Below are positions 1-64,000 of a DNA stretch of 64,000 bases, piece by piece; the first letter of the stretch is position 1; each line of letters opens with the position of its first letter. Source of the DNA: Planctomycetota bacterium (GTDB taxonomy: Bacteria; Planctomycetota; Phycisphaerae; FEN-1346); assembly GCA_030602705.1 (NCBI GenBank), contig JAUVZF010000007.1, positions 1 through 64,000 of the forward strand, read 5' to 3'. The translations under genes were made by a program, and so were the position numbers. The notes under the pieces are model-generated. The model did no database searches, was not told the origin of the DNA, and saw nothing but the letters and a program-made list of their open reading frames with translations.

Positions 1-915
1 CGCCGCGAGGCGGAGGCGACGTGCCGGCACCTGGCTGCCGCCGGCCGCAGCGAGCCGCCTGTGGAGACCGGCCGCACCGCGCCGGCGTCTTCGGCCGACC
101 GGCCCAGGTCGGTCGTTTACTTTGCGCCGCGCGAGGCGCCCGCTGCCCCGGCGGCCGCCGACGCGGCGCCTGGCGCCAGGACGGAGCCCGAGCGGCCGGC
201 CGCGCCGCCTGCGCTGATTGAGGCTACCTCCTTCGGCGACGTCCTCAAGAGCGACCTTCGCGAAGCGCCGCGACAAATCTGGAGCGGGACGAAACACTCC
301 TTCGCCAAACCCGAAAACCTTCTCATCCTGGGCGCGGCGTTCGGCGCCGACCGGATCGTCCGCCACAACCTCGACAGCCGCATCCGCGACGACTTCCGCC
401 ACGACGATACGAGCCTCGCCGAGACGGGCGATTTCGGGTCGGTCATCGGCAACCCGGCCCTACACTTCGGCATCGCCGGCGCGTGGTACCTCGGCGCCGT
501 TCGTCAGGGCGACGCCAGGCATCACGCGATGAGCAAGACGATGATCGAGGCCCTGGCCGTCAACGGCCTCGCTACCGTGCTTCTCAAGGTGTCGATGGAC
601 GACCGGTCGCCGAACGATGAGAGGTACGGGTGGCCGTCCGGCCATACGTCGTCCTCGGTCTGTTTCGCGGCGGTGATGCACCAATACTACGGGTGGAAGG
701 CCGGCGTGCCGTTGTACCTGCTGTCCGGCTATTCGGCCGCCACCCGCCTGGAGGACCGGGAACACGATCTGTCGGATCTGGTTTTCGGGGCGGCCCTCGG
801 ATGGGTGGTCGGCCACAGTGTTGCCAAGGGCGAGTTGCCCGAAGTCGCCGGGTTTCACGTCTTGCCGTACGGCGGGCCGGGGGCGGGCGGCCTCATGCTC
901 ATAAAGCAGTGGTAA
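1..915 (+). CDS. PAP2 superfamily membrane-associated phosphatase (5' end probably outside window)
   Basis: A PAP2 (type 2 phosphatidic acid phosphatase) protein, a family that removes phosphate from lipid phosphates such as undecaprenyl pyrophosphate or phosphatidate. The signature is complete in the C-terminal half: a Lys-rich first motif ending in D-R-S-P, the P-S-G-H motif near base 640, and a third motif of the form R-x5-H-x3-D (R-L-E-D-R-E-H-D-L-S-D) near base 750. About 60 Ala/Pro-rich residues precede the domain. The reading frame is open back to base 1. The internal GTG at base 61 has no ribosome binding site, so the real start, and possibly a signal peptide, probably lies upstream of the window. 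The exact substrate cannot be read from sequence. The nearby cell-wall cluster makes recycling of an isoprenoid carrier possible, but that is only inference. Confidence 0.8.
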   Translation, partial: RREAEATCRHLAAAGRSEPPVETGRTAPASSADRPRSVVYFAPREAPAAPAAADAAPGARTEPERPAAPPALIEATSFGDVLKSDLREAPRQIWSGTKHSFAKPENLLILGAAFGADRIVRHNLDSRIRDDFRHDDTSLAETGDFGSVIGNPALHFGIAGAWYLGAVRQGDARHHAMSKTMIEALAVNGLATVLLKVSMDDRSPNDERYGWPSGHTSSSVCFAAVMHQYYGWKAGVPLYLLSGYSAATRLEDREHDLSDLVFGAALGWVVGHSVAKGELPEVAGFHVLPYGGPGAGGLMLIKQW

Positions 916-945
916 CGGGTGCGAAGGCGTCCGGCGAATCGTCCG

Positions 946-976
946 AACCCGCCGCCTCCGACGGCGGGTTGTCTTT
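946..976 (+). terminator. Hairpin with short T-rich tail after the PAP2 gene
   Basis: A perfect 9-bp stem (AACCCGCCG at 946-954 against CGGCGGGTT at 962-970) with a 7-nt loop, followed by GTCTTT. It lies between the PAP2 and RDD genes. The T tract is weak, so it could be a leaky intrinsic terminator or only a processing hairpin. Confidence 0.4.
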
Positions 977-990
977 GAGGTGATCGACCC

Positions 991-2508
991 ATGCGACAGG
1001 CGGCCCTCGTCATCGGGTTGCTGGCCTTCTACATCGGGCCATGCGAGAAGCCGGTGCCCGAACCAACCGCCGACGCGCCGCCGATCCTGGCCGCAGGCAA
1101 CCTCAACAACCTCTACGTCGCGGTTGCCGCACGCGACGGCGGCGTCTCGGGCTTTCGATACTGGCAGAGGGACGCCCAGGGGATGTGGCACGAGGGACGA
1201 TTCGCCCGCGGCAGCCCTGCGGCGGTAGCCGCCTGGCGCGAGGATCTGCTCGTCTTCTTCCCGAGCGGCCGCTGGGGACGGTTCGGCCTCGGCCGGCCCG
1301 TGATCGAGCCGTCGCCGATCCAGGCATGGACGCCCGTTGCGGCCTGCGAAGACGGCACCAGCGCCGACGCCTTCGGCTACAACAGCGCGGGCGACCCGTT
1401 CTACGCCAGGTACCAGGACGGCACGTGGACGGCGGCGCAGGTGGAGGCGGGCGTCGAACGTGAGAAGATGATGGACCCCCGGGCCGTTCGCTTCCGCGGC
1501 AGGCTCTTTCTGCTCTGGCGCGAGGAGGTGCCGACGCTGACCGGGCCGGCGCCGAACGTTCGCCTTCGGTTCCTCACCCTGGGCGCTGGCGGCTGGCACG
1601 GGCCGATTACGTCGCGACTGCGCGTGGGGTCGGCACTGCACGTGGCGGCCGATGACGAGACGATGGTGGGCCTCTTCCTGAAAGACGCCCCTGACCAGAC
1701 CGCCGGGCAATGGATGCTGGCCACGTACGCGGTCGCCGACGAGGACTGGCACGAGATAGGGCCGGTTATCGGGACGGTGCCCCGAGGGCCCGTCGGGCTG
1801 GGGCGGTCGGGCCGGCACTTTTTCGTTGCCGCCATCGCCGACGCCGAGCCCGTCGTTGCGCCGTTGGACGTGGCCGGCGCGCGGGTCGGAGCGTTCACGC
1901 CGGTGGGTGCCCGGGCGCGCGCTGCCGACGGGGACGGGACCGACTACGGGCCGCTTCTGCTCTTCATCTTTACGGCGTTTGCCGCACTGCTGATCCTGGC
2001 GAGTTGGCGCCGAGGGCGGGCGACGGTGCCGCCGCCCGTCGAAGGGCAAGACCTCGTCCACGCGCCATTGTTGAGGCGTGCCGTGGCGCTCGGAATCGAC
2101 TACCTGTTGGTCAGCCTGCTCGTCGTGCCGGTCATGGTCGAACTGCTGCCGGAGATGCCGGACCGGCTGCTTCGGGGCGAGGTGATCCCCTGGCGGGAGA
2201 TGGCGGTGCTGCACCTCGTGCGGCTGGGCGTCATCCTCGTTTACTTCACGTTCGCCGAGGCCGTCTCGGGCCGGACGCTGGGCAAGGCGCTGATGAGGCT
2301 CCAGGTCCGCAGCGAGTCGGGCGCTCCCGTCTCGACGTGGCAGGCGCTCGTGAGAACGCTCCTGCGCCCCGTCGATGAATTGCCCGCCCTGTACCTGGTG
2401 GGCCTGGTCCTGATCCTGACCGGCGCGAAGCGCCAGCGTCTTGGCGATCGTCTTGCCCACACGGTTGTAGTCGTGTCGAGACCTTCCGAACCTGCCGACG
2501 GATCCTGA
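991..2508 (+). CDS. RDD domain membrane protein with large N-terminal extracytoplasmic region
   Basis: A 505-aa protein starting with ATG behind GAGGTGATC. The N-terminus is a hydrophobic stretch ending in Cys18 (F-Y-I-G-P-C), which looks like a signal peptide. Pro at -1 is unusual for a lipobox, so lipidation is doubtful. Residues about 30-310 form a repetitive Trp/Gly-rich region without a recognised motif, plausibly a beta-propeller-like sensor. One membrane segment follows (about 318-340), then an RDD domain (about 355-500) with its hallmark R-A-V-A-L-G-I-D, the G-R-T-L-G-K-A loop and the terminal R-L-G-D-R-L-A-H. RDD domains are integral membrane modules of poorly known function, some linked to ion or compatible-solute transport. 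The fusion to a big soluble region is typical of planctomycetes. No operon partner is evident. Confidence 0.8.
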   Translation: MRQAALVIGLLAFYIGPCEKPVPEPTADAPPILAAGNLNNLYVAVAARDGGVSGFRYWQRDAQGMWHEGRFARGSPAAVAAWREDLLVFFPSGRWGRFGLGRPVIEPSPIQAWTPVAACEDGTSADAFGYNSAGDPFYARYQDGTWTAAQVEAGVEREKMMDPRAVRFRGRLFLLWREEVPTLTGPAPNVRLRFLTLGAGGWHGPITSRLRVGSALHVAADDETMVGLFLKDAPDQTAGQWMLATYAVADEDWHEIGPVIGTVPRGPVGLGRSGRHFFVAAIADAEPVVAPLDVAGARVGAFTPVGARARAADGDGTDYGPLLLFIFTAFAALLILASWRRGRATVPPPVEGQDLVHAPLLRRAVALGIDYLLVSLLVVPVMVELLPEMPDRLLRGEVIPWREMAVLHLVRLGVILVYFTFAEAVSGRTLGKALMRLQVRSESGAPVSTWQALVRTLLRPVDELPALYLVGLVLILTGAKRQRLGDRLAHTVVVVSRPSEPADGS

Positions 2509-2722
2509 TCCCTCCCCGTGGGCGCTCTGTGCTGATGGGCGTGGAGTCACCGCAGCAAGTCTAAAAAAAGCGGGCCGAAAATTTTTTTCCTTCTTTTTGA
2601 TGGTGGCCGCAGCATTCAACCGATAGTGGACAGGCGCGCCCGCGCATACCGTTTGTAGTATACCGATCCAACCTGCTTACCATCCGCTGACCGTGAGGCA
2701 AGGGAGGGCCGGAAAAAAGGTC

Positions 2723-2750
2723 TTGACTCGCTTTCTTGGAGACCTAAATT
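2723..2750 (+). promoter_or_regulatory. Predicted sigma-70 promoter of mraZ
   Basis: -35 TTGACT (2723-2728), 16-bp spacer, -10 TAAATT (2745-2750). It sits about 140 bp upstream of the mraZ GTG in an AT-richer pocket. It is immediately followed by a G-rich stretch carrying TGG repeats that may bind MraZ. Confidence 0.5.
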
Positions 2751-2769
2751 GGTGGAGTGAGGTGGGGGG
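2750..2769 (+). promoter_or_regulatory. Possible MraZ operator (TGGxG repeats with 10-bp period)
   Basis: Directly downstream of the -10 box are TGGTG (2750), TGGAG (2753) and TGGGG (2763). The last two are spaced exactly 10 bp apart. In Escherichia coli MraZ binds repeated TGGGN boxes separated by 5 nt upstream of its own gene. The match in sequence, spacing and position suggests autorepression, but only two boxes are in register. Confidence 0.4.
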
Positions 2770-2887
2770 TGAAGACGATGAAAACTGCTGCAAAGTAAGT
2801 TGGGCGCCCCACCCACGCCGGTCCGGCGCGGGTCGCCCTGTTGCCCGGGGCGCGAGGGCGGGGAAGCCCAGCAGTGGGGAGCCAGGC

Positions 2888-3379
2888 GTGGCGAAACTGA
2901 CCGGGCACTACTTTCACACGATTGATGCCAAGTCTCGGCTGACGATCCCGGCCAGACTGCGTGCGAGCATCAACCAAAGGGAAGAGGGCTACGGCTTCGT
3001 CGCCGTCAGCAACATTGATAAGATCTTGTATTTCTATACACCGAATCACTACGATGAAATCGCTCCGGAGTTCGACACGAGTTCGCGAACGAACCCCGAC
3101 GTGCGGAACTTTGAACTTATAACCTACGGCCTGGTGGAAACCCTTGAGATAGACCGGATGGGCCGCGTCCTGATCCCGGAGCGCCTGATGGAGGAGTGCG
3201 GTCTCTCGGCCAGAGAGGTTGTCGTCGCCGGCGTCGGTGATCATATTGAGGTGTGGCCGCGCGACAAGTGGGTGACACATGTCGAGAAGCAGAAGGCGAA
3301 CCGGGATGAACTGGCGAAGCGGGCGCTGGTGCACGAGAAGAAGAAGGCGCCGCCGCCGGCGGAAGCAGATTCCACATAG
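2888..3379 (+). CDS. mraZ: MraZ, DNA-binding regulator of the division/cell wall cluster
   Basis: First gene of the dcw cluster. MraZ is an AbrB/SpoVT-fold protein that binds DNA as a ring-shaped oligomer and represses its own operon in bacteria where it was studied. Both family repeats are visible: H-T-I-D-A-K-S-R-L near the N-terminus and E-I-D-R-M-G-R-V-L-I-P mid-protein, each with the D-x3-R signature. I chose the GTG at 2888 because GGGGAG (2876-2881) sits 6 nt upstream and this start gives 163 aa, close to the usual ~150. The frame stays open upstream, but that sequence (Pro/Arg-rich, overlapping the promoter) is unlike MraZ. The C-terminal ~20 residues are Lys/Pro/Ala-rich, a small extension. 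A hairpin with a T-run follows the gene. Confidence 0.93.
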   Translation: MAKLTGHYFHTIDAKSRLTIPARLRASINQREEGYGFVAVSNIDKILYFYTPNHYDEIAPEFDTSSRTNPDVRNFELITYGLVETLEIDRMGRVLIPERLMEECGLSAREVVVAGVGDHIEVWPRDKWVTHVEKQKANRDELAKRALVHEKKKAPPPAEADST

Positions 3380-3394
3380 CCCCCTTGGGGGTTG

Positions 3395-3430
3395 CCTGGG
3401 TCGCTTAGGCGACCCGGGCGGCCCTTTTAT
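3395..3430 (+). terminator. Terminator or attenuator between mraZ and the rest of the dcw cluster
   Basis: A 10-bp stem (CCTGGGTCGC 3395-3404 with GCGACCCGGG 3409-3418, one G-T pair), TTAG loop, then CGGCCCTTTTATT. It has the form of an intrinsic terminator inside what is usually one operon. It may partly uncouple mraZ transcription from rsmH and the mur genes. Confidence 0.55.
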
Positions 3431-3554
3431 TGAAAAGTGAACGGCTGCGAGAGCGAGGGCGCCGGTCGGACTCGTGCCGGCGCCGCGACCGAATCCGATG
3501 CCGGCAAGGTCCAAGCGAGGGGCGCCTTGCGGCAAGAGGCGCGGGAGGTGAAAC

Positions 3555-3794
3555 GTGCAACGACATGCGGACGCACAAGGTTGGGACGTGCTGCGACAGG
3601 CGATGGAAGCCTCCAACGCGGAGGCGTATCTGGCACAGGGCGGGCGGCACCGCGAGGTGCGCCGGCTCCAGACGCGTCTGCGGCGGTTCCAGGCGCGCGG
3701 CGGCGTGTATCGCGACGTCGAACTCAGCGACGACGTCGGCCTACTGCTCGCACGCCTGGAAGCAGGGGCTGCGTTGAGCACATTGGTGCATTGA
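3555..3794 (+). CDS. Small uncharacterised protein between mraZ and rsmH
   Basis: A 79-aa reading frame with GTG start behind a strong GGAGGTG (3543-3549) and ending 18 bp before rsmH. The product is Arg/Ala-rich and amphipathic (R-L-Q-T-R-L-R-R-F-Q) with no signal peptide or membrane segment. It takes the position where many bacteria have no gene or a short ftsL-type gene, but it lacks the transmembrane helix of FtsL. I do not recognise the family. The good ribosome binding site and tight spacing within an operon support it being real. The composition is high in Arg, as in any GC-rich frame, so some doubt remains. Confidence 0.55.
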   Translation: MQRHADAQGWDVLRQAMEASNAEAYLAQGGRHREVRRLQTRLRRFQARGGVYRDVELSDDVGLLLARLEAGAALSTLVH

Positions 3795-3812
3795 CTGTAA
3801 GGTGGGGTCCGC

Positions 3813-4721
3813 GTGGGGACGCAAGCCGGGCATGTGCCGGTCATGCTCGAGGAGGTGATCGAGCATCTGGCGCCCCGGCCCGGTCAGGTTATCCTTGACG
3901 GAACGGCCGGGGGCGGGGGGTACGCGGCGGCGTTGCTCGAGCGGATTCGGCCCGGTGGCCGACTCGTCTTGCTGGATCGGGATTGTGGGGCTCTGGAGCG
4001 TTTGATCGCCCGATTCGGACGCTCCGGGGATGTCAGGTATTTTCACGCCAACTTCTGCGATTTCGACGAGGTGCTGTCCGAAATCGAGCAGGAGCAAATC
4101 GACGGTGCCACACTTGACTTGGGACTCTCGAGCCTACAACTGGCCGACGCGGACAGGGGATTCAGTTTCGAGGCGCCCGGCCTGCTCGACATGCGTTACG
4201 ACCGGAGCCAGGCGCTCACGGCCGCCGAGATCGTCAACCACTGGCCCGCCGACCGCCTGGCCTCGATCTTCCGCGATTACGGCGACCAGCCGTTTGCCAG
4301 GCGGATTGCGAAGGCCGTCGTCCGGGCCCGGCGCCGCCGCTCGATCCGCCGGACCGACGAGTTGGCCGAGACGGTGGCTGCGGCTGTGCCGGCGGCCTGG
4401 CGGAGAAAGCAGAAGATTCATCCGGCAACTCGCGTCTTTCAATCGATTCGAATCGCCGTTAACGATGAATACGGCAGCCTGAACACGTTCCTTGACAAGA
4501 TATTTGACTACATAAAACCCGGCGGCCGCGTGGCCATCGTCGCGTTCCACAGCGGAGAGGACCGCATCGTGAAGACCCATTTTCGCGAGGCGGCGAGCAG
4601 GGGCCTGGTAACGCTGCCCGTGACCAGGCCGATTACGCCTACGGCACGGGAGGTGAAGGCGAACCCGCGCTCGCGCAGCGGTCGTCTAAGAGTTGCCGTT
4701 CGCCTCGCCGCCGCCGGTTGA
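3813..4721 (+). CDS. rsmH: 16S rRNA (cytosine(1402)-N(4))-methyltransferase RsmH (MraW)
   Basis: SAM-dependent methylase that modifies N4 of C1402 in the decoding centre of 16S rRNA. It is a conserved member of the dcw cluster. The 302-aa length is normal. Family motifs run in order: H-V-P-V-M-L-E-E-V at the N-terminus, the SAM-binding G-T-A-G-G-G-G, D-L-G-L-S-S, the G-F-S-F and L-D-M-R blocks, A-T-R-V-F-Q-S-I-R-I-A-V-N, then A-F-H-S-G-E-D-R-I-V-K and the terminal N-P-R-S-R-S. The usual Leu in the F-H-S-L-E-D block is Gly here. The start is GTG behind AAGGTGGGG. It is transcribed with the 79-aa ORF upstream. A gap of about 105 bp separates it from the LysM gene. Confidence 0.95.
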   Translation: MGTQAGHVPVMLEEVIEHLAPRPGQVILDGTAGGGGYAAALLERIRPGGRLVLLDRDCGALERLIARFGRSGDVRYFHANFCDFDEVLSEIEQEQIDGATLDLGLSSLQLADADRGFSFEAPGLLDMRYDRSQALTAAEIVNHWPADRLASIFRDYGDQPFARRIAKAVVRARRRRSIRRTDELAETVAAAVPAAWRRKQKIHPATRVFQSIRIAVNDEYGSLNTFLDKIFDYIKPGGRVAIVAFHSGEDRIVKTHFREAASRGLVTLPVTRPITPTAREVKANPRSRSGRLRVAVRLAAAG

Positions 4722-4826
4722 GCATATAGAGGACGCCTTCCCGGAGCGTTGCGGTGGCGCCGGGCTGCGGGGGCGTCGAACGTGGGGATCCGTGGGGCAC
4801 GCCGCATAGAAACATGAGGTGAGGGT

Positions 4827-5843
4827 ATGACCGTGGGGAGAGAAACCAAGGTTGGACTGTTGGTCGGTATCATCTTCATTGGGCTCTTTGGCCTGATTCT
4901 GGGCGGTCGGGCCGGGTCGGCCACACAGGAGCACGCGGCCTTGCCTGTTGGCGAGAGCAAGGTCCACGGCGCGATGGCCCGGACGATTCATCGCACGATT
5001 GACCCGTTTGCGCAGGATGAGACGCTGGATATACACGGTTCGGATACGACGCCGGCTTCCGATGATGCCGTGACCGGCGTCGAGTCGCTGCCCGTGCCGG
5101 AGTCTCTGCCGTTCAAGGAACCGGAGTTCGATGACAGCGCCGAGCCCGCCGGGGCCGACGATTTCGGCCTGGTGGCGTTCCTGCCGGAAACGGTGAAGAC
5201 GCCGATGGGCGACACGACGCCCGGCGGCGGGGAGGCCGAGGATGCCGGAGGGGAGGTCGCATTCACGCACCAGCCGCCACCGGCGCCGGCCGAGCAGGAG
5301 TCCCGCCCGGTCCACACGGTGCGCCGCGGCCAGACTCTGACCGCCATCGCTCGCGAGCATTACGGCAAAGACGGCCAGCGCCTGTGGCGGCGCATCTGGG
5401 AGGCCAACAAGGCGGCGGTTCCCGATCCGCACCGTCTGGCACAGGGGCAGAAACTGGTGATCCCGAAACTGCCGGTCCGTCTGCGGCCGGCAATGCGCGA
5501 GGCGGCCATTGCCAAGGCATCCGAGGCCGCTCCGTCAGACGTGTCCGGTCGCGACGGCGCCGGCGTCGTGACCGCCGAGGAGTTGGGCCAGATGCTCGGC
5601 AATCGATCGGACCTGCTCGAGCGGCAGACCAAACCGCCGGCTATGTACAAGGTACGCAAGGGCGACACGTTCTATCGGATCGCCACCAACCTGTACGGCG
5701 ACGGCCGTCTTGCCCGGTTGCTCTTCCTCAAGAACAGGCATCTGGTGCCGGATGAGACGAAACTGCAAATCGGCCAGCGCATCGTGCTGCTGGATGGCGT
5801 GGGAGCGACCCCGGCGCCCGATTTGAGGATCGCTCGGCGATGA
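4827..5843 (+). CDS. Membrane-anchored protein with two LysM domains, in the dcw cluster
   Basis: A 338-aa protein with one N-terminal membrane helix (about residues 9-28), a long acidic linker (50-160) and two LysM peptidoglycan-binding domains (about 162-213 and 273-322). Both LysM copies show the typical pattern V-x-x-G-D/Q-T-x-x-x-I-A and end in G-Q-(K/R)-(L/I)-V. An ATG follows GAGGTGAGG. It overlaps the ftsL-like gene by 4 bp (ATGA), so the two are probably translationally coupled. A LysM protein between rsmH and ftsL is not part of the classical cluster. I infer that it anchors to or senses septal peptidoglycan, perhaps as an extra division component. Confidence 0.85.
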   Translation: MTVGRETKVGLLVGIIFIGLFGLILGGRAGSATQEHAALPVGESKVHGAMARTIHRTIDPFAQDETLDIHGSDTTPASDDAVTGVESLPVPESLPFKEPEFDDSAEPAGADDFGLVAFLPETVKTPMGDTTPGGGEAEDAGGEVAFTHQPPPAPAEQESRPVHTVRRGQTLTAIAREHYGKDGQRLWRRIWEANKAAVPDPHRLAQGQKLVIPKLPVRLRPAMREAAIAKASEAAPSDVSGRDGAGVVTAEELGQMLGNRSDLLERQTKPPAMYKVRKGDTFYRIATNLYGDGRLARLLFLKNRHLVPDETKLQIGQRIVLLDGVGATPAPDLRIARR

Positions 5844-6163
5844 GACTGTGCATCAGGCTGGTTGTGCTGACGGCGCTTCTGGTGGCTCTGGCCATGGGCC
5901 TGATCGCGTTGCGGACCGACACGCATCAGGCCGGCAACCGGCTCCACTTGCTGTTTCGCGACAAGCAGCGACTGCAGGGGGACTGCTGCCGGCTTGAAAT
6001 CGAGATCGCTCGCCTCAAGAGCCAGGAGCGCCTGTACGAGCACGTTGCCGACCTCGAAGACGAGTCAACCGATGGACTGAATGACCGCGGCCCCGCCGCG
6101 CCGCCCGGAAGCGCCGGCTGGCGCACGCGCCTGACCAGCGACACCCTGCCGGGTCCACCGTAA
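5840..6163 (+). CDS. FtsL-like bitopic division protein
   Basis: A 107-aa protein with the topology of FtsL: short cytoplasmic N-terminus, one membrane helix (residues 6-26), then a helical heptad-like stretch (about 33-70; H-L-L-F-R-D-K-Q-R-L, L-E-I-E-I-A-R-L) expected to form a coiled coil. FtsL normally pairs with FtsB and FtsQ and activates the FtsW-FtsI synthase. Sequence conservation in FtsL is very low, so the call rests on size, topology and position between rsmH and ftsI. The ATG overlaps the stop of the LysM gene. The Pro/Gly-rich tail (after residue 80) looks disordered. No separate ftsB is present in the window. Confidence 0.65.
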   Translation: MRLCIRLVVLTALLVALAMGLIALRTDTHQAGNRLHLLFRDKQRLQGDCCRLEIEIARLKSQERLYEHVADLEDESTDGLNDRGPAAPPGSAGWRTRLTSDTLPGPP

Positions 6164-6201
6164 CAGCGCACGCCAACGCGAAGGAAGGAAGGGACTGCCC
6201 T

Positions 6202-7956
6202 GTGACGCCGGAGCCCTGCCAACGCCGCGTTGCCGCCGTCTTGACGGTTGGCCTCGCCCTGCTGTTGGCGGCTCTGGCGGGGTTCCTGGTGTACATCTAC
6301 GCCGCTTCGTCGGATGCGCTGGCGGCCCGTGCTTCGCGGCAGCAGCATATGTACATCCCCATCCGGCCGATGCGCGGCAACATCGTTGACGCGAAACTTC
6401 GCATCCTGGCAGGCAGCCAGGCGATCCGGAGCGTCTTCGCGGACCCGAAGGTGGTTGAGGACGTGGCGGAGGCGGCCACCCGCGTCGCGCCGGTTCTCGG
6501 CCTCGACCGCGACGAGGTGTACCGAACGCTCGCCGAGGCGTCCGACAAACGGTTCGTGTGGCTAAAGCGGCGAGTCCCCAACGAAACGGCCGACGCGATC
6601 CGCCGCCTCAAACTTCGGGGCGTCTCGCTGGCCACCGAAGGGGTCCGGCACTATCCGAACGGCTCGCTGGCCGCTCACGTTTTTGGGTTTGTCGGCGTCG
6701 ATGAGCAGGGCCTGGAGGGCCTGGAACGCCTTTTCGATGCGCGTCTGCGCGGACGGCCGGGCAAGGCCTACGTCCTGGCCGACTGCCGGCGCCGGCCCAT
6801 CTGGATGGAGCCCGACGACTTCACCCCGGCCCAGGACGGTCAGCACCTGGTTCTGACGATCGACGCCGTGATCCAGGCCGCGGCCGAACGGGCCATCGCC
6901 GAGGCCGTCCGGAAGTATCGCGCCGCCAGCGCCACCGCCATCGTCATGGACCCCACGACGGGTGCGATATGGGCCATGGCCAACGTTCCCACATACGATC
7001 CCGCGCGCTACGGCGAGTTCTCTGCCGACGCACGGCGGAACCGGGCGGTTACGGACATGTTTCCGCCCGGCTCGAGCGCCAAGCCGTTCACCGCGGCGGC
7101 GGCGGCCGAGGCCGGCGTCGTCCGCTTCGGCGAGGTCATCTATTGCGAGAACGGCTACTGGCCTGCCGCCAACCTTCACGACGCCGGCCACGCCTACGGC
7201 AACCTGACCTTCGAACAGGGAATCCAGAAGTCGAGCAACATCATGATGGGCAAGATCGGCACGCGATTCGGAAACCGGCGCCTGCGCGACGCGCTGGTGG
7301 CCTTCGGCTTCGGCCGCAAGACGGGCGTCTGGCTCCCCGGCGAGGCGCCGGGGTTGGTCTTTCCGCTGGCCCGATGGACGCGGCTCAGCACGACACGTGT
7401 GCCGTTTGGCCAGGAGTACATGGTTACGCCGCTGCAACTGATCACGGCGTTTGCGGCCTTCGCAAACGGGGGACGGATCATGCGGCCGAAGATACTGCGC
7501 GGCGTGCTCGACAACCGCGGCCGCGTGGCCGTGGACCTGACGGAGCCACAGGTCGTCGGCCGGGCCATGAGCGAGAAGACGGCCCGCGAGATGCTCGACC
7601 GCGCGCTGGTCGGCGTCATCGAGAGCGGCACCGGGAAACGGTGCAGAATCCCCGGCTACAGGGTCTTCGGCAAGACGGGTACCGCACAGAAGATCGACCC
7701 GGACACCAAAAGGATCAGCCACACGCTCTACGTGGGGGTGTTTCTGGCGGGGGTTCCTGCGGCCAGTCCGCGGATGGTGGTGCTCGTGTTGGTGAACGAG
7801 CCGGACAAGTCGCTCGGGTATTACGGCGGGACGGTGGCGGCCCCTGCTGCGAAGCAGATCCTCCAGCAGACGCTCACCTACCTGGGCATTCCACCGAGCG
7901 AGCCGGCGTCCGGGCGCCGGGAGACGTATCTGGCCGGGCAGACCGTGAGGCACTGA
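6202..7956 (+). CDS. ftsI: Septal peptidoglycan transpeptidase FtsI (class B PBP, PBP3-like)
   Basis: Cross-links peptide stems of septal peptidoglycan. It is anchored by an N-terminal helix (residues about 13-32) with the catalytic part outside. The transpeptidase triad is complete: S291-S-A-K294 (nucleophile and Lys of SxxK), S344-S-N346, and K491-T-G493 followed by T-A-Q-K. An N-terminal dimerisation/pedestal domain (about 45-200) carries the P-I-R-P-M-R-G-N-I-V-D block and the R-H-Y-P-N-G-S-L-A-A-H-V-F-G block. The 584-aa length is normal. The start is GTG. There is no PASTA domain. It is followed directly by murE and works with FtsW, encoded 4.5 kb downstream. Confidence 0.93.
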   Translation: MTPEPCQRRVAAVLTVGLALLLAALAGFLVYIYAASSDALAARASRQQHMYIPIRPMRGNIVDAKLRILAGSQAIRSVFADPKVVEDVAEAATRVAPVLGLDRDEVYRTLAEASDKRFVWLKRRVPNETADAIRRLKLRGVSLATEGVRHYPNGSLAAHVFGFVGVDEQGLEGLERLFDARLRGRPGKAYVLADCRRRPIWMEPDDFTPAQDGQHLVLTIDAVIQAAAERAIAEAVRKYRAASATAIVMDPTTGAIWAMANVPTYDPARYGEFSADARRNRAVTDMFPPGSSAKPFTAAAAAEAGVVRFGEVIYCENGYWPAANLHDAGHAYGNLTFEQGIQKSSNIMMGKIGTRFGNRRLRDALVAFGFGRKTGVWLPGEAPGLVFPLARWTRLSTTRVPFGQEYMVTPLQLITAFAAFANGGRIMRPKILRGVLDNRGRVAVDLTEPQVVGRAMSEKTAREMLDRALVGVIESGTGKRCRIPGYRVFGKTGTAQKIDPDTKRISHTLYVGVFLAGVPAASPRMVVLVLVNEPDKSLGYYGGTVAAPAAKQILQQTLTYLGIPPSEPASGRRETYLAGQTVRH

Positions 7957-7995
7957 CCGGCGCGTCGGCCGTTGTGCCTTATCAGGGGATGAGTC

Positions 7996-9468
7996 ATGAG
8001 GCTCAGCGAGTTAGCGGATCGCATTCCCGGCTCGCGTTTGATCGGGCCGGGCGACGTGGACGTTGTGCGTGCGGTTCATGATTCGCGCCGGGTCCGGGCC
8101 GGCGACCTGTTCGTGGCGCTCAGCGGCACGAAGGTCGACGGTCACCGGTTCGTCCAGGCGGCGCTTGAGGCCGGCGCCCGGGCGGCGGTGGTGGAGCGGT
8201 CGGTGGACCTTCCCGGCAGCCCGCCGCTGCTTCTCGTCAGCGACGCCCGCGAGGCCCTTGCCTTGGGTGCGCACGCCCTGGCCGGCGACCCGACGCGGCG
8301 ACTCATCGTTTGCGGCGTAACCGGCACGAACGGCAAGACGACGACCACGTACCTGGTCCGCAGCATCTTCGAGTGCGCGGGCTGGCCGACGGGCGTCCTC
8401 GGCACCATCGGCTACGTCATGGGCCGGCGCGAGATTCCCAGCCGCTTGACGACGCCCGACGCCGACGACCTGGCCGATTACTTCTCCGAGATGGTCGAGG
8501 CCGGGCTGAAGGCGGCCGTCATGGAGGTCTCGAGCCACGCCCTGCACCAGCGCCGCACGGCCGGCATCGCGTTCGACGTAGGCGCCTTTACAAATCTCTA
8601 TCCCGAGCACCTGGATTATCATCCCGATATGTACTCCTACCGGGAAGCAAAGGGCATGCTCTTCGCCGGATTGGCGCCGGGCGCGCGGGCGGTCCTCAAC
8701 GCCGACGAGGACGCAAGCGCCTCGTTCGCGGAAGCGACCGAGGCCGAGGTGCTCTGGTACGGCATCGAGGCGGCCGCCGACGTTCGGGCCGCGGACATCC
8801 GGAGCGACGTCGACGGCAGCCGGTTCGCACTGGTGACGCCGCGCGGACGGGCCGAGATACGCACGGCGTTGCTCGGCCGCCACAACGTGTACAACTGTCT
8901 GACCGCCGCGGCGATTGCCGAGGCCCTTGACGTGCCGCAGGAAGCGATCTCCGAAGGGATCAGGGCGGTCGAGATCGTCCCCGGCCGCCTCGAGCCGGTC
9001 CCGACGCGGCTGCCGGTCAGCGTCCTTGTGGATTATGCACATAAGACAGATGCGCTCAGGCATGCCCTTTCGACGGTGCGGCGGCTGGTCGCGGGGCAGG
9101 GACGGCTGGTCGTGGTGTTCGGGTGCGGCGGGGATCGTGACAGAGGCAAGCGGCCGGCGATGGCCGCCATTGCCGAGCAACTTGCCGACCGCGTGTTCGT
9201 CACCAGCGACAATCCACGCACCGAGCAGCCCGAGGCGATTGCCGATGAGATCCTGGCCGGCTTCTCCTCGATGGAGACCGTTACCGTGGAACTGGACCGG
9301 CGTGCGGCCATCGGACTGGCGCTCGGCGAGGCGGAGCCGGGCGACGTCGTCATCATCGCCGGCAAGGGGCATGAGACCTATCAGATCATCGGCGACGTGA
9401 CGCGGCCGTTCGACGACCGCGAAGTCGCCGCCGAGATCCTGCGAACGTTGGAAGGTGACAGGCACTAA
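7996..9468 (+). CDS. murE: UDP-MurNAc-L-Ala-D-Glu:meso-diaminopimelate ligase MurE
   Basis: ATP-dependent Mur ligase adding the third amino acid of the peptidoglycan stem. The 490 aa show the three Mur domains: N-terminal UDP-binding part with H-D-S-R-R-V-R-A-G-D-L-F-V-A, P-loop G-V-T-G-T-N-G-K-T-T-T, then T-T-P-D and the H-x-L-D-Y-H block in the centre, and a C-terminal domain. The C-terminal D-N-P-R motif (in T-S-D-N-P-R-T-E) is the recognised determinant for meso-diaminopimelate rather than lysine. The stem peptide is therefore probably of the DAP type, as in Gram-negative bacteria. Start ATG behind GGGGATGAG. About 40 bp separate it from ftsI and 44 bp from murF. Confidence 0.95.
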   Translation: MRLSELADRIPGSRLIGPGDVDVVRAVHDSRRVRAGDLFVALSGTKVDGHRFVQAALEAGARAAVVERSVDLPGSPPLLLVSDAREALALGAHALAGDPTRRLIVCGVTGTNGKTTTTYLVRSIFECAGWPTGVLGTIGYVMGRREIPSRLTTPDADDLADYFSEMVEAGLKAAVMEVSSHALHQRRTAGIAFDVGAFTNLYPEHLDYHPDMYSYREAKGMLFAGLAPGARAVLNADEDASASFAEATEAEVLWYGIEAAADVRAADIRSDVDGSRFALVTPRGRAEIRTALLGRHNVYNCLTAAAIAEALDVPQEAISEGIRAVEIVPGRLEPVPTRLPVSVLVDYAHKTDALRHALSTVRRLVAGQGRLVVVFGCGGDRDRGKRPAMAAIAEQLADRVFVTSDNPRTEQPEAIADEILAGFSSMETVTVELDRRAAIGLALGEAEPGDVVIIAGKGHETYQIIGDVTRPFDDREVAAEILRTLEGDRH

Positions 9469-9512
9469 CCGCCGGCTTGGTCCGAGCGCCGGCGCGTCAC
9501 AGACGGGGCGAG

Positions 9513-10931
9513 ATGAAGTTTCGAGTTGACGAAATCGTTGACGCGACCGGCGGCCGCCTGGTTGCGGGGCCACCGGAGGCGGACGCGGGAACCGTCTGCA
9601 CGGACACGCGCTTGCTCGGCGAGGGGCAGACGTTCCTGGCCCTGCGCGGTGAGCGTTTCGACGGGCACGATTTCCTCGTGGATGCCGCCGGCCGAGGGGC
9701 GGCGTGCCTGGTTGTGGACCGCCAGGACCGTCTGCCGGAGTCTGCCCTGTCGCCGACGGTGGCGATGGTGGTTGTCGGCGGCACGCTCGATGCCCTGGCC
9801 GCACTCGGCCGCGCGGCCCGGGCGCGCCTCACGTGCCCGGTCGTTGCCGTGACCGGGTCTTGCGGAAAGACGACCGTCAAGGACATGCTGGGTGAGATCC
9901 TGATCCGTCACCTGCGCGGGCGCACGCCGCGCGACAGTTTCAACAACCAGATCGGCGTGCCGCTGACGCTCCTTGACGCCGAGCCCGAGGACGAGTTTGT
10001 CGTGTGCGAGATCGGCACGAGCGCCCCTGGCGAGGTCGCCCACCTGGCACAGATCGCCCGGCCGACCATTGGAATCGTGACGCTCGTCGCGCCGGTCCAT
10101 CTCGAAGGCCTCGGTACGCTCGAAGACATTGCCGAAGAGAAGGCGGCGCTGGTCGAGGCCATCCCGCCGGACGGCGCCGCTATCCTGAACGCCGACGACC
10201 CGCGTGTGGCGGCTATGGCCCAGCGGTGCCGCGGCCGCGTCGTGACGGTCGGCCTGACGTGGGAGGCCGACTTTCAGGCGGGTCACGTGATCCAGACGGA
10301 CCGCGGCCTGTACTTTACGACGACCGGCTCGGCGGGCTTTGAGATTCCCGTGTTAGGTGAGCACCAGGCGGTGTTGGCGCTGGCGGCTGCTGCCGCGGCG
10401 CGCGAGTTGGGTGTGTCGCTCGAGGATTCGGCTGCGGCGCTGCGCGTTTTCAAGCCGCCGCCGATGCGGCTGGTCGCCGAGGAAGCCGGCGACGTGGTCG
10501 TCGTCAACGACGCCTACAACGCCAGCCCCAGCAGCATGGCGGTGGCGCTGGGGCTGCTGGCTCTCTGGCCCGAGCGGCGGAAGGTGTTCTTCTGCGGCGA
10601 CATGCTCGAACTGGGCGCCGAGAGCCGCACCCATCACGAGCAACTCGGACGGGTGATCGCCGAATCCGGCGTGGTACGGCTCGTTTGCGTCGGCGCCGAA
10701 TCGAAGGCGACCGCCGCCACGGCCGTCGCGGCCGGTCTGGCGGCCGAGAACGTGATGAGCGTGCCGGACGCCGACGCCGCAGCCGCAATTGCTTCAGACG
10801 TGGTTGCCGACGGCGATGTTGTTCTCGTCAAAGGGTCGCGTGCCGTGCGAATGGAGACCGTGGCGGAAGTGATTCTTGCCGCGCGGCGGGCACTGGGCGA
10901 CAGGCCGCAGGGCACTCGCGGTCCGGCATAA
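9513..10931 (+). CDS. murF: UDP-MurNAc-tripeptide:D-Ala-D-Ala ligase MurF
   Basis: Completes the muramyl pentapeptide by adding D-Ala-D-Ala, using the dipeptide made by Ddl encoded downstream. Seen in the sequence: T-D-T-R-L near the N-terminus, the P-loop V-T-G-S-C-G-K-T-T-V-K, S-F-N-N-Q-I-G-V-P-L-T-L (a strong MurF signature), E-I-G-T-S-A-P-G-E, the N-A-D-D block, and N-D-A-Y-N-A-S-P-S-S-M plus G-D-M-L-E-L-G in the C-terminal domain. I place the start at ATG 9513, behind GGGGCGAG, giving 472 aa. A start 36 bp upstream would only add Arg-rich residues. A repeat-filled gap of about 260 bp follows before mraY. Confidence 0.95.
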   Translation: MKFRVDEIVDATGGRLVAGPPEADAGTVCTDTRLLGEGQTFLALRGERFDGHDFLVDAAGRGAACLVVDRQDRLPESALSPTVAMVVVGGTLDALAALGRAARARLTCPVVAVTGSCGKTTVKDMLGEILIRHLRGRTPRDSFNNQIGVPLTLLDAEPEDEFVVCEIGTSAPGEVAHLAQIARPTIGIVTLVAPVHLEGLGTLEDIAEEKAALVEAIPPDGAAILNADDPRVAAMAQRCRGRVVTVGLTWEADFQAGHVIQTDRGLYFTTTGSAGFEIPVLGEHQAVLALAAAAAARELGVSLEDSAAALRVFKPPPMRLVAEEAGDVVVVNDAYNASPSSMAVALGLLALWPERRKVFFCGDMLELGAESRTHHEQLGRVIAESGVVRLVCVGAESKATAATAVAAGLAAENVMSVPDADAAAAIASDVVADGDVVLVKGSRAVRMETVAEVILAARRALGDRPQGTRGPA

Positions 10932-10935
10932 GTTT

Positions 10936-11016
10936 TGCGCGGTGGGTCTCCGTACCCACCGCGCAAGACGGCGAATATCCGCGGCGGGTACGGAGACCCG
11001 CCGCGCACCAAGTTTA
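10936..11016. repeat. Pair of palindromic repeats, family GCGCGG(T/C)GGGTCTCCG
   Basis: Two head-to-head copies of the same unit: one reads GCGCGGTGGGTCTCCGTACC, and the second, 30 bp on, is GCGGCGGGTACGGAGACCCG. Related units occur at 25745-25820 and 51697-51733. The units are GC-rich imperfect palindromes found only between genes or at gene breaks, like REP sequences. Confidence 0.7.
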
Positions 11017-11048
11017 GCAGATTTATGTAGGACCGCATAACCATAACG

Positions 11049-11179
11049 GATATCCCACACCCGGAGGGTGGTCCTCCGGTCCCGCGACAGGCGCGAGCGG
11101 GATGAGTCGGGCCCTCGGGTCGGGCGCGCCGAAACCTGGGTCACGGGCGCACCCGAACTCGAGGGCCCCGTGGGATATC
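11049..11179 (+). promoter_or_regulatory. Multi-stem structured element directly upstream of mraY
   Basis: A perfect 10-bp outer stem (GATATCCCAC 11049-11058 with GTGGGATATC 11170-11179) closes three hairpins. The first is 11061-11079 (7-bp stem, 5-nt loop). The second is 11081-11101 (5-bp stem). The third is a long arm at 11109-11168 with a 9-bp perfect base (GGGCCCTCG with CGAGGGCCC) and about 13 further pairs broken by one bulge and one mismatch. The mraY ribosome binding site GGAG (11182-11185) starts 3 nt after the closing stem and the ATG is at 11194. It could be an RNA leader controlling mraY or a complex palindromic repeat. The pairing itself is read directly from the sequence. Confidence 0.55.
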
Positions 11180-11193
11180 ATGGAGTCAGATAG

Positions 11194-12324
11194 ATGTTTT
11201 ACCAGTCGTTATTCTACTTCCAGGAGTTCCTCCAGGAGGTCGGCCTCTGGCGGTACGCCAACGTGTTCCGCTACCAGACGTTCCGCATGATGTTCGCCAT
11301 CGTGACGAGTTTCTTCCTCCTGATGGCGCTGGCGCCGGCGGTGATACGCATCCTGAAGTACCTGAAGGTGCGGGGCGGGACGGACTTCGGCAACAAGACG
11401 ATCGACCAGATTTACGCCTCGCGTGCCTCGACGCCGACGATGGGCGGCGTCCTGATCCTGTCGGCGGTGCTGGTCTCGACGATCCTGTGGGCCGACATCT
11501 TCAACTTCCACGTCTTCCTGGGGCTTCTGACCGTCGTCTGGCTCGGTCTGCTCGGCGGCGTGGACGATTACATGAAACTCGTCAAGAAGAGCCGGTCGGG
11601 CCTCCGGATGTGGGAGAAACTGCTCTTCCAGATCGGCCTGGCGTTTCTGCTGGCGTTCTTCCTTTACCAGATGCGCGACTCGATCCGGCTGCCGGAGGAC
11701 GGCACGGGCATCGCCCTGAACCTGCCCTTCTACAAGTTCCCGATACCCCTGCCGCTCTGGATCTTTGCGGTGGTGTGCGTTCTGGTGGTGGCGGGGACGA
11801 GCAACGCGGTCAACCTGACCGACGGCATGGACGGGTTGGCCGTGGGCAGCATGGTGCCGCCGACCGTCGTGTTTCTGATCATCAGTTACATCGCCGGGCG
11901 GGTCGATTATTCGGCGTATCTGTATGTGCCGTATGTGTCGGGCGTCGGCGAACTGTCGGTCTTCTGCGGGGCGGTGCTGGGCGCGTGCCTGGGGTTCCTC
12001 TGGTACAACTGTTCGCCGGCCCAGGTGTTCATGGGCGACACGGGCAGTCTGGCCCTCGGCGGAGCCATCGGATACGTCGCGATGGCGACGCGGCAGGAGG
12101 TGATGCTGCTCGTGGCGGGGGGGCTGTTCGTCATGGAGGCGATGAGCGTCATCCTCCAGATCGGCTTCTTCAAGGCGACGGGCGGGCGGCGAATCTTTCG
12201 GATGTCGCCCATCCACCACCATTTCCAGTTGGGAGGATGGACCGAAACGCAGACCGTCGTCCGGTTCTGGCTTCTCGGCGCCATGTTTGCCGCCCTGGCC
12301 CTGGCGACGCTGAAACTGAGATGA
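11194..12324 (+). CDS. mraY: Phospho-N-acetylmuramoyl-pentapeptide transferase MraY
   Basis: Integral membrane enzyme that transfers phospho-MurNAc-pentapeptide to undecaprenyl phosphate, making lipid I. The 376-aa length and about ten hydrophobic helices match the family. Diagnostic blocks: S-T-P-T-M-G-G after helix 1, G-x-V-D-D-Y-M-K (catalytic Asp pair region), S-N-A-V-N-L-T-D-G-M-D-G-L, F-M-G-D-T-G-S-L-A-L-G-G, and the terminal M-S-P-I-H-H-H-F-Q-L-G-G-W. The ATG follows GGAG by 8 nt, right after the structured element. In most bacteria murD would come next. Here it is replaced by a repeat and ftsW. Confidence 0.96.
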   Translation: MFYQSLFYFQEFLQEVGLWRYANVFRYQTFRMMFAIVTSFFLLMALAPAVIRILKYLKVRGGTDFGNKTIDQIYASRASTPTMGGVLILSAVLVSTILWADIFNFHVFLGLLTVVWLGLLGGVDDYMKLVKKSRSGLRMWEKLLFQIGLAFLLAFFLYQMRDSIRLPEDGTGIALNLPFYKFPIPLPLWIFAVVCVLVVAGTSNAVNLTDGMDGLAVGSMVPPTVVFLIISYIAGRVDYSAYLYVPYVSGVGELSVFCGAVLGACLGFLWYNCSPAQVFMGDTGSLALGGAIGYVAMATRQEVMLLVAGGLFVMEAMSVILQIGFFKATGGRRIFRMSPIHHHFQLGGWTETQTVVRFWLLGAMFAALALATLKLR

Positions 12325-12360
12325 CACAGCCGGCCGCCGACATCGTCGGACGGGCCATCC

Positions 12361-12466
12361 GTTGGCGCCGGCGCCGGCCAGGATGCGCCGGGGATAAACC
12401 CCGGCGCTACGGCCAAGGTTGTAGCGCCGGGCTTTATGCCCGGCGGCCGTTGGGGCCGGCGCGGTT
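12361..12466. repeat. Mosaic palindromic repeat (two hairpin modules) between mraY and ftsW
   Basis: Two adjacent hairpins: module A GCGCCGGGGATAAACCCCGG and module B GCGCCGGGCTTTATGCCCGG, joined by TACGGCCAAGG and TTGTA. The same modules occur at 46935-47030 on the other strand but in the opposite order, and a degenerate module A is at about 24340. This A-B/B-A shuffling resembles BIME elements built from REP units. The element occupies the slot where murD is normally found. Confidence 0.75.
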
Positions 12467-12490
12467 CGCATGAAGCACGGGAGGCATGAC

Positions 12491-13684
12491 ATGACCACAG
12501 CGGCACAGCCGGTGGCACGCAGCGGGGGCCGCAACGTGCCGACCGACACGATGGGCCGCCCGCTGACCGAGCCGTGCATCCTCTTCCTGATCGTGTTGGC
12601 GCTGGTGACGCTCGGCGTGCTGCTCGTTTACAGCGCCAGCCGGACGGCCGACGCCGCCGACACGACCCGCTATTTTCCGAAGCAGGCGTACTTTGCCCTG
12701 GCGGGGCTGGGGGTGTTTATCCTCGGCGCGATCGTTCCCTACCATCGGCTCAACCGTTGGTGGGTGGCCATTGGGGTGTTGGTCCTGGCGGTCGGACTTC
12801 TGGTGCTGGTTCTGTTCATCGGCAGCGGGCGCGGCGGCGCGAGGCGGTTTCTGAACCTGCCGCTCGGGCTGCACTTCCAGCCGTCGGAACTGGCGAAGTT
12901 TGCCGTCGTGATCTTCCTGGCCTGGTTCTACGGCCGGTCGAAGGCGCGGGCGCGCAACTTCGTCAGGAGTTTCCTCCCCGCCATCTTCGTCATCGGGGGG
13001 GTCTGCTGGCTAATCGTCAAGGAGGACTTCGGCACGGCCGCGCTGGTGGGCGCGGTGGCGGTGATCCTGTGCCTCATCGCCGGGTGGCGGTGGTGGTTCC
13101 CGACGCTGATCCTGGCGCCGGCCGCCGTCGGCGCCTACGTCACCGTCTGGCTGGTTCCCTACCGCCTGGACCGGCTGAAGGTATGGCTCGACCCGTGGGA
13201 GTACTTCACCGGCGCCGGGTGGCACGTGTGCCAGAGCCTCATGGCCCTCGGCAGCGGCGGCCTGACCGGCGTGGGCCTGGGCGCCGGCATCCAGAAACTG
13301 TACATCCCCGACAACGCGACCGATTTCATCTTCGCGGTCCTGTGTGAGGAGATGGGCATTCTGGGCGGCATCATGGTCATCGGCCTGTTCGGCGTGTTCG
13401 TGTGGCGTGCGGGGAAGATCGTCCGGTCGGCGCCGGACCGGTTCGCCTTCCTGCTGGCATCGGGCATTCTGCTCGTGATCGGTCTTCAGGCGATCATGAA
13501 CATCGGCGTCGTGACGAGCGCCCTGCCGGCCAAGGGCATCGGCCTGCCGCTGGTCAGTTACGGCGGGTCGAGCCTGGTGATGATGTGCTTCGCGGCGGGG
13601 CTGCTGGCCTCCATCGCAAGGCGGCGCGATGCGCAGGCGGCCGGCATCAGGCCGCTGGTCCACGTGCCGGCCAGACGAGGCTGA
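12491..13684 (+). CDS. ftsW: Septal peptidoglycan polymerase FtsW (SEDS family)
   Basis: SEDS glycosyltransferase that polymerises lipid II at the septum together with FtsI. The 397-aa product has about ten membrane helices and the family blocks L-V-Y-S-A-S, G-A-R-R-F-L-N at the first periplasmic loop, F-Q-P-S-E-L-A-K (with the conserved Glu-Lys), K-E-D-F-G-T-A, the large loop with the Q-S-L-M-A-L-G-S-G-G block, D-F-I-F-A-V-L-C-E-E, and G-L-P-L-V-S-Y-G-G-S-S at the end. I chose ATG 12491 because GGGAGG lies 6 nt upstream. An in-frame ATG at 12470 falls within the repeat edge. It could be RodA by sequence alone, but the position next to murG favours FtsW. Confidence 0.92.
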   Translation: MTTAAQPVARSGGRNVPTDTMGRPLTEPCILFLIVLALVTLGVLLVYSASRTADAADTTRYFPKQAYFALAGLGVFILGAIVPYHRLNRWWVAIGVLVLAVGLLVLVLFIGSGRGGARRFLNLPLGLHFQPSELAKFAVVIFLAWFYGRSKARARNFVRSFLPAIFVIGGVCWLIVKEDFGTAALVGAVAVILCLIAGWRWWFPTLILAPAAVGAYVTVWLVPYRLDRLKVWLDPWEYFTGAGWHVCQSLMALGSGGLTGVGLGAGIQKLYIPDNATDFIFAVLCEEMGILGGIMVIGLFGVFVWRAGKIVRSAPDRFAFLLASGILLVIGLQAIMNIGVVTSALPAKGIGLPLVSYGGSSLVMMCFAAGLLASIARRRDAQAAGIRPLVHVPARRG

Positions 13685-13698
13685 GGACACCCATCGGC

Positions 13699-14916
13699 AT
13701 GCGCGAAACGGGGCGGCGAATCTTCATGGCAGGCGGCGGCACGGGGGGACATCTGTATCCCGGCCTGGCCGTGGCCGAGGCGATTCACCGGCTCCAGCCC
13801 GAAGCGGCCATCGCCTTCTCCTGCACGCGCCGGCCCATCGACCGGAAGGTCCTGGCGGACTGTGGCTTCCCCGTGACGCCGATCAGCGCCCGGCCGTTCC
13901 GGACGGCCCCATGGACGTGGCCGGTCTTCGTGGTGGGCCTCGTGCGGAGCGGCAACCAGGCCCGCCGCCGGCTTCGCGAGTTCTGTCCCGACGTGGTCCT
14001 CGGCCTCGGCGGATACGGCAGTTACGCCCCCGTGCGGGTCGGCCAGAAATACGGCGTCGCCACCGCGATCCTCAACCCGGACATCGTGCCGGGCAGGGCG
14101 AACCGACGCCTGGCGAGACGGTCCGACCGCATCTTCTGCCAGTTCAAGGAGACCGTCGAGTTGCTCGGCGACCGGGCCCGTCTGACCGGGTGCCCGGTCA
14201 GGCCGAGCCTCCTCGCCTGCACCCGCGAAGAGGGGCGCCGGGCGTTCGGCCTGGACCCCGAGCGGCAAACGCTCCTCGTCACGGGCGCGAGCCTCGGCGC
14301 CCGAACCGTCAACCGTGCGGCTGTTGCGATGCTCCGCCGGCGCGGCCTGCCGGAGGGCTGGCAGGTGCTTCATCTGACCGGCCACGGCCAGTACGAGGAC
14401 GTGTCGGCAAGTTACGAGGGGCTCGCGGTTCCCGCCGCCGTCCGGCCGTATGCCGAGAAGATGGGCCTCGCCTACGCCGCCGCCGACCTGGCCGTGGCCA
14501 GGGCCGGGGCGTCCACCATCGCCGAACTGCTGGCGGCCGCCGTGCCGGCCGTCTTCATGCCGTACCCGTTCCATCGCGACCAGCATCAGGTGCGGCAGGC
14601 ACGGGCCGTCGAGGCGACCGGCGCGGCGGTCGTCGTCCAAGACCGTCCGGACGATCCCGGCACGTGGCAGCGCCTGGCCGAGACGGTCACGGCGCTCGTG
14701 ATGGATTCCGGCCGTCTGGATGGGATGCGTGAGTGTGCCCGCGCGGCCGCCCGCCCCGATGCGGCCGAGGACGTTGCGCGCCGGGTTCTGGAACTCGCCG
14801 ACGGCGTCGCACGGCGCCGACACGCGCAGATTGAATCCGAGATGGCCCCCGCCGGGCGAGACGTTGACACCGCCGCCTGCGCACCTTACACTCGAACCGG
14901 AGACGGAAACGGATGA
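13699..14916 (+). CDS. murG: UDP-GlcNAc:lipid I N-acetylglucosaminyltransferase MurG
   Basis: Makes lipid II on the inner face of the membrane. GT28 fold: N-terminal loop G-G-G-T-G-G-H-L-Y-P, second Gly-rich loop G-L-G-G-Y-G-S, C-terminal loop T-G-A-S-L-G-A-R, and the donor-binding R-A-G-A-S-T-I-A-E-L followed by Y-P-F-H-R-D-Q-H-Q. Two changes are notable. The usual E-Q-N-x-x-P-G-x-x-N block is L-N-P-D-I-V-P-G-R-A-N, and the usual Ser before R-A-G-A-S is Ala. At 405 aa it is about 40 residues longer than typical, because of a Pro/Arg-rich C-terminal tail. The start ATG 13699 is 15 bp after ftsW. The stop overlaps murC (ATGA). Confidence 0.9.
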   Translation: MRETGRRIFMAGGGTGGHLYPGLAVAEAIHRLQPEAAIAFSCTRRPIDRKVLADCGFPVTPISARPFRTAPWTWPVFVVGLVRSGNQARRRLREFCPDVVLGLGGYGSYAPVRVGQKYGVATAILNPDIVPGRANRRLARRSDRIFCQFKETVELLGDRARLTGCPVRPSLLACTREEGRRAFGLDPERQTLLVTGASLGARTVNRAAVAMLRRRGLPEGWQVLHLTGHGQYEDVSASYEGLAVPAAVRPYAEKMGLAYAAADLAVARAGASTIAELLAAAVPAVFMPYPFHRDQHQVRQARAVEATGAAVVVQDRPDDPGTWQRLAETVTALVMDSGRLDGMRECARAAARPDAAEDVARRVLELADGVARRRHAQIESEMAPAGRDVDTAACAPYTRTGDGNG

Positions 14917-16349
14917 CCCCCTCAAACTCACGACCGCCGTCCGGACCTTACGCAGGACGCTCGATCCATTTCATCGGCGTGGGCGGATGCGGCATGAGCG
15001 GCCTGGCGGAATTCGTCCTCACCGAAGGCGGCCAGGTCAGCGGGTCCGACATCAAGGCCGGCGCCGTGACCGAACGCCTGGCACAACGGGGGGCGACCAT
15101 CCACATCGGGCATGGCGAGGGGAACGTCCCGGCGGGGGCGGACCTCGTTGTCCATAGCGCTGCCGTCACGGCGGACAATCCCGAACTCCTCGAGGCCCGT
15201 CGCCGGGGCACTGCCACGCTGAAGTACGCCGAGTTCCTCGGCCAACTGATGACGCTCAGGCTGGGCATCGCCGTCAGCGGGACACACGGCAAGAGCACGA
15301 CGACGGCCATGGTGGCCTACGTGCTGTCGGAGGCGGGGCTGGATCCGAGTTTCGTCATCGGCGCCGACGTGCCGCAACTCGGCGGCGGGGCGCACGTTGG
15401 CAACGGACCGCATCTGGTGGTCGAGGCCTGCGAGTACGACCGCTCGTTTCTGAAATTCGCGCCGCATGCCGCCGCCGTGTTGAACGTCGAGGAGGACCAT
15501 CTCGATTACTTCCGGGACCTGCCGGACATTCGGGATGCGTTTGCCGATTTTGCGTCTCGCACGGTGACCGAGGGCCTGCTCGTCGTCAACGGGGCCGACC
15601 CCGGCATGGACGAGGTTGCCGCCCGGGCCCGCTGCCGCGTCGAGACGTTCGGCATCGGCGGCGGGTGGGATTGGCATGCCGAGAACCTGCACGCCGACGC
15701 CGGGCGATACGCGTTCGACGTGTACCGCCGGGACGTGCTGTTTGCCTCGGTCAACCTTGCGCTGGCCGGCGAGCACCACGTCATGAACGCCCTGGCGGCA
15801 ACGGCGCTCAGCGCGTGGGCGGGTGCGCCGGCGGAGGCGATCGGCGGGGCGCTCGGACGGTTCCAGGGCGCATCGCGGCGCATGGAGGTCCTTGGCCGGA
15901 TCGCAGACGTGACGGTCGTGGACGACTACGCCCATCATCCGACGGAGATCCGTGCGACGCTCGCGGCCGCACGTCAGCGGTTCTCGCCGCGGCGCCTGTG
16001 GGTGGTGTTCCAGCCGCATCAGCACAGCCGCACGCGGTTCCTGCTAAAAGATTTTGCGCAGGCGCTGAAGGTGGCCGATAAGATTATCGTCCCGGATATC
16101 TACTTCGTCCGCGATAGCGAGAACGAGCGTCAGGCCGTCTGCAGCCAGGACCTGGTGAAGGAGATCAAGCGCCTGGGTGCCGATGCGCGGTACGTCGAGG
16201 ACTTCGATTCCATCCGCCGGCACCTGATTGAGGGCTTGGGTCCCGGCGACGTGCTCATGACCATGGGCGCCGGCGACGTGTGGCGCCTCGCGGAGCCGCT
16301 GCTGGCAGACCTTGTCGGGGCGCCTGGCCGGGGTCAGTCCCAGGCTTGA
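14913..16349 (+). CDS. murC: UDP-N-acetylmuramate:L-alanine ligase MurC
   Basis: First Mur ligase of the pathway, attaching L-Ala to UDP-MurNAc. Seen: Rossmann-like start H-F-I-G-V-G-G-C-G-M-S-G-L-A, H-S-A-A-V, P-loop A-V-S-G-T-H-G-K-S-T-T-T, the central E-A-C-E-Y-D-R-S-F-L block, E-E-D-H-L-D-Y-F, N-A-L-A-A, and the C-terminal V-D-D-Y-A-H-H-P-T-E-I and F-Q-P-H-Q-H-S-R-T blocks, all MurC-specific. The 478-aa length is normal. It overlaps murG by 4 bp, so coupling is expected. murB follows after 20 bp. Confidence 0.95.
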   Translation: MTPSNSRPPSGPYAGRSIHFIGVGGCGMSGLAEFVLTEGGQVSGSDIKAGAVTERLAQRGATIHIGHGEGNVPAGADLVVHSAAVTADNPELLEARRRGTATLKYAEFLGQLMTLRLGIAVSGTHGKSTTTAMVAYVLSEAGLDPSFVIGADVPQLGGGAHVGNGPHLVVEACEYDRSFLKFAPHAAAVLNVEEDHLDYFRDLPDIRDAFADFASRTVTEGLLVVNGADPGMDEVAARARCRVETFGIGGGWDWHAENLHADAGRYAFDVYRRDVLFASVNLALAGEHHVMNALAATALSAWAGAPAEAIGGALGRFQGASRRMEVLGRIADVTVVDDYAHHPTEIRATLAAARQRFSPRRLWVVFQPHQHSRTRFLLKDFAQALKVADKIIVPDIYFVRDSENERQAVCSQDLVKEIKRLGADARYVEDFDSIRRHLIEGLGPGDVLMTMGAGDVWRLAEPLLADLVGAPGRGQSQA

Positions 16350-16369
16350 GCGCACGCAGAGGAAGCGCG

Positions 16370-17257
16370 ATGACGATCTTCAAAGGGCTCGAGGACATCG
16401 TGCAGAAGGACTTTCCACTGGGCCCGATGACCACGTTCGGTGTCGGCGGCAAGGCCCGGTATTTCGTGCGGCCTCGGACCGAGGATCAGTTGCGCGAGAC
16501 AATCGAGCGGTGCGGAAAGAAGAAACTCGACATCCACGCCATCGGACGAGGCTCGAACGTCCTGGTCAGGGACGAGGGCGTCAAGGGCGCCGTCATTCAA
16601 CTCGACACGAAAGCGTTTGGACGCATCACGATCGAAGAGGACCTGCTGCGGGTCGGCGCCGCCGCGCCCCTGCCGAAGGTGGTTGCCGAGGCCGCGCGGC
16701 ACAGCCTCTCGGGGGTCGAGTGCCTGGTCGGCATTCCGGGAACCGCCGGCGGAGGCGTCCGCATGAATGCCGGCGGCGCCTACGGCGACATCGGCCAGAC
16801 CGTGGAGCGCATCAAGGTCATGGATGCCCACGGCGAGACGTTCTATCGCGAGCGAGAGGACCTGGCGTTCGGCTACCGCACGAGCAACGTCTCGGCCCGG
16901 TTCATTCTGGAGGTCGAGTTGCGGCTGCTGCCCGATAGCGTCTCGGCCATCAACAAGCGGATGAAGAAGATCTGGATCGCCAAGAAGAACAGCCAGCCGA
17001 CGAGCGCCGCGACGGCGGGCTGTGCGTTCAAGAACCCGCGGGGCCTGGCGGCCGGGCTGCTCATCGAGCAGGCGGGCCTGAAGGGAACCGCCGTCGGCGG
17101 CGCCGCCGTCTCACGCAAGCACGCCAACTTCATCGTCGTCAGGGACAAAAAGAAAACGAAAGCCGCCGACGTGCTCGCCCTCATCGAACTGGTGCGCAAG
17201 GCCGTCAAGGACCGGTTTGACGTGTACCTGGAGTTGGAGATCGAGGTCTGGCCATGA
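16370..17257 (+). CDS. murB: UDP-N-acetylenolpyruvoylglucosamine reductase MurB
   Basis: FAD- and NADPH-dependent reductase that forms UDP-MurNAc. FAD-binding signature: T-T-F-G-V-G-G-K-A, G-R-G-S-N-V-L-V-R, and G-I-P-G-T-A-G-G-G-V-R-M-N-A-G-A-like block. The length (295 aa) and lack of the extra loop fit type II MurB. In the catalytic block A-G-C-A-F-K-N-P the residue where Escherichia coli uses a proton-donating Ser is Cys218, a natural variant that should still donate a proton. ATG 16370 follows AGAGGAAG; a longer frame upstream overlaps murC and is unlikely. The stop overlaps ddl by 4 bp. Confidence 0.94.
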   Translation: MTIFKGLEDIVQKDFPLGPMTTFGVGGKARYFVRPRTEDQLRETIERCGKKKLDIHAIGRGSNVLVRDEGVKGAVIQLDTKAFGRITIEEDLLRVGAAAPLPKVVAEAARHSLSGVECLVGIPGTAGGGVRMNAGGAYGDIGQTVERIKVMDAHGETFYREREDLAFGYRTSNVSARFILEVELRLLPDSVSAINKRMKKIWIAKKNSQPTSAATAGCAFKNPRGLAAGLLIEQAGLKGTAVGGAAVSRKHANFIVVRDKKKTKAADVLALIELVRKAVKDRFDVYLELEIEVWP

Positions 17258-18228
17258 CCGTCCCGGTGCCGCAACTCGAACCCGCGAAGTTCATCGAGCC
17301 GGGCACGCTGACGATCGGCGTCCTGATGGGCGGCCCGTCGCGCGAACGGAAGATCAGCCTCGAAAGCGGTCGCGCGGTGGCCGAGGCGCTCGAGGGGCTG
17401 GGTCACGAGGTGCGCTCGGCCGACGTGCGCCCAGGGGACGTGACGCCCGAACTGGTCCGCGGCATGGACGTGACGTTCCTCGCGCTGCACGGCACGTGGG
17501 GCGAGGACGGGGGGGTGCAGCGGGAACTCGAGACCCTCGGCGCCTGCTACACGGGCAGCGGGCCCGAGGCCAGCCGACTCGCCATGGACAAGGTGGCCGC
17601 CAAGGAGCGATTCTCAGACGGGGGGATACCGACGCCGGCGTTCCGCGTCCTGACGAGCGGCGATGAAGAAATGCTGGAGGAGGCGATGGAGCGGATCGGG
17701 CCCGACCTGGTCGTCAAGCCCGTCGCCGGCGGGTCGAGCATCGACGTGTACATGGTGGACTCGCTTCGGGCGCTTCGCGACGCCCTCGAGAAGGTCTGCG
17801 TGCGAGGTGAGCCGGCGCTGGTCGAACGCCGCATCGTCGGCCGCGAGTTTACGGTCGGCGTGCTCGGGGACTCGGCGCTTCCGACGCTGGAGATCCGCAC
17901 ACCGAGCGGCCGCTACGGATACAAAGAGAAGTACCTGGCGAAGAGCACCAGGTACATCTTCGACCACGGCCTGCCGGCCGGCGTGGAGCAGCGTGCGGTG
18001 AATGCGGCGCTGGCGGCACACCGCGTGCTGGGGTGCCGGGACCTCTCACGCGTGGACATGATCATCACGCCGGAGGGCGAACCCGAGGTCCTGGAAGTGA
18101 ACACCATCCCGGGCTTCACGAGGCACAGCCTGGTTCCGGCGGCCGCCGCGCAGGCCGGGCTGGTGTTCGGACGACTGTGCGAGCGAATCGTTGCCATGGC
18201 CCGCCAGCGCGCGGACCGCCCGGACTGA
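17254..18228 (+). CDS. ddl: D-alanine:D-alanine ligase
   Basis: ATP-grasp enzyme joining two D-Ala for MurF. Motifs in order: G-G-P-S-R-E-R-K-I-S-L (ATP/D-Ala site), L-H-G-T-W-G-E-D-G-G-V-Q, Y-T-G-S-G-P-E-A-S, M-D-K, the ATP-grasp V-V-K-P-V-A-G-G-S-S, E-K-Y-L-A-K-S-T, S-R-V-D-M and E-V-N-T-I-P-G-F-T. The 324-aa length is normal. The ATG overlaps the murB stop. It ends the run of tightly packed mur genes. A 140-bp inverted-repeat element lies between it and ftsQ. Confidence 0.95.
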   Translation: MTVPVPQLEPAKFIEPGTLTIGVLMGGPSRERKISLESGRAVAEALEGLGHEVRSADVRPGDVTPELVRGMDVTFLALHGTWGEDGGVQRELETLGACYTGSGPEASRLAMDKVAAKERFSDGGIPTPAFRVLTSGDEEMLEEAMERIGPDLVVKPVAGGSSIDVYMVDSLRALRDALEKVCVRGEPALVERRIVGREFTVGVLGDSALPTLEIRTPSGRYGYKEKYLAKSTRYIFDHGLPAGVEQRAVNAALAAHRVLGCRDLSRVDMIITPEGEPEVLEVNTIPGFTRHSLVPAAAAQAGLVFGRLCERIVAMARQRADRPD

Positions 18229-18264
18229 GGCCGCCCGGACTGATGTTAGCCGCCGGGCTTGCCT

Positions 18265-18405
18265 GTTTAGCGTGCTCTCGAAGCGATGTCATTTCGACCG
18301 AGGCCGTACGGCCGAGCGGAGAAATCTCGCTGTTGGGCTGGCGTAGAACGGAAAACGGCGAGATTCCTCGACTTTTCTTCGCTCGCTCGGAATGACACGC
18401 TAAAC
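18265..18405. repeat. MITE-like element with 10-bp terminal inverted repeats, between ddl and ftsQ
   Basis: Perfect terminal inverted repeats GTTTAGCGTG (18265-18274) and CACGCTAAAC (18396-18405). Inside are further inverted stretches: TGTCATTTCGACCGAG on one side and CTCGGAATGACA on the other, plus GAGAAATCTCG and CGAGATTCCTCG. It has no coding capacity. Similar ATTTCGACCGAG...GGAATGACA elements are known as dispersed repeats in many environmental bacterial genomes. Confidence 0.7.
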
Positions 18406-18445
18406 ACGTACCGTGTGAGATTAGGATCGTATGGGAGGTGCAGAA

Positions 18446-19375
18446 TTGCCAAGAGGCACCGTGAACAAGGTCGTGGTGAAGGGTTCCAAGCGACGGCCTG
18501 CCCGCCGCGTGGCCAAGGCGGCGCTGGTCGCGGTGGCGACGGCGCTGGTGGGCGTGGCGGCGATGTACGGTCTCGGCCTCTTGCGCGGGCATGCCCGGGA
18601 GGCGCCCACCCATCAGGTGTCGGCAGCGAGTCTCCGCCTCGTCAAGGGCCCCGCCTGGATGACACCGGCGATCCTGGCGGAACTGGACGTCGGGTTGCTG
18701 GACCCGGAGTTCCCCCAACGGTTCAGCCTGCTGGATGACGGTGTCTCGCAGCGGATTGCGGCCGCATACGAACGGTGCGTGTGGGTCGAGCGCGTCCGGA
18801 AGATCGTCAAGCACGATCCGCGTGTGGATCCCGACCGTCCGCCGCTGGAGGTTTACCTGAAGTTCCGTCGTCCTGCGGCGTTCGTCAAGTCGCGGGGCGG
18901 GTTTTGCCTGGTCGATTCCTGCGGCGTGCGGCTGCCGGGCGTGTATCGCGAACCCCGCCTCGGCCGCGTGGCGCTGCTCGTCATCAGCGGTGTGACGTCG
19001 AGCCCGCCGAACGTCGGGCAGGTGTGGTCCGATGCGTGCCTGGAGGCGGGCGTCTGCGTGGCCGAAGCCATCGGGCCCAGGCGCCAGGTGTTCCGCCTGG
19101 TCTCGATCGACGTCTCGAACGTGGGCGGCCGGCGCGACCCGCGCGACACCGAGATCGCCCTGTTCACCGCCAACGGTACACGCATCAAGTGGGGCAAGGC
19201 GCCCACCGCCGATGCGAAATTGCTCCAGGAAAAGAGCCCCGACGCCAAGGTCGCCTACCTCGACTTCGTCTACAAGCACATGAACGGGCAGGTGGACGGC
19301 GTCCTGGCGTACATCGACATTCCGAACGAGGCCGTCCGGCGGCGCACTGCCGATACGAGCCGGCTGCGGAGTTAG
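18446..19375 (+). CDS. ftsQ: FtsQ/DivIB-like division protein
   Basis: Position (after murB and ddl) and topology point to FtsQ, the bitopic protein that links FtsL/FtsB to the division complex. A basic N-terminus (K-R-R-P-A-R-R) is followed by one membrane helix and a roughly 250-aa periplasmic part. That part contains E-V-Y-L-K-F-R-R-P-A-A-F-V and L-V-D-S-C-G-V-R-L-P-G, which match the FtsQ pattern of beta-strand then (L/V)-(I/V)-D-x-x-G. I favour the TTG at 18446 because GGGAGGTG (18433-18440) sits 5 nt upstream. An ATG at 18431 would place that site inside the gene. Similarity beyond the short blocks is weak. ftsA and ftsZ, normally next, are absent. Confidence 0.7.
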   Translation: MPRGTVNKVVVKGSKRRPARRVAKAALVAVATALVGVAAMYGLGLLRGHAREAPTHQVSAASLRLVKGPAWMTPAILAELDVGLLDPEFPQRFSLLDDGVSQRIAAAYERCVWVERVRKIVKHDPRVDPDRPPLEVYLKFRRPAAFVKSRGGFCLVDSCGVRLPGVYREPRLGRVALLVISGVTSSPPNVGQVWSDACLEAGVCVAEAIGPRRQVFRLVSIDVSNVGGRRDPRDTEIALFTANGTRIKWGKAPTADAKLLQEKSPDAKVAYLDFVYKHMNGQVDGVLAYIDIPNEAVRRRTADTSRLRS

Positions 19376-19378
19376 GCG

Positions 19379-20125
19379 ATGGCCACGTCCGGCAGCGACG
19401 CGGGTGCTGGTGTGTCCGGGATGGCCGGGCCGCCGGCGCCGGCCCGCGCCTGGGTGCTCCTGCCCGTTGTGTGGTGCCTCTGGCTGCTTCTGTCGCTGGT
19501 TCCCACGCTGCTTGTTGCCCCGCATCTTCTCTCGCCACGGCCGTGGCTGACGCGCGAGACGGCGCCGTCGGCGGTGCTTGCGGCGATGGCATTCTTTCTG
19601 GCGGCGGTCTGGCCGTTCTGGCCGGCGTTGGCGGGGCGTCTCGGAGTTCCGCGCGTAGGGGCTGTCGCCAGGTGGCTCGGCGCCAGTGCCCTGGAGTTCG
19701 TCGTCCTTTTCTCACTGGCCGCGCCGTTTGTCCTCGTGGCATGGTCGGTGAGCGGCGGGAGACTGGCGGTGGCGCCCGCGGTGGTCTCGGTCGCCGGGCT
19801 CGGCATCTTCGGCCTGGGTCTGCGGACGGCCGCCGCGGGAATGGTCCCGGGCGCGGCCCGCTGGCTGATGCTTGCCGCCATGTTGGTGTGCGCGGGGCCG
19901 CTGGTCCTGGGGTACGCCGCCGCTGAAACGATGGGCGTATCGGTGCCCTGGCTGCTGGAGGTCTCGCCCGTTTTCGAGTTGGTCCGCGTCGGGCTGGACG
20001 CCTGGCCCGAGGCGTTGTGGCCGAGGATCGCGCGGCTGTGGCTGTGGCCGGGCGTCGGCGTGGTTCTGGCTGTTGTCGGCGTCGTGGAAGCGTGCCGTTC
20101 CCGGCGCGACCGTGAACTGCTTTAG
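19379..20125 (+). CDS. Uncharacterised multi-pass membrane protein after ftsQ
   Basis: A 248-aa product with six to seven hydrophobic segments (around residues 25-50, 65-85, 105-125, 130-150, 165-185 and 215-235), rich in Ala, Val, Leu and Trp, and a short Arg-rich cytoplasmic tail. It begins 3 bp after the ftsQ stop, so it is likely co-transcribed with the dcw cluster. I do not recognise a family or catalytic motif. It stands where ftsA would be expected but is unrelated to it. It ends convergently with the acyltransferase gene, overlapping by 4 bp. Confidence 0.65.
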   Translation: MATSGSDAGAGVSGMAGPPAPARAWVLLPVVWCLWLLLSLVPTLLVAPHLLSPRPWLTRETAPSAVLAAMAFFLAAVWPFWPALAGRLGVPRVGAVARWLGASALEFVVLFSLAAPFVLVAWSVSGGRLAVAPAVVSVAGLGIFGLGLRTAAAGMVPGAARWLMLAAMLVCAGPLVLGYAAAETMGVSVPWLLEVSPVFELVRVGLDAWPEALWPRIARLWLWPGVGVVLAVVGVVEACRSRRDRELL

Positions 20126-21075
20126 TCGTTGTCCTTTTCGGGCAGGCCTAGTTCGCGTCGTTTCTTTCGCTCTTCGGGCGGCCGGGTCTTCCAGCGGCGG
20201 TGGACCCAGAGGTATTGCTCGGGAGCGTGGTGGACCAGCCTCTCGATGGCGGTCGTGTAGCGCTGCGTGATCGCCATCGCGCCGTCCACGCCCTTCGGGT
20301 ACTCATCCGGGTGGATCGCGTCCGTCATGACGAAGCGGTACCGGAACCGGTTCCCCACCCGGTACGCGCCGCCGACGAGGATGGGGATGTTTTGCTCCAT
20401 GGCCAGATACGCGATGCTCTTGTATGCCGATGCCTTGCGGCCGAAGAAATCGACGAAGAATCCCCGCCGGCCGGCGTCCTGGTCGGCGATGAAGCCCAGG
20501 CGCCGTCCGCGACGGAGTTCTGCGAGCGCCTCGTCCGTCACACCGAACTTCATCAGGATCTTCTGGCCCGACCGCTGACGCAGCCGCAGCATGTAATCGT
20601 TCAGGTACGGGTTGTCGAGCGGGCGCGCCACCGCCGTCGGCGCCAGCCCCATTGCCGCCATCGCGTACCCGATCATCTCCCAGTTGCCGAAATGGCCCGT
20701 GATGAGGATGCACGGCTCGTCGCCCGCCAGGTAAGGCAGCGACTCGAGGCCCTCGCCGAGGTCCACGTACTTGAGGAAACTGTTGAATTGCATCAGACGG
20801 GGCAGGCACAGGACCTCGACACCGACCATGATCAGGTGCCGGCACGAGCGGCGGGCGATGCGCCGGAGCGTCTTCTCGCCGGCCGCGGGGTAACTGGCCC
20901 GCAGGTTCTTCATCGCGCGCCGACGGTGCCGGCCGTCGAGCCGGTACAGGAGGTCTCCCGCCAGGCGGGCGCTGGCCAGGTTCGTGTCGATGGGGAAGCA
21001 CTGAAGCGCCGTCTCCGCCACCCGCAAGGCGGCGTACTGGAGCAGCCAGACCGCGCGTTGGCGCCAGGAACTCAT
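20122..21075 (-). CDS. LpxL/HtrB-family lysophospholipid (lipid A type) acyltransferase
   Basis: A 317-aa member of the LPLAT family that adds secondary acyl chains to lipid A or related glycolipids at the inner membrane. Seen: the catalytic H-x4-E box G-H-F-G-N-W-E-M, the A-D-Q-D-A-G-R-R-G-F-F-V-D-F-F-G block, and the terminal E-Q-Y-L-W-V-H-R-R-W-K block, all characteristic of LpxL/LpxM. An N-terminal amphipathic or membrane segment is present. A single gene of this kind supports an outer membrane with lipid A. Which acyl position it modifies cannot be told. It runs opposite to the dcw cluster. Confidence 0.85.
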   Translation of the reverse strand: MSSWRQRAVWLLQYAALRVAETALQCFPIDTNLASARLAGDLLYRLDGRHRRRAMKNLRASYPAAGEKTLRRIARRSCRHLIMVGVEVLCLPRLMQFNSFLKYVDLGEGLESLPYLAGDEPCILITGHFGNWEMIGYAMAAMGLAPTAVARPLDNPYLNDYMLRLRQRSGQKILMKFGVTDEALAELRRGRRLGFIADQDAGRRGFFVDFFGRKASAYKSIAYLAMEQNIPILVGGAYRVGNRFRYRFVMTDAIHPDEYPKGVDGAMAITQRYTTAIERLVHHAPEQYLWVHRRWKTRPPEERKKRRELGLPEKDND

Positions 21076-21177
21076 GGGGTCTCCGCTCTGTGAGCCGAGG
21101 TCGGCCGTCGGCCCCGCAGGCGGCGATTGTAGAGACGGCCGGGCGCCCGGTCAAGGCAGGTACGGGCCTAGCGTTCC

Positions 21178-21320
21178 GTGGGGACCCGCGCGGCGGCCTT
21201 CCCAGGCCGCCGCGGTGCCAGGGGCGGTACGTTCTCGTGCCCGCCTGGCGGCCTTCCCAGGCCGCCAGGAACCTCTCCGAGGGCCTTTCGCGGCGGCCTG
21301 GGAAGGCCGCCGCGCACATT
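21178..21320. repeat. Cluster of palindromic repeats, family GCGGCCT(T/G)(C/G)CCAGGCCGCC
   Basis: Three units in a row (about 21188-21213, 21247-21272, 21289-21316) of the palindrome GGCGGCCTTCCCAGGCCGCC, in alternating orientation, in the gap upstream of queA. The same family recurs at 32707-32790. They form strong hairpins and carry no gene. The start of queA at 21401 lies 80 bp downstream. Confidence 0.75.
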
Positions 21321-21400
21321 TGCTTGGACTGCGACCCCCAAAACGTTAAGGTACCCGCAATCCGTTTGCCGCTCGCCGCCCCGACGCTTACAATCCGCAC

Positions 21401-22498
21401 ATGAGGACCGAACACGGCGCGGCGCCGGACGACGAGGTCGTCCTGTCGCAATTCGACTACGATTTGCCGCCGGACCGCATCGCGCAGCAGCCGGCCCGGC
21501 CGCGCGACGCGTCGCGGCTGCTGGTTCTGCCTCGCCGCGGCGGCGCGGTCGCGCACCGCCGGTTTCTCGACCTGCCGGATGTGCTGGCGGCGGGGGATTT
21601 GCTGGTCTTGAACGACACGCGTGTTATTCCGGCGGCCTTCACGGCCCGGCGCGAGTCGGGTGGACGCATCGAGGGCTGTTTCCTCCGCCGGCTTGACGAC
21701 GGGCTCTGGGAAGTGCTCCTTGCCGGCCGCGGGCGGATCGAGGAGGGTGAGTCGCTCCAACTCGTCGGCGCCGGCGGGCGGGCCGTTGCCGAGATCACGC
21801 TCGTGGCGCGCGGCGAGGCCGGCCTCTGGCACGTGCAGCCACCTGAGGGCGCCGAGGCGATGGCGCTGCTCGCCGAAGTCGGCCGTCCGCCGCTGCCGCC
21901 GTACATCCGCCGCAGCGGCGCCGAGGACAGGCGAACGGCCGCCGATTTCGGCGATTACCAGACCATCTATGCGCGGCGCGACGGGGCCGTGGCGGCGCCG
22001 ACGGCGGGGCTGCATTTTACCGACCGGGTTCTCGACCGGCTCGACGCACGCGGCATCGAGCGGGCGACCGTGACGCTGCACGTGGGGCTGGGCACGTTTC
22101 AGCCGGTCCGTGCGGAGCGGCCGGCCGACCATCGGATGCACGACGAGTTCCTGGAGGTTTCTCCGGAAGCCGCCGGGCGCATCAACCGCGCCCGCGTCGC
22201 CGGCCGCCGCATCGTTGCGGTTGGGACGACGACCGTCCGGGCGCTCGAGTCGGTGGCCGAGGGCGGCCTGCCGTGCCGGGTTCGCGCCGCCCGCGAGTGG
22301 ACGCGGCTGTTTATCTATCCGCCGCACCAGTTCCGCGTCGTGGACGCGATGCTCACCAACTTCCACCTGCCGCGCACCACGCTCCTGATGATGGTCTCGG
22401 CTCTTGCGGGGCGCCGCCGGGTGCTGGCGGCGTATGCGGAGGCGATTCGTGAGGGGTACCGGTTCTACAGTTACGGCGACGCGATGTTGATTCTGTAA
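21401..22498 (+). CDS. queA: S-adenosylmethionine:tRNA ribosyltransferase-isomerase QueA
   Basis: Transfers and rearranges the ribosyl group of SAM onto preQ1 in tRNA, giving epoxyqueuosine at position 34 of GUN tRNAs. The 365 aa show the family start F-D-Y-D-L-P-P-D-R-I-A-Q-Q-P, S-R-L-L-V-L, D-L-L-V-L-N-D-T-R-V-I-P-A, L-P-P-Y-I, Y-Q-T-I-Y-A, A-P-T-A-G-L-H-F-T, H-V-G-L-G-T-F-Q-P-V, M-H-D-E, and F-H-L-P-R-T-T-L-L-M-M-V-S-A. No queuosine partner gene is nearby, so it appears as a stand-alone gene. It converges with the UDP-sugar pyrophosphorylase gene with only 8 bp between. Confidence 0.95.
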   Translation: MRTEHGAAPDDEVVLSQFDYDLPPDRIAQQPARPRDASRLLVLPRRGGAVAHRRFLDLPDVLAAGDLLVLNDTRVIPAAFTARRESGGRIEGCFLRRLDDGLWEVLLAGRGRIEEGESLQLVGAGGRAVAEITLVARGEAGLWHVQPPEGAEAMALLAEVGRPPLPPYIRRSGAEDRRTAADFGDYQTIYARRDGAVAAPTAGLHFTDRVLDRLDARGIERATVTLHVGLGTFQPVRAERPADHRMHDEFLEVSPEAAGRINRARVAGRRIVAVGTTTVRALESVAEGGLPCRVRAAREWTRLFIYPPHQFRVVDAMLTNFHLPRTTLLMMVSALAGRRRVLAAYAEAIREGYRFYSYGDAMLIL

Positions 22499-22506
22499 GG
22501 TGTGTG

Positions 22507-23946
22507 CTATGCTTCCTCGGGGCCGAGGTACAGATCGTCGGTGAGTTCCGTGATGCCGCGGCGGGCGAGGAGGCTCTTGAGTTCCTCGGGCGTCCTGGCG
22601 GCCAGGGGACTGATCTGGACCTTGAACGTCACCTGCCCATCGGCGTCGCGCGGCACGTCGACGCCCGCTTCTTCGAGCCTTGCGGCGTCCAGTCGCAGCA
22701 TGTCGCGGCGTGCGGTGGCGGGGCTGTCTTCGCCCTCGGCGTTCTTGACGGGGCTGAACTCGCGGGCCCGGTCGATCTCAAGGACCACGGGGTTCGAGGC
22801 CTGCGGCAGCGCGTCGAAGACGAACATCTCGAACTTGATGCCGTTCGCCTCGGCGGGCTTGACCGTGTTGCCGTCCTCATCGGTGCAGGCGATCTTCTTT
22901 TCGGCCGGGTGGAAGGGCAGGGCAAACCGCTCGCTCTCCGTCAGACGCTCGACGAACGCGCGGCTGAGGATGTGGATGGCGATGCTTCCGGCCTCGAACC
23001 GCAGGTCGTCGCCGTCCTTCTCCCTGGCGAGTTTGCCGGGCGGGTCGCTGTACTCGATGACGTGCAGGCGCCCGCCGGACGTGCAGAACACGCCGATCTT
23101 CTCGGCGGCGTCGCGTTTGCGGACCATCTTGCTCGACATGTCGCTGCGGGCGTCGGCGTGATACCCGATGAAGACCGGATCGAGCGGCGGCACGAGCGGG
23201 TTGTCCACCTGGAAATAACTGATGTGCTCGATGCCGCGGTCTCGCATGTCGGCCAGGATTCCCTCGCGCGCCAGCGCCGGCAGCGTGCCCCCGTGGCCGT
23301 TGGGGTTTCGGGCCAGTTTGTCCGGCGCCTCCAGGATGAGTTTGCCCTCGAGGTCCACCGCCGGCATCATGCCCTGGACGAAGAACGTGACGTCCTCGGG
23401 CGGCAGGCCGAGGAAGTCGCGCTCCCGGAAGAAGTCGCGCGTCCGGCGGTCGGTGGCCTCGCTGGTCATGATGTACCAGGGCACGGGAGCGCCGCACGCG
23501 CGGCGGGCAGCAAGGATGCCGTCGGCGAAGACCTCAAACAGCGTCCGCTTCCCCATCGGCCCGATAGGGTACGTGCCTTTCGGCTTGGGCCAGTTGAGGC
23601 GTGTGCCCTGTCCTCCGGCCACGACGAGGGCGGCCACCTTGCCGGCAGCCAGGAGTTCCTCGCCGAGGCCGCGCATGCGGCGGCGGCGCCGGTGCTCGGC
23701 GGCGGTCGTCGGCAGGGCGATGAAATCGGCAGGTTCGAGGTCCGGCGGCAGTTCGACCGGCTTGGGGTTCGTGATGTGCTCGTCGATGAGTTCCGCAAGG
23801 AGGCCGAAGTCGATCCGGGCCAGTTGAGCGAGCAACTGCCGCCGGCCGCCCTCCGAAAGGCCGTCCCAGAAACGGAGAACCTGCTCCTGGTCGGCCTCGG
23901 CCAGGCGCCGGCGGATGATCGATTCGTCCGGTGTCTCTTGTGGCAC
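22507..23946 (-). CDS. UDPGP-family UTP:sugar-1-phosphate uridylyltransferase (UDP-GlcNAc pyrophosphorylase-like)
   Basis: Eukaryote-type UDPGP fold, distinct from bacterial GlmU or GalU. Nucleotide-binding block V-V-A-G-G-Q-G-T-R-L-N (normally G-G-x-G-T-R-L-G), then W-P-K-P-K-G-T-Y-P-I-G-P, the uridine site M-T-S-E-A-T, G-H-G-G, Y-F-Q-V-D-N-P-L-V, S-K-M-V-R-K, E-Y-S-D, and the late G-I-K-F-E-M-F-V-F-D block, which together most resemble UDP-N-acetylglucosamine/hexosamine pyrophosphorylases. I placed the start at GTG 23946, behind AAGGAG, giving 479 aa. The frame continues upstream through a tandem repeat and is not credible there. The product would feed UDP-GlcNAc to murein or lipid A synthesis, but glucose as substrate is possible. 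Confidence 0.85.
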   Translation of the reverse strand: MPQETPDESIIRRRLAEADQEQVLRFWDGLSEGGRRQLLAQLARIDFGLLAELIDEHITNPKPVELPPDLEPADFIALPTTAAEHRRRRRMRGLGEELLAAGKVAALVVAGGQGTRLNWPKPKGTYPIGPMGKRTLFEVFADGILAARRACGAPVPWYIMTSEATDRRTRDFFRERDFLGLPPEDVTFFVQGMMPAVDLEGKLILEAPDKLARNPNGHGGTLPALAREGILADMRDRGIEHISYFQVDNPLVPPLDPVFIGYHADARSDMSSKMVRKRDAAEKIGVFCTSGGRLHVIEYSDPPGKLAREKDGDDLRFEAGSIAIHILSRAFVERLTESERFALPFHPAEKKIACTDEDGNTVKPAEANGIKFEMFVFDALPQASNPVVLEIDRAREFSPVKNAEGEDSPATARRDMLRLDAARLEEAGVDVPRDADGQVTFKVQISPLAARTPEELKSLLARRGITELTDDLYLGPEEA

Positions 23947-24104
23947 GGGGGCTCCTTGCTCTGCCCGGCCCGCGAAAAACGACCGCGAAACCCGACACAA
24001 CGAAGCGTAGCAGAGCAGGCGCCCGCCGACAAGCATTTTGGACCTGCCGACGGAGCCGCCAGGGTGGCACGGCCACGCGCAGCGTGACCGTGTGCTGCTC
24101 GTCG

Positions 24105-24340
24105 CGATGCGACTCACGGCCGCGTCTTCGCCGCTGCCGTGCCACGCTCGTGTAGGCGACTCACGGCCGCGTCTTCGCCGCTGCCGTGCCACGCTCGTGT
24201 AGGCGACTCACGGCCGCGTCTTCGCCGCTGCCGTGCCACCCTCCTGTAGGCGGCCCACGGCCGCGTCTTCGCCGCTGCCGTGCCACCCTCGTGTAGGCGA
24301 CTCACGGCCTCCGTACGGATGCCGTGCCACCCTCCTTGAC
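24105..24340. repeat. 47-bp tandem repeat, four to five copies
   Basis: The unit begins GACTCACGGCCGCGTCTTCG and continues GCCGCTGCCGTGCCAC then GCTCGTGTAGGC, 47 bp in all. The first copies (from 24111) are nearly identical; later copies show point changes and the last is truncated with a different centre. It starts about 165 bp upstream of the pyrophosphorylase start codon and ends about 70 bp before the prepilin promoter. No gene is visible in it. Confidence 0.8.
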
Positions 24341-24408
24341 CGGCGCGGGGGATAAACCCGCGCCGGCGGCATCCGGCAAAATCTTGGGATAATAGTGGTG
24401 CGTTTTGT

Positions 24409-24437
24409 TTGACATGCGGCCCGATGTGGTCCATAAT
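24409..24437 (+). promoter_or_regulatory. Strong predicted sigma-70 promoter of the prepilin gene
   Basis: -35 TTGACA (24409-24414, consensus), 17-bp spacer, -10 CATAAT (24432-24437, 5 of 6). It would give a leader of about 180 nt before the prepilin ATG, containing a GGCGCC-TGAC-GGCGCC hairpin just before the ribosome binding site. Confidence 0.6.
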
Positions 24438-24622
24438 ATAGGAGAGAAGGGCGTCTGTCGAAGTGCCGAGAATGTGCAGTTTTCGGGGCCTGAGGGGGGG
24501 GTGAAAGGGGGTGTCCGGGAACCCAATCCAAACAAAGCATACCAGCAGTAGGAAACGGCGTTATTCCTTATACTTTATTCCGTAGGCGGCGCCTGACGGC
24601 GCCAAGGTTTGGAGGACCAACC

Positions 24623-25597
24623 ATGAAGCATAAAGGGTTTACGCTGGTCGAGCTCCTGGTGGTCATCACGATCATCGGGCTGCTCGCAGGCCTGTTGATG
24701 CCGGCCGTGTACATGGCCCTCGAAAAGGCCAACCAGGCCGCATGTAAGAGCAACCTGAAGCAGATTGGGACGGCGTGTCAGACGTGGGCCACGGGCCATC
24801 GCCAGAAGTGGCCGGACGTGCTCAACGACGGGTCGGACAAGTGGGACGACGTCGGGTTGTCGCGGACCGACCGGGTCGATGCCAGCGAGGACGTCCCGGA
24901 AGACTTCGAGCAGGTCGGTCTCCAGGACGGACCGGTGGATTCCAACACGGCGAACTTCTGGCGGCTGATCGCCTCGGCGGGCATGACGATCGACGTGTTC
25001 CTGTGCCCGTCGGCGGGCCACCTGCGCGACAAAACGGTCGTCCTGTTCGATCAGGTCAAGGACTTCCGCGGGCCGAGATTCGTCAGTTACTCCTACCAGA
25101 ACGTCCTCGGCATGTACTCGCTGACGCAGACGGGGGCCGAGCAGCCCAGCGCGCTGGCGGTGGCGTCCGACGCCAACCCGCAGCGCAGTGACTTCTGGAG
25201 CGACGCGCCGGGCACAACCGTGGATGAAGGAGCGACGGACATCAAACTGGGCCAGCAGCCCCACTTCGAGACGTCCGACGACACGGTCGGGTGGAACGAG
25301 GACCTCGGGGAGAGCGGCATCCCCGAATCAAACGCCTGGCAACTGAACAGCCCGAACCACCAGTTCCTCGGCCAGAACGTCCTTTATCTGGACGGCCACG
25401 TCGCCTGGTGCACCCACCCGTACTGCGGTCCCAAGTTCGACAACATCTGGCTGAAGAAGGACACGAGCGTAGGCGTCGACGCCAACTTCGACCCCACGAA
25501 ACTTGAATCGGTTGAGCAGTACGACGACGATCAGTCGTACGACGGCGAGGAAACGCTGTCGAGCGGTTCGCTCGACGACTCGTTCCTCGTTCCGTAG
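24623..25597 (+). CDS. Type II/IV prepilin-like protein with planctomycete C-terminal H-X9-DG region
   Basis: A 324-aa secreted prepilin. The N-terminus [14 protein letters not shown] is a textbook prepilin peptidase site (cleavage after Gly5, Phe +1, Glu +5) followed by the hydrophobic assembly helix. The C-terminal part has [18 protein letters not shown], the H-X9-DG-like motif of the large planctomycete prepilin family related to DUF1559. Such genes occur in dozens of copies per planctomycete genome and their role is unknown (pseudopili or surface fibres). ATG follows GGAGG. A strong promoter precedes it and a terminator follows, so it is a single-gene unit. The acidic C-terminus is Ser/Asp-rich. 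Confidence 0.9.
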
Positions 25598-25620
25598 GGC
25601 CTGATTCGACAGACGCCACG

Positions 25621-25665
25621 GGCGGCCCCGAAGCCGGCACGCCGGGAGGGGCCGCCTTCCTTTTT
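25621..25665 (+). terminator. Intrinsic terminator of the prepilin gene
   Basis: Perfect 9-bp stem GGCGGCCCC (25621-25629) with GGGGCCGCC (25648-25656), an 18-nt GC-rich loop that can itself fold, then TTCCTTTTT. It lies 24 bp after the prepilin stop codon. Confidence 0.75.
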
Positions 25666-25744
25666 GCCTTTCCCGCTCCGACCCGGAGCCTATAATCGCC
25701 GCCGGGAAGGTCGCTGCTGCGCTCGCATGAACCACGCCGCCGAG

Positions 25745-25820
25745 TTGTTGCGCGGCGGGTCTCCGGACCCGCCGCGGACATGCGCTATTCCGCGCGGTCC
25801 GTACGGACCGCGCAGGACCT
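25745..25820. repeat. Two palindromic units upstream of the PQQ-repeat gene
   Basis: Unit 1 GCGCGGCGGGTCTCCGGACC followed by CGCCGCGG, and unit 2 GCGCGGTCCGTACGGACCGC. They belong to the same family as 10936-11016. They sit between a terminator and the ribosome binding site of the next gene, in a frame that is open but would not make a sensible protein N-terminus. Confidence 0.65.
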
Positions 25821-25837
25821 CGAACGGGAGTTGTCGG

Positions 25838-27067
25838 TTGATCCGCACGTGTTATGCCGGGCTCATCCTGTCGCTGGCGATGGCCACGGCGGCCCCGGCC
25901 GCCGACTGGCCGCAGTTCCGCGGCCCGAACCGCGACGGCAAGTCCGCTGAGACGGGGCTCCTGACATCGTGGCCCGAGGGCGGACCGCGCCTCCTGGCAA
26001 CGTTCGAGGGCGTCGGCGAGGGTTTCTCATCGCCCACCGTTGCGGGCGGCAGAGTGTTCGTCACCGGCCGCGTGAAGGATGACACGCACGTCTTCTGTTT
26101 CAGCCTGGCCGGCCGGCGGCTCTGGCAGGTCGCCTGCGGCCCGGAGTTTACCGCCATGTGGCCGGGCTCGCGCAGCACCCCCACGTTTGACGATGGGATG
26201 CTCTACGTCCTGACGGGCAAGGGGCGGCTGGCGGCGCTGGCGGCCGAGGACGGCAGGGAAGTCTGGAGCATCAACCTCCTGAAGTGGTTTCACGCCAAAC
26301 TGCCGATGTACGGCATGGCCGAGTCGGTCCTCGTCGTCGGCGACATGCTGGTCTGCATGCCGGGCGCGCCGGAGGCGTTTGCGGTGGCCCTCAACAAGAA
26401 GACCGGGCGCACCGTCTGGGCTGCCAAGGGGGTGAACGGACCGATCGGCTACGCCTCAGCCATCGTGGCGGAACACGGCGGCGTGCGGCAGATCATCACA
26501 CTGACGAACAAGGGCCTCGTGGGCCTGAGCGCCGCCGACGGCCGCCTCCTGTGGCGACACACACAGGGCTTCGGCGGGTTCATGGCCGAGAACGTCCTGA
26601 CGCCGATCTTTCGGCGCGGCACCGTCTTCGGCGACGGCGGGCACTACGGCGGCGGCGCCGCCGTACGACTGGACGTGGGGGACTCGGGCTTCGTGCCGAC
26701 GCTCGTCTGGAAGAAGTCGGCCGGCTCCAACCACCTCGGCGGGTACGTCGAGCGCGGCGGGCACCTCTACGGCGAGACGGGGCGCGGATGGTCGTGCGTC
26801 GAACTGGCCACCGGCGCCCTCCGCTACAAGACGCGGACCATCCGCCGCGCATCGACCCTATGGGCCGACGGCCGCTTCTACTGCCTCGGCGAGAAGGGTA
26901 CCATGTATCTGGTCGAAGCCGACCCGAAGGCGCACCGGACCGTCGGTGCGCTGAAGATTCCCAACGCCGGGTCGCAGACGTGGGCGTATCCGGCGATCTC
27001 GGGAGGCAGGCTGTTCATCCGCCGCCGCGACAAGGTGTTTGTGTACGACATTGCGGCCCGGCGGTAA
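25838..27067 (+). CDS. Secreted PQQ-like beta-propeller repeat protein
   Basis: A 409-aa exported protein. From the TTG at 25838 (GGGAG 7 nt upstream) the product starts with a signal peptide ending A-P-A-A-D, followed by W-P-Q-F-R-G-P-N-R-D-G, the standard start of planctomycete PQQ-like propeller proteins. Repeats with the A-x-D-G-(R/K)-x-x-W pattern follow (A-E-D-G-R-E-V-W, N-K-K-T-G-R-T-V-W, A-A-D-G-R-L-L-W). These proteins are related to the quinoprotein dehydrogenase and BamB propellers but usually lack the residues for PQQ. The function is unknown, probably periplasmic. A longer in-frame start upstream would run through palindromic repeats and is rejected. Confidence 0.85.
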   Translation: MIRTCYAGLILSLAMATAAPAADWPQFRGPNRDGKSAETGLLTSWPEGGPRLLATFEGVGEGFSSPTVAGGRVFVTGRVKDDTHVFCFSLAGRRLWQVACGPEFTAMWPGSRSTPTFDDGMLYVLTGKGRLAALAAEDGREVWSINLLKWFHAKLPMYGMAESVLVVGDMLVCMPGAPEAFAVALNKKTGRTVWAAKGVNGPIGYASAIVAEHGGVRQIITLTNKGLVGLSAADGRLLWRHTQGFGGFMAENVLTPIFRRGTVFGDGGHYGGGAAVRLDVGDSGFVPTLVWKKSAGSNHLGGYVERGGHLYGETGRGWSCVELATGALRYKTRTIRRASTLWADGRFYCLGEKGTMYLVEADPKAHRTVGALKIPNAGSQTWAYPAISGGRLFIRRRDKVFVYDIAARR

Positions 27068-27093
27068 CGCGGCCTGGGGGTTGTCGCAAGACC

Positions 27094-27264
27094 TCGATCG
27101 TGCGCGCGGCGGAACTTCTCCAGGCGGTCGAGGTTGTCGTACTCGTGCTGCTCGTCGAGTTTCTTGCCGGCGGCGCTGGCGACGACGTTGTCCCGCCAGA
27201 GGCGGTTGGAGTTCCGGTCGTGGCCGTAGGTGAACTGGTGGAGCACATCTGCGAAGCGGTCCAT
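27094..27264 (-). pseudogene. Fragment of an RHS-repeat (YD-repeat) protein
   Basis: About 55 residues on the minus strand carry YD-repeat sequence: F-T-Y-G-H-D-R-N-S-N-R-L-W-R-D-N, then H-E-Y-D-N-L-D-R-L. This is the interior of an RHS/YD-repeat toxin-type protein. There is no start site or surrounding domain, and the frame then runs into the 3' end of the PQQ gene. It is a decayed remnant. A different RHS fragment lies at 30667-30806, flanking the same block of accessory genes. Confidence 0.7.
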
Positions 27265-27481
27265 GGGGACAGGCTAATGCGACGGGCGCCGGAGGTCAAA
27301 AGGATTCAGCACGGCTCAGACGCACAATTTCCGGGGCCGGGGCGAATATTGTAATCTGGTGCGTCCCTTGCGACGACACCGAATAGACGGCTGGAAGCCA
27401 TCCGCTTCAGACCCGCTTCCGACTCCGGCAGGGACTTGCTCATAGATGGGTGTCCCCGGAACTCCCGTCAATCGTGCCCCC

Positions 27482-27558
27482 CCATGCAAGGGGAAAACAT
27501 GGGTACCGTCCCCAGGTTTCCCATGCAAGCGAAAAACATGGGTACCGTCCCCAGGTTA
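27482..27558. repeat. Two direct copies of a 39-bp repeat containing GGGTACCGTCCCCAGG
   Basis: CCATGCAAG(G/C)GGAAAACATG continued by GGTACCGTCCCCAGGTT occurs twice with a 39-bp period (starting 27482 and 27521). Related pieces (GGGTGTCCCCGGAACTCCCG at about 27446 and GGGTGTCACCGGAACCC at about 27617) lie on either side. The set lies just beyond the 3' end of the URO-D gene. It looks like the debris of a small repeat or insertion element. Confidence 0.55.
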
Positions 27559-27623
27559 CCCAACGACTCCGTGGACGAACTTCCGGGGCAACATCGCCCG
27601 TGACACGAGGGCGGTTATGGGTG

Positions 27624-28919
27624 TCACCGGAACCCATAGGTTGCATTCGTAAGATGAACAGCCTCGAACATCGCAATGATGTTTCGCGGCGGCACGTCAG
27701 CAAGAATGTTGTGCACCTGCTGGAAGACGAAGCCGCCACCCGGCGCCCAGATGGAAACAAGTTCCCGAACATGCTGTCTGACCTCGTCCGGCGTTCTATG
27801 CGGTAGAATACTGCGCGTATCACATCCTCCGCCCCAGAAGGCGAAACGATTCCCGTAAGCCTTCTTGAGACAGGCGGGATCCATGCCCGCACAGGTGATC
27901 TGTACGGGGTTCGATGATTCCAGGCCGGCCTCAATCAGATCATCAAGCAGCGGTTCAATCCCGCCGCAGGAATGCAGATGAATATTGACGTGCGGAGCCA
28001 GTTCCTTGGCGCGCCTCCACAACTTTGTGTGCCACGGCTTGTAGTAGCGCCGATACATCGTCGGCGACATGAGCGGCCCGTTCTGCCCCCCCAGGTCATC
28101 TCCGAACAGCATCACGTCAACGTATGGCCCAACCGCTCCCAGCCATTTTTCCATGCACGGCAGGTAGAAATTACAGAGGGCCTCGGACAGCCGCTCGCAG
28201 GCCTCTGGATAGAGCCCCATATGCGTAAAATACTTGTCGATTCGGTAGAGGAACTGCGGCACTTCGAACAGGTTGCCGCCGAAGATGCCGAGGATGGCGC
28301 GATCGGTCGATTCGCGCAGCCGTTTCGCGCCAGCGGCGAGTTCCGCAAGCCCGTCGTCCGTCAGAGGAATATGCCCGCCGGGCACGGGGATTCCAGTCCA
28401 CAGGGTGTACTTGAACGCCTCTTGAAGGTCCGCGAAATCCTGCTCCTCAGGATTACGCTCAAGCCAGGGCCAATGGATCTGCTCGAAGTAAAGACACCCT
28501 TCCTTCTGGATTGCCAGATCAACACCGTCATCCGACAGCAGGTACGAGTCATTGCCCCGTTTCTCCACGTTGATGAATCCCGGGACCTTACAGGGCGCTG
28601 CGTCCGGCAGGACCCAGTCGCGCCAGTCCGCATCGTCCAGCATGAATGCCCGTCCCAGTTCCACCACGTCCGCCCCCACGGCATCCAGGACTTCCGGCTC
28701 GACAATCGCAAGCTGCTGGACCATGTCGTACACATAGACGTGGCCGGTGCTGATCCCAAGTTCCCGCTTGAGACGGGCATACGCAATTGCGGATATGCCG
28801 GAAGAGCGGTGCCCGCCGAAATCGATGGGAACGCAATCCGGTTCCGCGTGATGAACCGCCGCCACTATCCGTTCGCGCGAAGTCATCGTCTTGCCTCGGC
28901 AGGCCGGTTGCATATTCAT
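27624..28919 (-). CDS. Uroporphyrinogen decarboxylase (URO-D)/MtaA-superfamily protein
   Basis: A 431-aa TIM-barrel protein of the URO-D superfamily. The start M-T-S-R-E-R-I-V-A-A-V-H-H, the metal-binding block H-L-H-S-C-G-G-I-E-P-L-L, and F-G-D-D-L-G-G-Q-N-G-P-L-M-S-P are typical of the paralogues that act as corrinoid- or thiol-linked methyltransferases rather than as haem-pathway decarboxylases. The Arg-rich N-terminal signature of true HemE is absent. Two starts are possible: ATG 28919 (AGGAAG close by) or ATG 28886 (GAGG 7 nt upstream). The second is closer to the usual family start. It is next to, and may be co-transcribed with, the GH32-like gene. GC content is lower than in the core region. 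Substrate unknown. Confidence 0.8.
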   Translation of the reverse strand: MNMQPACRGKTMTSRERIVAAVHHAEPDCVPIDFGGHRSSGISAIAYARLKRELGISTGHVYVYDMVQQLAIVEPEVLDAVGADVVELGRAFMLDDADWRDWVLPDAAPCKVPGFINVEKRGNDSYLLSDDGVDLAIQKEGCLYFEQIHWPWLERNPEEQDFADLQEAFKYTLWTGIPVPGGHIPLTDDGLAELAAGAKRLRESTDRAILGIFGGNLFEVPQFLYRIDKYFTHMGLYPEACERLSEALCNFYLPCMEKWLGAVGPYVDVMLFGDDLGGQNGPLMSPTMYRRYYKPWHTKLWRRAKELAPHVNIHLHSCGGIEPLLDDLIEAGLESSNPVQITCAGMDPACLKKAYGNRFAFWGGGCDTRSILPHRTPDEVRQHVRELVSIWAPGGGFVFQQVHNILADVPPRNIIAMFEAVHLTNATYGFR

Positions 28920-28925
28920 CGCTTC

Positions 28926-30644
28926 CTACTCCCATGCGGACTTCAACTCGTGGACGCGCAGGAAGCGCGCCTTTACCTGGCCCTTGCCGCAGGATGCGCT
29001 CAGGGAGCGATTGGCATCCTTCGGGATGATACAGCGTGGGATGTAAACGCGGCCGTTGTTGCCGAATACCTCAATGGAAGTACGGTCCAGCAGAATCCTG
29101 AGATGGATGACCCCCTTCTCGGGCTTGAGCGACGTCCGAACACCGCCGCAGGACAACGTCTGACTCCGGGCATTGTAAACCACCTTCTCTCCGCGCAGGT
29201 CGAAGATGGTTTCCGTGTCCGCAGCCGGCTCGAACTCGACTTCCACGTCGAACAGGTCTCCTGCAATATCAGCCAACGGATTCTTGCCCGGCTTCAATAC
29301 CAGATTCTTCCATTTATGCGTCTTCGCCCGGAGCGTCTCGAGTTCCTTAATCGGATTCATACGCATGCGTGGTCCTTCCTCCGTCGAGTGGAGGGTCAGC
29401 TCCGAGGGTATTGTCATCTGCTGATTAAACGGCATTCCGGGATACTTGCCGCCCCGCATCCAGGTAATCTGCACGCGCCGGTCGTTCGGTGCGTTGTGCC
29501 AGGTCATGGTTGCATAGTAGTTCCCCCGGATAACCAATGAACTGACACGGTCGGCCGTAACGGCCGGTTTACCGGAGAGCGTGTAAAACTTGTGACCGTC
29601 AAACGTGCCCACGATGTAGCTGCCGTCAATCAGTACCATGACCCATTTCTTGTTCTTTGGATCGCCGTCGACGGGCAGTTGAAAGAAATCGACACAACCA
29701 CAGAGTTCATCACCCCACTTATCCTGTTCTACACGACTCTCGAACTTCCAGGTCTTCAGGTCCTTGGAACTGTAAAACCCCACGGCCCTGAGTCTCTTTC
29801 CACTGTTGTCCTTGAAATGATCGTAGGTCGGGGCGATCCAGCGGCTGGTAGGCTCATACCAGAACGGTCTGGGCGTGTCGATGCGCGCACCTGGGTGAGT
29901 CAGGACCGGATTGCCCTCGTAATCGGTCATTGTATAGCCGCGATCGAGCGAATAGGCAAGGCAGAGTCCGCTCCTGGTGCGCAGATAGAACGCCACGAGT
30001 ACATCCTCTTTTCCGGTCTTGCGGCCCAACTGGTTTTTTCGGTCGATAAACGCTGCGCCTGAAAAACAATCGCCCGTTTTGGCATCCGGGAACAGCACCT
30101 TGGGCTGTTCCTTCCAGTGCACCAGGTCTTTGCTGACCGCGTGCCCCCAGGTCATGTTTCCCCAGGGAAGTGCAAGCGGATTGTGCTGGTAGTACATGTG
30201 GTACTCGCCTTTGTAATAAATCAGGCCGTTGGGATCGTTAATCCAGCCGCGCCGCGTGGTGAAATGGAATTGAGGCCGATACTTCTCCTTGTAGAGATCC
30301 TCGGCGCCCTTGATCGCGTCGTCCTGGCTGATCGTGTTCCAGTCCTTCGGCGCAGGGTTGATGTTGATGACCATCTTTTGTCCCTTGAACCGGGCAACGT
30401 CGAAGAAGGCCCACCAGTCAGGTTTGTCTTCCGCCAGCGGGATGCCGAACTGCCCGAGCAATTTGCCGTCCACCGTGAGGCTCATCCCGCGTTTGGGCGC
30501 GCGGTTACCGACAGGGATATTCAGGTAGCGTTTCTCGAGCGTCATTTCCACGGCCGGCTTGGGCTGTTCGGCTGTCGGCAGGCCTTCCGCGGCCCAAGCG
30601 GCGGAACATGTCAAGAGCGCGGCAAGGCAAGTAATTCGATTCAT
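28926..30644 (-). CDS. Secreted GH32-like protein with altered catalytic motifs
   Basis: A 572-aa exported protein of the GH32 (levanase/invertase) family. ATG 30644 sits behind AAAGGAG and starts a signal peptide (N-R-I-T-C-L-A-A-L-L ... A-W-A-A). The nucleophile block W134-I-N-D137-P-N-G is intact. The second motif, normally R-D-P, reads I-D256-T-P, and the acid/base motif, normally E-C-P-D, reads C-G316-C-V-D, so the catalytic Glu is Gly. The D-G-S-Y-I-V-G-T-F-D-G block and the C-terminal beta-sandwich (I-E-V-F-G-N-N-G, about residues 430-570) are present. It may be a fructan-binding protein, a weak hydrolase or a new activity. It lies between URO-D and ThDP-enzyme genes, all minus strand. 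Confidence 0.82.
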   Translation of the reverse strand: MNRITCLAALLTCSAAWAAEGLPTAEQPKPAVEMTLEKRYLNIPVGNRAPKRGMSLTVDGKLLGQFGIPLAEDKPDWWAFFDVARFKGQKMVININPAPKDWNTISQDDAIKGAEDLYKEKYRPQFHFTTRRGWINDPNGLIYYKGEYHMYYQHNPLALPWGNMTWGHAVSKDLVHWKEQPKVLFPDAKTGDCFSGAAFIDRKNQLGRKTGKEDVLVAFYLRTRSGLCLAYSLDRGYTMTDYEGNPVLTHPGARIDTPRPFWYEPTSRWIAPTYDHFKDNSGKRLRAVGFYSSKDLKTWKFESRVEQDKWGDELCGCVDFFQLPVDGDPKNKKWVMVLIDGSYIVGTFDGHKFYTLSGKPAVTADRVSSLVIRGNYYATMTWHNAPNDRRVQITWMRGGKYPGMPFNQQMTIPSELTLHSTEEGPRMRMNPIKELETLRAKTHKWKNLVLKPGKNPLADIAGDLFDVEVEFEPAADTETIFDLRGEKVVYNARSQTLSCGGVRTSLKPEKGVIHLRILLDRTSIEVFGNNGRVYIPRCIIPKDANRSLSASCGKGQVKARFLRVHELKSAWE

Positions 30645-30666
30645 CAGTATCTCCTTTCGGCTCGGG

Positions 30667-30806
30667 TTAGATACTCTCTTGGGACGATATCTCGTTGCCC
30701 TCCAGCCAACGATACCAGGTGAAATAGAGCACGGTCGCGGCGATGTAGCGCAGGGACCACACGTATTGATCGAGAGGATCGGTGTCACCGCCCTCCGTAT
30801 GGCTGC
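30667..30806 (-). pseudogene. Second RHS-repeat protein fragment
   Basis: On the minus strand, T-D-P-L-D-Q-Y-V-W-S-L-R-Y-I-A-A-T-V-L-Y-F is the C-terminal core motif of planctomycete RHS proteins (D-Q-Y-V-W-S-x-R-Y-I-D-A-P-V), followed by a stop at 30667. About 45 codons remain, sandwiched between the GH32-like gene and the 3' end of the ThDP-enzyme gene. No start exists. It comes from a part of the RHS protein C-terminal to the fragment at 27.1 kb, yet lies upstream of it on this strand, so the two are not halves of one split gene. Confidence 0.65.
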
Positions 30807-30812
30807 GGATTC

Positions 30813-32612
30813 CTATCTGGGCACGGTCTGGCAGATGACGTTGACGCAAGCGGGTTTGCCCGAAGCGAGGGCGCGCTGGAGAGCGGGACGGATGTCGGCA
30901 GGCTTTACGACAAGTTCGCCGTGCCCTCCGAAGCCCTCCACCCACTTGTCGTAGCGAACGTGCCCCAGTTCGGTCGCTACAAGGCGGTCTGGCCCGTACA
31001 TGCCTATCTGGGCGGCCTTGATCATGCCCCAGGCGCCGTCATTGACGATGACCGCCACCACCGGGAGATTGTGGCGCAGGGCCGTGTCCATCTCGACAGC
31101 GCTCAGGCCAAAAGAGCCGTCGCCGCATATCAGGAAGACGTTTCGGTCGGGGTTGGCTGACTTCGCAGCCAGGGCGAAGGGCAGCCCAACGCCCAAACAT
31201 CCCATGGGACCGCTGGTTACCCCCATCACGTCGCCGGGACGTTCGGCGGGGAGGACGCCCATGGACCAGACGCTGGTGAATCCGCCATCGATAATATAGC
31301 ATGCGTCCTTGCCTCCGAAATCACGCAGTTCTTCGGCGACCCGGAGCGGATGGCACGGGACGGCGTCGAAGTTGATTTTGGCACGGCCCATTTTCACGCC
31401 CCGCTTGACCGCCTCCTTGGCCTTCTTGCCCCATGGACGGTTCGCAGTGTTCGGAAGGGCATCCTGGAGGTCTTCGAGCACGTGGGCGATGTCGCCGGCA
31501 ACCGCGCAGTCGGGCCCCCGGTTGAAACCCAAGCGGGAGGGTTCAATGTCCACTTGGATAACCTTCGTCGGCTTCGGGAACATTCGTCCGTAGCCCATCA
31601 TGAAGTCGACCCGTACGCCCAACAGGAGCACGGCGTCGGCCCGCAGCGCGGCAGAAGACGCTGGAAACACCGAAAGCGGATGAGAGTCGGGCAAGGTCCC
31701 CCGGCCTCCCGCATGGGTGACGACCGGGATGCCGGTGTGTTCGGCGAAGCCCTTCAGCGCCACCTGCGCATCGGACCATCGGCAGCCGGCCCCGGCCACA
31801 ATGACCGGGCGCTCGGCTTCGGAGAGTATCTTTGCGGCCTCAGCGATGCAGTCCCGGCTTCCCCGGGGACGATCTGTGGCGCGATAGTTCGCGGGAAATC
31901 GTGCTTGGGATCTCTTCACGCGGCTCATGAGGACATCCTGGGGCAACTCCAGATACACCGGCGCCGGCCGACCGCTCAGGGCGTGGCGAAACGCCATGGC
32001 AACATACTCGCCGATGCGCTCGGTGTCGTGGCAGACGCGCGACCACTTGGTAATGGACTCGTAGAGGTCCATCTGGTCGATGTCCTGGAGCGACCCGATT
32101 TCGTTGTCCTGGAGGCTGCTGCGTCCGCCCAGAATCAGCATCGGAACACCATTCTCATACGCGTTGGCGACGCCGGTGACGGCGTTCGTCAGCCCGGGGC
32201 CCGCGGTGACGGAGATGACCCCTACTTCACCGGTGATCCACGACCAGGCCTCGCCCATGTGCGCGACGGCTTCCTCGTGCCGTGCATCCAGGACCTGGAT
32301 GCCCTCGTCGAGGCATCCATCAAGGATAGGAAGGATGTGTCCTCCGCACAGTGTAAACAGGCGCGAGACCCCTTCGCGCCGGAGGGCATGCGCCACCAAC
32401 TGGCCCCCGTGGGGGTGGTCGGACTTGAGGTCGTCGAGCCGGGCGGGCCTCGGCCCCTCGACGCTCGCCTTCGCCGCCTTTGACATTCCAGCCGCTGCCG
32501 CCGCCGCACCCGCTCCCGCCGCCGAGGTTTTTAGAAAAGCCCTACGCGAGAGGCCGTCCACTGCGCTGTTGCCGGCGTCTTGGGGACTATCCGTCTTCGC
32601 TCTCTTCCTCAT
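30813..32612 (-). CDS. Tat-targeted thiamine diphosphate enzyme, acetolactate synthase-like
   Basis: A 599-aa ThDP enzyme of the acetolactate synthase/oxalyl-CoA decarboxylase group. The start ATG 32612 lies behind AGGAGA. Residues 22-28 read S-R-R-A-F-L-K, followed by an Ala-rich hydrophobic stretch: a classical twin-arginine signal, which is exceptional for this normally cytoplasmic family. The catalytic Glu block A-R-H-E-E-A-V-A-H-M, the V-T-A-G-P-G-L-T-N region and the C-terminal ThDP/Mg motif G-D-G-S-F-G-L-S-A-V-E-M with closing N-D-G-A-W are conserved. The central FAD-type domain is present but cofactor use cannot be judged. Export would need prefolded enzyme with bound ThDP, which Tat allows. 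The substrate is unknown. Confidence 0.82.
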   Translation of the reverse strand: MRKRAKTDSPQDAGNSAVDGLSRRAFLKTSAAGAGAAAAAAGMSKAAKASVEGPRPARLDDLKSDHPHGGQLVAHALRREGVSRLFTLCGGHILPILDGCLDEGIQVLDARHEEAVAHMGEAWSWITGEVGVISVTAGPGLTNAVTGVANAYENGVPMLILGGRSSLQDNEIGSLQDIDQMDLYESITKWSRVCHDTERIGEYVAMAFRHALSGRPAPVYLELPQDVLMSRVKRSQARFPANYRATDRPRGSRDCIAEAAKILSEAERPVIVAGAGCRWSDAQVALKGFAEHTGIPVVTHAGGRGTLPDSHPLSVFPASSAALRADAVLLLGVRVDFMMGYGRMFPKPTKVIQVDIEPSRLGFNRGPDCAVAGDIAHVLEDLQDALPNTANRPWGKKAKEAVKRGVKMGRAKINFDAVPCHPLRVAEELRDFGGKDACYIIDGGFTSVWSMGVLPAERPGDVMGVTSGPMGCLGVGLPFALAAKSANPDRNVFLICGDGSFGLSAVEMDTALRHNLPVVAVIVNDGAWGMIKAAQIGMYGPDRLVATELGHVRYDKWVEGFGGHGELVVKPADIRPALQRALASGKPACVNVICQTVPR

Positions 32613-32703
32613 GACATTCTCCTGCTGATTTGTGAGATAACCTGTACGCTCCCGCCACACGAAAAGCAAACTCCCATGAGCCTAATCCTACAACGCTACT
32701 TCG

Positions 32704-32795
32704 CCTTGTTGTCCGCCTGGTGGCCTTCCCAGGCCACCAGGAACAGGCATGAACTGCGTTCGCGGCGGCCTGGGAAGGCCGCCGCGCGGAACGTA
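32704..32795. repeat. Palindromic repeats of the GGCCTTCCCAGGCC family
   Basis: Two units, CTGGTGGCCTTCCCAGGCCACCAGG-like at about 32709-32740 and GCGGCGGCCTGGGAAGGCCG at about 32763-32790, in opposite orientation. They are the same family as 21178-21320. They fill the gap between the ThuA-like gene and the ThDP-enzyme gene. Confidence 0.7.
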
Positions 32796-32832
32796 GCGTA
32801 GTAGTACTAACGCGGAGTTTGAACTCCAGGCC

Positions 32833-33732
32833 CTACCGCTGGAGATGGAGCGTCACCAGCGGTTTGAATGGATCAAACGACTCGTTCATGGTCCACGCCA
32901 TGGCTCGCAGCAGAATGATCCGAAAGTAGGGATCGTTGAACGTGAAATAGTTGTGGCCGGCAAGCGTGACGAAAACTTTGCCCCGGCCTACCTCCTTTGT
33001 CCACATGACCGGCCACTTCTTGCCGTCCAGATCTTCGATCTTGGGAGGACCCTTTAATGGTTTGTTTGCTATTGCCGGGCCGGCGGGCGAAGTCACGAGG
33101 GGGGTGACACCTGCCGGGTCTCCCCTCAACTGCCAATAGAGTTCCTCCGCCAGATCGAACTTTGCCGGAAAGCCTTTGAAGATGGGAGATTTTCTTGCCG
33201 CGTCAGTAAGAGTCACCGGCGTGGGCAACACGCCCCATTTGGTGGCGCCCTTTCTGTGGTCCCATGCCATCCCAATGCGCTTCGACAATTCTTCACCCGA
33301 CCCCTGCATCACTGCCATGTGAATAAAGATCAATCCACCGCCGCGCTTCTGATAGGCGTCGATGAGATCGTAATCCCACCCGCCGCGCGGCCACAAATAG
33401 AAAACCACCAGGTCGGCTTTTTCCCATAGTTCCTTCTTGGGGAAATACATGGAGGCAGCGACCGTGACGCGCGGGACCTGGGGCAGAAGCACGTTCACGT
33501 AGCGGTCCATGACCCAGGCGTATTCGTGGGTCTCTCTCGCGTGGAGTTTGTCGATGCCCCAGACCCAGACGATGTTAAGGTCGCGCGACGGTTCTTTCCC
33601 GGTAGTCGGCCCCAGGATCTTTGCGACCGCCTCCTTGCTCCTGGCCGGTGGTTTCTGCCAGGGAAACTGCGCGCTGGATGTCGAAGAAATGGTCAGCAAA
33701 AGCACAACGATGCAGGCGGCTCGATATCGCAT
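32833..33732 (-). CDS. Secreted ThuA-like (trehalose-utilisation) domain protein
   Basis: A 299-aa protein with a signal peptide (M-R-Y-R-A-A-C-I-V-V-L-L-L ... S-A-Q). ATG 33732 follows GAGGAG. The body shows the class I glutamine-amidotransferase-like ThuA fold: W-V-W-G-I-D-K-L-H start region, the strand A-D-L-V-V-F-Y-L-W-P, the G-G-G-L-I-F-I-H-M-A block, an E-E-L-Y-W-Q block, and near the end P-V-M-W-T-K-E-V-G-R-G-K-V-F followed by G-H-N. ThuA domains are abundant in planctomycete exported proteins tied to sugar metabolism, but the biochemical role is not settled. The frame remains open upstream into a recombinase remnant, which I exclude. Confidence 0.8.
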   Translation of the reverse strand: MRYRAACIVVLLLTISSTSSAQFPWQKPPARSKEAVAKILGPTTGKEPSRDLNIVWVWGIDKLHARETHEYAWVMDRYVNVLLPQVPRVTVAASMYFPKKELWEKADLVVFYLWPRGGWDYDLIDAYQKRGGGLIFIHMAVMQGSGEELSKRIGMAWDHRKGATKWGVLPTPVTLTDAARKSPIFKGFPAKFDLAEELYWQLRGDPAGVTPLVTSPAGPAIANKPLKGPPKIEDLDGKKWPVMWTKEVGRGKVFVTLAGHNYFTFNDPYFRIILLRAMAWTMNESFDPFKPLVTLHLQR

Positions 33733-33779
33733 GACAGGACTCCTCAAGCAAGCGGGCTCGTAAAACACTGCCGCACGAG

Positions 33780-33990
33780 TGGCAACACGGTCGTTGACCG
33801 GGAATGACTCACTTTGCGCCTCCCGTTGACGGAGAGGCCTTGGGCACATGGAAGGCTCGCCCATGTCGGCGGCGTGGCGAACGTGGTGGAAGAAGATGAA
33901 CCGCTTCGCCCACCGGCAGTACGTCTGCTCGGTACGGCGGCTGGTGTGACGGCTTCGGAGGGATTGGCGGAGCTGGTCAAGTGGCTTGGG
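33780..33990 (-). pseudogene. N-terminal fragment of a tyrosine recombinase (integron-integrase-like)
   Basis: The minus strand encodes P-K-P-L-D-Q-L-R-Q-S-L-R-S-R-H, then S-R-R-T-E-Q-T-Y-C-R-W-A-K-R-F-I and F-H-H-V-R-H-A-A-D-M-G-E: the SAM-like N-terminal domain of phage/integron integrases. The frame is lost after M-G-E-P. A neighbouring frame continues with L-S-V-N-G-R-R-K-V, the expected next block, before similarity ends near 33790. The catalytic C-terminal domain is missing. It lies next to direct repeat copy A and upstream of the ThuA-like gene. Confidence 0.75.
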
Positions 33991-34028
33991 CCTCCGCTCC
34001 CGCGGAGACTCGGTAATCCCCCGGTCGG

Positions 34029-34170
34029 ACGTTCCCACGTTGTCATCCGCTTGCCGCAATGGCGACACCTGCCTTCGCCAAGGCTTCGGCGGGCCTGCTC
34101 CCGCCGACGGACGATTCGGCCGCCTGAAGCCCGGCGGGTGTAGACTACCGAGAAGTGTCTGCAGCCGCAA
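34029..34170. repeat. Direct repeat copy A (left boundary of the HTH islet)
   Basis: Contains TGCCGCAATGGCGACAC and CGCCTGAAGCCCGGCG, then GTAGACTACC and GTGTCTGCAGCCGCAA. Copy B at 36575-36689 has the same blocks in the same order and orientation. Copy A has an extra 30-40 bp inside, holding CGCCAAGGCTTCGGCGG, a small palindrome also present at about 37412. The copies bracket about 2.4 kb of unusual genes. Confidence 0.65.
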
Positions 34171-34219
34171 TGCTCTTGAGTGAAGGGAGAACGCAAAGAA
34201 GTCGGGGGAACGCACAGGC

Positions 34220-34456
34220 TCAGTTGAGGTACGGCATGGCGATCTCCCGCGTGCGGTGCCGCCGTTCGCGGTTCGCGAACGTATTGACGGCCCGCGCGCG
34301 GCTTCGCCCGGACAGGTGGGCGAGCCACGCCTCCTGCACCGCCTCCTCGCGGTCAGCGTGCGGCACGAGGCCGAGTTCCGCCTCGAGCCGCACCGCATCA
34401 CACGTTGGAGGAAACTCGTCCACCGTAGCCTCGGCGAAGGTGGGTGCCTGCATCAT
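34220..34456 (-). CDS. Small hypothetical protein in the islet
   Basis: About 78 aa from ATG 34456 (M-M-Q-A-P-T-F-A-E-A) to the stop at 34220. It is rich in Glu, Arg and Ala, with D-R-E-E-A-V-Q-E-A-W-L-A-H-L-S-G-R and F-A-N-R-E-R-R-H-R that resemble a short helical DNA-binding protein such as part of a sigma factor region. No clear ribosome binding site is seen and the frame is open further upstream without sense. It may be a remnant or a small cassette gene. I do not assign a function. Confidence 0.4.
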   Translation of the reverse strand: MMQAPTFAEATVDEFPPTCDAVRLEAELGLVPHADREEAVQEAWLAHLSGRSRARAVNTFANRERRHRTREIAMPYLN

Positions 34457-34774
34457 CCGGCCTGTACCGATACGAGGAGTGGTAACTCGGACGAGAAAAG
34501 GCCCCGGCAGGCAAATTGCTCCGTATCTGTAAGTGGCCGGGACGAATCCGCCGCATCCAGCGGGGTCGACGGGCTGTGGTATCGTACTTGGTGATCCGCT
34601 GCCAAGGATAGCGGCATTTCCGGCGTCGGTGCCACCCACCTAAGCCATGGCGGATGACCGGCGCCTTGCCAAGGTTGGGGACTTGCGAACCCCCAGAGCA
34701 GCGGGATGGGTGCCTTTCCAGCCCACCAGGCGCCGATCTTCACGCGACAAGGTCCGTGTAAACCCTTTTGCTAG

Positions 34775-34853
34775 CGTGTGTTACACGAAATCGTGCAACG
34801 ACCAAGAAAAATCTTGCGTCGTGCATTGACTTTCACGCATCATGCACTATAAT
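34775..34853 (+). promoter_or_regulatory. Near-consensus promoter with operator-like repeats before the HTH gene
   Basis: -35 TTGACT (34826-34831), 16-bp spacer, -10 TATAAT (34848-34853, perfect). Upstream are the palindromes CGTGTGTTACACG (34775-34787) and ACGAAATCGT (34785-34794). The motif TCGTGCA recurs at 34791 and 34819, and CATGCA at 34841, the last inside the spacer. Together they form an arrangement expected for a repressor-controlled promoter. The obvious candidate repressor is the XRE protein encoded 58 bp downstream. The local sequence is clearly AT-richer than the surroundings. Confidence 0.6.
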
Positions 34854-34911
34854 AACAGTAGGCTCAGCGGGCTGTGCATCGCAAGGGGTGGCAAGCGAGA
34901 AGGAGATAGCA

Positions 34912-35556
34912 ATGCCTACGAAGAACCACGATGGTGGGCCTGTGGACCCGGAAGAGCACATCAGTTCGGTCTGGGAGTTTGAGGACGAGGACCAGAAGAG
35001 GGAGATGCTTGAGCCGATTACGCGAGAGAATTGCGGCACCAAGTTGAAGCTGGTCCGGGAGGTGTCAGGGCTCAGTCGCAAAGATCTGGCAGAGGTCATT
35101 GGAGTCGCCGAATCGACGATCTACCGGTTGGAGAAGAGGCACACGTTGCCAAGCGCGAGTTTCATGCTCAGGCTCAGCGGCCTAGTTGCGATTGGATACG
35201 CGAAGTACTCCAAGATGAGCGAGGCGGACAAGGAGAAGGTGTCGGAGTATATCGGCGCGGTCGGGGGAGTCACCGCTGGGATTGGTGGAGCGATCGGCGC
35301 CATCTCAGTCAGCGGCGCTGTTGCGGGGCTCTCCGCGGCTGGGATCACCTCCGGGCTAGCCGCACTCGGTGGAACCATGTTGGGGGGCCTGGCAGTTGTC
35401 GCGACGATCCCCATGGCAGCAGGGGCGGCCGGTTACGGTCTTGTGTGGGGCATCAAACAGATCTGCAAGGCCAACACGCTCGCCTGCAAGGAAGTAGACG
35501 GCCACTGGGAGATTGTGCCGAAGGCGCCGGAAGACGCGGAGGAAGACACCCATTAG
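34912..35556 (+). CDS. XRE-type HTH protein fused to a glycine-rich hydrophobic (membrane) segment
   Basis: A 214-aa protein, ATG 34912 with AAGGAG 6 nt upstream. Residues about 42-92 form a Cro/XRE helix-turn-helix (K-L-K-L-V-R-E-V-S-G-L-S-R-K-D-L-A, then A-E-S-T-I-Y-R-L-E). Residues about 114-182 are almost only Gly, Ala, Ser, Val, Ile and Leu with G-x3-G spacing (A-G-I-G-G-A-I-G-A-I, S-G-L-A-A-L-G-G-T-M-L-G-G), enough for two or three membrane helices of glycine-zipper type. The acidic tail follows. A DNA-binding head tied to a pore-like membrane part suggests a membrane-tethered regulator or a self-controlled toxin. The first is the simpler reading. It is first in a run of four co-oriented genes. 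No family is recognised. Confidence 0.75.
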   Translation: MPTKNHDGGPVDPEEHISSVWEFEDEDQKREMLEPITRENCGTKLKLVREVSGLSRKDLAEVIGVAESTIYRLEKRHTLPSASFMLRLSGLVAIGYAKYSKMSEADKEKVSEYIGAVGGVTAGIGGAIGAISVSGAVAGLSAAGITSGLAALGGTMLGGLAVVATIPMAAGAAGYGLVWGIKQICKANTLACKEVDGHWEIVPKAPEDAEEDTH

Positions 35557-35572
35557 GGAAGGAGCGCGTCCA

Positions 35573-35788
35573 ATGTCGGATAGGACCTGGGAACAGATGG
35601 ACGGCTGGGAGAAGGCCTGGGAAGTCACAAAAGTTGTTGGGGGGCTAGCCCTGATCGTTCTTGCAGTCTTGTCAGGTGGTAGCCGTGTTCAGTCGGGCTT
35701 CAGTCATCCTGGCAGCGGGAGCGTTTGGACCGTCGGCCATGGCGGGGAAAAGGGCTATGGTTCCTGGAGTTCATTCAGGCACAAGTAG
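35573..35788 (+). CDS. Small protein with one predicted membrane helix
   Basis: 71 aa; ATG 35573 with AAGGAG 8 nt upstream and only 16 bp after the HTH gene, so surely the same transcript. Residues 1-16 are Trp- and charge-rich (W-E-Q-M-D-G-W-E-K-A-W), 17-35 hydrophobic (V-T-K-V-V-G-G-L-A-L-I-V-L-A-V-L), and the rest Ser/Gly-rich. This is the layout of a small membrane peptide, possibly an immunity or toxin partner of the preceding protein. No homologue is recognised. Confidence 0.65.
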   Translation: MSDRTWEQMDGWEKAWEVTKVVGGLALIVLAVLSGGSRVQSGFSHPGSGSVWTVGHGGEKGYGSWSSFRHK

Positions 35789-35804
35789 TACAGGAGGACT
35801 GACA

Positions 35805-35954
35805 GTGGGTAAAGAGAAAGACACCGACTGCGACGAGCGGTTCGACAACCGTCTTGGCGGAGATCGAGTGGCCGACAAGGAACGGGGAACGGTGTACTCG
35901 CCCAAGCAGATCGACGAGATGAAAGAGAAATCAGACGAGAAACGAGACGCGTAA
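35805..35954 (+). CDS. Tiny charged protein, third gene of the islet
   Basis: 49 aa with GTG start and a perfect AGGAGG (35792-35797) 7 nt upstream; 16 bp after the preceding stop. The product is extremely charged (K-E-K-D-T-D-C-D-E-R, D-K-E-R-G, E-M-K-E-K-S-D-E-K-R-D) and probably disordered. The regular spacing and strong ribosome binding sites across these genes argue that it is translated even though it is very short. Confidence 0.6.
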   Translation: MGKEKDTDCDERFDNRLGGDRVADKERGTVYSPKQIDEMKEKSDEKRDA

Positions 35955-35997
35955 ATTCCACGCTTGGTACAAAGATCGGGAAGGGGTCAATGGAACC

Positions 35998-36525
35998 ATG
36001 CAAACGGAGAACCGCGACCTGGCGCCGGACGAGCAATCTCTGATTGCGTCGCTTCTTGAGGAAATGGCAGGGTTTTCTGAAACGGTCGGCGACAACTGTC
36101 TGGATGATCTGCCGAGGCACTTGGGTTTCGGGGACACGTTGAAGCTAGCCGACATTCGGCGCGAGACATTAGTAGCCATCCTGTTCGCGACGGGTCGTGT
36201 TCTATCTGACTTGTACGAACCCGAGATTGCCGAGCGAGTGGCATCGGGGTTGGCGTCTGGCGGTTTTCTGAAGAGATGCTTGGCAGGAAACACGGGCGAG
36301 TTCAACACGCTCGATGACTTGCTCAAGAACCGTTTCGAGTGCTACGTAAAGGCGAGGAGTGACCCTGTCGCCGAGAATGAAACCTTGCGCTGTACTATGA
36401 TGGGTGTTGTGGCGGCTTGCAGCCTTGGCTTGGAAGACGAGGCGCGAATGCAGTTTGCCGCGCATGTGGGTGCCCACATTATGGTATGGCGGGAGTGCCT
36501 GCGCCGCGCTCTTTTAGAGCAGTAA
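35998..36525 (+). CDS. Uncharacterised 175-aa soluble protein, last gene of the islet
   Basis: Helical, acidic protein without signal peptide or membrane helix. It starts M-Q-T-E-N-R-D-L-A-P-D-E-Q and contains an A-D-I-R-R-E-T-L-V-A-I-L-F-A-T-G-R-V-L-S helix and two Cys residues. GGAAGGGG lies about 10 nt upstream of the ATG. It is co-oriented with and 43 bp after the tiny charged ORF. No family is recognised. Its end lies 50 bp before direct repeat copy B, so it belongs to the bracketed segment. Confidence 0.65.
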   Translation: MQTENRDLAPDEQSLIASLLEEMAGFSETVGDNCLDDLPRHLGFGDTLKLADIRRETLVAILFATGRVLSDLYEPEIAERVASGLASGGFLKRCLAGNTGEFNTLDDLLKNRFECYVKARSDPVAENETLRCTMMGVVAACSLGLEDEARMQFAAHVGAHIMVWRECLRRALLEQ

Positions 36526-36574
36526 TAGTTCCCCCAGGCGGTTGAGGACGAGTCTGTACGCCTCACCCACCCGC

Positions 36575-36689
36575 CTTCTCCCATGTCGTCATCCGTCTGC
36601 CGCAATGGCGACACTCCCGCCAGCGTACGATCCGACCGCCTGAAGCCCGGCGCGTATAGATTACCCGGAAATGTCTGCACCCGCAAGCG
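36575..36689. repeat. Direct repeat copy B (right boundary of the HTH islet)
   Basis: Carries GTCATCCGTCTGCCGCAATG, GCGACAC, CGCCTGAAGCCCGGCG, TATAGATTACC and ATGTCTGCACCCGCAA, matching copy A (34029-34170) in order and direction with roughly 80 percent identity by eye over the shared blocks. No recombinase fragment follows copy B. Confidence 0.65.
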
Positions 36690-36904
36690 CGACGTTCCAG
36701 CCCGCGTTTCTCCTTCGTTGCGTTCTCACTCACCGCTTGCTCCTCTGGAGTTCAGACAGCCTGATTCGCTTACGCTTCTCGCGCCGACCGCCCACCGTGA
36801 CCGTCGAGGCGGGCCACTCCAAGCACCGCCGCCGCGACGTGCAGCCCATCCGGCCCGGACCTGGCCGAGCGACTGAGGCCCTGCCTGGCAGACAAGGAAC
36901 CAGG

Positions 36905-37069
36905 GCGGCCGGTCTCCCGCGCGCAGCGCATTTGCAGCGAGCAGATACCCCGGGACGCCAAGACCTGCCATGACCCGCCAAGACGAGGGGCCGCGGGCCG
37001 GGAAAGAAAAAGGCGCGCAAGTTTGGCAAATACGACCACTTGCACGCACTTGTCATCATACGTCAATGG
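36905..37069. repeat. Repeat abutting the 3' end of tRNA-Arg(TCT), shared with the 57.1-57.3 kb locus
   Basis: Starts with CGCGCGCAGCGCATTTGCAG and ends ACCACTTGCACGCACTTG plus a GTCAATGGC tail that touches the tRNA 3' end. The locus at 57110-57272 has the same parts in the same order (GCGCGCAGCGCATTTTCAGC ... CCACTTGCGCGCACTTGCCG ... GTCAATGG), also touching a tRNA-Arg 3' end. A shared flank next to two different tRNA genes suggests the ends of a tRNA-targeting integrative element. Confidence 0.6.
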
Positions 37070-37142
37070 CGCGCCTGCCAGGACTCGAACCTGGAACCTA
37101 CGGTTTAGAAGACCGTTGCTCTCTCCGTTGAGCTACAGGCGC
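37070..37142 (-). tRNA. tRNA-Arg (anticodon TCT)
   Basis: A 73-nt cloverleaf on the minus strand: 7-bp acceptor GCGCCTG/CAGGCGC, D stem GCTC/GAGC, anticodon stem ACGGT/ACCGT with loop CTTCTAA (anticodon TCT), T stem CCAGG/CCTGG with loop TTCGAGT, discriminator G. CCA is not encoded. It decodes AGA codons. A repeat described separately touches its 3' end. Confidence 0.93.
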
Positions 37143-37249
37143 GCGCCCAAAACGCCTCCGGCGCTGCCATTATCGGGGCCTCGGTCCGTGGTTGTCCATA
37201 GGAATCCGCATTCCCCTCCGGGTCGCGGCTGAAAGGGCCGTTGGCCGGT

Positions 37250-37720
37250 TTGCCGCTTGCCCGGATTCAGGCCGTTCTCGGCGCTCTCTCCGTGCCCTCC
37301 GCGCCCTCTGCGTTAAGATCTGTCGCCGTTGCCGTTCGCCGTTGGCATTCGGCATTCGGCGTTTGGCATTCGGCATTCGGCCCTGCGAGTACGCGCTCCC
37401 CTCTCCGCCTCCGCCAAGGCTTCGGCGGACAAGCGGGTCGTGGCTAAAAGGGCCCTTGGCCGTTTGCTGTTGCCGTTGCCGTTCGCCGTTACCCAGTAAC
37501 CGCCGTTCTCTGAGTTCTCTCCGTGCCCTCCGCGCCCTCTGCGTTAAGATCTGTCGCCGTTGCCGTTTGCCGTTACCCTGATTGACGCCGTTCTCTGCGT
37601 TTCGCTCCCTTGCGGTCGCGGCTCGGAACGGGCCGTCTGCCGTTTGCCGTTACCCGGATTCAGGCCGTTCTCTGCGTTCTCAGCGTCCTCTGCGGTTAGG
37701 GCCGTTGCTTTTTAATCCCA
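37250..37720. repeat. Low-complexity dispersed repeat field (CTCTGCG / GCCGTTGCCGTT type)
   Basis: Repeated blocks such as CTCCGTGCCCTCCGCGCCCTC, TGCGTTAAGATCTGTCGCCG and GTTGCCGTTCGCCGTT occur three to four times with variation, and TTGGCATTCGGC is tandem at about 37341-37380. The CTCTGCG(T/G)TTAA part is the same repeat type as the inverted element between groES and groEL. No gene is supported here. Confidence 0.65.
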
Positions 37721-37780
37721 AATCCGAAATCGCTTCCTTCCACCCCTATTCCCTATTCCCTGTCCCCTGTTTTTCGGCCG

Positions 37781-37840
37781 TTTTGTTAGAACTCTAACAA
37801 AATCCCTGCCCCTCCCTCCATTTTGTTAGAACTCTAACAA
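37781..37840. repeat. Two copies of a perfect palindrome TTTTGTTAGAACTCTAACAA
   Basis: TTGTTAGA-AC-TCTAACAA at 37783-37800 and again at 37823-37840, exactly 40 bp apart (about four helical turns), in an AT-rich spot of a GC-rich genome. The form is that of paired operator sites. No gene follows closely on either strand, so a role is uncertain. Confidence 0.6.
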
Positions 37841-38342
37841 CTTTTCGGCCTCTGCGGCGCCGCGCTCGCCGGTTGCCTTTCGGCCTTGGTGACTTACATC
37901 AATTTTGCCCCCTCAAAAACCCCTCAAAAACCGAACAAAACGGAACAAAAACGGACAAAAACGGACACATAAATCGCAAAAACGGATCAAAAACCAGCGC
38001 GTTTTGCCTTACCTATCTTAACATTCGAGGCCAAATCGCCCCTCACGGCCCAGAATCAAGGATCGGAACCAAAAAAAACGCGCATTTGCCCGTTTCGGCA
38101 AGGTGCAATTTGACGTAAGTGTTATGCAACCGGACGCATGTGTCGCCAACCAGCCGGCTTCGGTTGAGCCCCATGTGGTGCCGGAACACGTTCTGCGGCG
38201 CTGAGTATGAGCGGTTGCGAGTCAACATGCTGCTCTCCGGCGCCCGGCCCGCGCGCACTTCGAGGACGCCGAGGACACGTTGAGGGTCTGCAAGAGCAAC
38301 GACGGGCTGAACCCCGCGCCCGCCGTCGGAGGCAACGCCAGC
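37841..38342. other. Gene-free stretch with A-rich short repeats
   Basis: About 500 bp between the palindromes and the TPR gene. It holds CCCCTCAAAAAC twice and four to five spaced copies of (GA/GG)ACAAAAACGG-like units (37930-37990), then unique sequence. An open frame of 81 codons (37873-38118) is made largely of those repeats and has no ribosome binding site, so I do not call it a gene. Confidence 0.5.
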
Positions 38343-40076
38343 CTACCCATGGAGCCTTGCCAGACGGAGGAAGTAGTCGGCCCACTTGAAGCCCGGGTCC
38401 AGGCGGCGAACCTCGGCCTGCAGGTCGGTGGCGTCGGCGAAGCGGCCGCTGAAGTAGTACACGTACACCAGCAGGAACTTCATTGTGGCCAAACCCGGCC
38501 GCAACTCCACCTGCCGCTCGAGGTTCTTCAGATGCCGACCGTATTCGTCGGCGTCGCCGTAGAACTCCTGAAGGCGGAACTCGAACAGGCGCCACTCGGG
38601 CTCGATGTCCAGGGCCTTGTCCAGGTACCGGAAGGCCTGGCGGAACTCGCCGTTGGCGTAGGCCGCATGCGTCATGGCGAACAGCGCGAAGGGGTCCTCG
38701 GGGCTGGCCTTGTGGGCGCGGCGGTAGGATTCACCCGCGAGGGTGAACTGGCCCATGAAGAAGCGGAAATCGCCGATCCTCATGTGCTCCTTGTACGAAT
38801 CGGCGCCTTCGCGGAGGGCCTGGATCAGTTCGGCCCGCGCTTCGGGGCTCAGGGCAGGTTGTTCGAGGCCCGTCATTTCGTCAGCCGCACGCCGGAAGGC
38901 CGGGTCAACCGGCCAGCGAACCGCCTCGGCCACGGCACCACGCTTCATGACCGAGAGCAACCCTTTGGCAGCCTGGTCGGCGGCAGCGAGTTTCGCCAGA
39001 CGTTTCTCGGCCTCGTCCCAGCGTCCCTGGAACAGGTCGAGGAAGGCCATGAGGAACCCCAGTTCGGGGTCGTCGGGCTGCTTGGCGAGTTGGGCTTCGA
39101 GTTCGGCCCGGGCGTCGGCCAGATCGTCGGGGTTGCGGAAGAGGTCCTGGAAGTTCGAGCCGACGATGCGGGTTTGGTCGGGCCAACCCTCGGCCATCAC
39201 GAGCGAGCCGCGCAGTTCCTGTGCCGCACGCCGAAGGTCGCGCGCCCCCAGAAGGCACAGCCCCAAGGCCCGCCGGGCCGTGGCGTTGGTGGCATCGCGC
39301 CGTGCGAGGACTTCCCACGCCTGTGCGGCAAATTTGTAGCGACCGTTGTTGAACAGGTAGTTACCGAGGCCCGCCAGTTGCGTGTCGTAGAGTTGGTCCA
39401 TCTTGGTGCCCTTGTCAGGCGGACGCCCGGCCAGCAGGCCCTCCATAAGGTCGAGGAACCCCGGCTCGCCGAGGCTCTGCTGCACATCGTCCGTGAACGG
39501 GGCCAGAAAGACTTCGGGCTCCACGGTCCCGCCGCCCACCAGGTCGGTTCGCGAGAAGAATCCGTAGCCGATGCCCGGCCGGTCGAGGATCGGGAAGGGA
39601 AACATGAACTGGCGGAACCCAAAACCGAGGCGGCCGGGGCTGATGTCGCCCTTCTTGCGGATCCGCTCGGCCAACGCCAGGGTCATCTCCTTCAACTTGC
39701 GGAAGCGTCCCCGCTTCTCGAAATTCAGCGAATCGATGCTTCGGACGCGAGTTAGCGTTAGTGGGGTCAACCCGGGTCCCGGTGCGAGGTCTCCCGGGCC
39801 AACTCGTTGCCACGTGCTACGCGCCAGGGACACATTGATGCCGCGGGCCGCCAGGTAACTGGCCCCCTGGGGCGCTGGTTTCCTGGCGAACTGCCCCCCG
39901 GTAGCGTACCCCATGCTATAACCCAAGGTGCGATGGATCCTATAGGAAGGCAAATTCCTGAGAAACCTCGTGCTGGGTCCGCGGCCCACGTCGCGCAACG
40001 CCCCCTGGCCCCTGGCCCAGGGCGAGGCAAGCGCACCGACCAGAAATACCAACAGCATGACACCTGCGTCTCGCAT
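38343..40076 (-). CDS. Exported TPR-repeat protein
   Basis: About 577 aa from ATG 40076, beginning with a signal peptide (A-G-V-M-L-L-V-F-L-V-G-A-L-A-S-P-W-A-R-G-Q). The N-terminal third (to about 190) is a Gly/Arg-rich region without recognised motif. The rest contains tetratricopeptide-like helices: G-L-G-N-Y-L-F-N-N-G-R-Y, A-R-R-A-L-G-L-C-L-L-G, F-F-M-G-Q-F-T-L-A-G-E-S-Y-R-R, A-A-Y-A-N-G-E-F-R-Q-A-F and Y-Y-F-S-G-R-F-A-D-A. TPRs mediate protein contacts, here in the periplasm. No neighbours suggest a complex. Longer in-frame starts upstream (up to 40115) are possible but would precede the signal peptide. Confidence 0.8.
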   Translation of the reverse strand: MRDAGVMLLVFLVGALASPWARGQGALRDVGRGPSTRFLRNLPSYRIHRTLGYSMGYATGGQFARKPAPQGASYLAARGINVSLARSTWQRVGPGDLAPGPGLTPLTLTRVRSIDSLNFEKRGRFRKLKEMTLALAERIRKKGDISPGRLGFGFRQFMFPFPILDRPGIGYGFFSRTDLVGGGTVEPEVFLAPFTDDVQQSLGEPGFLDLMEGLLAGRPPDKGTKMDQLYDTQLAGLGNYLFNNGRYKFAAQAWEVLARRDATNATARRALGLCLLGARDLRRAAQELRGSLVMAEGWPDQTRIVGSNFQDLFRNPDDLADARAELEAQLAKQPDDPELGFLMAFLDLFQGRWDEAEKRLAKLAAADQAAKGLLSVMKRGAVAEAVRWPVDPAFRRAADEMTGLEQPALSPEARAELIQALREGADSYKEHMRIGDFRFFMGQFTLAGESYRRAHKASPEDPFALFAMTHAAYANGEFRQAFRYLDKALDIEPEWRLFEFRLQEFYGDADEYGRHLKNLERQVELRPGLATMKFLLVYVYYFSGRFADATDLQAEVRRLDPGFKWADYFLRLARLHG

Positions 40077-40215
40077 AGCACACCGCCTAATGAGTTGGCT
40101 CATTGGCCTGCCCATCTTTTATTATACGCCGCCCGTGCCTTCGTCCGCAAGGGGGTGCGGTCATCCCACTCATGGTGCAATTGGTTACATGCCAGTGGCA
40201 CGAAAGGGGGTCGCG

Positions 40216-40425
40216 ATGCCAAGAAAGAGTCTTCTGGTGAAGGTGTCGGCAGGCCTGGACGGGTTTCTAAAGCCAATCTTGGTGGTGGCGGAGCGAGTCG
40301 GCCGTCGCTTCATCGGCCGAAGTGTCTCGCGGAGCCACTGCCATCAACGTGAGCGTCTCACGGCTTTGCCCGTCTGGGCCGTCATCGACGCCGCTCTGAA
40401 ACCAGGGGGCCGAAGTTCACCATAG
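40216..40425 (+). CDS. Possible small hypothetical protein
   Basis: A 69-codon frame (M-P-R-K-S-L-L-V-K-V-S-A-G-L-D-G-F) with AAAGGGGG 6 nt upstream of the ATG. It begins with a plausible amphipathic helix but becomes Arg/Ser-rich. The remaining ~620 bp between the TPR gene and groEL shows no other coding signal. I list it only as possible. Confidence 0.25.
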   Translation: MPRKSLLVKVSAGLDGFLKPILVVAERVGRRFIGRSVSRSHCHQRERLTALPVWAVIDAALKPGGRSSP

Positions 40426-40694
40426 AGAGCAAAGCAGTCCGGACGTGCCGCTCTGGGCCCGCGTCGTTCCCGCTCTGGGGTAGTTTGGGGTGTCTGAGGA
40501 GCCCGTGCTGTAAGCGGCGGAGTAAAGGTGCGGCGACCTTCGGCATACGCCTGCGTATCCGAAGTCCGGGCCCGTACCGGGCCGCACCAGGTCGCCGCGT
40601 CGATCCGGCGTCCGCCGGCCATGTGTGCCAACCGGGTCCGCACATGGCTTCGGCAAACGTCCCATAACGGCTTCAGGTATCTTGTTATAGGCTC

Positions 40695-42323
40695 TTAATA
40701 CATGCCCTCGCCGCCCATGTCGGCGCCGGCGGGGGCCTTCTTCTTTTCCGGAATCTCGGAGACGAGCGCGTCGGTCGTCAGGAGCAGTCCGGCGATCGAG
40801 GCGGCGTTCTGAAGGGCCGCACGCTCGACCTTCGTCGGCACGATGACGCCGGCCTTGACAAGGTCGCAGTACTTGTGCGTCATGGCGTCGAAGCCGAACT
40901 TGGGGTCGTCGGCTTCCTGGACTCGCTGGGCGACGATCGAGGCGTCCATGCCGGCGTTCTCGGCGATCTGGCGGATGGGGCTCTCCAGGGCGCGGCGAAC
41001 GATCTCGACGCCGATCTTCCGGTCGCCCTTGAGCCGGAGTTTGTCGAGGGCCTTGCGCGCCCGAAGCACGGCCACGCCGCCGCCCGGCAGGATACCTTCT
41101 TCGACGGCCGCGCGGCAGGCGTGCAGGGCGTCCTCCACGCGGGCCTTCTTCTCTTTGCAGGCGCTTTCGGTGGCGGCGCCGACGTTGATCTGGGCCACCC
41201 CGCCGGCGAGTTTTGCCAGGCGTTCGTCGAGTTTCTCGCGGTCGTAGTCGCTGGTGGTGTTTTCGATCTCGTTGCGGATGGCGTCGATGCGGCCGGTGAT
41301 GGCATCGGTGCTGCCGGCCCCTTCGATGATCGTCGTCGCGTCCTTGTCGATGGTGATCTTCTTGGCCTGCCCGAGGTCGGCGATCTCGACGTTCTCGAGT
41401 TTGATGCCGAGGTCTTCGAAGATGGCCTTGCCGCCGGTCAGCGTCGCAATGTCTTCCATCATGGCCTTGCGGCGGTCACCGAAACCGGGGGCCTTGACGG
41501 CGCAGCACTGGAACGTGCCGCGCAGTTTGTTGACCACGAGGGTCGCCAGGGCTTCGCCCTCAATGTCTTCGGCGACCACGAGCAGCGGCCGAGAGGACTG
41601 GGCGATCTTCTCCAAGAGCGGCAGCATGTCTTTGATGGACGAAATCTTCTTTTCGTGGATCAGGACGTAAGGCTTCTCGAGGACGCATTCCATGGACTCC
41701 AGGTCCGTCACGAAGTGCGGCGAGATGTAGCCCTTGTCGAACTGCATGCCCTCGACCAAATCGACGGTGGTTTCGAGGCTCTTGCCTTCCTCGACGGTGA
41801 TGACGCCGTCCTTGCCGACCTTGTCCATGGCGTCGGCGATCATCTTGCCGATCTCTTCGTCCTGGTTGGCGGCACAGGTGCCGACCTGGGCGATCTCCTT
41901 TGAGGAGGTGACGTCCTTGGACATGTTTGCAAGTTCATCGACGATGGCGGCCGTGGCCGCATCGATGCCGCGCTTCAGTTCCATGGCCGTTGCGCCGGCG
42001 GTCACGTTCTTGAGGCCCTCGCAGAAGATGGCCTCGGCCAGGATGGTGGCCGTGGTGGTGCCGTCGCCGGCAACGTCGCTGGTCTTTGAGGCGACCTCGC
42101 GTACCATCTGGGCGCCCATGTTCTCCCAGGGGTCCTCCAGTTCGATCTCCTTTGCGACGGTGACGCCGTCTTTGGTGACGGTTGGGCCGCCGAAACTCTT
42201 CTCCAGGATAACGTTGCGTCCGCTCGGTCCGAGGGTGATGCGGACGGCCTTGGTGAGTGTCGCCACGCCGCGTCGGATCGCCTCGCGGGCTTCCTGATCG
42301 AATGCGATTTTTTTGGCTGCCAC
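40695..42323 (-). CDS. groEL: Chaperonin GroEL (Hsp60)
   Basis: Forms the 14-subunit ATP-driven folding chamber with GroES. 542 aa, GTG start behind AAGGAG. Conserved blocks: [12 protein letters not shown], the ATP site [36 protein letters not shown], and [10 protein letters not shown] in the apical domain. The C-terminus ends D-M-G-G-E-G-M-Y and lacks the repeated G-G-M tail of Escherichia coli GroEL. groES is upstream, but 200 bp away, separated by an inverted-repeat element, wider than usual for this operon. Confidence 0.97.
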
Positions 42324-42365
42324 GGTAAGTTCTCCTTTTTGGTTGAGGCCTCACTCGGTTAGGTA

Positions 42366-42500
42366 AACGTCTTCAACGCAGAGATCGCGGAGAGAACAGA
42401 GAGACCGCCGAGGACGGCATGACACGAGGTAAAAAAAGAAGGGCTGTTGATATCTCAGCGCTCTCTCTTTCATCTCTGCGGCCTCTGCGTTAAAAGGGCT
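42366..42500. repeat. Inverted-repeat element between groES and groEL
   Basis: Left end TCAACGCAGAGATCGCGGAG and right end (reverse complement) TTTAACGCAGAGGCCGCAGA match over about 30 bp, enclosing about 70 bp including a purine-rich AAAAAAAGAAGGG. It is the (ACGCAGAG)n repeat type seen also at 37250-37720. Transcription of groEL from the groES promoter must cross it, and the transcript would fold into a long hairpin there. Confidence 0.65.
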
Positions 42501-42524
42501 TCAGAACGGCCTCTGAAACGGGGC

Positions 42525-42815
42525 CTATTTCTTGAGGACGGCCAGGATGTCGTCGGTGCTCATGATGAGCACCTCCTTGCCGTCCACCTCGATCTCGGTG
42601 CCGGCGAAACTTGAGAAGATGACCTGGTCGCCCTTCTTGACGGTCGGCTTGGCGACCTCGCCGGAGTCGAGCGTCTTGCCCGGTCCGACGGCCATCACCT
42701 TGCCGCGCTTCGGTTTCTCCTTGGCGGTGTCGGGCAGCACGATGCCGCCCTTCGTGGTGGTCTCGGCCTCGAGCCGCTTCACAACGACCTTGTCACCCAG
42801 TGGTTTCAGTTTCAC
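42525..42815 (-). CDS. groES: Co-chaperonin GroES (Hsp10)
   Basis: 96-aa lid subunit of the chaperonin. The start is GTG behind AAAGGAG. It begins K-L-K-P-L-G-D-K-V-V-V-K-R and contains the mobile loop region T-T-K-G-G-I-V-L-P-D-T-A-K-E-K-P-K-R-G and the D-Q-V-I-F-S-S-F-A-G-T-E block typical of GroES. I see no CIRCE inverted repeat upstream, so HrcA control is not evident. Confidence 0.96.
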   Translation of the reverse strand: MKLKPLGDKVVVKRLEAETTTKGGIVLPDTAKEKPKRGKVMAVGPGKTLDSGEVAKPTVKKGDQVIFSSFAGTEIEVDGKEVLIMSTDDILAVLKK

Positions 42816-42900
42816 AGCCTGCTCCTTTCACGTTGAGCGCTTGTTTTCCAGAACCTTGGCCGGCCCTCGACGGGGGTGGTCGAGGTCAGCGTCTTGTTCT

Positions 42901-43296
42901 CTACCATGGCCGCACGACGCGCGTCACGACTCGGACGATGACCTGCCGATCGACCGGCTTTTCGAGGACGGTCTTGACGCGAAGCGCCCGGACCTCGGCG
43001 GCCGGCAAGTCGGCCGGATGGGCGGTCATCAGGACGGCCGGCAGCCAGTACTGCTCGCGGCGGATGATCCGCAGCGTCTGGATGCCGTCGAGGCGCGGCA
43101 TGTGGAAGTCGATGAGCACGACATCGAGCCGCTCGTGGCGCACCAGTTCGATGGCCTCCTCGCCGCAGGTCGCTTCGAGCGTGCGGAAGCCCTCCCGGGC
43201 CAGCACGTCGCCCACGGCGCCGCGCCAGCCGTCGTTGTCGTCGGCGATCAGGACCGACGGCGTAGGGTTTTCGATACGGTTCGGCCAAGCCACCAT
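42901..43296 (-). CDS. Single-domain response regulator (CheY-like receiver)
   Basis: 131 aa with only a receiver domain. The acidic pocket is D-D in V-L-I-A-D-D-N-D, the phosphorylated Asp is in V-L-I-D-F-H-M-P-R-L-D-G, the conserved Thr is in M-T-A-H, and the Lys is in V-L-E-K-P-V. There is no output domain, so it acts by protein contact or as a phosphorelay intermediate. No histidine kinase is nearby. It is divergent from nothing and lies upstream of groES on the same strand. Confidence 0.85.
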   Translation of the reverse strand: MVAWPNRIENPTPSVLIADDNDGWRGAVGDVLAREGFRTLEATCGEEAIELVRHERLDVVLIDFHMPRLDGIQTLRIIRREQYWLPAVLMTAHPADLPAAEVRALRVKTVLEKPVDRQVIVRVVTRVVRPW

Positions 43297-43629
43297 GTTA
43301 GTTCTCGCTGGAGATACACTCCTCCCCTTTACGGTACAGCAATCACTGTGCCAATGGTGGCCCGGGGAAGAGAAACGACTCTATGATATCGCCTAAGGGA
43401 TTGCAAGCAAAAGGTTTACGCACCTGTCGGGTGGTGCCCAGAGAAGCGCCTGAAGCAGCGAAGGCGCCCGCACGTGCCAAAATGTCGGCGGGGCTGGGGG
43501 GGGTACTGCCATCCTGGCAGGACGTTCCTGGGGAAAGGGTATCCGGATCGAGGCCGCCGCTGTGTCATCTTGGGAAGGACGAGGAATCCAAGCAGGGCTC
43601 CGGCAAGCGTGGCTGGGCCGCCCGGCTCG
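43297..43629. other. Intergenic stretch, nothing recognised
   Basis: About 330 bp between the response regulator and the DUF4954 gene. It contains a small palindrome CCATCCTGGCAGGACG near 43510 and a poly-G run, but no open frame with a ribosome binding site and no RNA structure that I can support. Confidence 0.4.
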
Positions 43630-45834
43630 TCACGCGCGCTGTTTGACGGCCTCGACGAGTTTCTTGAACTGCCCGGTTTCCTCGCGGACCTGCTTGACGA
43701 AGGTGTTGTCCTCGGCGGTTCCGAGGACGGCTTCCATCTCTTCGTCGGTTGAGTAGGCCATCCGCCGGAAGGGGTTGTCGTAGTCCTTCTTGCGCGTCAG
43801 ATACGTCTGCTCTGCCACATGGTCCTGGATGCGGACGGCCTCATCGAGTGCGCCGGTCCATGCTTCGGGCGTCAGAGTGTCGAGGCCGAGCAGGTGGAGC
43901 AGCGTCGCGAAGGCGTGGCGCTGCTTGTCGAGCGGGTACGTCTCCCACAGCCGGTCGTACGCTTCGTGAATCGCATCCCACGTGGCATAACGGTCGCTCT
44001 TGATCTCGTCCTTCAAGGCGGCGAGGTCCGGCGCGGTGACCAGTTGGCCGCCCAGGTTCACCCAGTTGCGCTCGCGCGGTCCTGCCAGGGCGCCCGACAT
44101 GGCGGCCAGGTTGGCTTTGGGGTTCGCCTCCATCCAGTCGAGCAGGTTCCTGACGGCGTAGTGGTGAAGCATCTCGCGGTAAGCGGCGTAGGCGGCGTGG
44201 GCCTTGAGGACGATGGTGTCGCGGCGGGAGTATTCGACCCCTTCAGCCAGGATCTCCACGCCATCGACCTTCTCGGCCGGGCCGGTCAAGAGTTCCCTTC
44301 CGATGGCGGCGAGTGCATCCGGGTCGAGCGCGTCGGCCGGTTGGCCGCTCTTGCGCAGATGGGCCTTGGCGGTCCATGCTTCGAGCAGGTCGAGCGCCGT
44401 GGCGATCTCCTCAGTCGTATCCGGCGCGAGCGACTGGAACTCGATGTTCTGGATCTTGCGTTGCCGCTGGTCGCGGGCGGCGAACTTCCAGGTGTTCCGC
44501 GCCAGCGCGTACATGTTGTAGAGCCACCAGTAAGCGGGCAGGAGTTGGAGGCGGTCGTTTGCAGTGTCGTTCGAGATGAGGCAGAACGGCAGCGGCACAT
44601 CGAGTTCGGCCGGGTAATCGCCCCTCGCCAGCAGTGCGAACGAGGCGAACCGGCAGTTGTGCTTGACGCTGACGCACAGCCCCGGCCAGAACCCGCGGCC
44701 GGCGTGGATTTCGCCGTCGGGCGCGCGGCTGTTGTGGTTCGACCCGATGGTGGCGCAGGCGGCGATGTTCGACTGGCCCATCACGCACGACGCGACCAGG
44801 AACGAGTTGTTGTGGTGCTGTTCGTGGGCCGGGAAGATGAGGTTGTTGAGGATCTCGCAGCACGAGACGGTCGAGTTCGCCCCCAGGTACGAGTGGATGA
44901 GCCTGGCGCCGTACTTCAGGTTCGAGTTCTGGCCCAGGACGAAGCGGACGCCCTTGCACCCGTAGAAGATGTGGCACCCGCGTCCGATGATGCCGTTGAC
45001 GAGTTCGACGCCTTCGCCGATCTGGCTGGGCTCGTCGGGGCTGGAGTTGATCGTGAGGTTCTTGAGTTTGTTGGCCCCCTTGACGTAGACGCACGGTCCG
45101 GTTTTGACGTCCTTGATAATGCGCGAGTTCTTGATGACCGATGCGTTGCCGACCGTGCCGTAGAACCCTCGGCGCGGGTCGAAGGAGCGCTGGGTGATCT
45201 CGCCCAGCCGCTCCATCAGGGCCGGGTCGTCACGGTACTTGGCCCAGAGGTAGGCGTCGGCGGCGATCATGCCGTCGAAGGGCATGACGCTGCGGCCGCC
45301 GGCCTCGTTCACCAGGTCGAGCCAGATCCGCACGTCCTCCTCCTCGCCCTCTTTGACGATGCCGTTGCCGAACTTGGCGTGGTTCGAGCAGTGCATCTCG
45401 TCGAGGTTCTGGAGGATGACGTGGTCGCCGATGATGTAGTGGGCCAGGTACCGCACGTGGTGGATGGCGACGTTGTCGCCGATGTCGCACGAGATGATGC
45501 GGCTGTTCGTCAACCCGACCGGCACCGTCAGGTCGTGGTGTCCCAGGTACACCGGGTCGAGGCGGCCGATCCGCACGAGACCGTGGAACTCGCAGCCCCT
45601 GACGTGGGTCGGGTCGAACTGGTCTGTAACCAGGATGTCGTCCCACCGGTCGCAGTTGTTGCCGTTCTTGACGAGCGTCTCGATCTCGTCGGCCCGCAGA
45701 TTCCGCCACTCGCTCTCGTGCTTGTGCGACTGTTCGTTCCGCAGGTAATACTCGTCCCGGCCTTCGGGGATGTGCTCGCCGCTGATGAAGTTGCGGCCGA
45801 GCGACCCCGCGGGAATGACCTCGATCTCGCTCAT
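43630..45834 (-). CDS. DUF4954 family protein with left-handed beta-helix (LpxA-like) repeats
   Basis: A 734-aa protein from ATG 45834 (AAGGA 9 nt upstream). The first two thirds contain many hexapeptide-like turns (D-I-G-D-N-V-A-I-H-H-V, I-I-G-D-H-V-I-L-Q-N-L, Q-I-G-E-G-V-E-L-V-N-G-I-I-G-R-G-C, Y-L-G-A-N-S-T-V-S-C-C-E-I) of the acyl- and sugar-nucleotidyl-transferase beta-helix. The C-terminal third is helical. The family, known from Bacteroidetes, spirochaetes and planctomycetes, has no proven role. The fold suggests sugar-nucleotide or acyl transfer. Its neighbour nagB (same strand, 107 bp upstream) hints at amino-sugar metabolism. Confidence 0.8.
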   Translation of the reverse strand: MSEIEVIPAGSLGRNFISGEHIPEGRDEYYLRNEQSHKHESEWRNLRADEIETLVKNGNNCDRWDDILVTDQFDPTHVRGCEFHGLVRIGRLDPVYLGHHDLTVPVGLTNSRIISCDIGDNVAIHHVRYLAHYIIGDHVILQNLDEMHCSNHAKFGNGIVKEGEEEDVRIWLDLVNEAGGRSVMPFDGMIAADAYLWAKYRDDPALMERLGEITQRSFDPRRGFYGTVGNASVIKNSRIIKDVKTGPCVYVKGANKLKNLTINSSPDEPSQIGEGVELVNGIIGRGCHIFYGCKGVRFVLGQNSNLKYGARLIHSYLGANSTVSCCEILNNLIFPAHEQHHNNSFLVASCVMGQSNIAACATIGSNHNSRAPDGEIHAGRGFWPGLCVSVKHNCRFASFALLARGDYPAELDVPLPFCLISNDTANDRLQLLPAYWWLYNMYALARNTWKFAARDQRQRKIQNIEFQSLAPDTTEEIATALDLLEAWTAKAHLRKSGQPADALDPDALAAIGRELLTGPAEKVDGVEILAEGVEYSRRDTIVLKAHAAYAAYREMLHHYAVRNLLDWMEANPKANLAAMSGALAGPRERNWVNLGGQLVTAPDLAALKDEIKSDRYATWDAIHEAYDRLWETYPLDKQRHAFATLLHLLGLDTLTPEAWTGALDEAVRIQDHVAEQTYLTRKKDYDNPFRRMAYSTDEEMEAVLGTAEDNTFVKQVREETGQFKKLVEAVKQRA

Positions 45835-45851
45835 CGCCGGATTCCTTGTCG

Positions 45852-45945
45852 GCGTAGGCCGGGACGTGCCGGGCGGCACGGTCGCGCCGGAGCGCGGCCG
45901 CGCTCGGGGCGGCGGACCAGGCCTCCGAGTCGGGCGCGGCCTACG
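45852..45945. repeat. Palindromic multi-hairpin repeat between nagB and the DUF4954 gene
   Basis: Outer arms GCGTAGGCCG (from 45853) and CGCGGCCTACG (to about 45945), with an inner perfect hairpin GTGCC-GGGC-GGCAC and a GC-rich centre. Its CGAGTCGGGCGCGGCCTACG end recalls the arm of the structured element before mraY. The right arm provides the stop codon of nagB. Confidence 0.55.
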
Positions 45946-46723
45946 TGGTTTTGTCGGCCTGTTTCTGCTGCTGAATCCAGTTGTAGTACTCGCGCATCGT
46001 CAGTTGTGATGCCGCGTCCTCATCGCAGAAGATGATCGTGTCGGGATGAAGTTGCAGGGCGCTGGCCGTGATCATGCATGTGATGGGGCCTTCGACGGCG
46101 GCCGCCAGGGCAGGGGACTTGTTCGCGCCGCTAGCCACCACGACGCACTGCCTGGCCTCGAGGATCGACCCGACGCCCATCGAGATGGCCGTCCGCGGAA
46201 CGTCCTCTTGCTTCTCGAAGAAGCGGCTGTTGTCGGCGATGGTCTGCTCGGTCAGGTAGACCAGGCGGGTGCGCGAGCCGAGGCTGCTGCCCGGTTCGTT
46301 GAACGCGATGTGCCCGTCGGAGCCGATCCCCAGCACCTGAAGGTCGATGCCCCCGGCGTCGGCGATCTGCTGTTCGTACTCGGCGCACTGTGCCGGCCAG
46401 TCCTCGGCGGTGCCGGACGGGACACGCGTCTTCTCGACCGGCAGGTTGATGTGGTCGAAGAGTTCCTTGTTCATGAAATAGCGGTACGATTGCGGATGGT
46501 CGCTCGCGAGGCCGCAGTACTCGTCGAGATTGAAACTGGAGGCCTTCGAGAAGTCGAGGGCCTCTTCCTTGTGCAGCCGGGCCAGTTCCCGGTAGAGACC
46601 CATCGGGCTTGAGCCTGTCGCGAACCCGAGGACCGCGTCGGGCCTGGCATGTACGAGGTCGGCCACAACGCGTGCGGCCTTGAGGCTCACTTCGTCGTAG
46701 TCTTTGCAGATGACAACCTCCAT
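45941..46723 (-). CDS. nagB: Glucosamine-6-phosphate deaminase
   Basis: Converts glucosamine 6-phosphate to fructose 6-phosphate and ammonia, feeding amino sugars into glycolysis. 260 aa; ATG 46723 behind AAAGGAG. Motifs: L-G-F-A-T-G-S-S-P-M-G-L-Y near the N-terminus, the F-N-L-D-E-Y block, and the catalytic G-I-G-S-D-G-H-I-A-F-N-E-P-G-S. The end reads K-Q-A-D-K-T-T, and the stop lies inside a palindromic repeat. No nagA or transporter is nearby. It could also serve reverse flux toward UDP-GlcNAc. Confidence 0.94.
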   Translation of the reverse strand: MEVVICKDYDEVSLKAARVVADLVHARPDAVLGFATGSSPMGLYRELARLHKEEALDFSKASSFNLDEYCGLASDHPQSYRYFMNKELFDHINLPVEKTRVPSGTAEDWPAQCAEYEQQIADAGGIDLQVLGIGSDGHIAFNEPGSSLGSRTRLVYLTEQTIADNSRFFEKQEDVPRTAISMGVGSILEARQCVVVASGANKSPALAAAVEGPITCMITASALQLHPDTIIFCDEDAASQLTMREYYNWIQQQKQADKTT

Positions 46724-46934
46724 CGCGTCTCTCCTTTCGTAGGGCCTTCCCCCCCTTCGCGGACGGGTGCTGCCCGGTGGCACTGCGCCGAGGCAGAGCC
46801 GGTGTAACTGGATTCCAAGCGTCAGGCTCCGAACCGGACAACGTATTTATCGGCGGCTGGCGGGGCATGCTTGAAGGTGTTCCGGAAAGCCCCTGCCTGG
46901 GGTGTGGCAACGATTTCTGGCATGGGACGATTTC

Positions 46935-47030
46935 CTGCGGCTTGGCCGTAGCGCCGGGGTTTATCCCCGGCGCATCCTGGCCGGCGCCGCCGCCAACGGC
47001 CGCCGGGCATAAAGCCCGGCGCTACAACCG
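46935..47030. repeat. Mosaic palindromic repeat, modules in reverse order to the 12.4-kb copy
   Basis: Module A hairpin GCGCCGGGGTTTATCCCCGG at 46950-46972, a linker ATCCTGGCCGGCGCC, then module B hairpin GCCGGGCATAAAGCCCGGCG at about 47003-47024. Compared with 12361-12466 the strand is inverted and the order of A and B is swapped. It sits between nagB and bioD, where the remaining ~370 bp show no gene. Confidence 0.75.
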
Positions 47031-47097
47031 CCTGCGCTCGCCAGAAAAACTTGCCGCCCCAACCTGATGCGCACGCGCTGCCGGCCGGCCGCAACCC

Positions 47098-49168
<2,071 letters not shown>

Positions 49169-49172
<4 letters not shown>

Positions 49173-49984
49173 GACGCCGACGGCAGCCTCACGGTCAGCC
49201 GCGTTCCAATGGCCGCACCCAACCGAAGGGCCGCGCTCTGACGGTTAACGGCCACTTCCATCAGGCCCGCGCTGCCGACATAGGCCAGCAGCATGCCTGC
49301 GGCCACGTCGCAATAGGCGCGGCACAGCCCGCGAATGACGGCTCCCGAGACGTATATCTCAACGGCCGATGGGTCTCGCTCCATCAGCGTCTCGCCGGCG
49401 ATGTTCGTGACGAGGTTGCCGAACGGGTCCACGTAAAGCACGTGGCCGCGGATGGTGTTCTCCTCGCGCTCGGGCAGCGGCACGTCGAACCGTTCGATGG
49501 TCTCGACCTGCGGGCCGAGACGGTCAATGGCCGTGCCCGACGCCAGTGCCGCCGCAAGCGGTGCAAAGATGTCGCGGCCGTGAAAGGTACTCGAGACATC
49601 GGCTCGGAAGAAACTCTCGTTCTCGACTGCCACAACCCGGCTCTCCGACACCGACCCGCCCAACAGCAGTCGCCGCTGGGCCACCAGCGTCAGCAGACCG
49701 TTATCGGGCGCCAGATAGACGTGTCGGCCCGCCTCGGCCGCCAGCACTCGCCGCGGCCCACCCACTTCCGGGTCCACCACCGCCACGTGGACCGTGCCCT
49801 CCGCAAACGCCGGCGCCGCTGACGCCAGCATGAACGCTGCCGTGTGGACGTCGTGGCGCGGCACGGCGTGCGACATGTCCACGACGACGGCGTCCGGGCT
49901 CCGCTGGAGGATCACACCCTTCATCTGCGCCGGATACGTGCTCGCCACCCCAAAATCGGTCAGCAGCGTAATGATCTCGGTCAC
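49169..49984 (-). CDS. SAM hydroxide adenosyltransferase (DUF62 / SAM hydrolase family)
   Basis: 271 aa from GTG 49984, behind AAGGAGGTG. Family features: I-T-L-L-T-D-F-G at the start, Y-P-A-Q-M-K-G-V-I, V-V-D-P-E-V-G-G-P-R-R, A-P-D-N-G-L-L, F-H-G-R-D-I-F-A-P-L-A-A, and the C-terminal Y-V-D-P-F-G-N-L-V-T-N. The family is related to bacterial fluorinase/chlorinase but uses water or hydroxide, splitting SAM to adenosine and methionine. It is the first gene of a three-gene unit with bioA and bioD, with 4-bp overlaps. BioA consumes SAM, so a link to SAM use in biotin synthesis is tempting, but no such function is established. Confidence 0.88.
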
Positions 49985-50283
49985 GGTCCACCTCCTTCCC
50001 GATGGGTGATTATCCCGAAGTGCGGCGGCGAGGTCAAGCAAGCCTGCAGCACGCGGTCGTGTAACGTGTTCTGTGTAAATTCCCGCCGGTAGGCCCCATG
50101 CGGTAAACGCATCTTGCTGGTACGGCTTTGTGACCTGGCCCGCGACGCCCAACGGTCGGCGCGCGCTAAAACCGGATGAGCCCCCTCCCCCTCAAACGCA
50201 CTCAATCCCTCAATGGTGGGACAAAGCCGAAAAAGTCAGGTTGCCGCTCTCGGCATAAGCATTGCGGCAATTTGCGGGGCCGT
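49985..50283. other. Divergent-free intergenic stretch, nothing recognised
   Basis: About 300 bp between the SAM hydrolase start and the end of the methyltransferase gene. I find no open frame with a start site, no repeat of the dispersed families, and no convincing hairpin-plus-T terminator or riboswitch. Confidence 0.4.
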
Positions 50284-51303
50284 TTACCTGACCGCCGTCA
50301 GGACGGTCGTACCCGCGTACCGGGGCATGGGTTTGACCTGGAGGCCGGAGAAACCTGCGGCAGCGATACGGTCCGCGAGTTCCGTCAGCGAGAAGGCGCC
50401 GACCATCACGTTGAACACCGCGGGAATCAGCGGGCCGGTCTTTTCGGCGTTCATCACAAAATCCTGAACGATCAAGAGACCGCCCGGCTTCATCGACCGG
50501 CGCGCTTTTTCCAGTTTCATCTCGGCGGCGCTGGTCGGACCGTGCAGGACGCTTGACAGCAGCACGGCATCGTTGTCCTCCCCGAACTCGTCTTCGTTCC
50601 AATCGCCGGCCACGGTGCGAACGCGATCCGACATGCCCAGTTTCTCGATAACGCCGCGTGCGATCTCAATCGTCTCCGGTAGGTCCATCACCGTGGCCGT
50701 CAGGTCCGGGTACCGCTCGCACAGGGCCGCGGCGTAAGTGCCCGGCCCGCCGCCGACGTCCATCAGCGTCAGGCGTCCCGTCGTGGAACGGGTCCGGATT
50801 TCGGACAGGTCCACGCGTTCGACGAGTTCGGCCGCGCGCCCGGCCATCGCCACGTTGTGCATGCCGAGGATGAAGTTGCGATGCGAGCGGACTGGCGGCC
50901 GCCCGGCCGGGTCGAACACCCATCCGCCCTTCTCGCCGTGGAGCGCCGACTCCAGGTCGCTCCAGAAGGCCCACACGTCGGCGGTATGTGCCAGCATGTT
51001 GCCCTGGTAGCATGGCGCGTCGGGCAGGAGCGTTGCTTCCGCTTTCGGCGTCAGGCGCCATGCGTGGCCGTCGCGGTCCACGAGCCCCATCGCCGCAAGG
51101 ACGATGAGGACTTTCTCGGCCGCCGTCGGGTCGAGGCCCAGGTCCTCGGCCAGCCGCTTGGCCGTCGCGGGTTCCTTGGCGAGGCGCTCGAAGACGCCGG
51201 CGCTGCTGGCGGCCTCGAGCGCCCGCTGCGCCCTGGCGTGCCACCCGTTTTCAAACAATTCGGCGGCCCAGCGAATCTCGTCACTGTCTTTCTCGAAGAT
51301 CAT
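50284..51303 (-). CDS. SAM-dependent O-methyltransferase family 2-like protein
   Basis: 339 aa. The N-terminal ~95 residues form a winged-helix dimerisation domain (G-V-F-E-R-L-A, A-K-R-L-A-E-D-L-G-L-D-P-T-A-A-E-K-V, M-G-L-V-D-R-D-G) and the rest a class I methyltransferase with motif I L-M-D-V-G-G-G-P-G-T-Y, V-M-D-L-P-E-T at the end of beta 2, and the late G-G-L-L-I-V-Q-D block. This layout is that of plant COMT and bacterial acetylserotonin or hydroxyneurosporene O-methyltransferases. The catalytic His region reads S-S-V-L-H-G-P-T-S. The substrate cannot be predicted and no biosynthetic neighbours are present. Confidence 0.85.
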   Translation of the reverse strand: MIFEKDSDEIRWAAELFENGWHARAQRALEAASSAGVFERLAKEPATAKRLAEDLGLDPTAAEKVLIVLAAMGLVDRDGHAWRLTPKAEATLLPDAPCYQGNMLAHTADVWAFWSDLESALHGEKGGWVFDPAGRPPVRSHRNFILGMHNVAMAGRAAELVERVDLSEIRTRSTTGRLTLMDVGGGPGTYAAALCERYPDLTATVMDLPETIEIARGVIEKLGMSDRVRTVAGDWNEDEFGEDNDAVLLSSVLHGPTSAAEMKLEKARRSMKPGGLLIVQDFVMNAEKTGPLIPAVFNVMVGAFSLTELADRIAAAGFSGLQVKPMPRYAGTTVLTAVR

Positions 51304-51512
51304 GGTTCATCCTGCCGCTCAGAGCGTGTTCAATCTGCCCCGCGATTATACACTGTCACCGCGCTTGTTCTTGCACAATCTGCTCCGCATGAGTACATCG
51401 ACAAGCCACTCGCGGGCCACCAACGCATTGACCGCGCCCGAGCGGGCCGCTAGAGTAACCCCCTCAGGCGGGCCACACCAACCGATTCATTGCTTGCAGA
51501 AGCGAGGTCGCC

Positions 51513-51761
51513 ATGGAAATCGTCGCGTACAAAGGCTGGCAGCGGAACGTCCGCCTGGCCAACAAACACATCGAACTCATCGCCACGCTCGACGTCGGGC
51601 CGCGCATCATCCATCTCGCCGTGCCCGGCGGCAAGAACGTCATGAAGAACTACCCCGGCATGATGGGCAAGACGGCTCTCCAGCGTGCTTCAACGCGCTT
51701 TGGTGCGCGGTGGTTCCGGAGACCCACCGCGCAAGAACTAAAAGCACTCAGCAACGCATGA
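51513..51761 (+). pseudogene. 5' fragment of a DUF4380-like gene, cut by a palindromic repeat
   Basis: M-E-I-V-A-Y-K-G-W-Q-R-N-V-R-L-A-N, then I-E-L-I-A-T-L-D-V-G-P-R-I-I-H and G-G-K-N-V-M-K-N-Y-P-G-M-M-G-K form the typical N-terminus of a roughly 300-aa planctomycete protein resembling DUF4380/aldose-epimerase folds. After about 54 residues the sequence changes abruptly at about 51675 into the palindromic repeat (GCGCGGTGGTTCCGGAGACC), with a stop soon after. The rest of the gene is gone. A normal-looking GNAT gene follows at once. Confidence 0.65.
51697..51733. repeat. Palindromic repeat at a gene break
   Basis: GTGCGCGGTGGTTCCGGAGA followed by CCCACCGCGCAAG, same family as the units at 10936 and 25745. 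It marks the point where the DUF4380-like gene is truncated. Confidence 0.65.
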
Positions 51762-52705
51762 ACGAGACCACGAGCATTGAGATCCGACCCGCGCGGCGGC
51801 GCGACACCGCGGCGCTGGTCGAGTTCCTCCGGAGTGCGCCGCCCGCCCCGGGGACCACGCACGCCGCCGATGCCGCGCTCCTTGCGAACCTGCGGAACCG
51901 CATCGTGGCCGTCGGAGGCCACCAAGTCGTCGGCGCCTGCCTCGTCATTCGCGGCGCCGGACGCTGTGCAGCGATTCGACCGCCGCGATTGCTCCAGTGG
52001 GACGTGCACCTGGCAGCACGCCTCTTTCGCGCCGCCGCCGCACACGCAAGGAAGAAACACCACGCCCAGCTGATCCAGTCGCTCATCGAGCCCAGCGCGG
52101 CCGACAGCCTTACCCCCGCCCTCGACCGCGCCGGGTTCCAGCCGCTTGCCACGCTCTCGTACCTCCGCCGGCCCGTGCGGGTCACGGACCCCGCAGCGGG
52201 ACCGGCGGCACGAGAGGCGGAGCCGCTCGCGCCGCCCGTCCTCACATGGCAGCGCTTCTCGCGGCTCAGCCACCGCAGGTTCGCCGACACGATCGCGCGA
52301 ACCTACGCCGACAGCCTCGACTGCCCGAAACTGGCGGGCCTTCGCACCATCGACGAGGTGATCGAGACGCACAGGCACACCGGCCGGTTCACCCCTCGTT
52401 CATGGCACCTCGTTCTCGATGGCGGCCGGACGGTCGGCGTCGCCATGGTCAACGACCTGAAGGGCCGCGGCGAGTTGGTTTATCTCGGCGTGGTGCCCGA
52501 AGCCCGCGGCCGCGGCATCGGACGGGCGCTGCTCGCCCGCGCCATCCGCGACACGGCCGAGAGGGGGCTCGCACGCATGGGTTTGGCGGTGGACACCCAT
52601 AACACACCGGCCATCCGGCTGTACGAGTGGGCCGGCTTCCACGAGATCCACCGCCGCCTCGCCTGGTTTGTCCCCGCCGAGCGGCTCGACGCGCTCGGCG
52701 CCTGA
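51758..52705 (+). CDS. GNAT-family N-acetyltransferase
   Basis: 315 aa from ATG 51758. The C-terminal half is a GNAT domain with the acetyl-CoA pyrophosphate loop V-V-P-E-A-R-G-R-G-I-G-R-A-L-L and later D-T-H-N-T-P-A-I-R-L-Y-E-W-A-G-F. The N-terminal half looks like a degenerate second GNAT fold (E-I-R-P-A-R-R-R-D-T at the start). Two-domain GNATs are common, and the acceptor substrate is not predictable. The ribosome binding site is not obvious, and the start overlaps the end of the broken gene before it. Convergent with the next gene. Confidence 0.8.
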   Translation: MNETTSIEIRPARRRDTAALVEFLRSAPPAPGTTHAADAALLANLRNRIVAVGGHQVVGACLVIRGAGRCAAIRPPRLLQWDVHLAARLFRAAAAHARKKHHAQLIQSLIEPSAADSLTPALDRAGFQPLATLSYLRRPVRVTDPAAGPAAREAEPLAPPVLTWQRFSRLSHRRFADTIARTYADSLDCPKLAGLRTIDEVIETHRHTGRFTPRSWHLVLDGGRTVGVAMVNDLKGRGELVYLGVVPEARGRGIGRALLARAIRDTAERGLARMGLAVDTHNTPAIRLYEWAGFHEIHRRLAWFVPAERLDALGA

Positions 52706-52713
52706 CGAGGCGC

Positions 52714-53358
52714 CTACGCCAGCATCGACTTGGCGTCGTCGAGGCGGTCGGGCCGCAGGCGGGCACGGTCGGCGACCGTTTCGACGAGCCCGTCGCTTTC
52801 CCACGCGAGGATCGCGTCGCGGACGCTCTCGGCGGTGTAGAACCGCCGCTTGCCCGGCCAGGCCAGGAATCCCAGGACCGTCAGGCCGGGCCCCGCCGGC
52901 TCCGAGTCGGAGCGCTTTTCGGCGGCGTGGGCCGCCAGGCAGCGCAGAAGGTCCTCGCGGCACATCCGTTCGATGCGGCCGGGCGGATCGTACAAACTGC
53001 CGATGAACCGCTCGACGCTCGTGTAATCGGGGTACCGCTCACCGATAAAGTCGCGGATCTGAAGCACGCCTTCCTTATCGGGCTCCAGGTTGCCGCCCAG
53101 GTGCGCTTCGATGCACAGCAGGCCAACGGTGCGCATGATGCGTTCGGCCAACTCGTCGGCATCGATGGCGGCATCGGCCGACCAGAGGAAGTTCACGCCC
53201 AGGCCGACGCGCACCCGGCGCACCTCGCCTGCCGGCGTCTGCTCGACCTCATACGCCCCGACAAACGGGGGCAGGTCCGCGCCGCCACCCGCACCGAGAA
53301 ACCGGACGCGGCGCCGCACGCCGCCAACCTCCAGTGTCACCGTGTCGCGTCCGTTCAT
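52714..53358 (-). CDS. Uncharacterised 214-aa protein upstream-coupled to the aldolase gene
   Basis: ATG 53358 with GGGAG upstream, 17 bp after the aldolase stop, same strand, so probably one operon. The N-terminus is a beta-rich stretch (V-T-L-E-V-G-G-V-R-R-R-V-R-F-L-G), the middle contains a helical segment (L-A-E-R-I-M-R-T-V-G-L-L-C-I-E-A-H-L-G-G-N) and the C-terminus resembles a winged-helix-type end (V-R-D-A-I-L-A-W-E-S-D-G-L-V). No signal peptide or membrane helix. I do not recognise the family. Confidence 0.6.
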   Translation of the reverse strand: MNGRDTVTLEVGGVRRRVRFLGAGGGADLPPFVGAYEVEQTPAGEVRRVRVGLGVNFLWSADAAIDADELAERIMRTVGLLCIEAHLGGNLEPDKEGVLQIRDFIGERYPDYTSVERFIGSLYDPPGRIERMCREDLLRCLAAHAAEKRSDSEPAGPGLTVLGFLAWPGKRRFYTAESVRDAILAWESDGLVETVADRARLRPDRLDDAKSMLA

Positions 53359-53375
53359 GGATACTCCCGCCCCCG

Positions 53376-54446
53376 CTAGGCGACCGTCACGTCGTCGCAC
53401 AAATACACGTCCTGGACGGCGCCCAGGAGTCTGGCGCCCTCGTCCATGGGACGCTGGAAGGCCTTGCGTCCCGTAATGAGGCCCGTGCCGCCGGCCCGTT
53501 TGTTCACCACGGCCGTGCGGGTGACCTCTGCAAAGTCGTTCTGGCCGGAGGCGCCGCCGGAGTTGATCATCGGCACGCGGCCCATGTAGCAGTTGACGAC
53601 CTGCCAGCGGGTCCACTCGATGGGATGGTCCGTGACAAGTTCGGCGTAAACGCGGTCGTGGGTCCGGCCGTACTTCTGCTCCTTGGCCATGGTCTGGTAC
53701 CCGCGGTTGCACTGGGGGGCCTTCTGCTTGACGATATCGGCCTCGATGGTGACGCCGAGATGATTGGCCTGGCCGGTGAGGTCGGCGGCCAGATGGTAAT
53801 CGGCCTCGTCGGTCTTGAAGGCGTCATTGCGCAGGTAGCACCACAGGACGGTGAACAGGCCTCGCTCGTGGGCCTGTTTGAAGGCTGCGCTCACTTCCTG
53901 GATCTGGCGCCGGCACTCGGGCGAGCCGTAGTAGATGGTTGCGCCGACGGCGGCAGCGCCCAGTTGGTAGGCCTGGTCCACGGAGGCGAACATCGTCTGG
54001 TCGTAGGAGTTCGGATACGTGAGCAGTTCGCTGTGGTTCAGTTTGACGATGAAGGGGATCTTGTGAGCGTACTTGCGGGAGACCGCCCCCAGGACACCGA
54101 GCGTCGAGGCGCAGGCGTTGCACCCGCCCACGATGGCCAGGCGCACGATGTTCTCCGGGTCGAAGTACGCCGGGTTCGGCGCGAACGAGGCGGCGGCTGA
54201 ATGCTCGATGCCCTGGTCCACCGGCAGGACCGAGACGTACCCCGTCCCTGCCAACCGGCCGGTGTGGAAGAGGCGGTGCAACTGGGCCAGGACCGGCGAG
54301 GGGCGGTCGCTTGCCGCAACCACCCGGTCCAGGAAGTCCGGCCCGGGCAGGTGCAGGTTCTCCTTCGGAATGCCCGTTGCCTTGTGGGTCAGCAGGTCGT
54401 CGGCTTCATCGCCGAGATACTCGCGTATCTGGTCGATACCGGCCAT
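53376..54446 (-). CDS. Class I (DhnA/FbaB-type) fructose-bisphosphate aldolase
   Basis: Schiff-base aldolase cleaving fructose 1,6-bisphosphate in glycolysis/gluconeogenesis. 356 aa from ATG 54446, which follows GAGGAGG; a GTG two codons upstream lies inside that site. Motifs: [20 protein letters not shown], a Y-Y-G-S block, [16 protein letters not shown] (likely catalytic Lys region) and [16 protein letters not shown]. It is the archaeal/DhnA type rather than the zinc-dependent class II enzyme. Followed closely by a hypothetical gene. Confidence 0.88.
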
Positions 54447-54644
54447 GGTCACCTCCTCTTCGTATTCAGGTACGCTGAATCGGCTTCACGTAGTCACTCG
54501 GGAGGCGGCCGGGCCGAACCGGACGGCCGGCACGACCGGTCCTCTAACCACCTCGGCAGGTTACCCTGACTATACCGGCGGCGCCAAGAGGGGGTCAACA
54601 GCGCTGCGAGGCGGCGGGCAGGGAAGCGCACCCCGGACGCCGCA

Positions 54645-55478
54645 TCAGGAGGGCGGCGCCGTGGCCCGGGCCACCACATCGGTCAGCAGATTGACGCAGG
54701 AGGCGCGGAAGTCGGCTAGGGCCTTGCCGGAGGCTTCCTGGACCAACTTGCCCTCCTGCACGTCGCCGTAGGCCGCCGGACATGCCCGCTTCAGATGGCA
54801 GTCGCCTGTGGCAGAGCCGAGAACCACCCCCGTCCGCGTGTCGAGCAGAACGCCTTGGTACACGGTCCGGTGCTCATACACGTTGCCCGGAACCAGCCAC
54901 AGGCCGACAAACGTCCAGTAGAGGGCGGCCGCGTCGTTGTAGTTGTCGATGGCCGAGGACGACACCTGGTAGACGAGGAGCAGTTCGCACTTCATTTGGG
55001 CGGCGGCGGAGCGCAAATCCCGGAGGCTTGCATGCTCGTCGTCGGAGGCACCGCGCTTGACGCCGGCGGAGCGCAAATCCCGGAGGCTTGCATGTTTGCT
55101 CTGGAGAAGGAGGGGCGAGATAGGCTGAACGCCCTCGATGTGCGGAATCGGCTCGAAGGCCTTCTCCCATTCCTTGAGGGCTTCGGCGCTCATCATGCAC
55201 TTGCCGGGGTCCCGGTAATACGTATACCGCGCCGAAAGGAGGTCGGCGCCGGCGATGGCGACGCTGGTGGGGAGTTTGGCCCGCACGTCTGCATCCAGCA
55301 TGCGCGCGATGCCCTCGTCCGTCAGCGCCTGCTCCAGGGCCTTGACATCCTTGGGGTCCTTGAAAAGCCCGCCTTTTGCAAGGCCCGGCGGTTCGGCGAG
55401 TTTGTAATGTTTGTGATGCGAAGCGCACCCACCTGCCGTTATCATCACCAGCATCAGAACAGGGAGAAGACGCTTCAT
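54645..55478 (-). CDS. Lipoprotein with in-frame duplicated segment
   Basis: 277 aa from ATG 55478 behind AAAGGAG. Signal peptide with a clear lipobox I-T-A-G-G-C-A, so Cys19 or thereabouts is the lipidated residue. The family is not recognised; a hydrophobic W-T-F-V-G-L-W-L-V-P-G-N segment and G-V-L-L-D-T-R-T-G-V-V-L-G recall outer-membrane-associated lipoproteins of planctomycetes. The segment H-A-S-L-R-D-L-R-S-A occurs twice, 20 residues apart, encoded by a 31-bp exact DNA repeat, so an extra copy seems to have expanded the gene in frame. Confidence 0.75.
   Translation of the reverse strand: MKRLLPVLMLVMITAGGCASHHKHYKLAEPPGLAKGGLFKDPKDVKALEQALTDEGIARMLDADVRAKLPTSVAIAGADLLSARYTYYRDPGKCMMSAEALKEWEKAFEPIPHIEGVQPISPLLLQSKHASLRDLRSAGVKRGASDDEHASLRDLRSAAAQMKCELLLVYQVSSSAIDNYNDAAALYWTFVGLWLVPGNVYEHRTVYQGVLLDTRTGVVLGSATGDCHLKRACPAAYGDVQEGKLVQEASGKALADFRASCVNLLTDVVARATAPPS
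55004..55094. repeat. Two direct copies of a 31-bp sequence inside the lipoprotein gene
   Basis: CGGCGGAGCGCAAATCCCGG and AGGCTTGCATG, contiguous, at 55004-55034 and 55064-55094. The 60-bp period keeps the reading frame, so the protein gains a 20-residue duplication. Confidence 0.8.
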
Positions 55479-55670
55479 GGCCTGCTCCTTTCCAGGGTCC
55501 AACCCCTCGGGCGCCCAGACACGATACACGCAGACAACACCCGGAAGCAATACAAATGCGTGCGAACCCCGCGGGTGCGGACAGGCGTTTCCCGCCCTCA
55601 CGGGCGGTGCTGCAACCTCGCGCCCCTCTCGGGTGTCACGACCTGCGTGCCGCAAAAACGCATCCCACCC

Positions 55671-55810
55671 TCACCGTTCAAGACCGGTCACGCGGTGCGC
55701 CATCGGCGCCAGGTCCGTGCCATCGGGCACGCGGAACGGCTTCTCGCCGAAGTTCACGGTCACGATGACACCGCCGTCGGGGCCGGCATATTCACGCCGA
55801 GTGCGCTGAG
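55671..55810 (-). pseudogene. Possible C-terminal remnant of a carbohydrate-active protein
   Basis: About 40 residues on the minus strand (E-Y-A-G-P-D-G-G-V-I-V-T-V-N-F-G, then F-R-V-P-D-G-T-D-L-A-P-M) look like the terminal beta-sandwich of a glycoside-hydrolase-type protein and end in a stop at 55671. The sequence upstream (to 56040) contains a dispersed GCGCATTTTCAGCGCGCAGG repeat and no continuation. The assignment rests on pattern memory only. Confidence 0.35.
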
Positions 55811-56050
55811 CATTGGCGAGCCGGCACACCACGGCAGATTCTGCCAAAGGCTGCAGGAGACCAGCATGGGCGCCCCGGCGCATTTTCAGCGCGCAGGACC
55901 AAAAACACCGCGCCCATCTGGAAAATGCGGGCTCAATGCGTTCAAAGTTATTTCTTCCAGGGGGACCGCGGGCGCCACGAGGACCGTGAGCAGCACGAGG
56001 CAAGACGACAGACGGTTCGGCTTCATGCCACGGCTCTCAGGACGCGTCGC

Positions 56051-56854
56051 TCACTTGGACTCAGGGGGCTTGTACGGCACGCGGTAGTGTTTGCAGAAGA
56101 ACTTGACTTGCAGGGAGAGCCAGGTCTCGCCCTCGGGCGGGGGCGGGATGTCGTTCTTGCTGCCGCCGACGAGTTGGGCGGGGATGCCCAGTTCGTCGGC
56201 CTGGGCCTTGATCATCTTGGCGTACTTGGGGCTGTGGACCCCGTCGCCGTTCGGGGCGCTCGTGTAGATGAACAAAGCCGGGCCGCCTTTGCGCATGTGC
56301 CGCATGGCATCGGTGGGGTTTGGCTGCAAGTGCGACCCGACGACCAGGACTTGCGTCGTGATGCGTTCGATGGGGTTGCTGCTGCGGGGCTTGCGCAGGT
56401 CCGGGTAGTATCCGAGCCACTCGGAGATGAGGGCTCCGGCCGATCGGCCGCAGGCGCCAACCAGTCGGGGGTCGATGTTCCACTGCTTCGACTTGGCCCG
56501 GATGAACTGGATCGCCCGGGCGCAGTGGTGCATGATCTGCTCGTACGAGGCGTCTTTGAGGAACGGGTAATTACAACTCGCGACCGAGATGCCTTGCCTG
56601 AGGAACTCCTTCAGCAGACCGACATTGTGGCTGTGGAGGATGTAGCTCTTGTCGCCGCGCCTGAAACCGCCTCCGTGGAACCAGACATAGACCGGCGTGG
56701 GCTTGTCGGACTCGGCCTTCCAGAAATCGAGCACGTTCCGCTCGTGGCGGGTGTCGTACTTGACGTTTGCCTCGGTTGGCTCAAGCCCGGCGGCCACCGG
56801 CCCGGATGCGAACAGGGCCAACCCGATCGCGGCAAGCAGACTCGTTCGTTCCAT
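56051..56854 (-). CDS. Secreted alpha/beta-hydrolase (esterase-like)
   Basis: 267 aa from ATG 56854 with a signal peptide (M-E-R-T-S-L-L-A-A-I-G-L-A-L-F-A-S-G-P-V-A-A-G). Oxyanion-hole motif W-F-H-G-G-G-F-R-R-G-D-K, nucleophile elbow G-R-S-A-G-A (G-x-S-x-G), and C-terminal region with a D-E-L-G-I-P-A-Q and a late Lys-Asn-Asp that may carry the acid; the catalytic His is not obvious. HGGG esterases of this type act on short acyl or polysaccharide acetyl esters. Frame upstream of 56854 is open but not signal-like. Isolated gene. Confidence 0.78.
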   Translation of the reverse strand: MERTSLLAAIGLALFASGPVAAGLEPTEANVKYDTRHERNVLDFWKAESDKPTPVYVWFHGGGFRRGDKSYILHSHNVGLLKEFLRQGISVASCNYPFLKDASYEQIMHHCARAIQFIRAKSKQWNIDPRLVGACGRSAGALISEWLGYYPDLRKPRSSNPIERITTQVLVVGSHLQPNPTDAMRHMRKGGPALFIYTSAPNGDGVHSPKYAKMIKAQADELGIPAQLVGGSKNDIPPPPEGETWLSLQVKFFCKHYRVPYKPPESK

Positions 56855-57109
56855 GTCCAGGCTCCACCCTTTCTTGTCGAACGTGGATAGACAGATGCCG
56901 GGGCACACTCCGGCCGCCATCTTAACCGACATTTCCTGGATGGCCTCTCTCCCCGCGACCGTCGCAGGGCATTCACAGTGATTGTATCTGATGCGATGCG
57001 TTGGGCAAGCCGAATCTGGGGTTCGGACGGCGGATTAACTACGCGGGCATCCTGCCGCCGCGCCAGGCCGACAAGCCGAGTAAGGCCGCCTGACCCGCCC
57101 TTGGCGTCC

Positions 57110-57272
57110 GGCGGCGCCGGAGCCGCAGGCGCGCAGCGCATTTTCAGCGCGCAGGACGCCAGAACACGCCGTCACACGCCAAGACGCAGAAGAAGAGTGG
57201 AGAGAAAAACAAGGCACGCGGGGTCGTAACAAACGCCACCACTTGCGCGCACTTGCCGGCAAATGTCAATGG
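57110..57272. repeat. Repeat abutting a broken tRNA-Arg, matching the flank of tRNA-Arg(TCT)
   Basis: GCGCGCAGCGCATTTTCAGC, then a stretch with CGCCAAGACGCAG, then CCACTTGCGCGCACTTGCCG and GTCAATGG touching the tRNA-like sequence. The same order of blocks flanks the tRNA at 37070. A related copy of the first block is at 55881 and another at about 57380. Confidence 0.6.
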
Positions 57273-57350
57273 TACACCCGGAGGGATTCGAACCCCCAAC
57301 CCTCGGTTCCGTAGGTCGAAGACCGATCGCCCTAACGCTAGCCCGGGCAA
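57273..57350 (-). pseudogene. tRNA-Arg(ACG)-like pseudogene: intact 3' half, damaged 5' half
   Basis: On the minus strand the T arm (GGGGG-TTCGAAT-CCCTC), acceptor CGGGTGT and anticodon loop CTACGGA with 3' stem ACCGA are good, fitting tRNA-Arg(ACG). Between the 5' anticodon stem strand TCGGT and the loop there is a 7-nt insertion (CTTCGAC), and the D arm and 5' acceptor no longer pair. It cannot be a functional tRNA. Preservation of the 3' half only is the pattern left by integration of elements into tRNA genes. Confidence 0.7.
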
Positions 57351-57384
57351 AGCCTTACGTCAAGAGCCTTCCGACCTTTCAGCG

Positions 57385-57528
57385 CATTTGCAGCGCGCCG
57401 ACCGAGACGCCCCAGAAGGCCCCGAAATGCCGCGCGACTTGGCCGAAGTCGTCACCGCCTGGCACCACCTGCCCGAAGCCGTCAAGGCCGGCATCCTGGC
57501 CATGGTCAGGGCTTCTTCCGGCGCGTGA
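57385..57528 (+). pseudogene. Conserved C-terminal fragment often found downstream of tyrosine recombinases
   Basis: About 45 residues: P-R-D-L-A-E-V-V-T-A-W-H-H-L-P-E-A-V-K-A-G-I-L-A-M-V-R-A-S-type sequence ending at 57528. I recall this short tail at the end of planctomycete integrase loci beside tRNA genes. There is no start codon or upstream domain here, and it follows the tRNA pseudogene directly. The recognition is by memory and not certain. Confidence 0.4.
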
Positions 57529-57768
57529 GACGATAGCCTCACCGAGACCTGGCCACTGCCGTTCCCGAGGCCAGTGTGAAAGGGTTGGTAGCGGGGGCCC
57601 GCTATGTACCCTTTCACATCAGGGCGGCGTTCTGGCAGAAGTTTGGGGCCGCTGCATAGCAGCCACGCGATGCCGAGTGTCGGTGTTTCATGTTAAGACC
57701 CGCGCTTCTCCTGTCCCTCACGAAGCCTCTGAGGACCACCGGCACCGCCTGCCTCTTGCGGGGCGGGC

Positions 57769-58056
57769 CTACGGCTTTCCCAACAGGTCCATCGCCTCGG
57801 TCAGGATCGCCTTGTCGAGCTCCGCGTCCGCCAACAGCCGCTTCAGACGAGCGTTCTCGATCTCCAGCGCCTTCAACCGCCGGGCCTCCTCGGCCTTCAT
57901 CCCGCCGTACTGGTTCCGCCAGCGGTGGTACGTGGCCTCAGTGACGCCCAGATGCTGAATCACCTGGCCTAACGACTGCCCGGCATTCAACAACGCATCC
58001 ACCTCACGAAGCTTCACCACGATCTGCTCCGGCGTGTGCCGCTTCCGTCTGCTCAT
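57769..58056 (-). mobile_element. IS3-family transposase OrfA (orfB missing)
   Basis: 95-aa OrfA, complete from ATG 58056 to the stop: R-R-K-R-H-T-P-E-Q-I-V-V-K-L-R-E-V, helix-turn-helix L-G-V-T-E-A-T-Y-H-R-W-R-N-Q-Y-G-G-M, leucine-zipper region R-L-K-A-L-E-I-E-N-A-R-L-K-R-L-L-A-D, and the A-I-L-T-E-A-M-D-L-L-G-K-P end where the -1 frameshift to OrfB normally occurs. No DDE OrfB follows. The right terminal inverted repeat, ending TTTTGGGGTGCA at 58104-58123, is preserved, so this is a truncated IS copy that cannot move itself. Confidence 0.88.
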
Positions 58057-58103
58057 CGAAAGTCTCCTTGCCCACCCGGGCAGTAGAGACTCTCATAGCG
58101 ACT

Positions 58104-58123
58104 GGGTCAAGTTTTGGGGTGCA
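58104..58123. repeat. Right terminal inverted repeat of the IS3 remnant
   Basis: GGGTCAAGTTTTGGGGTGCA; read on the other strand it is TGCACCCCAAAACTTGACCC, the usual IS3-family end beginning with TG. The carbohydrate-enzyme fragment begins directly to its right. Confidence 0.7.
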
Positions 58124-58565
58124 GGCCACCCGCTGTGGCGACAACCTGGAGATTGTCCTCTGGCTGTACAACCTGAAGGGCGACAAATACCTCCTGGACC
58201 TTGCAGAACTCCTGGCCAGGCAGACGAAGGATTGGCACAACTTCTACCTCGACGGTTCGAAGACGGGCCACAAGAACGGATACCCCGAACACATCGTCAA
58301 CCTGATGCAGGGCCTCAAAGCGCCGCCGCTGAAATACCTGGTGAGCGGAGAAACCATGTACGCCGAGGCGTTCTGGAACGCCTTGAGGCCGGACGGTCGG
58401 CTGTGGAAGAAATGCGGCAGGGTCGACGGCATGTTGAGCGGGACCGAACCAATCACCGACCGCAGCTCGACCCAGGGAACGGAACTGTGCGCAATTGTTG
58501 ATCGGATATTGAGCAACAGTGTGGCGGACCACCGACTTTGTGGGCTCGGTTTGAGGGCAGATTGA
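58124..58565 (+). pseudogene. Internal fragment of a DUF1680/GH127 (beta-L-arabinofuranosidase-like) gene
   Basis: The plus strand carries C-G-D-N-L-E-I-V-L-W-L-Y-N, Y-L-L-D-L-A-E-L-L, L-M-Q-G-L-K-A-P-P-L-K-Y-L, A-F-W-N-A-L-R-P-D and D-R-S-S-T-Q-G-T-E-L-C-A-I-V, in the order found in the (alpha/alpha)6 barrel of DUF1680/GH127 proteins. It starts at the IS3 end and loses similarity around 58520, running to a stop at 58565. No start or catalytic C-terminal half remains. The IS insertion appears to have cut the gene. Confidence 0.65.
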
Positions 58566-58787
58566 GCCCGGTTGATGACGGAACTGAGCGGTGTTCGCGG
58601 TGCTGAGATCGCGAGGGAAGGGCCGTACTTGACATACTTCCAAGATCTTGCATTCTCACGGAGGCAACAGCTTAGCAGGCAACACGGTGCGGTCAAGAAT
58701 TCAGGTTTGTTCGGATGCTGTGCGGGGATCAAACTCGCTGGTCCGGTACAGGGGCTGTCTATTGCTGCCCACAGTACGCAAGTGCGA

Positions 58788-59100
58788 ATCAGATGTACCG
58801 CAAAGCAATCTTGAAGATCATCAGGCAAGCGGGACTGATCCCTTGGCCGAAGGTGTTCCAGAACTGTCGGTCAACGCGTGAGACAGAACTGAACGACGAG
58901 TACCCGATACAGGCGGCTTGCGCGTGGATTGGCAATTCTCCCAGGGTGGCGGCCCAGCACTACCTGCAAGTGACCGAAGACCATTACAGGAAAGCGGTGC
59001 AGAATCCGGTGCAGTATGATGCCGTAGGCAGTTGCACTGAATCGCATGGGGATCAACCGGAAAAAGCTAAACGGGGCGTTTGCGGCTCTATGCAAAAGGA
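58788..59100 (+). pseudogene. C-terminal fragment of a tyrosine integrase
   Basis: P-K-V-F-Q-N-C-R-S-T-R-E-T-E-L (box II Arg region), Y-P-I-Q-A-A-C-A-W-I-G-N-S and A-A-Q-H-Y-L-Q-V-T, with the nucleophile Tyr in H-Y-L-Q. The N-terminal domains are missing and the tail runs on for 30-40 residues. Right after it lies the 3' half of a tRNA-Val, the usual attachment-site neighbour of such integrases. Confidence 0.75.
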
Positions 59101-59102
59101 AA

Positions 59103-59128
59103 CGCCTCCCTGCGACAGCAGAGAGGCG
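59103..59128 (-). terminator. Hairpin terminator downstream of the tRNA-Val 3' half
   Basis: Stem CGCCTCCCTGC (59103-59113) with GCAGAGAGGCG (59118-59128), one mismatch, GACA loop. Read on the minus strand it is followed by TTTCCTTTTGC, a proper intrinsic terminator for a tRNA on that strand. Confidence 0.6.
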
Positions 59129-59135
59129 CAACTCT

Positions 59136-59178
59136 TGGGCCGTACTGGACTTGAACCAGTGACCTCCTGCGTGTCGAG
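59136..59178 (-). pseudogene. 3' half of tRNA-Val(GAC), attachment-site remnant
   Basis: Minus strand TCGACACGCAGGAGGTCACT then GGTTCAAGTCCAGTACGGCC: anticodon loop with GAC, 3' anticodon strand GCAGG, full T arm (ACTGG-TTCAAGT-CCAGT) and 3' acceptor strand ACGGCCC. The 5' anticodon strand, D arm and 5' acceptor are replaced by unrelated sequence. Adjacent to an integrase C-terminus on one side, with its terminator retained. Confidence 0.7.
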
Positions 59179-59447
59179 CATAAGTTTAGCGTTTTGAGTA
59201 AGTTACGGCCTTGCAGGCACTTGCCGTAGACCATTATTGGACCTCCATAAGTCCTTATTCTACGTAGTGATAAACATCCGGAAGAATCAACTAAAATCCA
59301 TGCCGTACGGCCTTTGAAGGATCATCGGCGAGCATCTTGGATGATAGTGTTCCCAAAGATGTTCCCAAAACTGAACGAGACATCTCTCTGTTATCTCGCA
59401 CAATCCCGGAGGACGGAGTATTCGGTTTGACGTGCCCTACGTCCCCA

Positions 59448-59681
59448 TCACCAATCCTGCCAACGTTTCGCGGTGGCGTCAGAAGAACAGCCATAGAGCC
59501 CGTTGGGACCAAACGAAGTAGCCTCCGAATCCTGCTGTGGGCGGTGCCGCGACCCGTCGAAGACAAAAGGTACCTTCTCCGCCTGCTCATCAGTAAGCCG
59601 CCCGATCAGAGCGGCCGCAACAAGCCTTTTCGCCTCAGCATCCGTGCCGATTTCACAATCCATACCCCCTGCATACACCAC
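59448..59681 (-). pseudogene. Possible remnant of a transposon-linked ORF
   Basis: About 40 sensible residues (C-E-I-G-T-D-A-E-A-K-R-L-V-A-A-A-L-I-G-R-L-T-D-E-Q-A-E-type start) followed by frame decay. It reminds me of the beginning of IS66-type transposase genes, but the evidence is thin. The rest of 59200-59900 has no gene. Confidence 0.25.
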
Positions 59682-59732
59682 TATCCCCCAAAGCGCAAGT
59701 GGGAAGAATCGGAATCTGAAACTTTTTCGCGT

Positions 59733-59761
59733 TTGATTGAAAACCAGTCAGGTGCTATATT
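59733..59761 (+). promoter_or_regulatory. Predicted promoter of the paralogous secreted-protein genes
   Basis: -35 TTGATT (59733-59738), 17-bp spacer, -10 TATATT (59756-59761), about 140 bp before the ATG at 59903, in AT-rich sequence. Confidence 0.4.
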
Positions 59762-59902
59762 CATTACACGTCAGTGAAGTGTTACGACAACGCAAACGGC
59801 TGTGGTTGGCCTGCGAATCGTATTATTCAGCGGAAAACTGTCTCAGAATGGTTCTGAGGCCCGTGAACGGTTACGAAAAAGCAAACTCAAAGGTGTAGAG
59901 AC

Positions 59903-61357
59903 ATGAAGACAACGCTGTTCGTTCTTATTGCGATCTTCGGCTTCGCCTTGCCGGCCAATGCACTGGATCTGCAGGCGATCACCTCGAAGCCCGCCGCTCA
60001 CAACCCGCAGTTCGACAACAAGGAGGCCTGGCCGAACCTGGTCGGCGACGAGTATTTCCTGAAGCAGAAGTGGGAGAAGAAGCGACTTTTGATCTGGAAC
60101 ATTCACGGCTCAGCCGAAAAGGTCGGAGGCAGACGCGGCGGACTGGATGGCCGCAATCCGGCAAACTGGATCAACGCTGCGACGGGGCAGCCCGCCAAAT
60201 CGATTCCCGATATGGATACGGACATTATCCTGCCGGACTCCGACACGCCATACACGGTTAATTTCTACGGTCCGAAAGTTTCCTATTGGCGGCACGTTAC
60301 CATTGGCCGCAATGCCAAGATCCTCACGGGTGGTCACCGCGATAATAGTATTCAGATTTTCGGGAATGTCTGGGTTCGCGCTACAGGCGAAATCTCCACT
60401 TACGGATCGATGCATTTCATTGGCGACCGTGACACGTTCCTTCGACAGGACTGGCCGGAAGACGGCATGCTGAAAAAAATGCACGACGAGAGACTTGTTG
60501 CGCCCTACGATCCGAAGGCGAAGAACCCCTGGACGGAAGACGGCAGAGGTGGGCGCTCCATCACAGTGTATATGACACACGCGAAGGCGCCGGAAAAGTC
60601 AACCGAGGTGATCGGATACGTGCGCGCAGCAGACGAAGTCGGAATCAAATCGGGTACATTTATTGTTGGTCGTGACAGTCGATTCGTCAGCATGGGGCCG
60701 GCAGCGGTGTCGGTCAATAAGGGTGCGAAGGTTGTCCTGATGGACGGTTCGCAGTGTTCACACGGACAGAATCAGTTTGTTAACAGAGATTGGGGCGTTG
60801 CTGACGGCGCTCAGGTTACCGGTGGAACGCCGGACAGACCGCTGCGGCGTGACGCTTACTTTGGCGTCGGATACCGCAACTGGATGAACCTGCCTGTTCC
60901 AGAGTTGGAGAATAGCAAAAAAAATCCGGAGCAGCAAACGGGAGTGAAGCTTTACTATGGTTACAGCGGATACAACGCTCAGATTAGAGGTGATCTGATT
61001 GGTTACCCCGCGCCGGGAAGCGATGCACGTCTGGTGGTCTGTTGGCAGCGAATCTCCGCCGGCGGCGCTGGAAGTTGGGGGCGGGGGGACGAAGCATTCA
61101 AGAAGGTGTTCCCCAAGATCGTGCCGAAAATCGGGGTTTGGATCGGTGGCGCTTCGAGGCTTGCGAATGTCCGCTTTGACGATCTACATCGTGGCGGAAT
61201 CGTTGTGCCCAGTGCGGATGTCTTCAACTTCAAGAGATGGAGGAACGTCACCTTGGGCGAAGGTTGCCTCAGCAAGGACCCGAGGGAACTTATCCGCGAG
61301 ATCAACCCCAAAAAAGGGCAACGACAGACACCGGATAAGAAGTACACGACGATGTAA
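59903..61357 (+). CDS. Secreted protein of unknown function, paralogue 1
   Basis: 484 aa with a signal peptide (M-K-T-T-L-F-V-L-I-A-I-F-G-F-A-L-P-A-N-A). The rest is beta-rich: N-W-I-N-A-A-T-G-Q-P, I-P-D-M-D-T-D-I-I-L-P-D-S-D, W-R-H-V-T-I-G-R-N-A, F-G-N-V-W-V-R-A-T-G, L-R-Q-D-W-P-E-D-G-M-L-K-K-M-H, G-T-F-I-V-G-R-D-S-R-F and G-G-T-P-D-R-P-L-R-R-D. Repeated V-x-(I/V)-G-x-x-A/G patterns suggest a right-handed beta-helix, perhaps related to G8-type carbohydrate-binding regions, but I recognise no family with certainty. The gene has a full paralogue 300 bp downstream. GC is lower than in the core window, pointing to transfer. Confidence 0.75.
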   Translation: MKTTLFVLIAIFGFALPANALDLQAITSKPAAHNPQFDNKEAWPNLVGDEYFLKQKWEKKRLLIWNIHGSAEKVGGRRGGLDGRNPANWINAATGQPAKSIPDMDTDIILPDSDTPYTVNFYGPKVSYWRHVTIGRNAKILTGGHRDNSIQIFGNVWVRATGEISTYGSMHFIGDRDTFLRQDWPEDGMLKKMHDERLVAPYDPKAKNPWTEDGRGGRSITVYMTHAKAPEKSTEVIGYVRAADEVGIKSGTFIVGRDSRFVSMGPAAVSVNKGAKVVLMDGSQCSHGQNQFVNRDWGVADGAQVTGGTPDRPLRRDAYFGVGYRNWMNLPVPELENSKKNPEQQTGVKLYYGYSGYNAQIRGDLIGYPAPGSDARLVVCWQRISAGGAGSWGRGDEAFKKVFPKIVPKIGVWIGGASRLANVRFDDLHRGGIVVPSADVFNFKRWRNVTLGEGCLSKDPRELIREINPKKGQRQTPDKKYTTM

Positions 61358-61456
61358 GCGGGACACTCGACACGTTTTTTCAGCACAGCGGCAAAAAGAA
61401 AGAAACAAAGACATAGAGTGATTTACGCCGTAACCGCCGCAAGCGGGCGCAGGAGA

Positions 61457-61489
61457 CTTCCGGCCGGGAAGCGGTTTCCCGGCCGGAAG
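61457..61489. repeat. Perfect 14-bp hairpin between the paralogues
   Basis: CTTCCGGCCGGGAA (61457-61470), 5-nt loop, TTCCCGGCCGGAAG (61476-61489). No T-run follows, so it is not a standard terminator. It may stabilise the transcript end or be a protein-binding site. Confidence 0.6.
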
Positions 61490-61522
61490 CAAACCACGTG
61501 CCAACAGAAAAGAGAGGCCATC

Positions 61523-61639
61523 ATGAACAGACCCCCACTCACCCCGGCCAGAGCAGCGCGGTTTCTGGAGTCCCGGGCACCGAGGCGAAAAAGCGTTTTC
61601 CTAGCACTTAGCACTAATCGTTCACACGCTGACCATTAA
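61523..61639 (+). CDS. Possible 38-codon peptide
   Basis: ATG 61523 with AGAGAGG upstream, ending 16 bp before the next gene. Arg/Ser-rich (R-A-A-R-F-L-E-S-R-A-P-R-R-K-S). Too short to judge; it may be an upstream reading frame without product. Confidence 0.2.
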   Translation: MNRPPLTPARAARFLESRAPRRKSVFLALSTNRSHADH

Positions 61640-61655
61640 CCACTGGAGAAGAAAA

Positions 61656-63065
61656 ATGAAGACAACATTGTTAGTTCTTGTAACGGTTTTCGGCATTGCC
61701 CTGCCCGCCAGCGCGCTGGACATCAAGGCGATTACCGCCAAGCCCACCGCCGACAACCCGCAGTACGACAACAAGGAGGCCTGGCCGATGCTCGTCGGCG
61801 ACGAGTACTTCCTGAAGGGAAAGTGGCCGAAGGCACGCCTACTGATCTGGGCGCATCCGGGCGAAAACCCCAGCCGTTCTAATCCGTTCGATCCGATGGA
61901 GCCGTCTAACTGGATTAACGCTGCGACCGGCAAACCGGCCCGCACGATTCCAGACATGGATACAGACGTTATTCTCCCGGAATCCGACAAAAAGTACAGA
62001 GTGTTCGTACGTGGGAATAAGATAGATCTCGCGTGCCGACACCTGACCGTCGGGCGCGGTGCCGAGTACCAACCTGCGGGCGGAAGGGCGATGTCCGTTT
62101 TTGGTAATATCTAGGTTCGTCCCAATGCAACTTTGCATATTTACAGAACGCTCCACATGGTCGGTAATAGCCACACCTTCATTCGACGCGACTGGCCCGA
62201 AGATGGCGTGCTGAAGAAGATGCACGACACGGGCGCTGCTGCACCGGCCGGCCCGGATGTTCATCCGCACAGGGACAATCCGTGGCGACATGGAGGAAAG
62301 TTTGGAGGACTCTGCCATTTCTCTACCCATGACAAGCCTGAGGGTTCTACCGAGATCATCGGCTTCGTCAGATTCAACGACGAATTCAACATAAGGTACG
62401 GCATGTTTATCGTCGGTCGCGACAGTCGTTTCCTTAGCGGATTTGCAGCAACGAAAGATATTCGTAAAGGTGCGAAGTTCGCGCTGATGAATGGCGCCAT
62501 GACTGGACATGTTATCAATTGCTTCGGACCGCATACCGTGGTTCATGAGGGTGGTTCGCTTACAGGCGGTCTGCCGGACCGACCGCTAAAGCGAGATGCT
62601 CGGGTAGGCCTCGGATACTCGAACTGGATGCGTGTCCCCTTCACTGGATATCGGAACACGCACTTCGGATGGAACGGACTCAGTGGCGTCCTGTCAGGAG
62701 AGGTAGTTGGCTACATCGCCCCGGACAGTGACGCACAGTTGATTATCGGCTGGCAGCGAAATGGTATATTAGGAGGACCACTGAAAGACGGCTTCGACGA
62801 GAAATACGCGGAACTTATACCCAAGATTACTGTTGGGGTAAACGAAGGCACCCAGATTGAAAATGTCCGATTCGAGGATCTCCATCGCGGTGGACTTATC
62901 CTGCCCGACCGAGAAGCTTTCAAAAAGTGGAAGAACGTCACGTTCGGCGACGGTTGCCTCAGCAAGAACCCGGGCGAACTTCTCCGCGAGTTTAAAGGCA
63001 CTGTCGGCCGTGGTCGACCGAGCCTGAAAGAACTGCCCGTGGTAGAGAAGTACATCACGATGTAG
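61656..63065 (+). pseudogene. Paralogue 2 of the secreted protein, interrupted by one in-frame TAG
   Basis: Signal peptide (M-K-T-T-L-L-V-L-V-T-V-F-G-I-A-L-P-A-S-A) and the same blocks as the gene at 59903 throughout: I-P-D-M-D-T-D-V-I-L-P-E-S-D, R-R-D-W-P-E-D-G-V-L-K-K-M-H, F-I-V-G-R-D-S-R-F, G-G-L-P-D-R-P-L-K-R-D, V-R-F-E-D-L-H-R-G-G. The frame is broken only by TAG at 62112-62114, exactly where paralogue 1 has the Trp codon TGG in F-G-N-V-W-V-R. Without that single G-to-A change the product would be 469 aa. GGAG precedes the ATG. It is either a very recent pseudogene or read through. The two halves (61656-62114 and 62133-63065) are otherwise intact. Confidence 0.8.
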
Positions 63066-63275
63066 GCAGCGGGAAGCGTGGGGCGACCGTTATGGTTGAA
63101 TGCCAACCAAACATACATTTACCATAACGATTATGAATCAATTATTTTACACGAATGAATAACAACATGGCGATTGTGCGATAACAGTCGCCCTTCGCTT
63201 CCCGCTCAAGGGATGTTGCAGGGGCGCGTTTCCGATTAGTTTTGAAAAACAATGTAACCAAGAGCGGCAACAACA

Positions 63276-64000
63276 ATGAATGTTAAAACACTTCTAGCAA
63301 CTGCACTGGCCATGCTACTGATTGCGCCGGCAGTTCGTGCGCTGGTCAATCCGGCGCTCCAACCGATTCACTTGTACCAGCGCTACAAGGTGGTGCTCGC
63401 GGGCAGGGTTGTCACGGCCGACCTGACCAGTGACGACACGGAGGTCGAGTCCGGCCGGATCAGGCTCAAGGTGAGCACAGTCTGTAAAGGCGAATTCGCC
63501 GGCAGGGAGATCGTCATCGACGTTCCGGCGAAGGATGATCGGAACGAACCAGAGCACGAGGCCAGTGAGGAATGGAACATCTGGGACGTCGCGTACAAAG
63601 ATCGCACGTTCATCGCCTTCGTCGGGAAAACACGCCGGCGAGGCGAACATGAGATCCTGCTCTATTGCGGCGATAGGCAATGGCATCACGCCCGGATTGC
63701 CGATCCAACCAAACCATCGGCATGGACCTACGAATCCGCCAGTGCAGACATCATGGTGGGCACGTTTAACGGCGACTCCGCGCGACTCGCAGAAATGTTG
63801 GTCGACACCAGGAACGGGACCGCCTTCTTCCCAGCCGATGTCAACGTCCGCCTCAACCGGGACGTCACCATCGGCACATTGCACGGCGGCGTCCGCGGGG
63901 TGGCCCTGTTTGACATCGATGGCGACGGCGATCTTGACATCCTCGCCTGTTCGGAGAGCGGGATCCGCGTGTATCTGCAGGGCGATTCCCTCGCGTTTAC
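63276..64000 (+). CDS. Secreted FG-GAP/VCBS-repeat protein (3' end outside window)
   Basis: Open from ATG 63276 to the window end (241+ codons). Signal peptide (M-N-V-K-T-L-L-A-T-A-L-A-M-L-L-I-A-P-A-V-R-A). A beta-rich N-terminal part of ~180 residues (Y-Q-R-Y-K-V-V-L-A-G-R-V-V, V-C-K-G-E-F-A-G-R-E-I-V-I-D) precedes an FG-GAP-type calcium-binding repeat, V-A-L-F-D-I-D-G-D-G-D-L-D-I-L-A, starting near base 63900. More repeats probably follow beyond the edge. Such proteins are exported and thought to bind calcium and carbohydrates or proteins. It is in the same direction as the paralogue pair and may share their expression. Confidence 0.78.
   Translation, partial: MNVKTLLATALAMLLIAPAVRALVNPALQPIHLYQRYKVVLAGRVVTADLTSDDTEVESGRIRLKVSTVCKGEFAGREIVIDVPAKDDRNEPEHEASEEWNIWDVAYKDRTFIAFVGKTRRRGEHEILLYCGDRQWHHARIADPTKPSAWTYESASADIMVGTFNGDSARLAEMLVDTRNGTAFFPADVNVRLNRDVTIGTLHGGVRGVALFDIDGDGDLDILACSESGIRVYLQGDSLAF

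Follow-up and report, generated by a model that had tools for sequence, protein, structure and literature searches.

A highly structured element that ends immediately before the ribosome binding site of mraY in a planctomycete raises the question of whether synthesis of MraY is controlled there by an RNA leader or whether the element is one more palindromic repeat. MraY catalyses the lipid I step, with which the membrane stage of peptidoglycan synthesis begins, and mraY is an essential cell-wall gene. The peptidoglycan of planctomycetes has long been disputed and, to our knowledge, little is known about its regulation. In the window analysed here, a stretch of 64,000 nt, mraY (11194-12324, + strand, ATG at 11194; PF00953, Glycos_transf_4, E 2.2e-33, and PF10555, MraY_sig1) belongs to a peptidoglycan cluster with the gene order PBP-murE-murF-mraY-ftsW-murG-murC-murB. 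A reading of the sequence alone had proposed that the element is a structured leader tied to mraY and had offered a complex REP-like element as the alternative.

The element (11049-11179, + strand) is a predicted four-way junction of 131 nt, in which a perfect 10-bp closing stem encloses three hairpins; both the fold and the coordinates of that reading, including the Shine-Dalgarno (SD) sequence just after the stem, were confirmed. All its parts lie on the + strand. The closing stem P1 pairs GATATCCCAC (11049-11058) with its perfect complement GTGGGATATC (11170-11179). It encloses hairpin P2 (11061-11079) with the loop GUGGU at 11068-11072, hairpin P3 (11080-11102) with GGCGCG at 11090-11095 in its loop, the unpaired junction strand J3/4 (11103-11108), and the long arm P4 (11109-11168), which consists of a basal helix of 11-12 bp, a variable upper stem and an apical loop with the motif AACCUGGGUCA (11133-11143). 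The SD sequence GGAG (11182-11185, + strand) starts on the third base past P1. The minimum free energy of the junction predicted by RNAfold, -89.1 kcal/mol, compares with a mean of -67.2 +/- 4.1 for shuffled sequences (z = -5.38), and none of 200 shuffles was as low. Both DNA strands of the element fold about equally well, and for palindromic DNA folding energy alone is no proof of a role as RNA.

A DNA search of 61 related genomes found the element directly upstream of mraY in three of them (G002, G004 and G005), and G003 also carries it there. With the source genome (G000) these carriers represent five genera of one GTDB family; in the sixth genome of the family (G001) the contig begins at codon 82 of mraY, which places it outside the leader comparison. 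The element is absent from both genomes of the neighbouring family (G006 and G007). The MraY orthologues of G002-G005 are 77-83% identical, and the identity between genera is 65-85% for the element, higher than the 57-69% at third codon positions of mraY. Each of the five sequences taken alone is predicted to fold into the four-way junction. The four orthologues all fold better than their own shuffles (z from -2.6 to -6.4), and the upper stem of P4 differs in sequence among them, yet it folds in all five.

RNAalifold returned the same four-helix fold from the alignment of the five sequences (142 columns). Compensatory changes on both sides were found in 7 of the 31 consensus pairs, with 98.7% of cells paired, and all four helices have at least one. 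P1 has two compensatory pairs (UA/CG and AU/GC), and its eight consensus pairs are all kept in the five sequences; P2 has two and P3 one, both with 100% of cells paired; and the basal helix of P4 has two, together with one G-C to G-U change and 96.6% of cells paired. The covariation score, which comes from only five sequences whose relatedness is not fully controlled, and in which most varying pairs change in one or two sequences, was 0.213 against 0.106 +/- 0.019 after shuffling, and none of 500 shuffles reached it. It was also above that of every control in which pairing partners were slid, where 29-57% of cells were paired. The count of further pair types was not above that of shuffles (301/500), and many helix positions are invariant and consequently uninformative for structure.

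Conservation of sequence, as opposed to pairing, is found mainly in the apical loops. The P2 loop is GUGGU in four genera and GCGGU in G003 (consensus GYGGU), GGCGCG in the P3 loop is invariant in all five sequences, and so is CUGGGUCA, part of the P4 apical-loop motif, although it is predicted to be largely unpaired. The SD sequence is likewise invariant in the five. Junction strands vary freely, with 0% invariant columns in J1/2 and 11% in J3/4. That five genera keep the place and the shape of the element despite changes in its letters suggests that it is probably an undescribed RNA controlling MraY production. Judged from sequence comparison, the reading that we favour on balance is a conserved cis-acting leader RNA of mraY, restricted to one family, which would act within the peptidoglycan operon on mraY translation through a factor that reads the loops. 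To the fuller proposal, that one planctomycete family controls MraY translation apart from the operon by means of an undescribed leader RNA whose three apical loops are read by a new RNA-binding factor or ligand, we would give an even chance.

According to this proposal, the element would be transcribed as part of the peptidoglycan-gene transcript, and the junction may present the loops GYGGU, GGCGCG and CUGGGUCA to a putative trans-acting factor, for which a protein or a ribosomal component seems more likely than a small molecule. Binding of such a factor at a rigid platform, with the end of P1 about 0-8 nt before the SD sequence, would govern the access of ribosomes to mraY, and MraY output could thereby be set apart from that of the upstream mur genes. 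The SD sequence lies outside the junction in every orthologue. Its forced pairing with upstream parts costs about 7-22 kcal/mol in the five orthologues, and the 3' strand of P2 alone serves as a partner in all of them, at a high cost. This cost disfavours a classic SD-sequestering switch: the fold appears too stable for a spontaneous switch that hides the SD sequence, and control would probably be achieved by occlusion or recruitment at a fixed platform.

These observations also bear on the possibility that the junction is a metabolite riboswitch, binding a small molecule such as a peptidoglycan precursor and gating ribosome access at the SD sequence. Such a riboswitch might look like this element, in which several helices meet just ahead of an SD sequence in a biosynthetic operon, residues in the loops are conserved, and a very stable P1 adjoins the SD sequence. 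However, the conserved residues are mainly in the apical loops, and the barely conserved junction strands are unlike those of most junction-binding aptamers. Furthermore, no expression platform was found, neither an SD-hiding fold of comparable energy nor an intrinsic terminator after the element. We therefore regard a riboswitch as unlikely.

An element located between two cistrons might instead be a site of mRNA cleavage or a barrier to decay, giving the mraY-ftsW-murG part of the transcript a half-life of its own. Its extreme stability would suit this function, for which no switch is needed. The search for sigma-70-like promoters around the element found none, and on the + strand the search for intrinsic terminators gave a single weak hairpin that lies in murF. 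The stop codon of murF is no more than about ten bases away from the element in G002 and G003, which leaves no space for a promoter between gene and element. A role in processing or stability leaves unexplained, however, both the near-invariant loops and the constant spacing, with the P1 anchor 139-142 nt from the ATG in all five genomes, and we consider it rather unlikely. The same spacing argues against a small RNA that is cut out of the operon transcript and acts in trans, its place beside mraY being accidental. The compact, closed fold of 131 nt with conserved loops would fit such an RNA, but the element is always found right before the mraY SD sequence. In G000, G004 and G005, about 120-240 nt with palindromes separate murF from the element, and in the five genomes palindromic insertions were found neither within the element nor, in comparable form, between it and mraY. 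Insertions only on the murF side indicate that the element keeps company with mraY and not with murF, and a small RNA of this kind seems very unlikely.

A mobile palindromic repeat, REP-like or of another kind, could be expected to lie before mraY by chance in a genome rich in REP-like palindromes, one pair of which lies directly upstream of the element at 10935-11007. This explanation does not agree with the copy number. The source genome (3.9 Mb) has one match to the element, the rest being chance fragments, and the covariance model gave one credible match in each carrier genome; all five copies are immediately upstream of mraY and in the same orientation. In the window, the element scored 131 bits, a value that is high by construction because the element is in the training set, and everything else scored at most 14 bits. 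Beyond the family, no credible copy was found with the model among 298 genomes at class level and 392 at phylum level, in scans with stricter filters that could lose distant relatives, and its search of mraY neighbourhoods in other families of the class and in some other phyla found nothing. With the clear covariation, these results refute a current repeat family as the explanation, and we consider an origin as a mobile repeat of any kind highly improbable; the REP-like alternative thus fails for want of copies at unrelated sites, whereas the proposed tie to mraY is upheld by the restriction to mraY leaders, the compensatory changes and the single copy per genome found when the suggested check, a covariance model run across relatives, was carried out. 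A remnant of coding sequence or a short leader peptide is scarcely credible: although three of the sequences have GC-rich frames that are mostly open, in G002 and G003 the equivalent frame is broken by stops, orthologues differ by frame-shifting indels, and the changes follow base pairing.

Weaker matches to the model were examined and rejected. Two of them lie inside genes, named by eye from their translations as response-regulator-like (L128) and ROK-family-like (L130); a third (L129) precedes an ORF that by eye is prepilin-peptidase-like and is without the CUGGGUCA loop, and a fourth (L047, 18 bits) is without the loop motifs. None of the 15 matches from a motif scan of IMG/VR was supported by the covariance model. 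No regulon beyond mraY was seen in these searches, and no mraY leader RNA or riboswitch was found in the open-access literature.

Several other repeats are present in the window. The palindromes at 10935-11007 are a REP-like pair, GCGGTGGGTCTCCGTACCCACCGC and its near inverse, with matches in both orientations in the source genome. A palindrome cluster between mraY and ftsW (12359-12462) recurs in inverted order at 46941-47029, with 96-98% complementarity. A tandem array at 24062-24343 has about five to six copies of a 47-nt unit with CACGGC/GCCGTG palindromic parts. The multi-hairpin palindrome at 45852-45945, which had been likened to the element, is a separate structure closed by GTAGGCCG/CGGCCTAC; it differs in sequence, the likeness being superficial, and elsewhere in the genome it has short partial matches only. 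Finally, two diverged direct copies at 59892-61989, in blocks of 206 nt and 88 nt with 78% identity and a spacing of about 1750, suggest a tandem gene duplication.

A conserved RNA located exactly at the mraY ribosome binding site would point to control of the lipid I step at the RNA level. The element is compact and can be tested with reporters, and it adds a candidate RNA family without a meaningful match in Rfam, where a scan of the region at E values up to 10 gave nothing but chance matches below threshold, of the eukaryotic miRNA type and others.

Among known systems, the REP/BIME-like repeats of the same genome (10935-11007) are likewise intergenic GC-rich palindromes in the murF-mraY spacer, but they have 66 matches genome-wide against the single copy of the element. 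mraW is a gene of the cell-wall and division (dcw) cluster, and the element shares with the mraW RNA motif the character of a candidate cis-regulatory RNA at a dcw-type gene. That motif (RF01746) was reported as a candidate cis-regulatory RNA for Actinomycetales (PMC2864571). It differs from the element in its bacterial group and in its gene, and RF01746 gave no match at E values up to 10. The T-box (RF00230) gave no Rfam match within the same limit either, and was rejected. AGGGUGGUCC in P2 superficially resembles AGGGUGGNACC, which we take to be the T-box sequence, but G003 has GCGGU, without the U of UGG, and mraY is not known as a usual T-box target. Closest in its presumed mode of working, as far as general knowledge of such leaders allows the comparison, would be the autoregulatory leaders of the ribosomal-protein type. 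Although the element precedes a membrane transferase gene and matches no Rfam leader family, it would resemble them as a stable leader beside the SD sequence with conserved loop residues.
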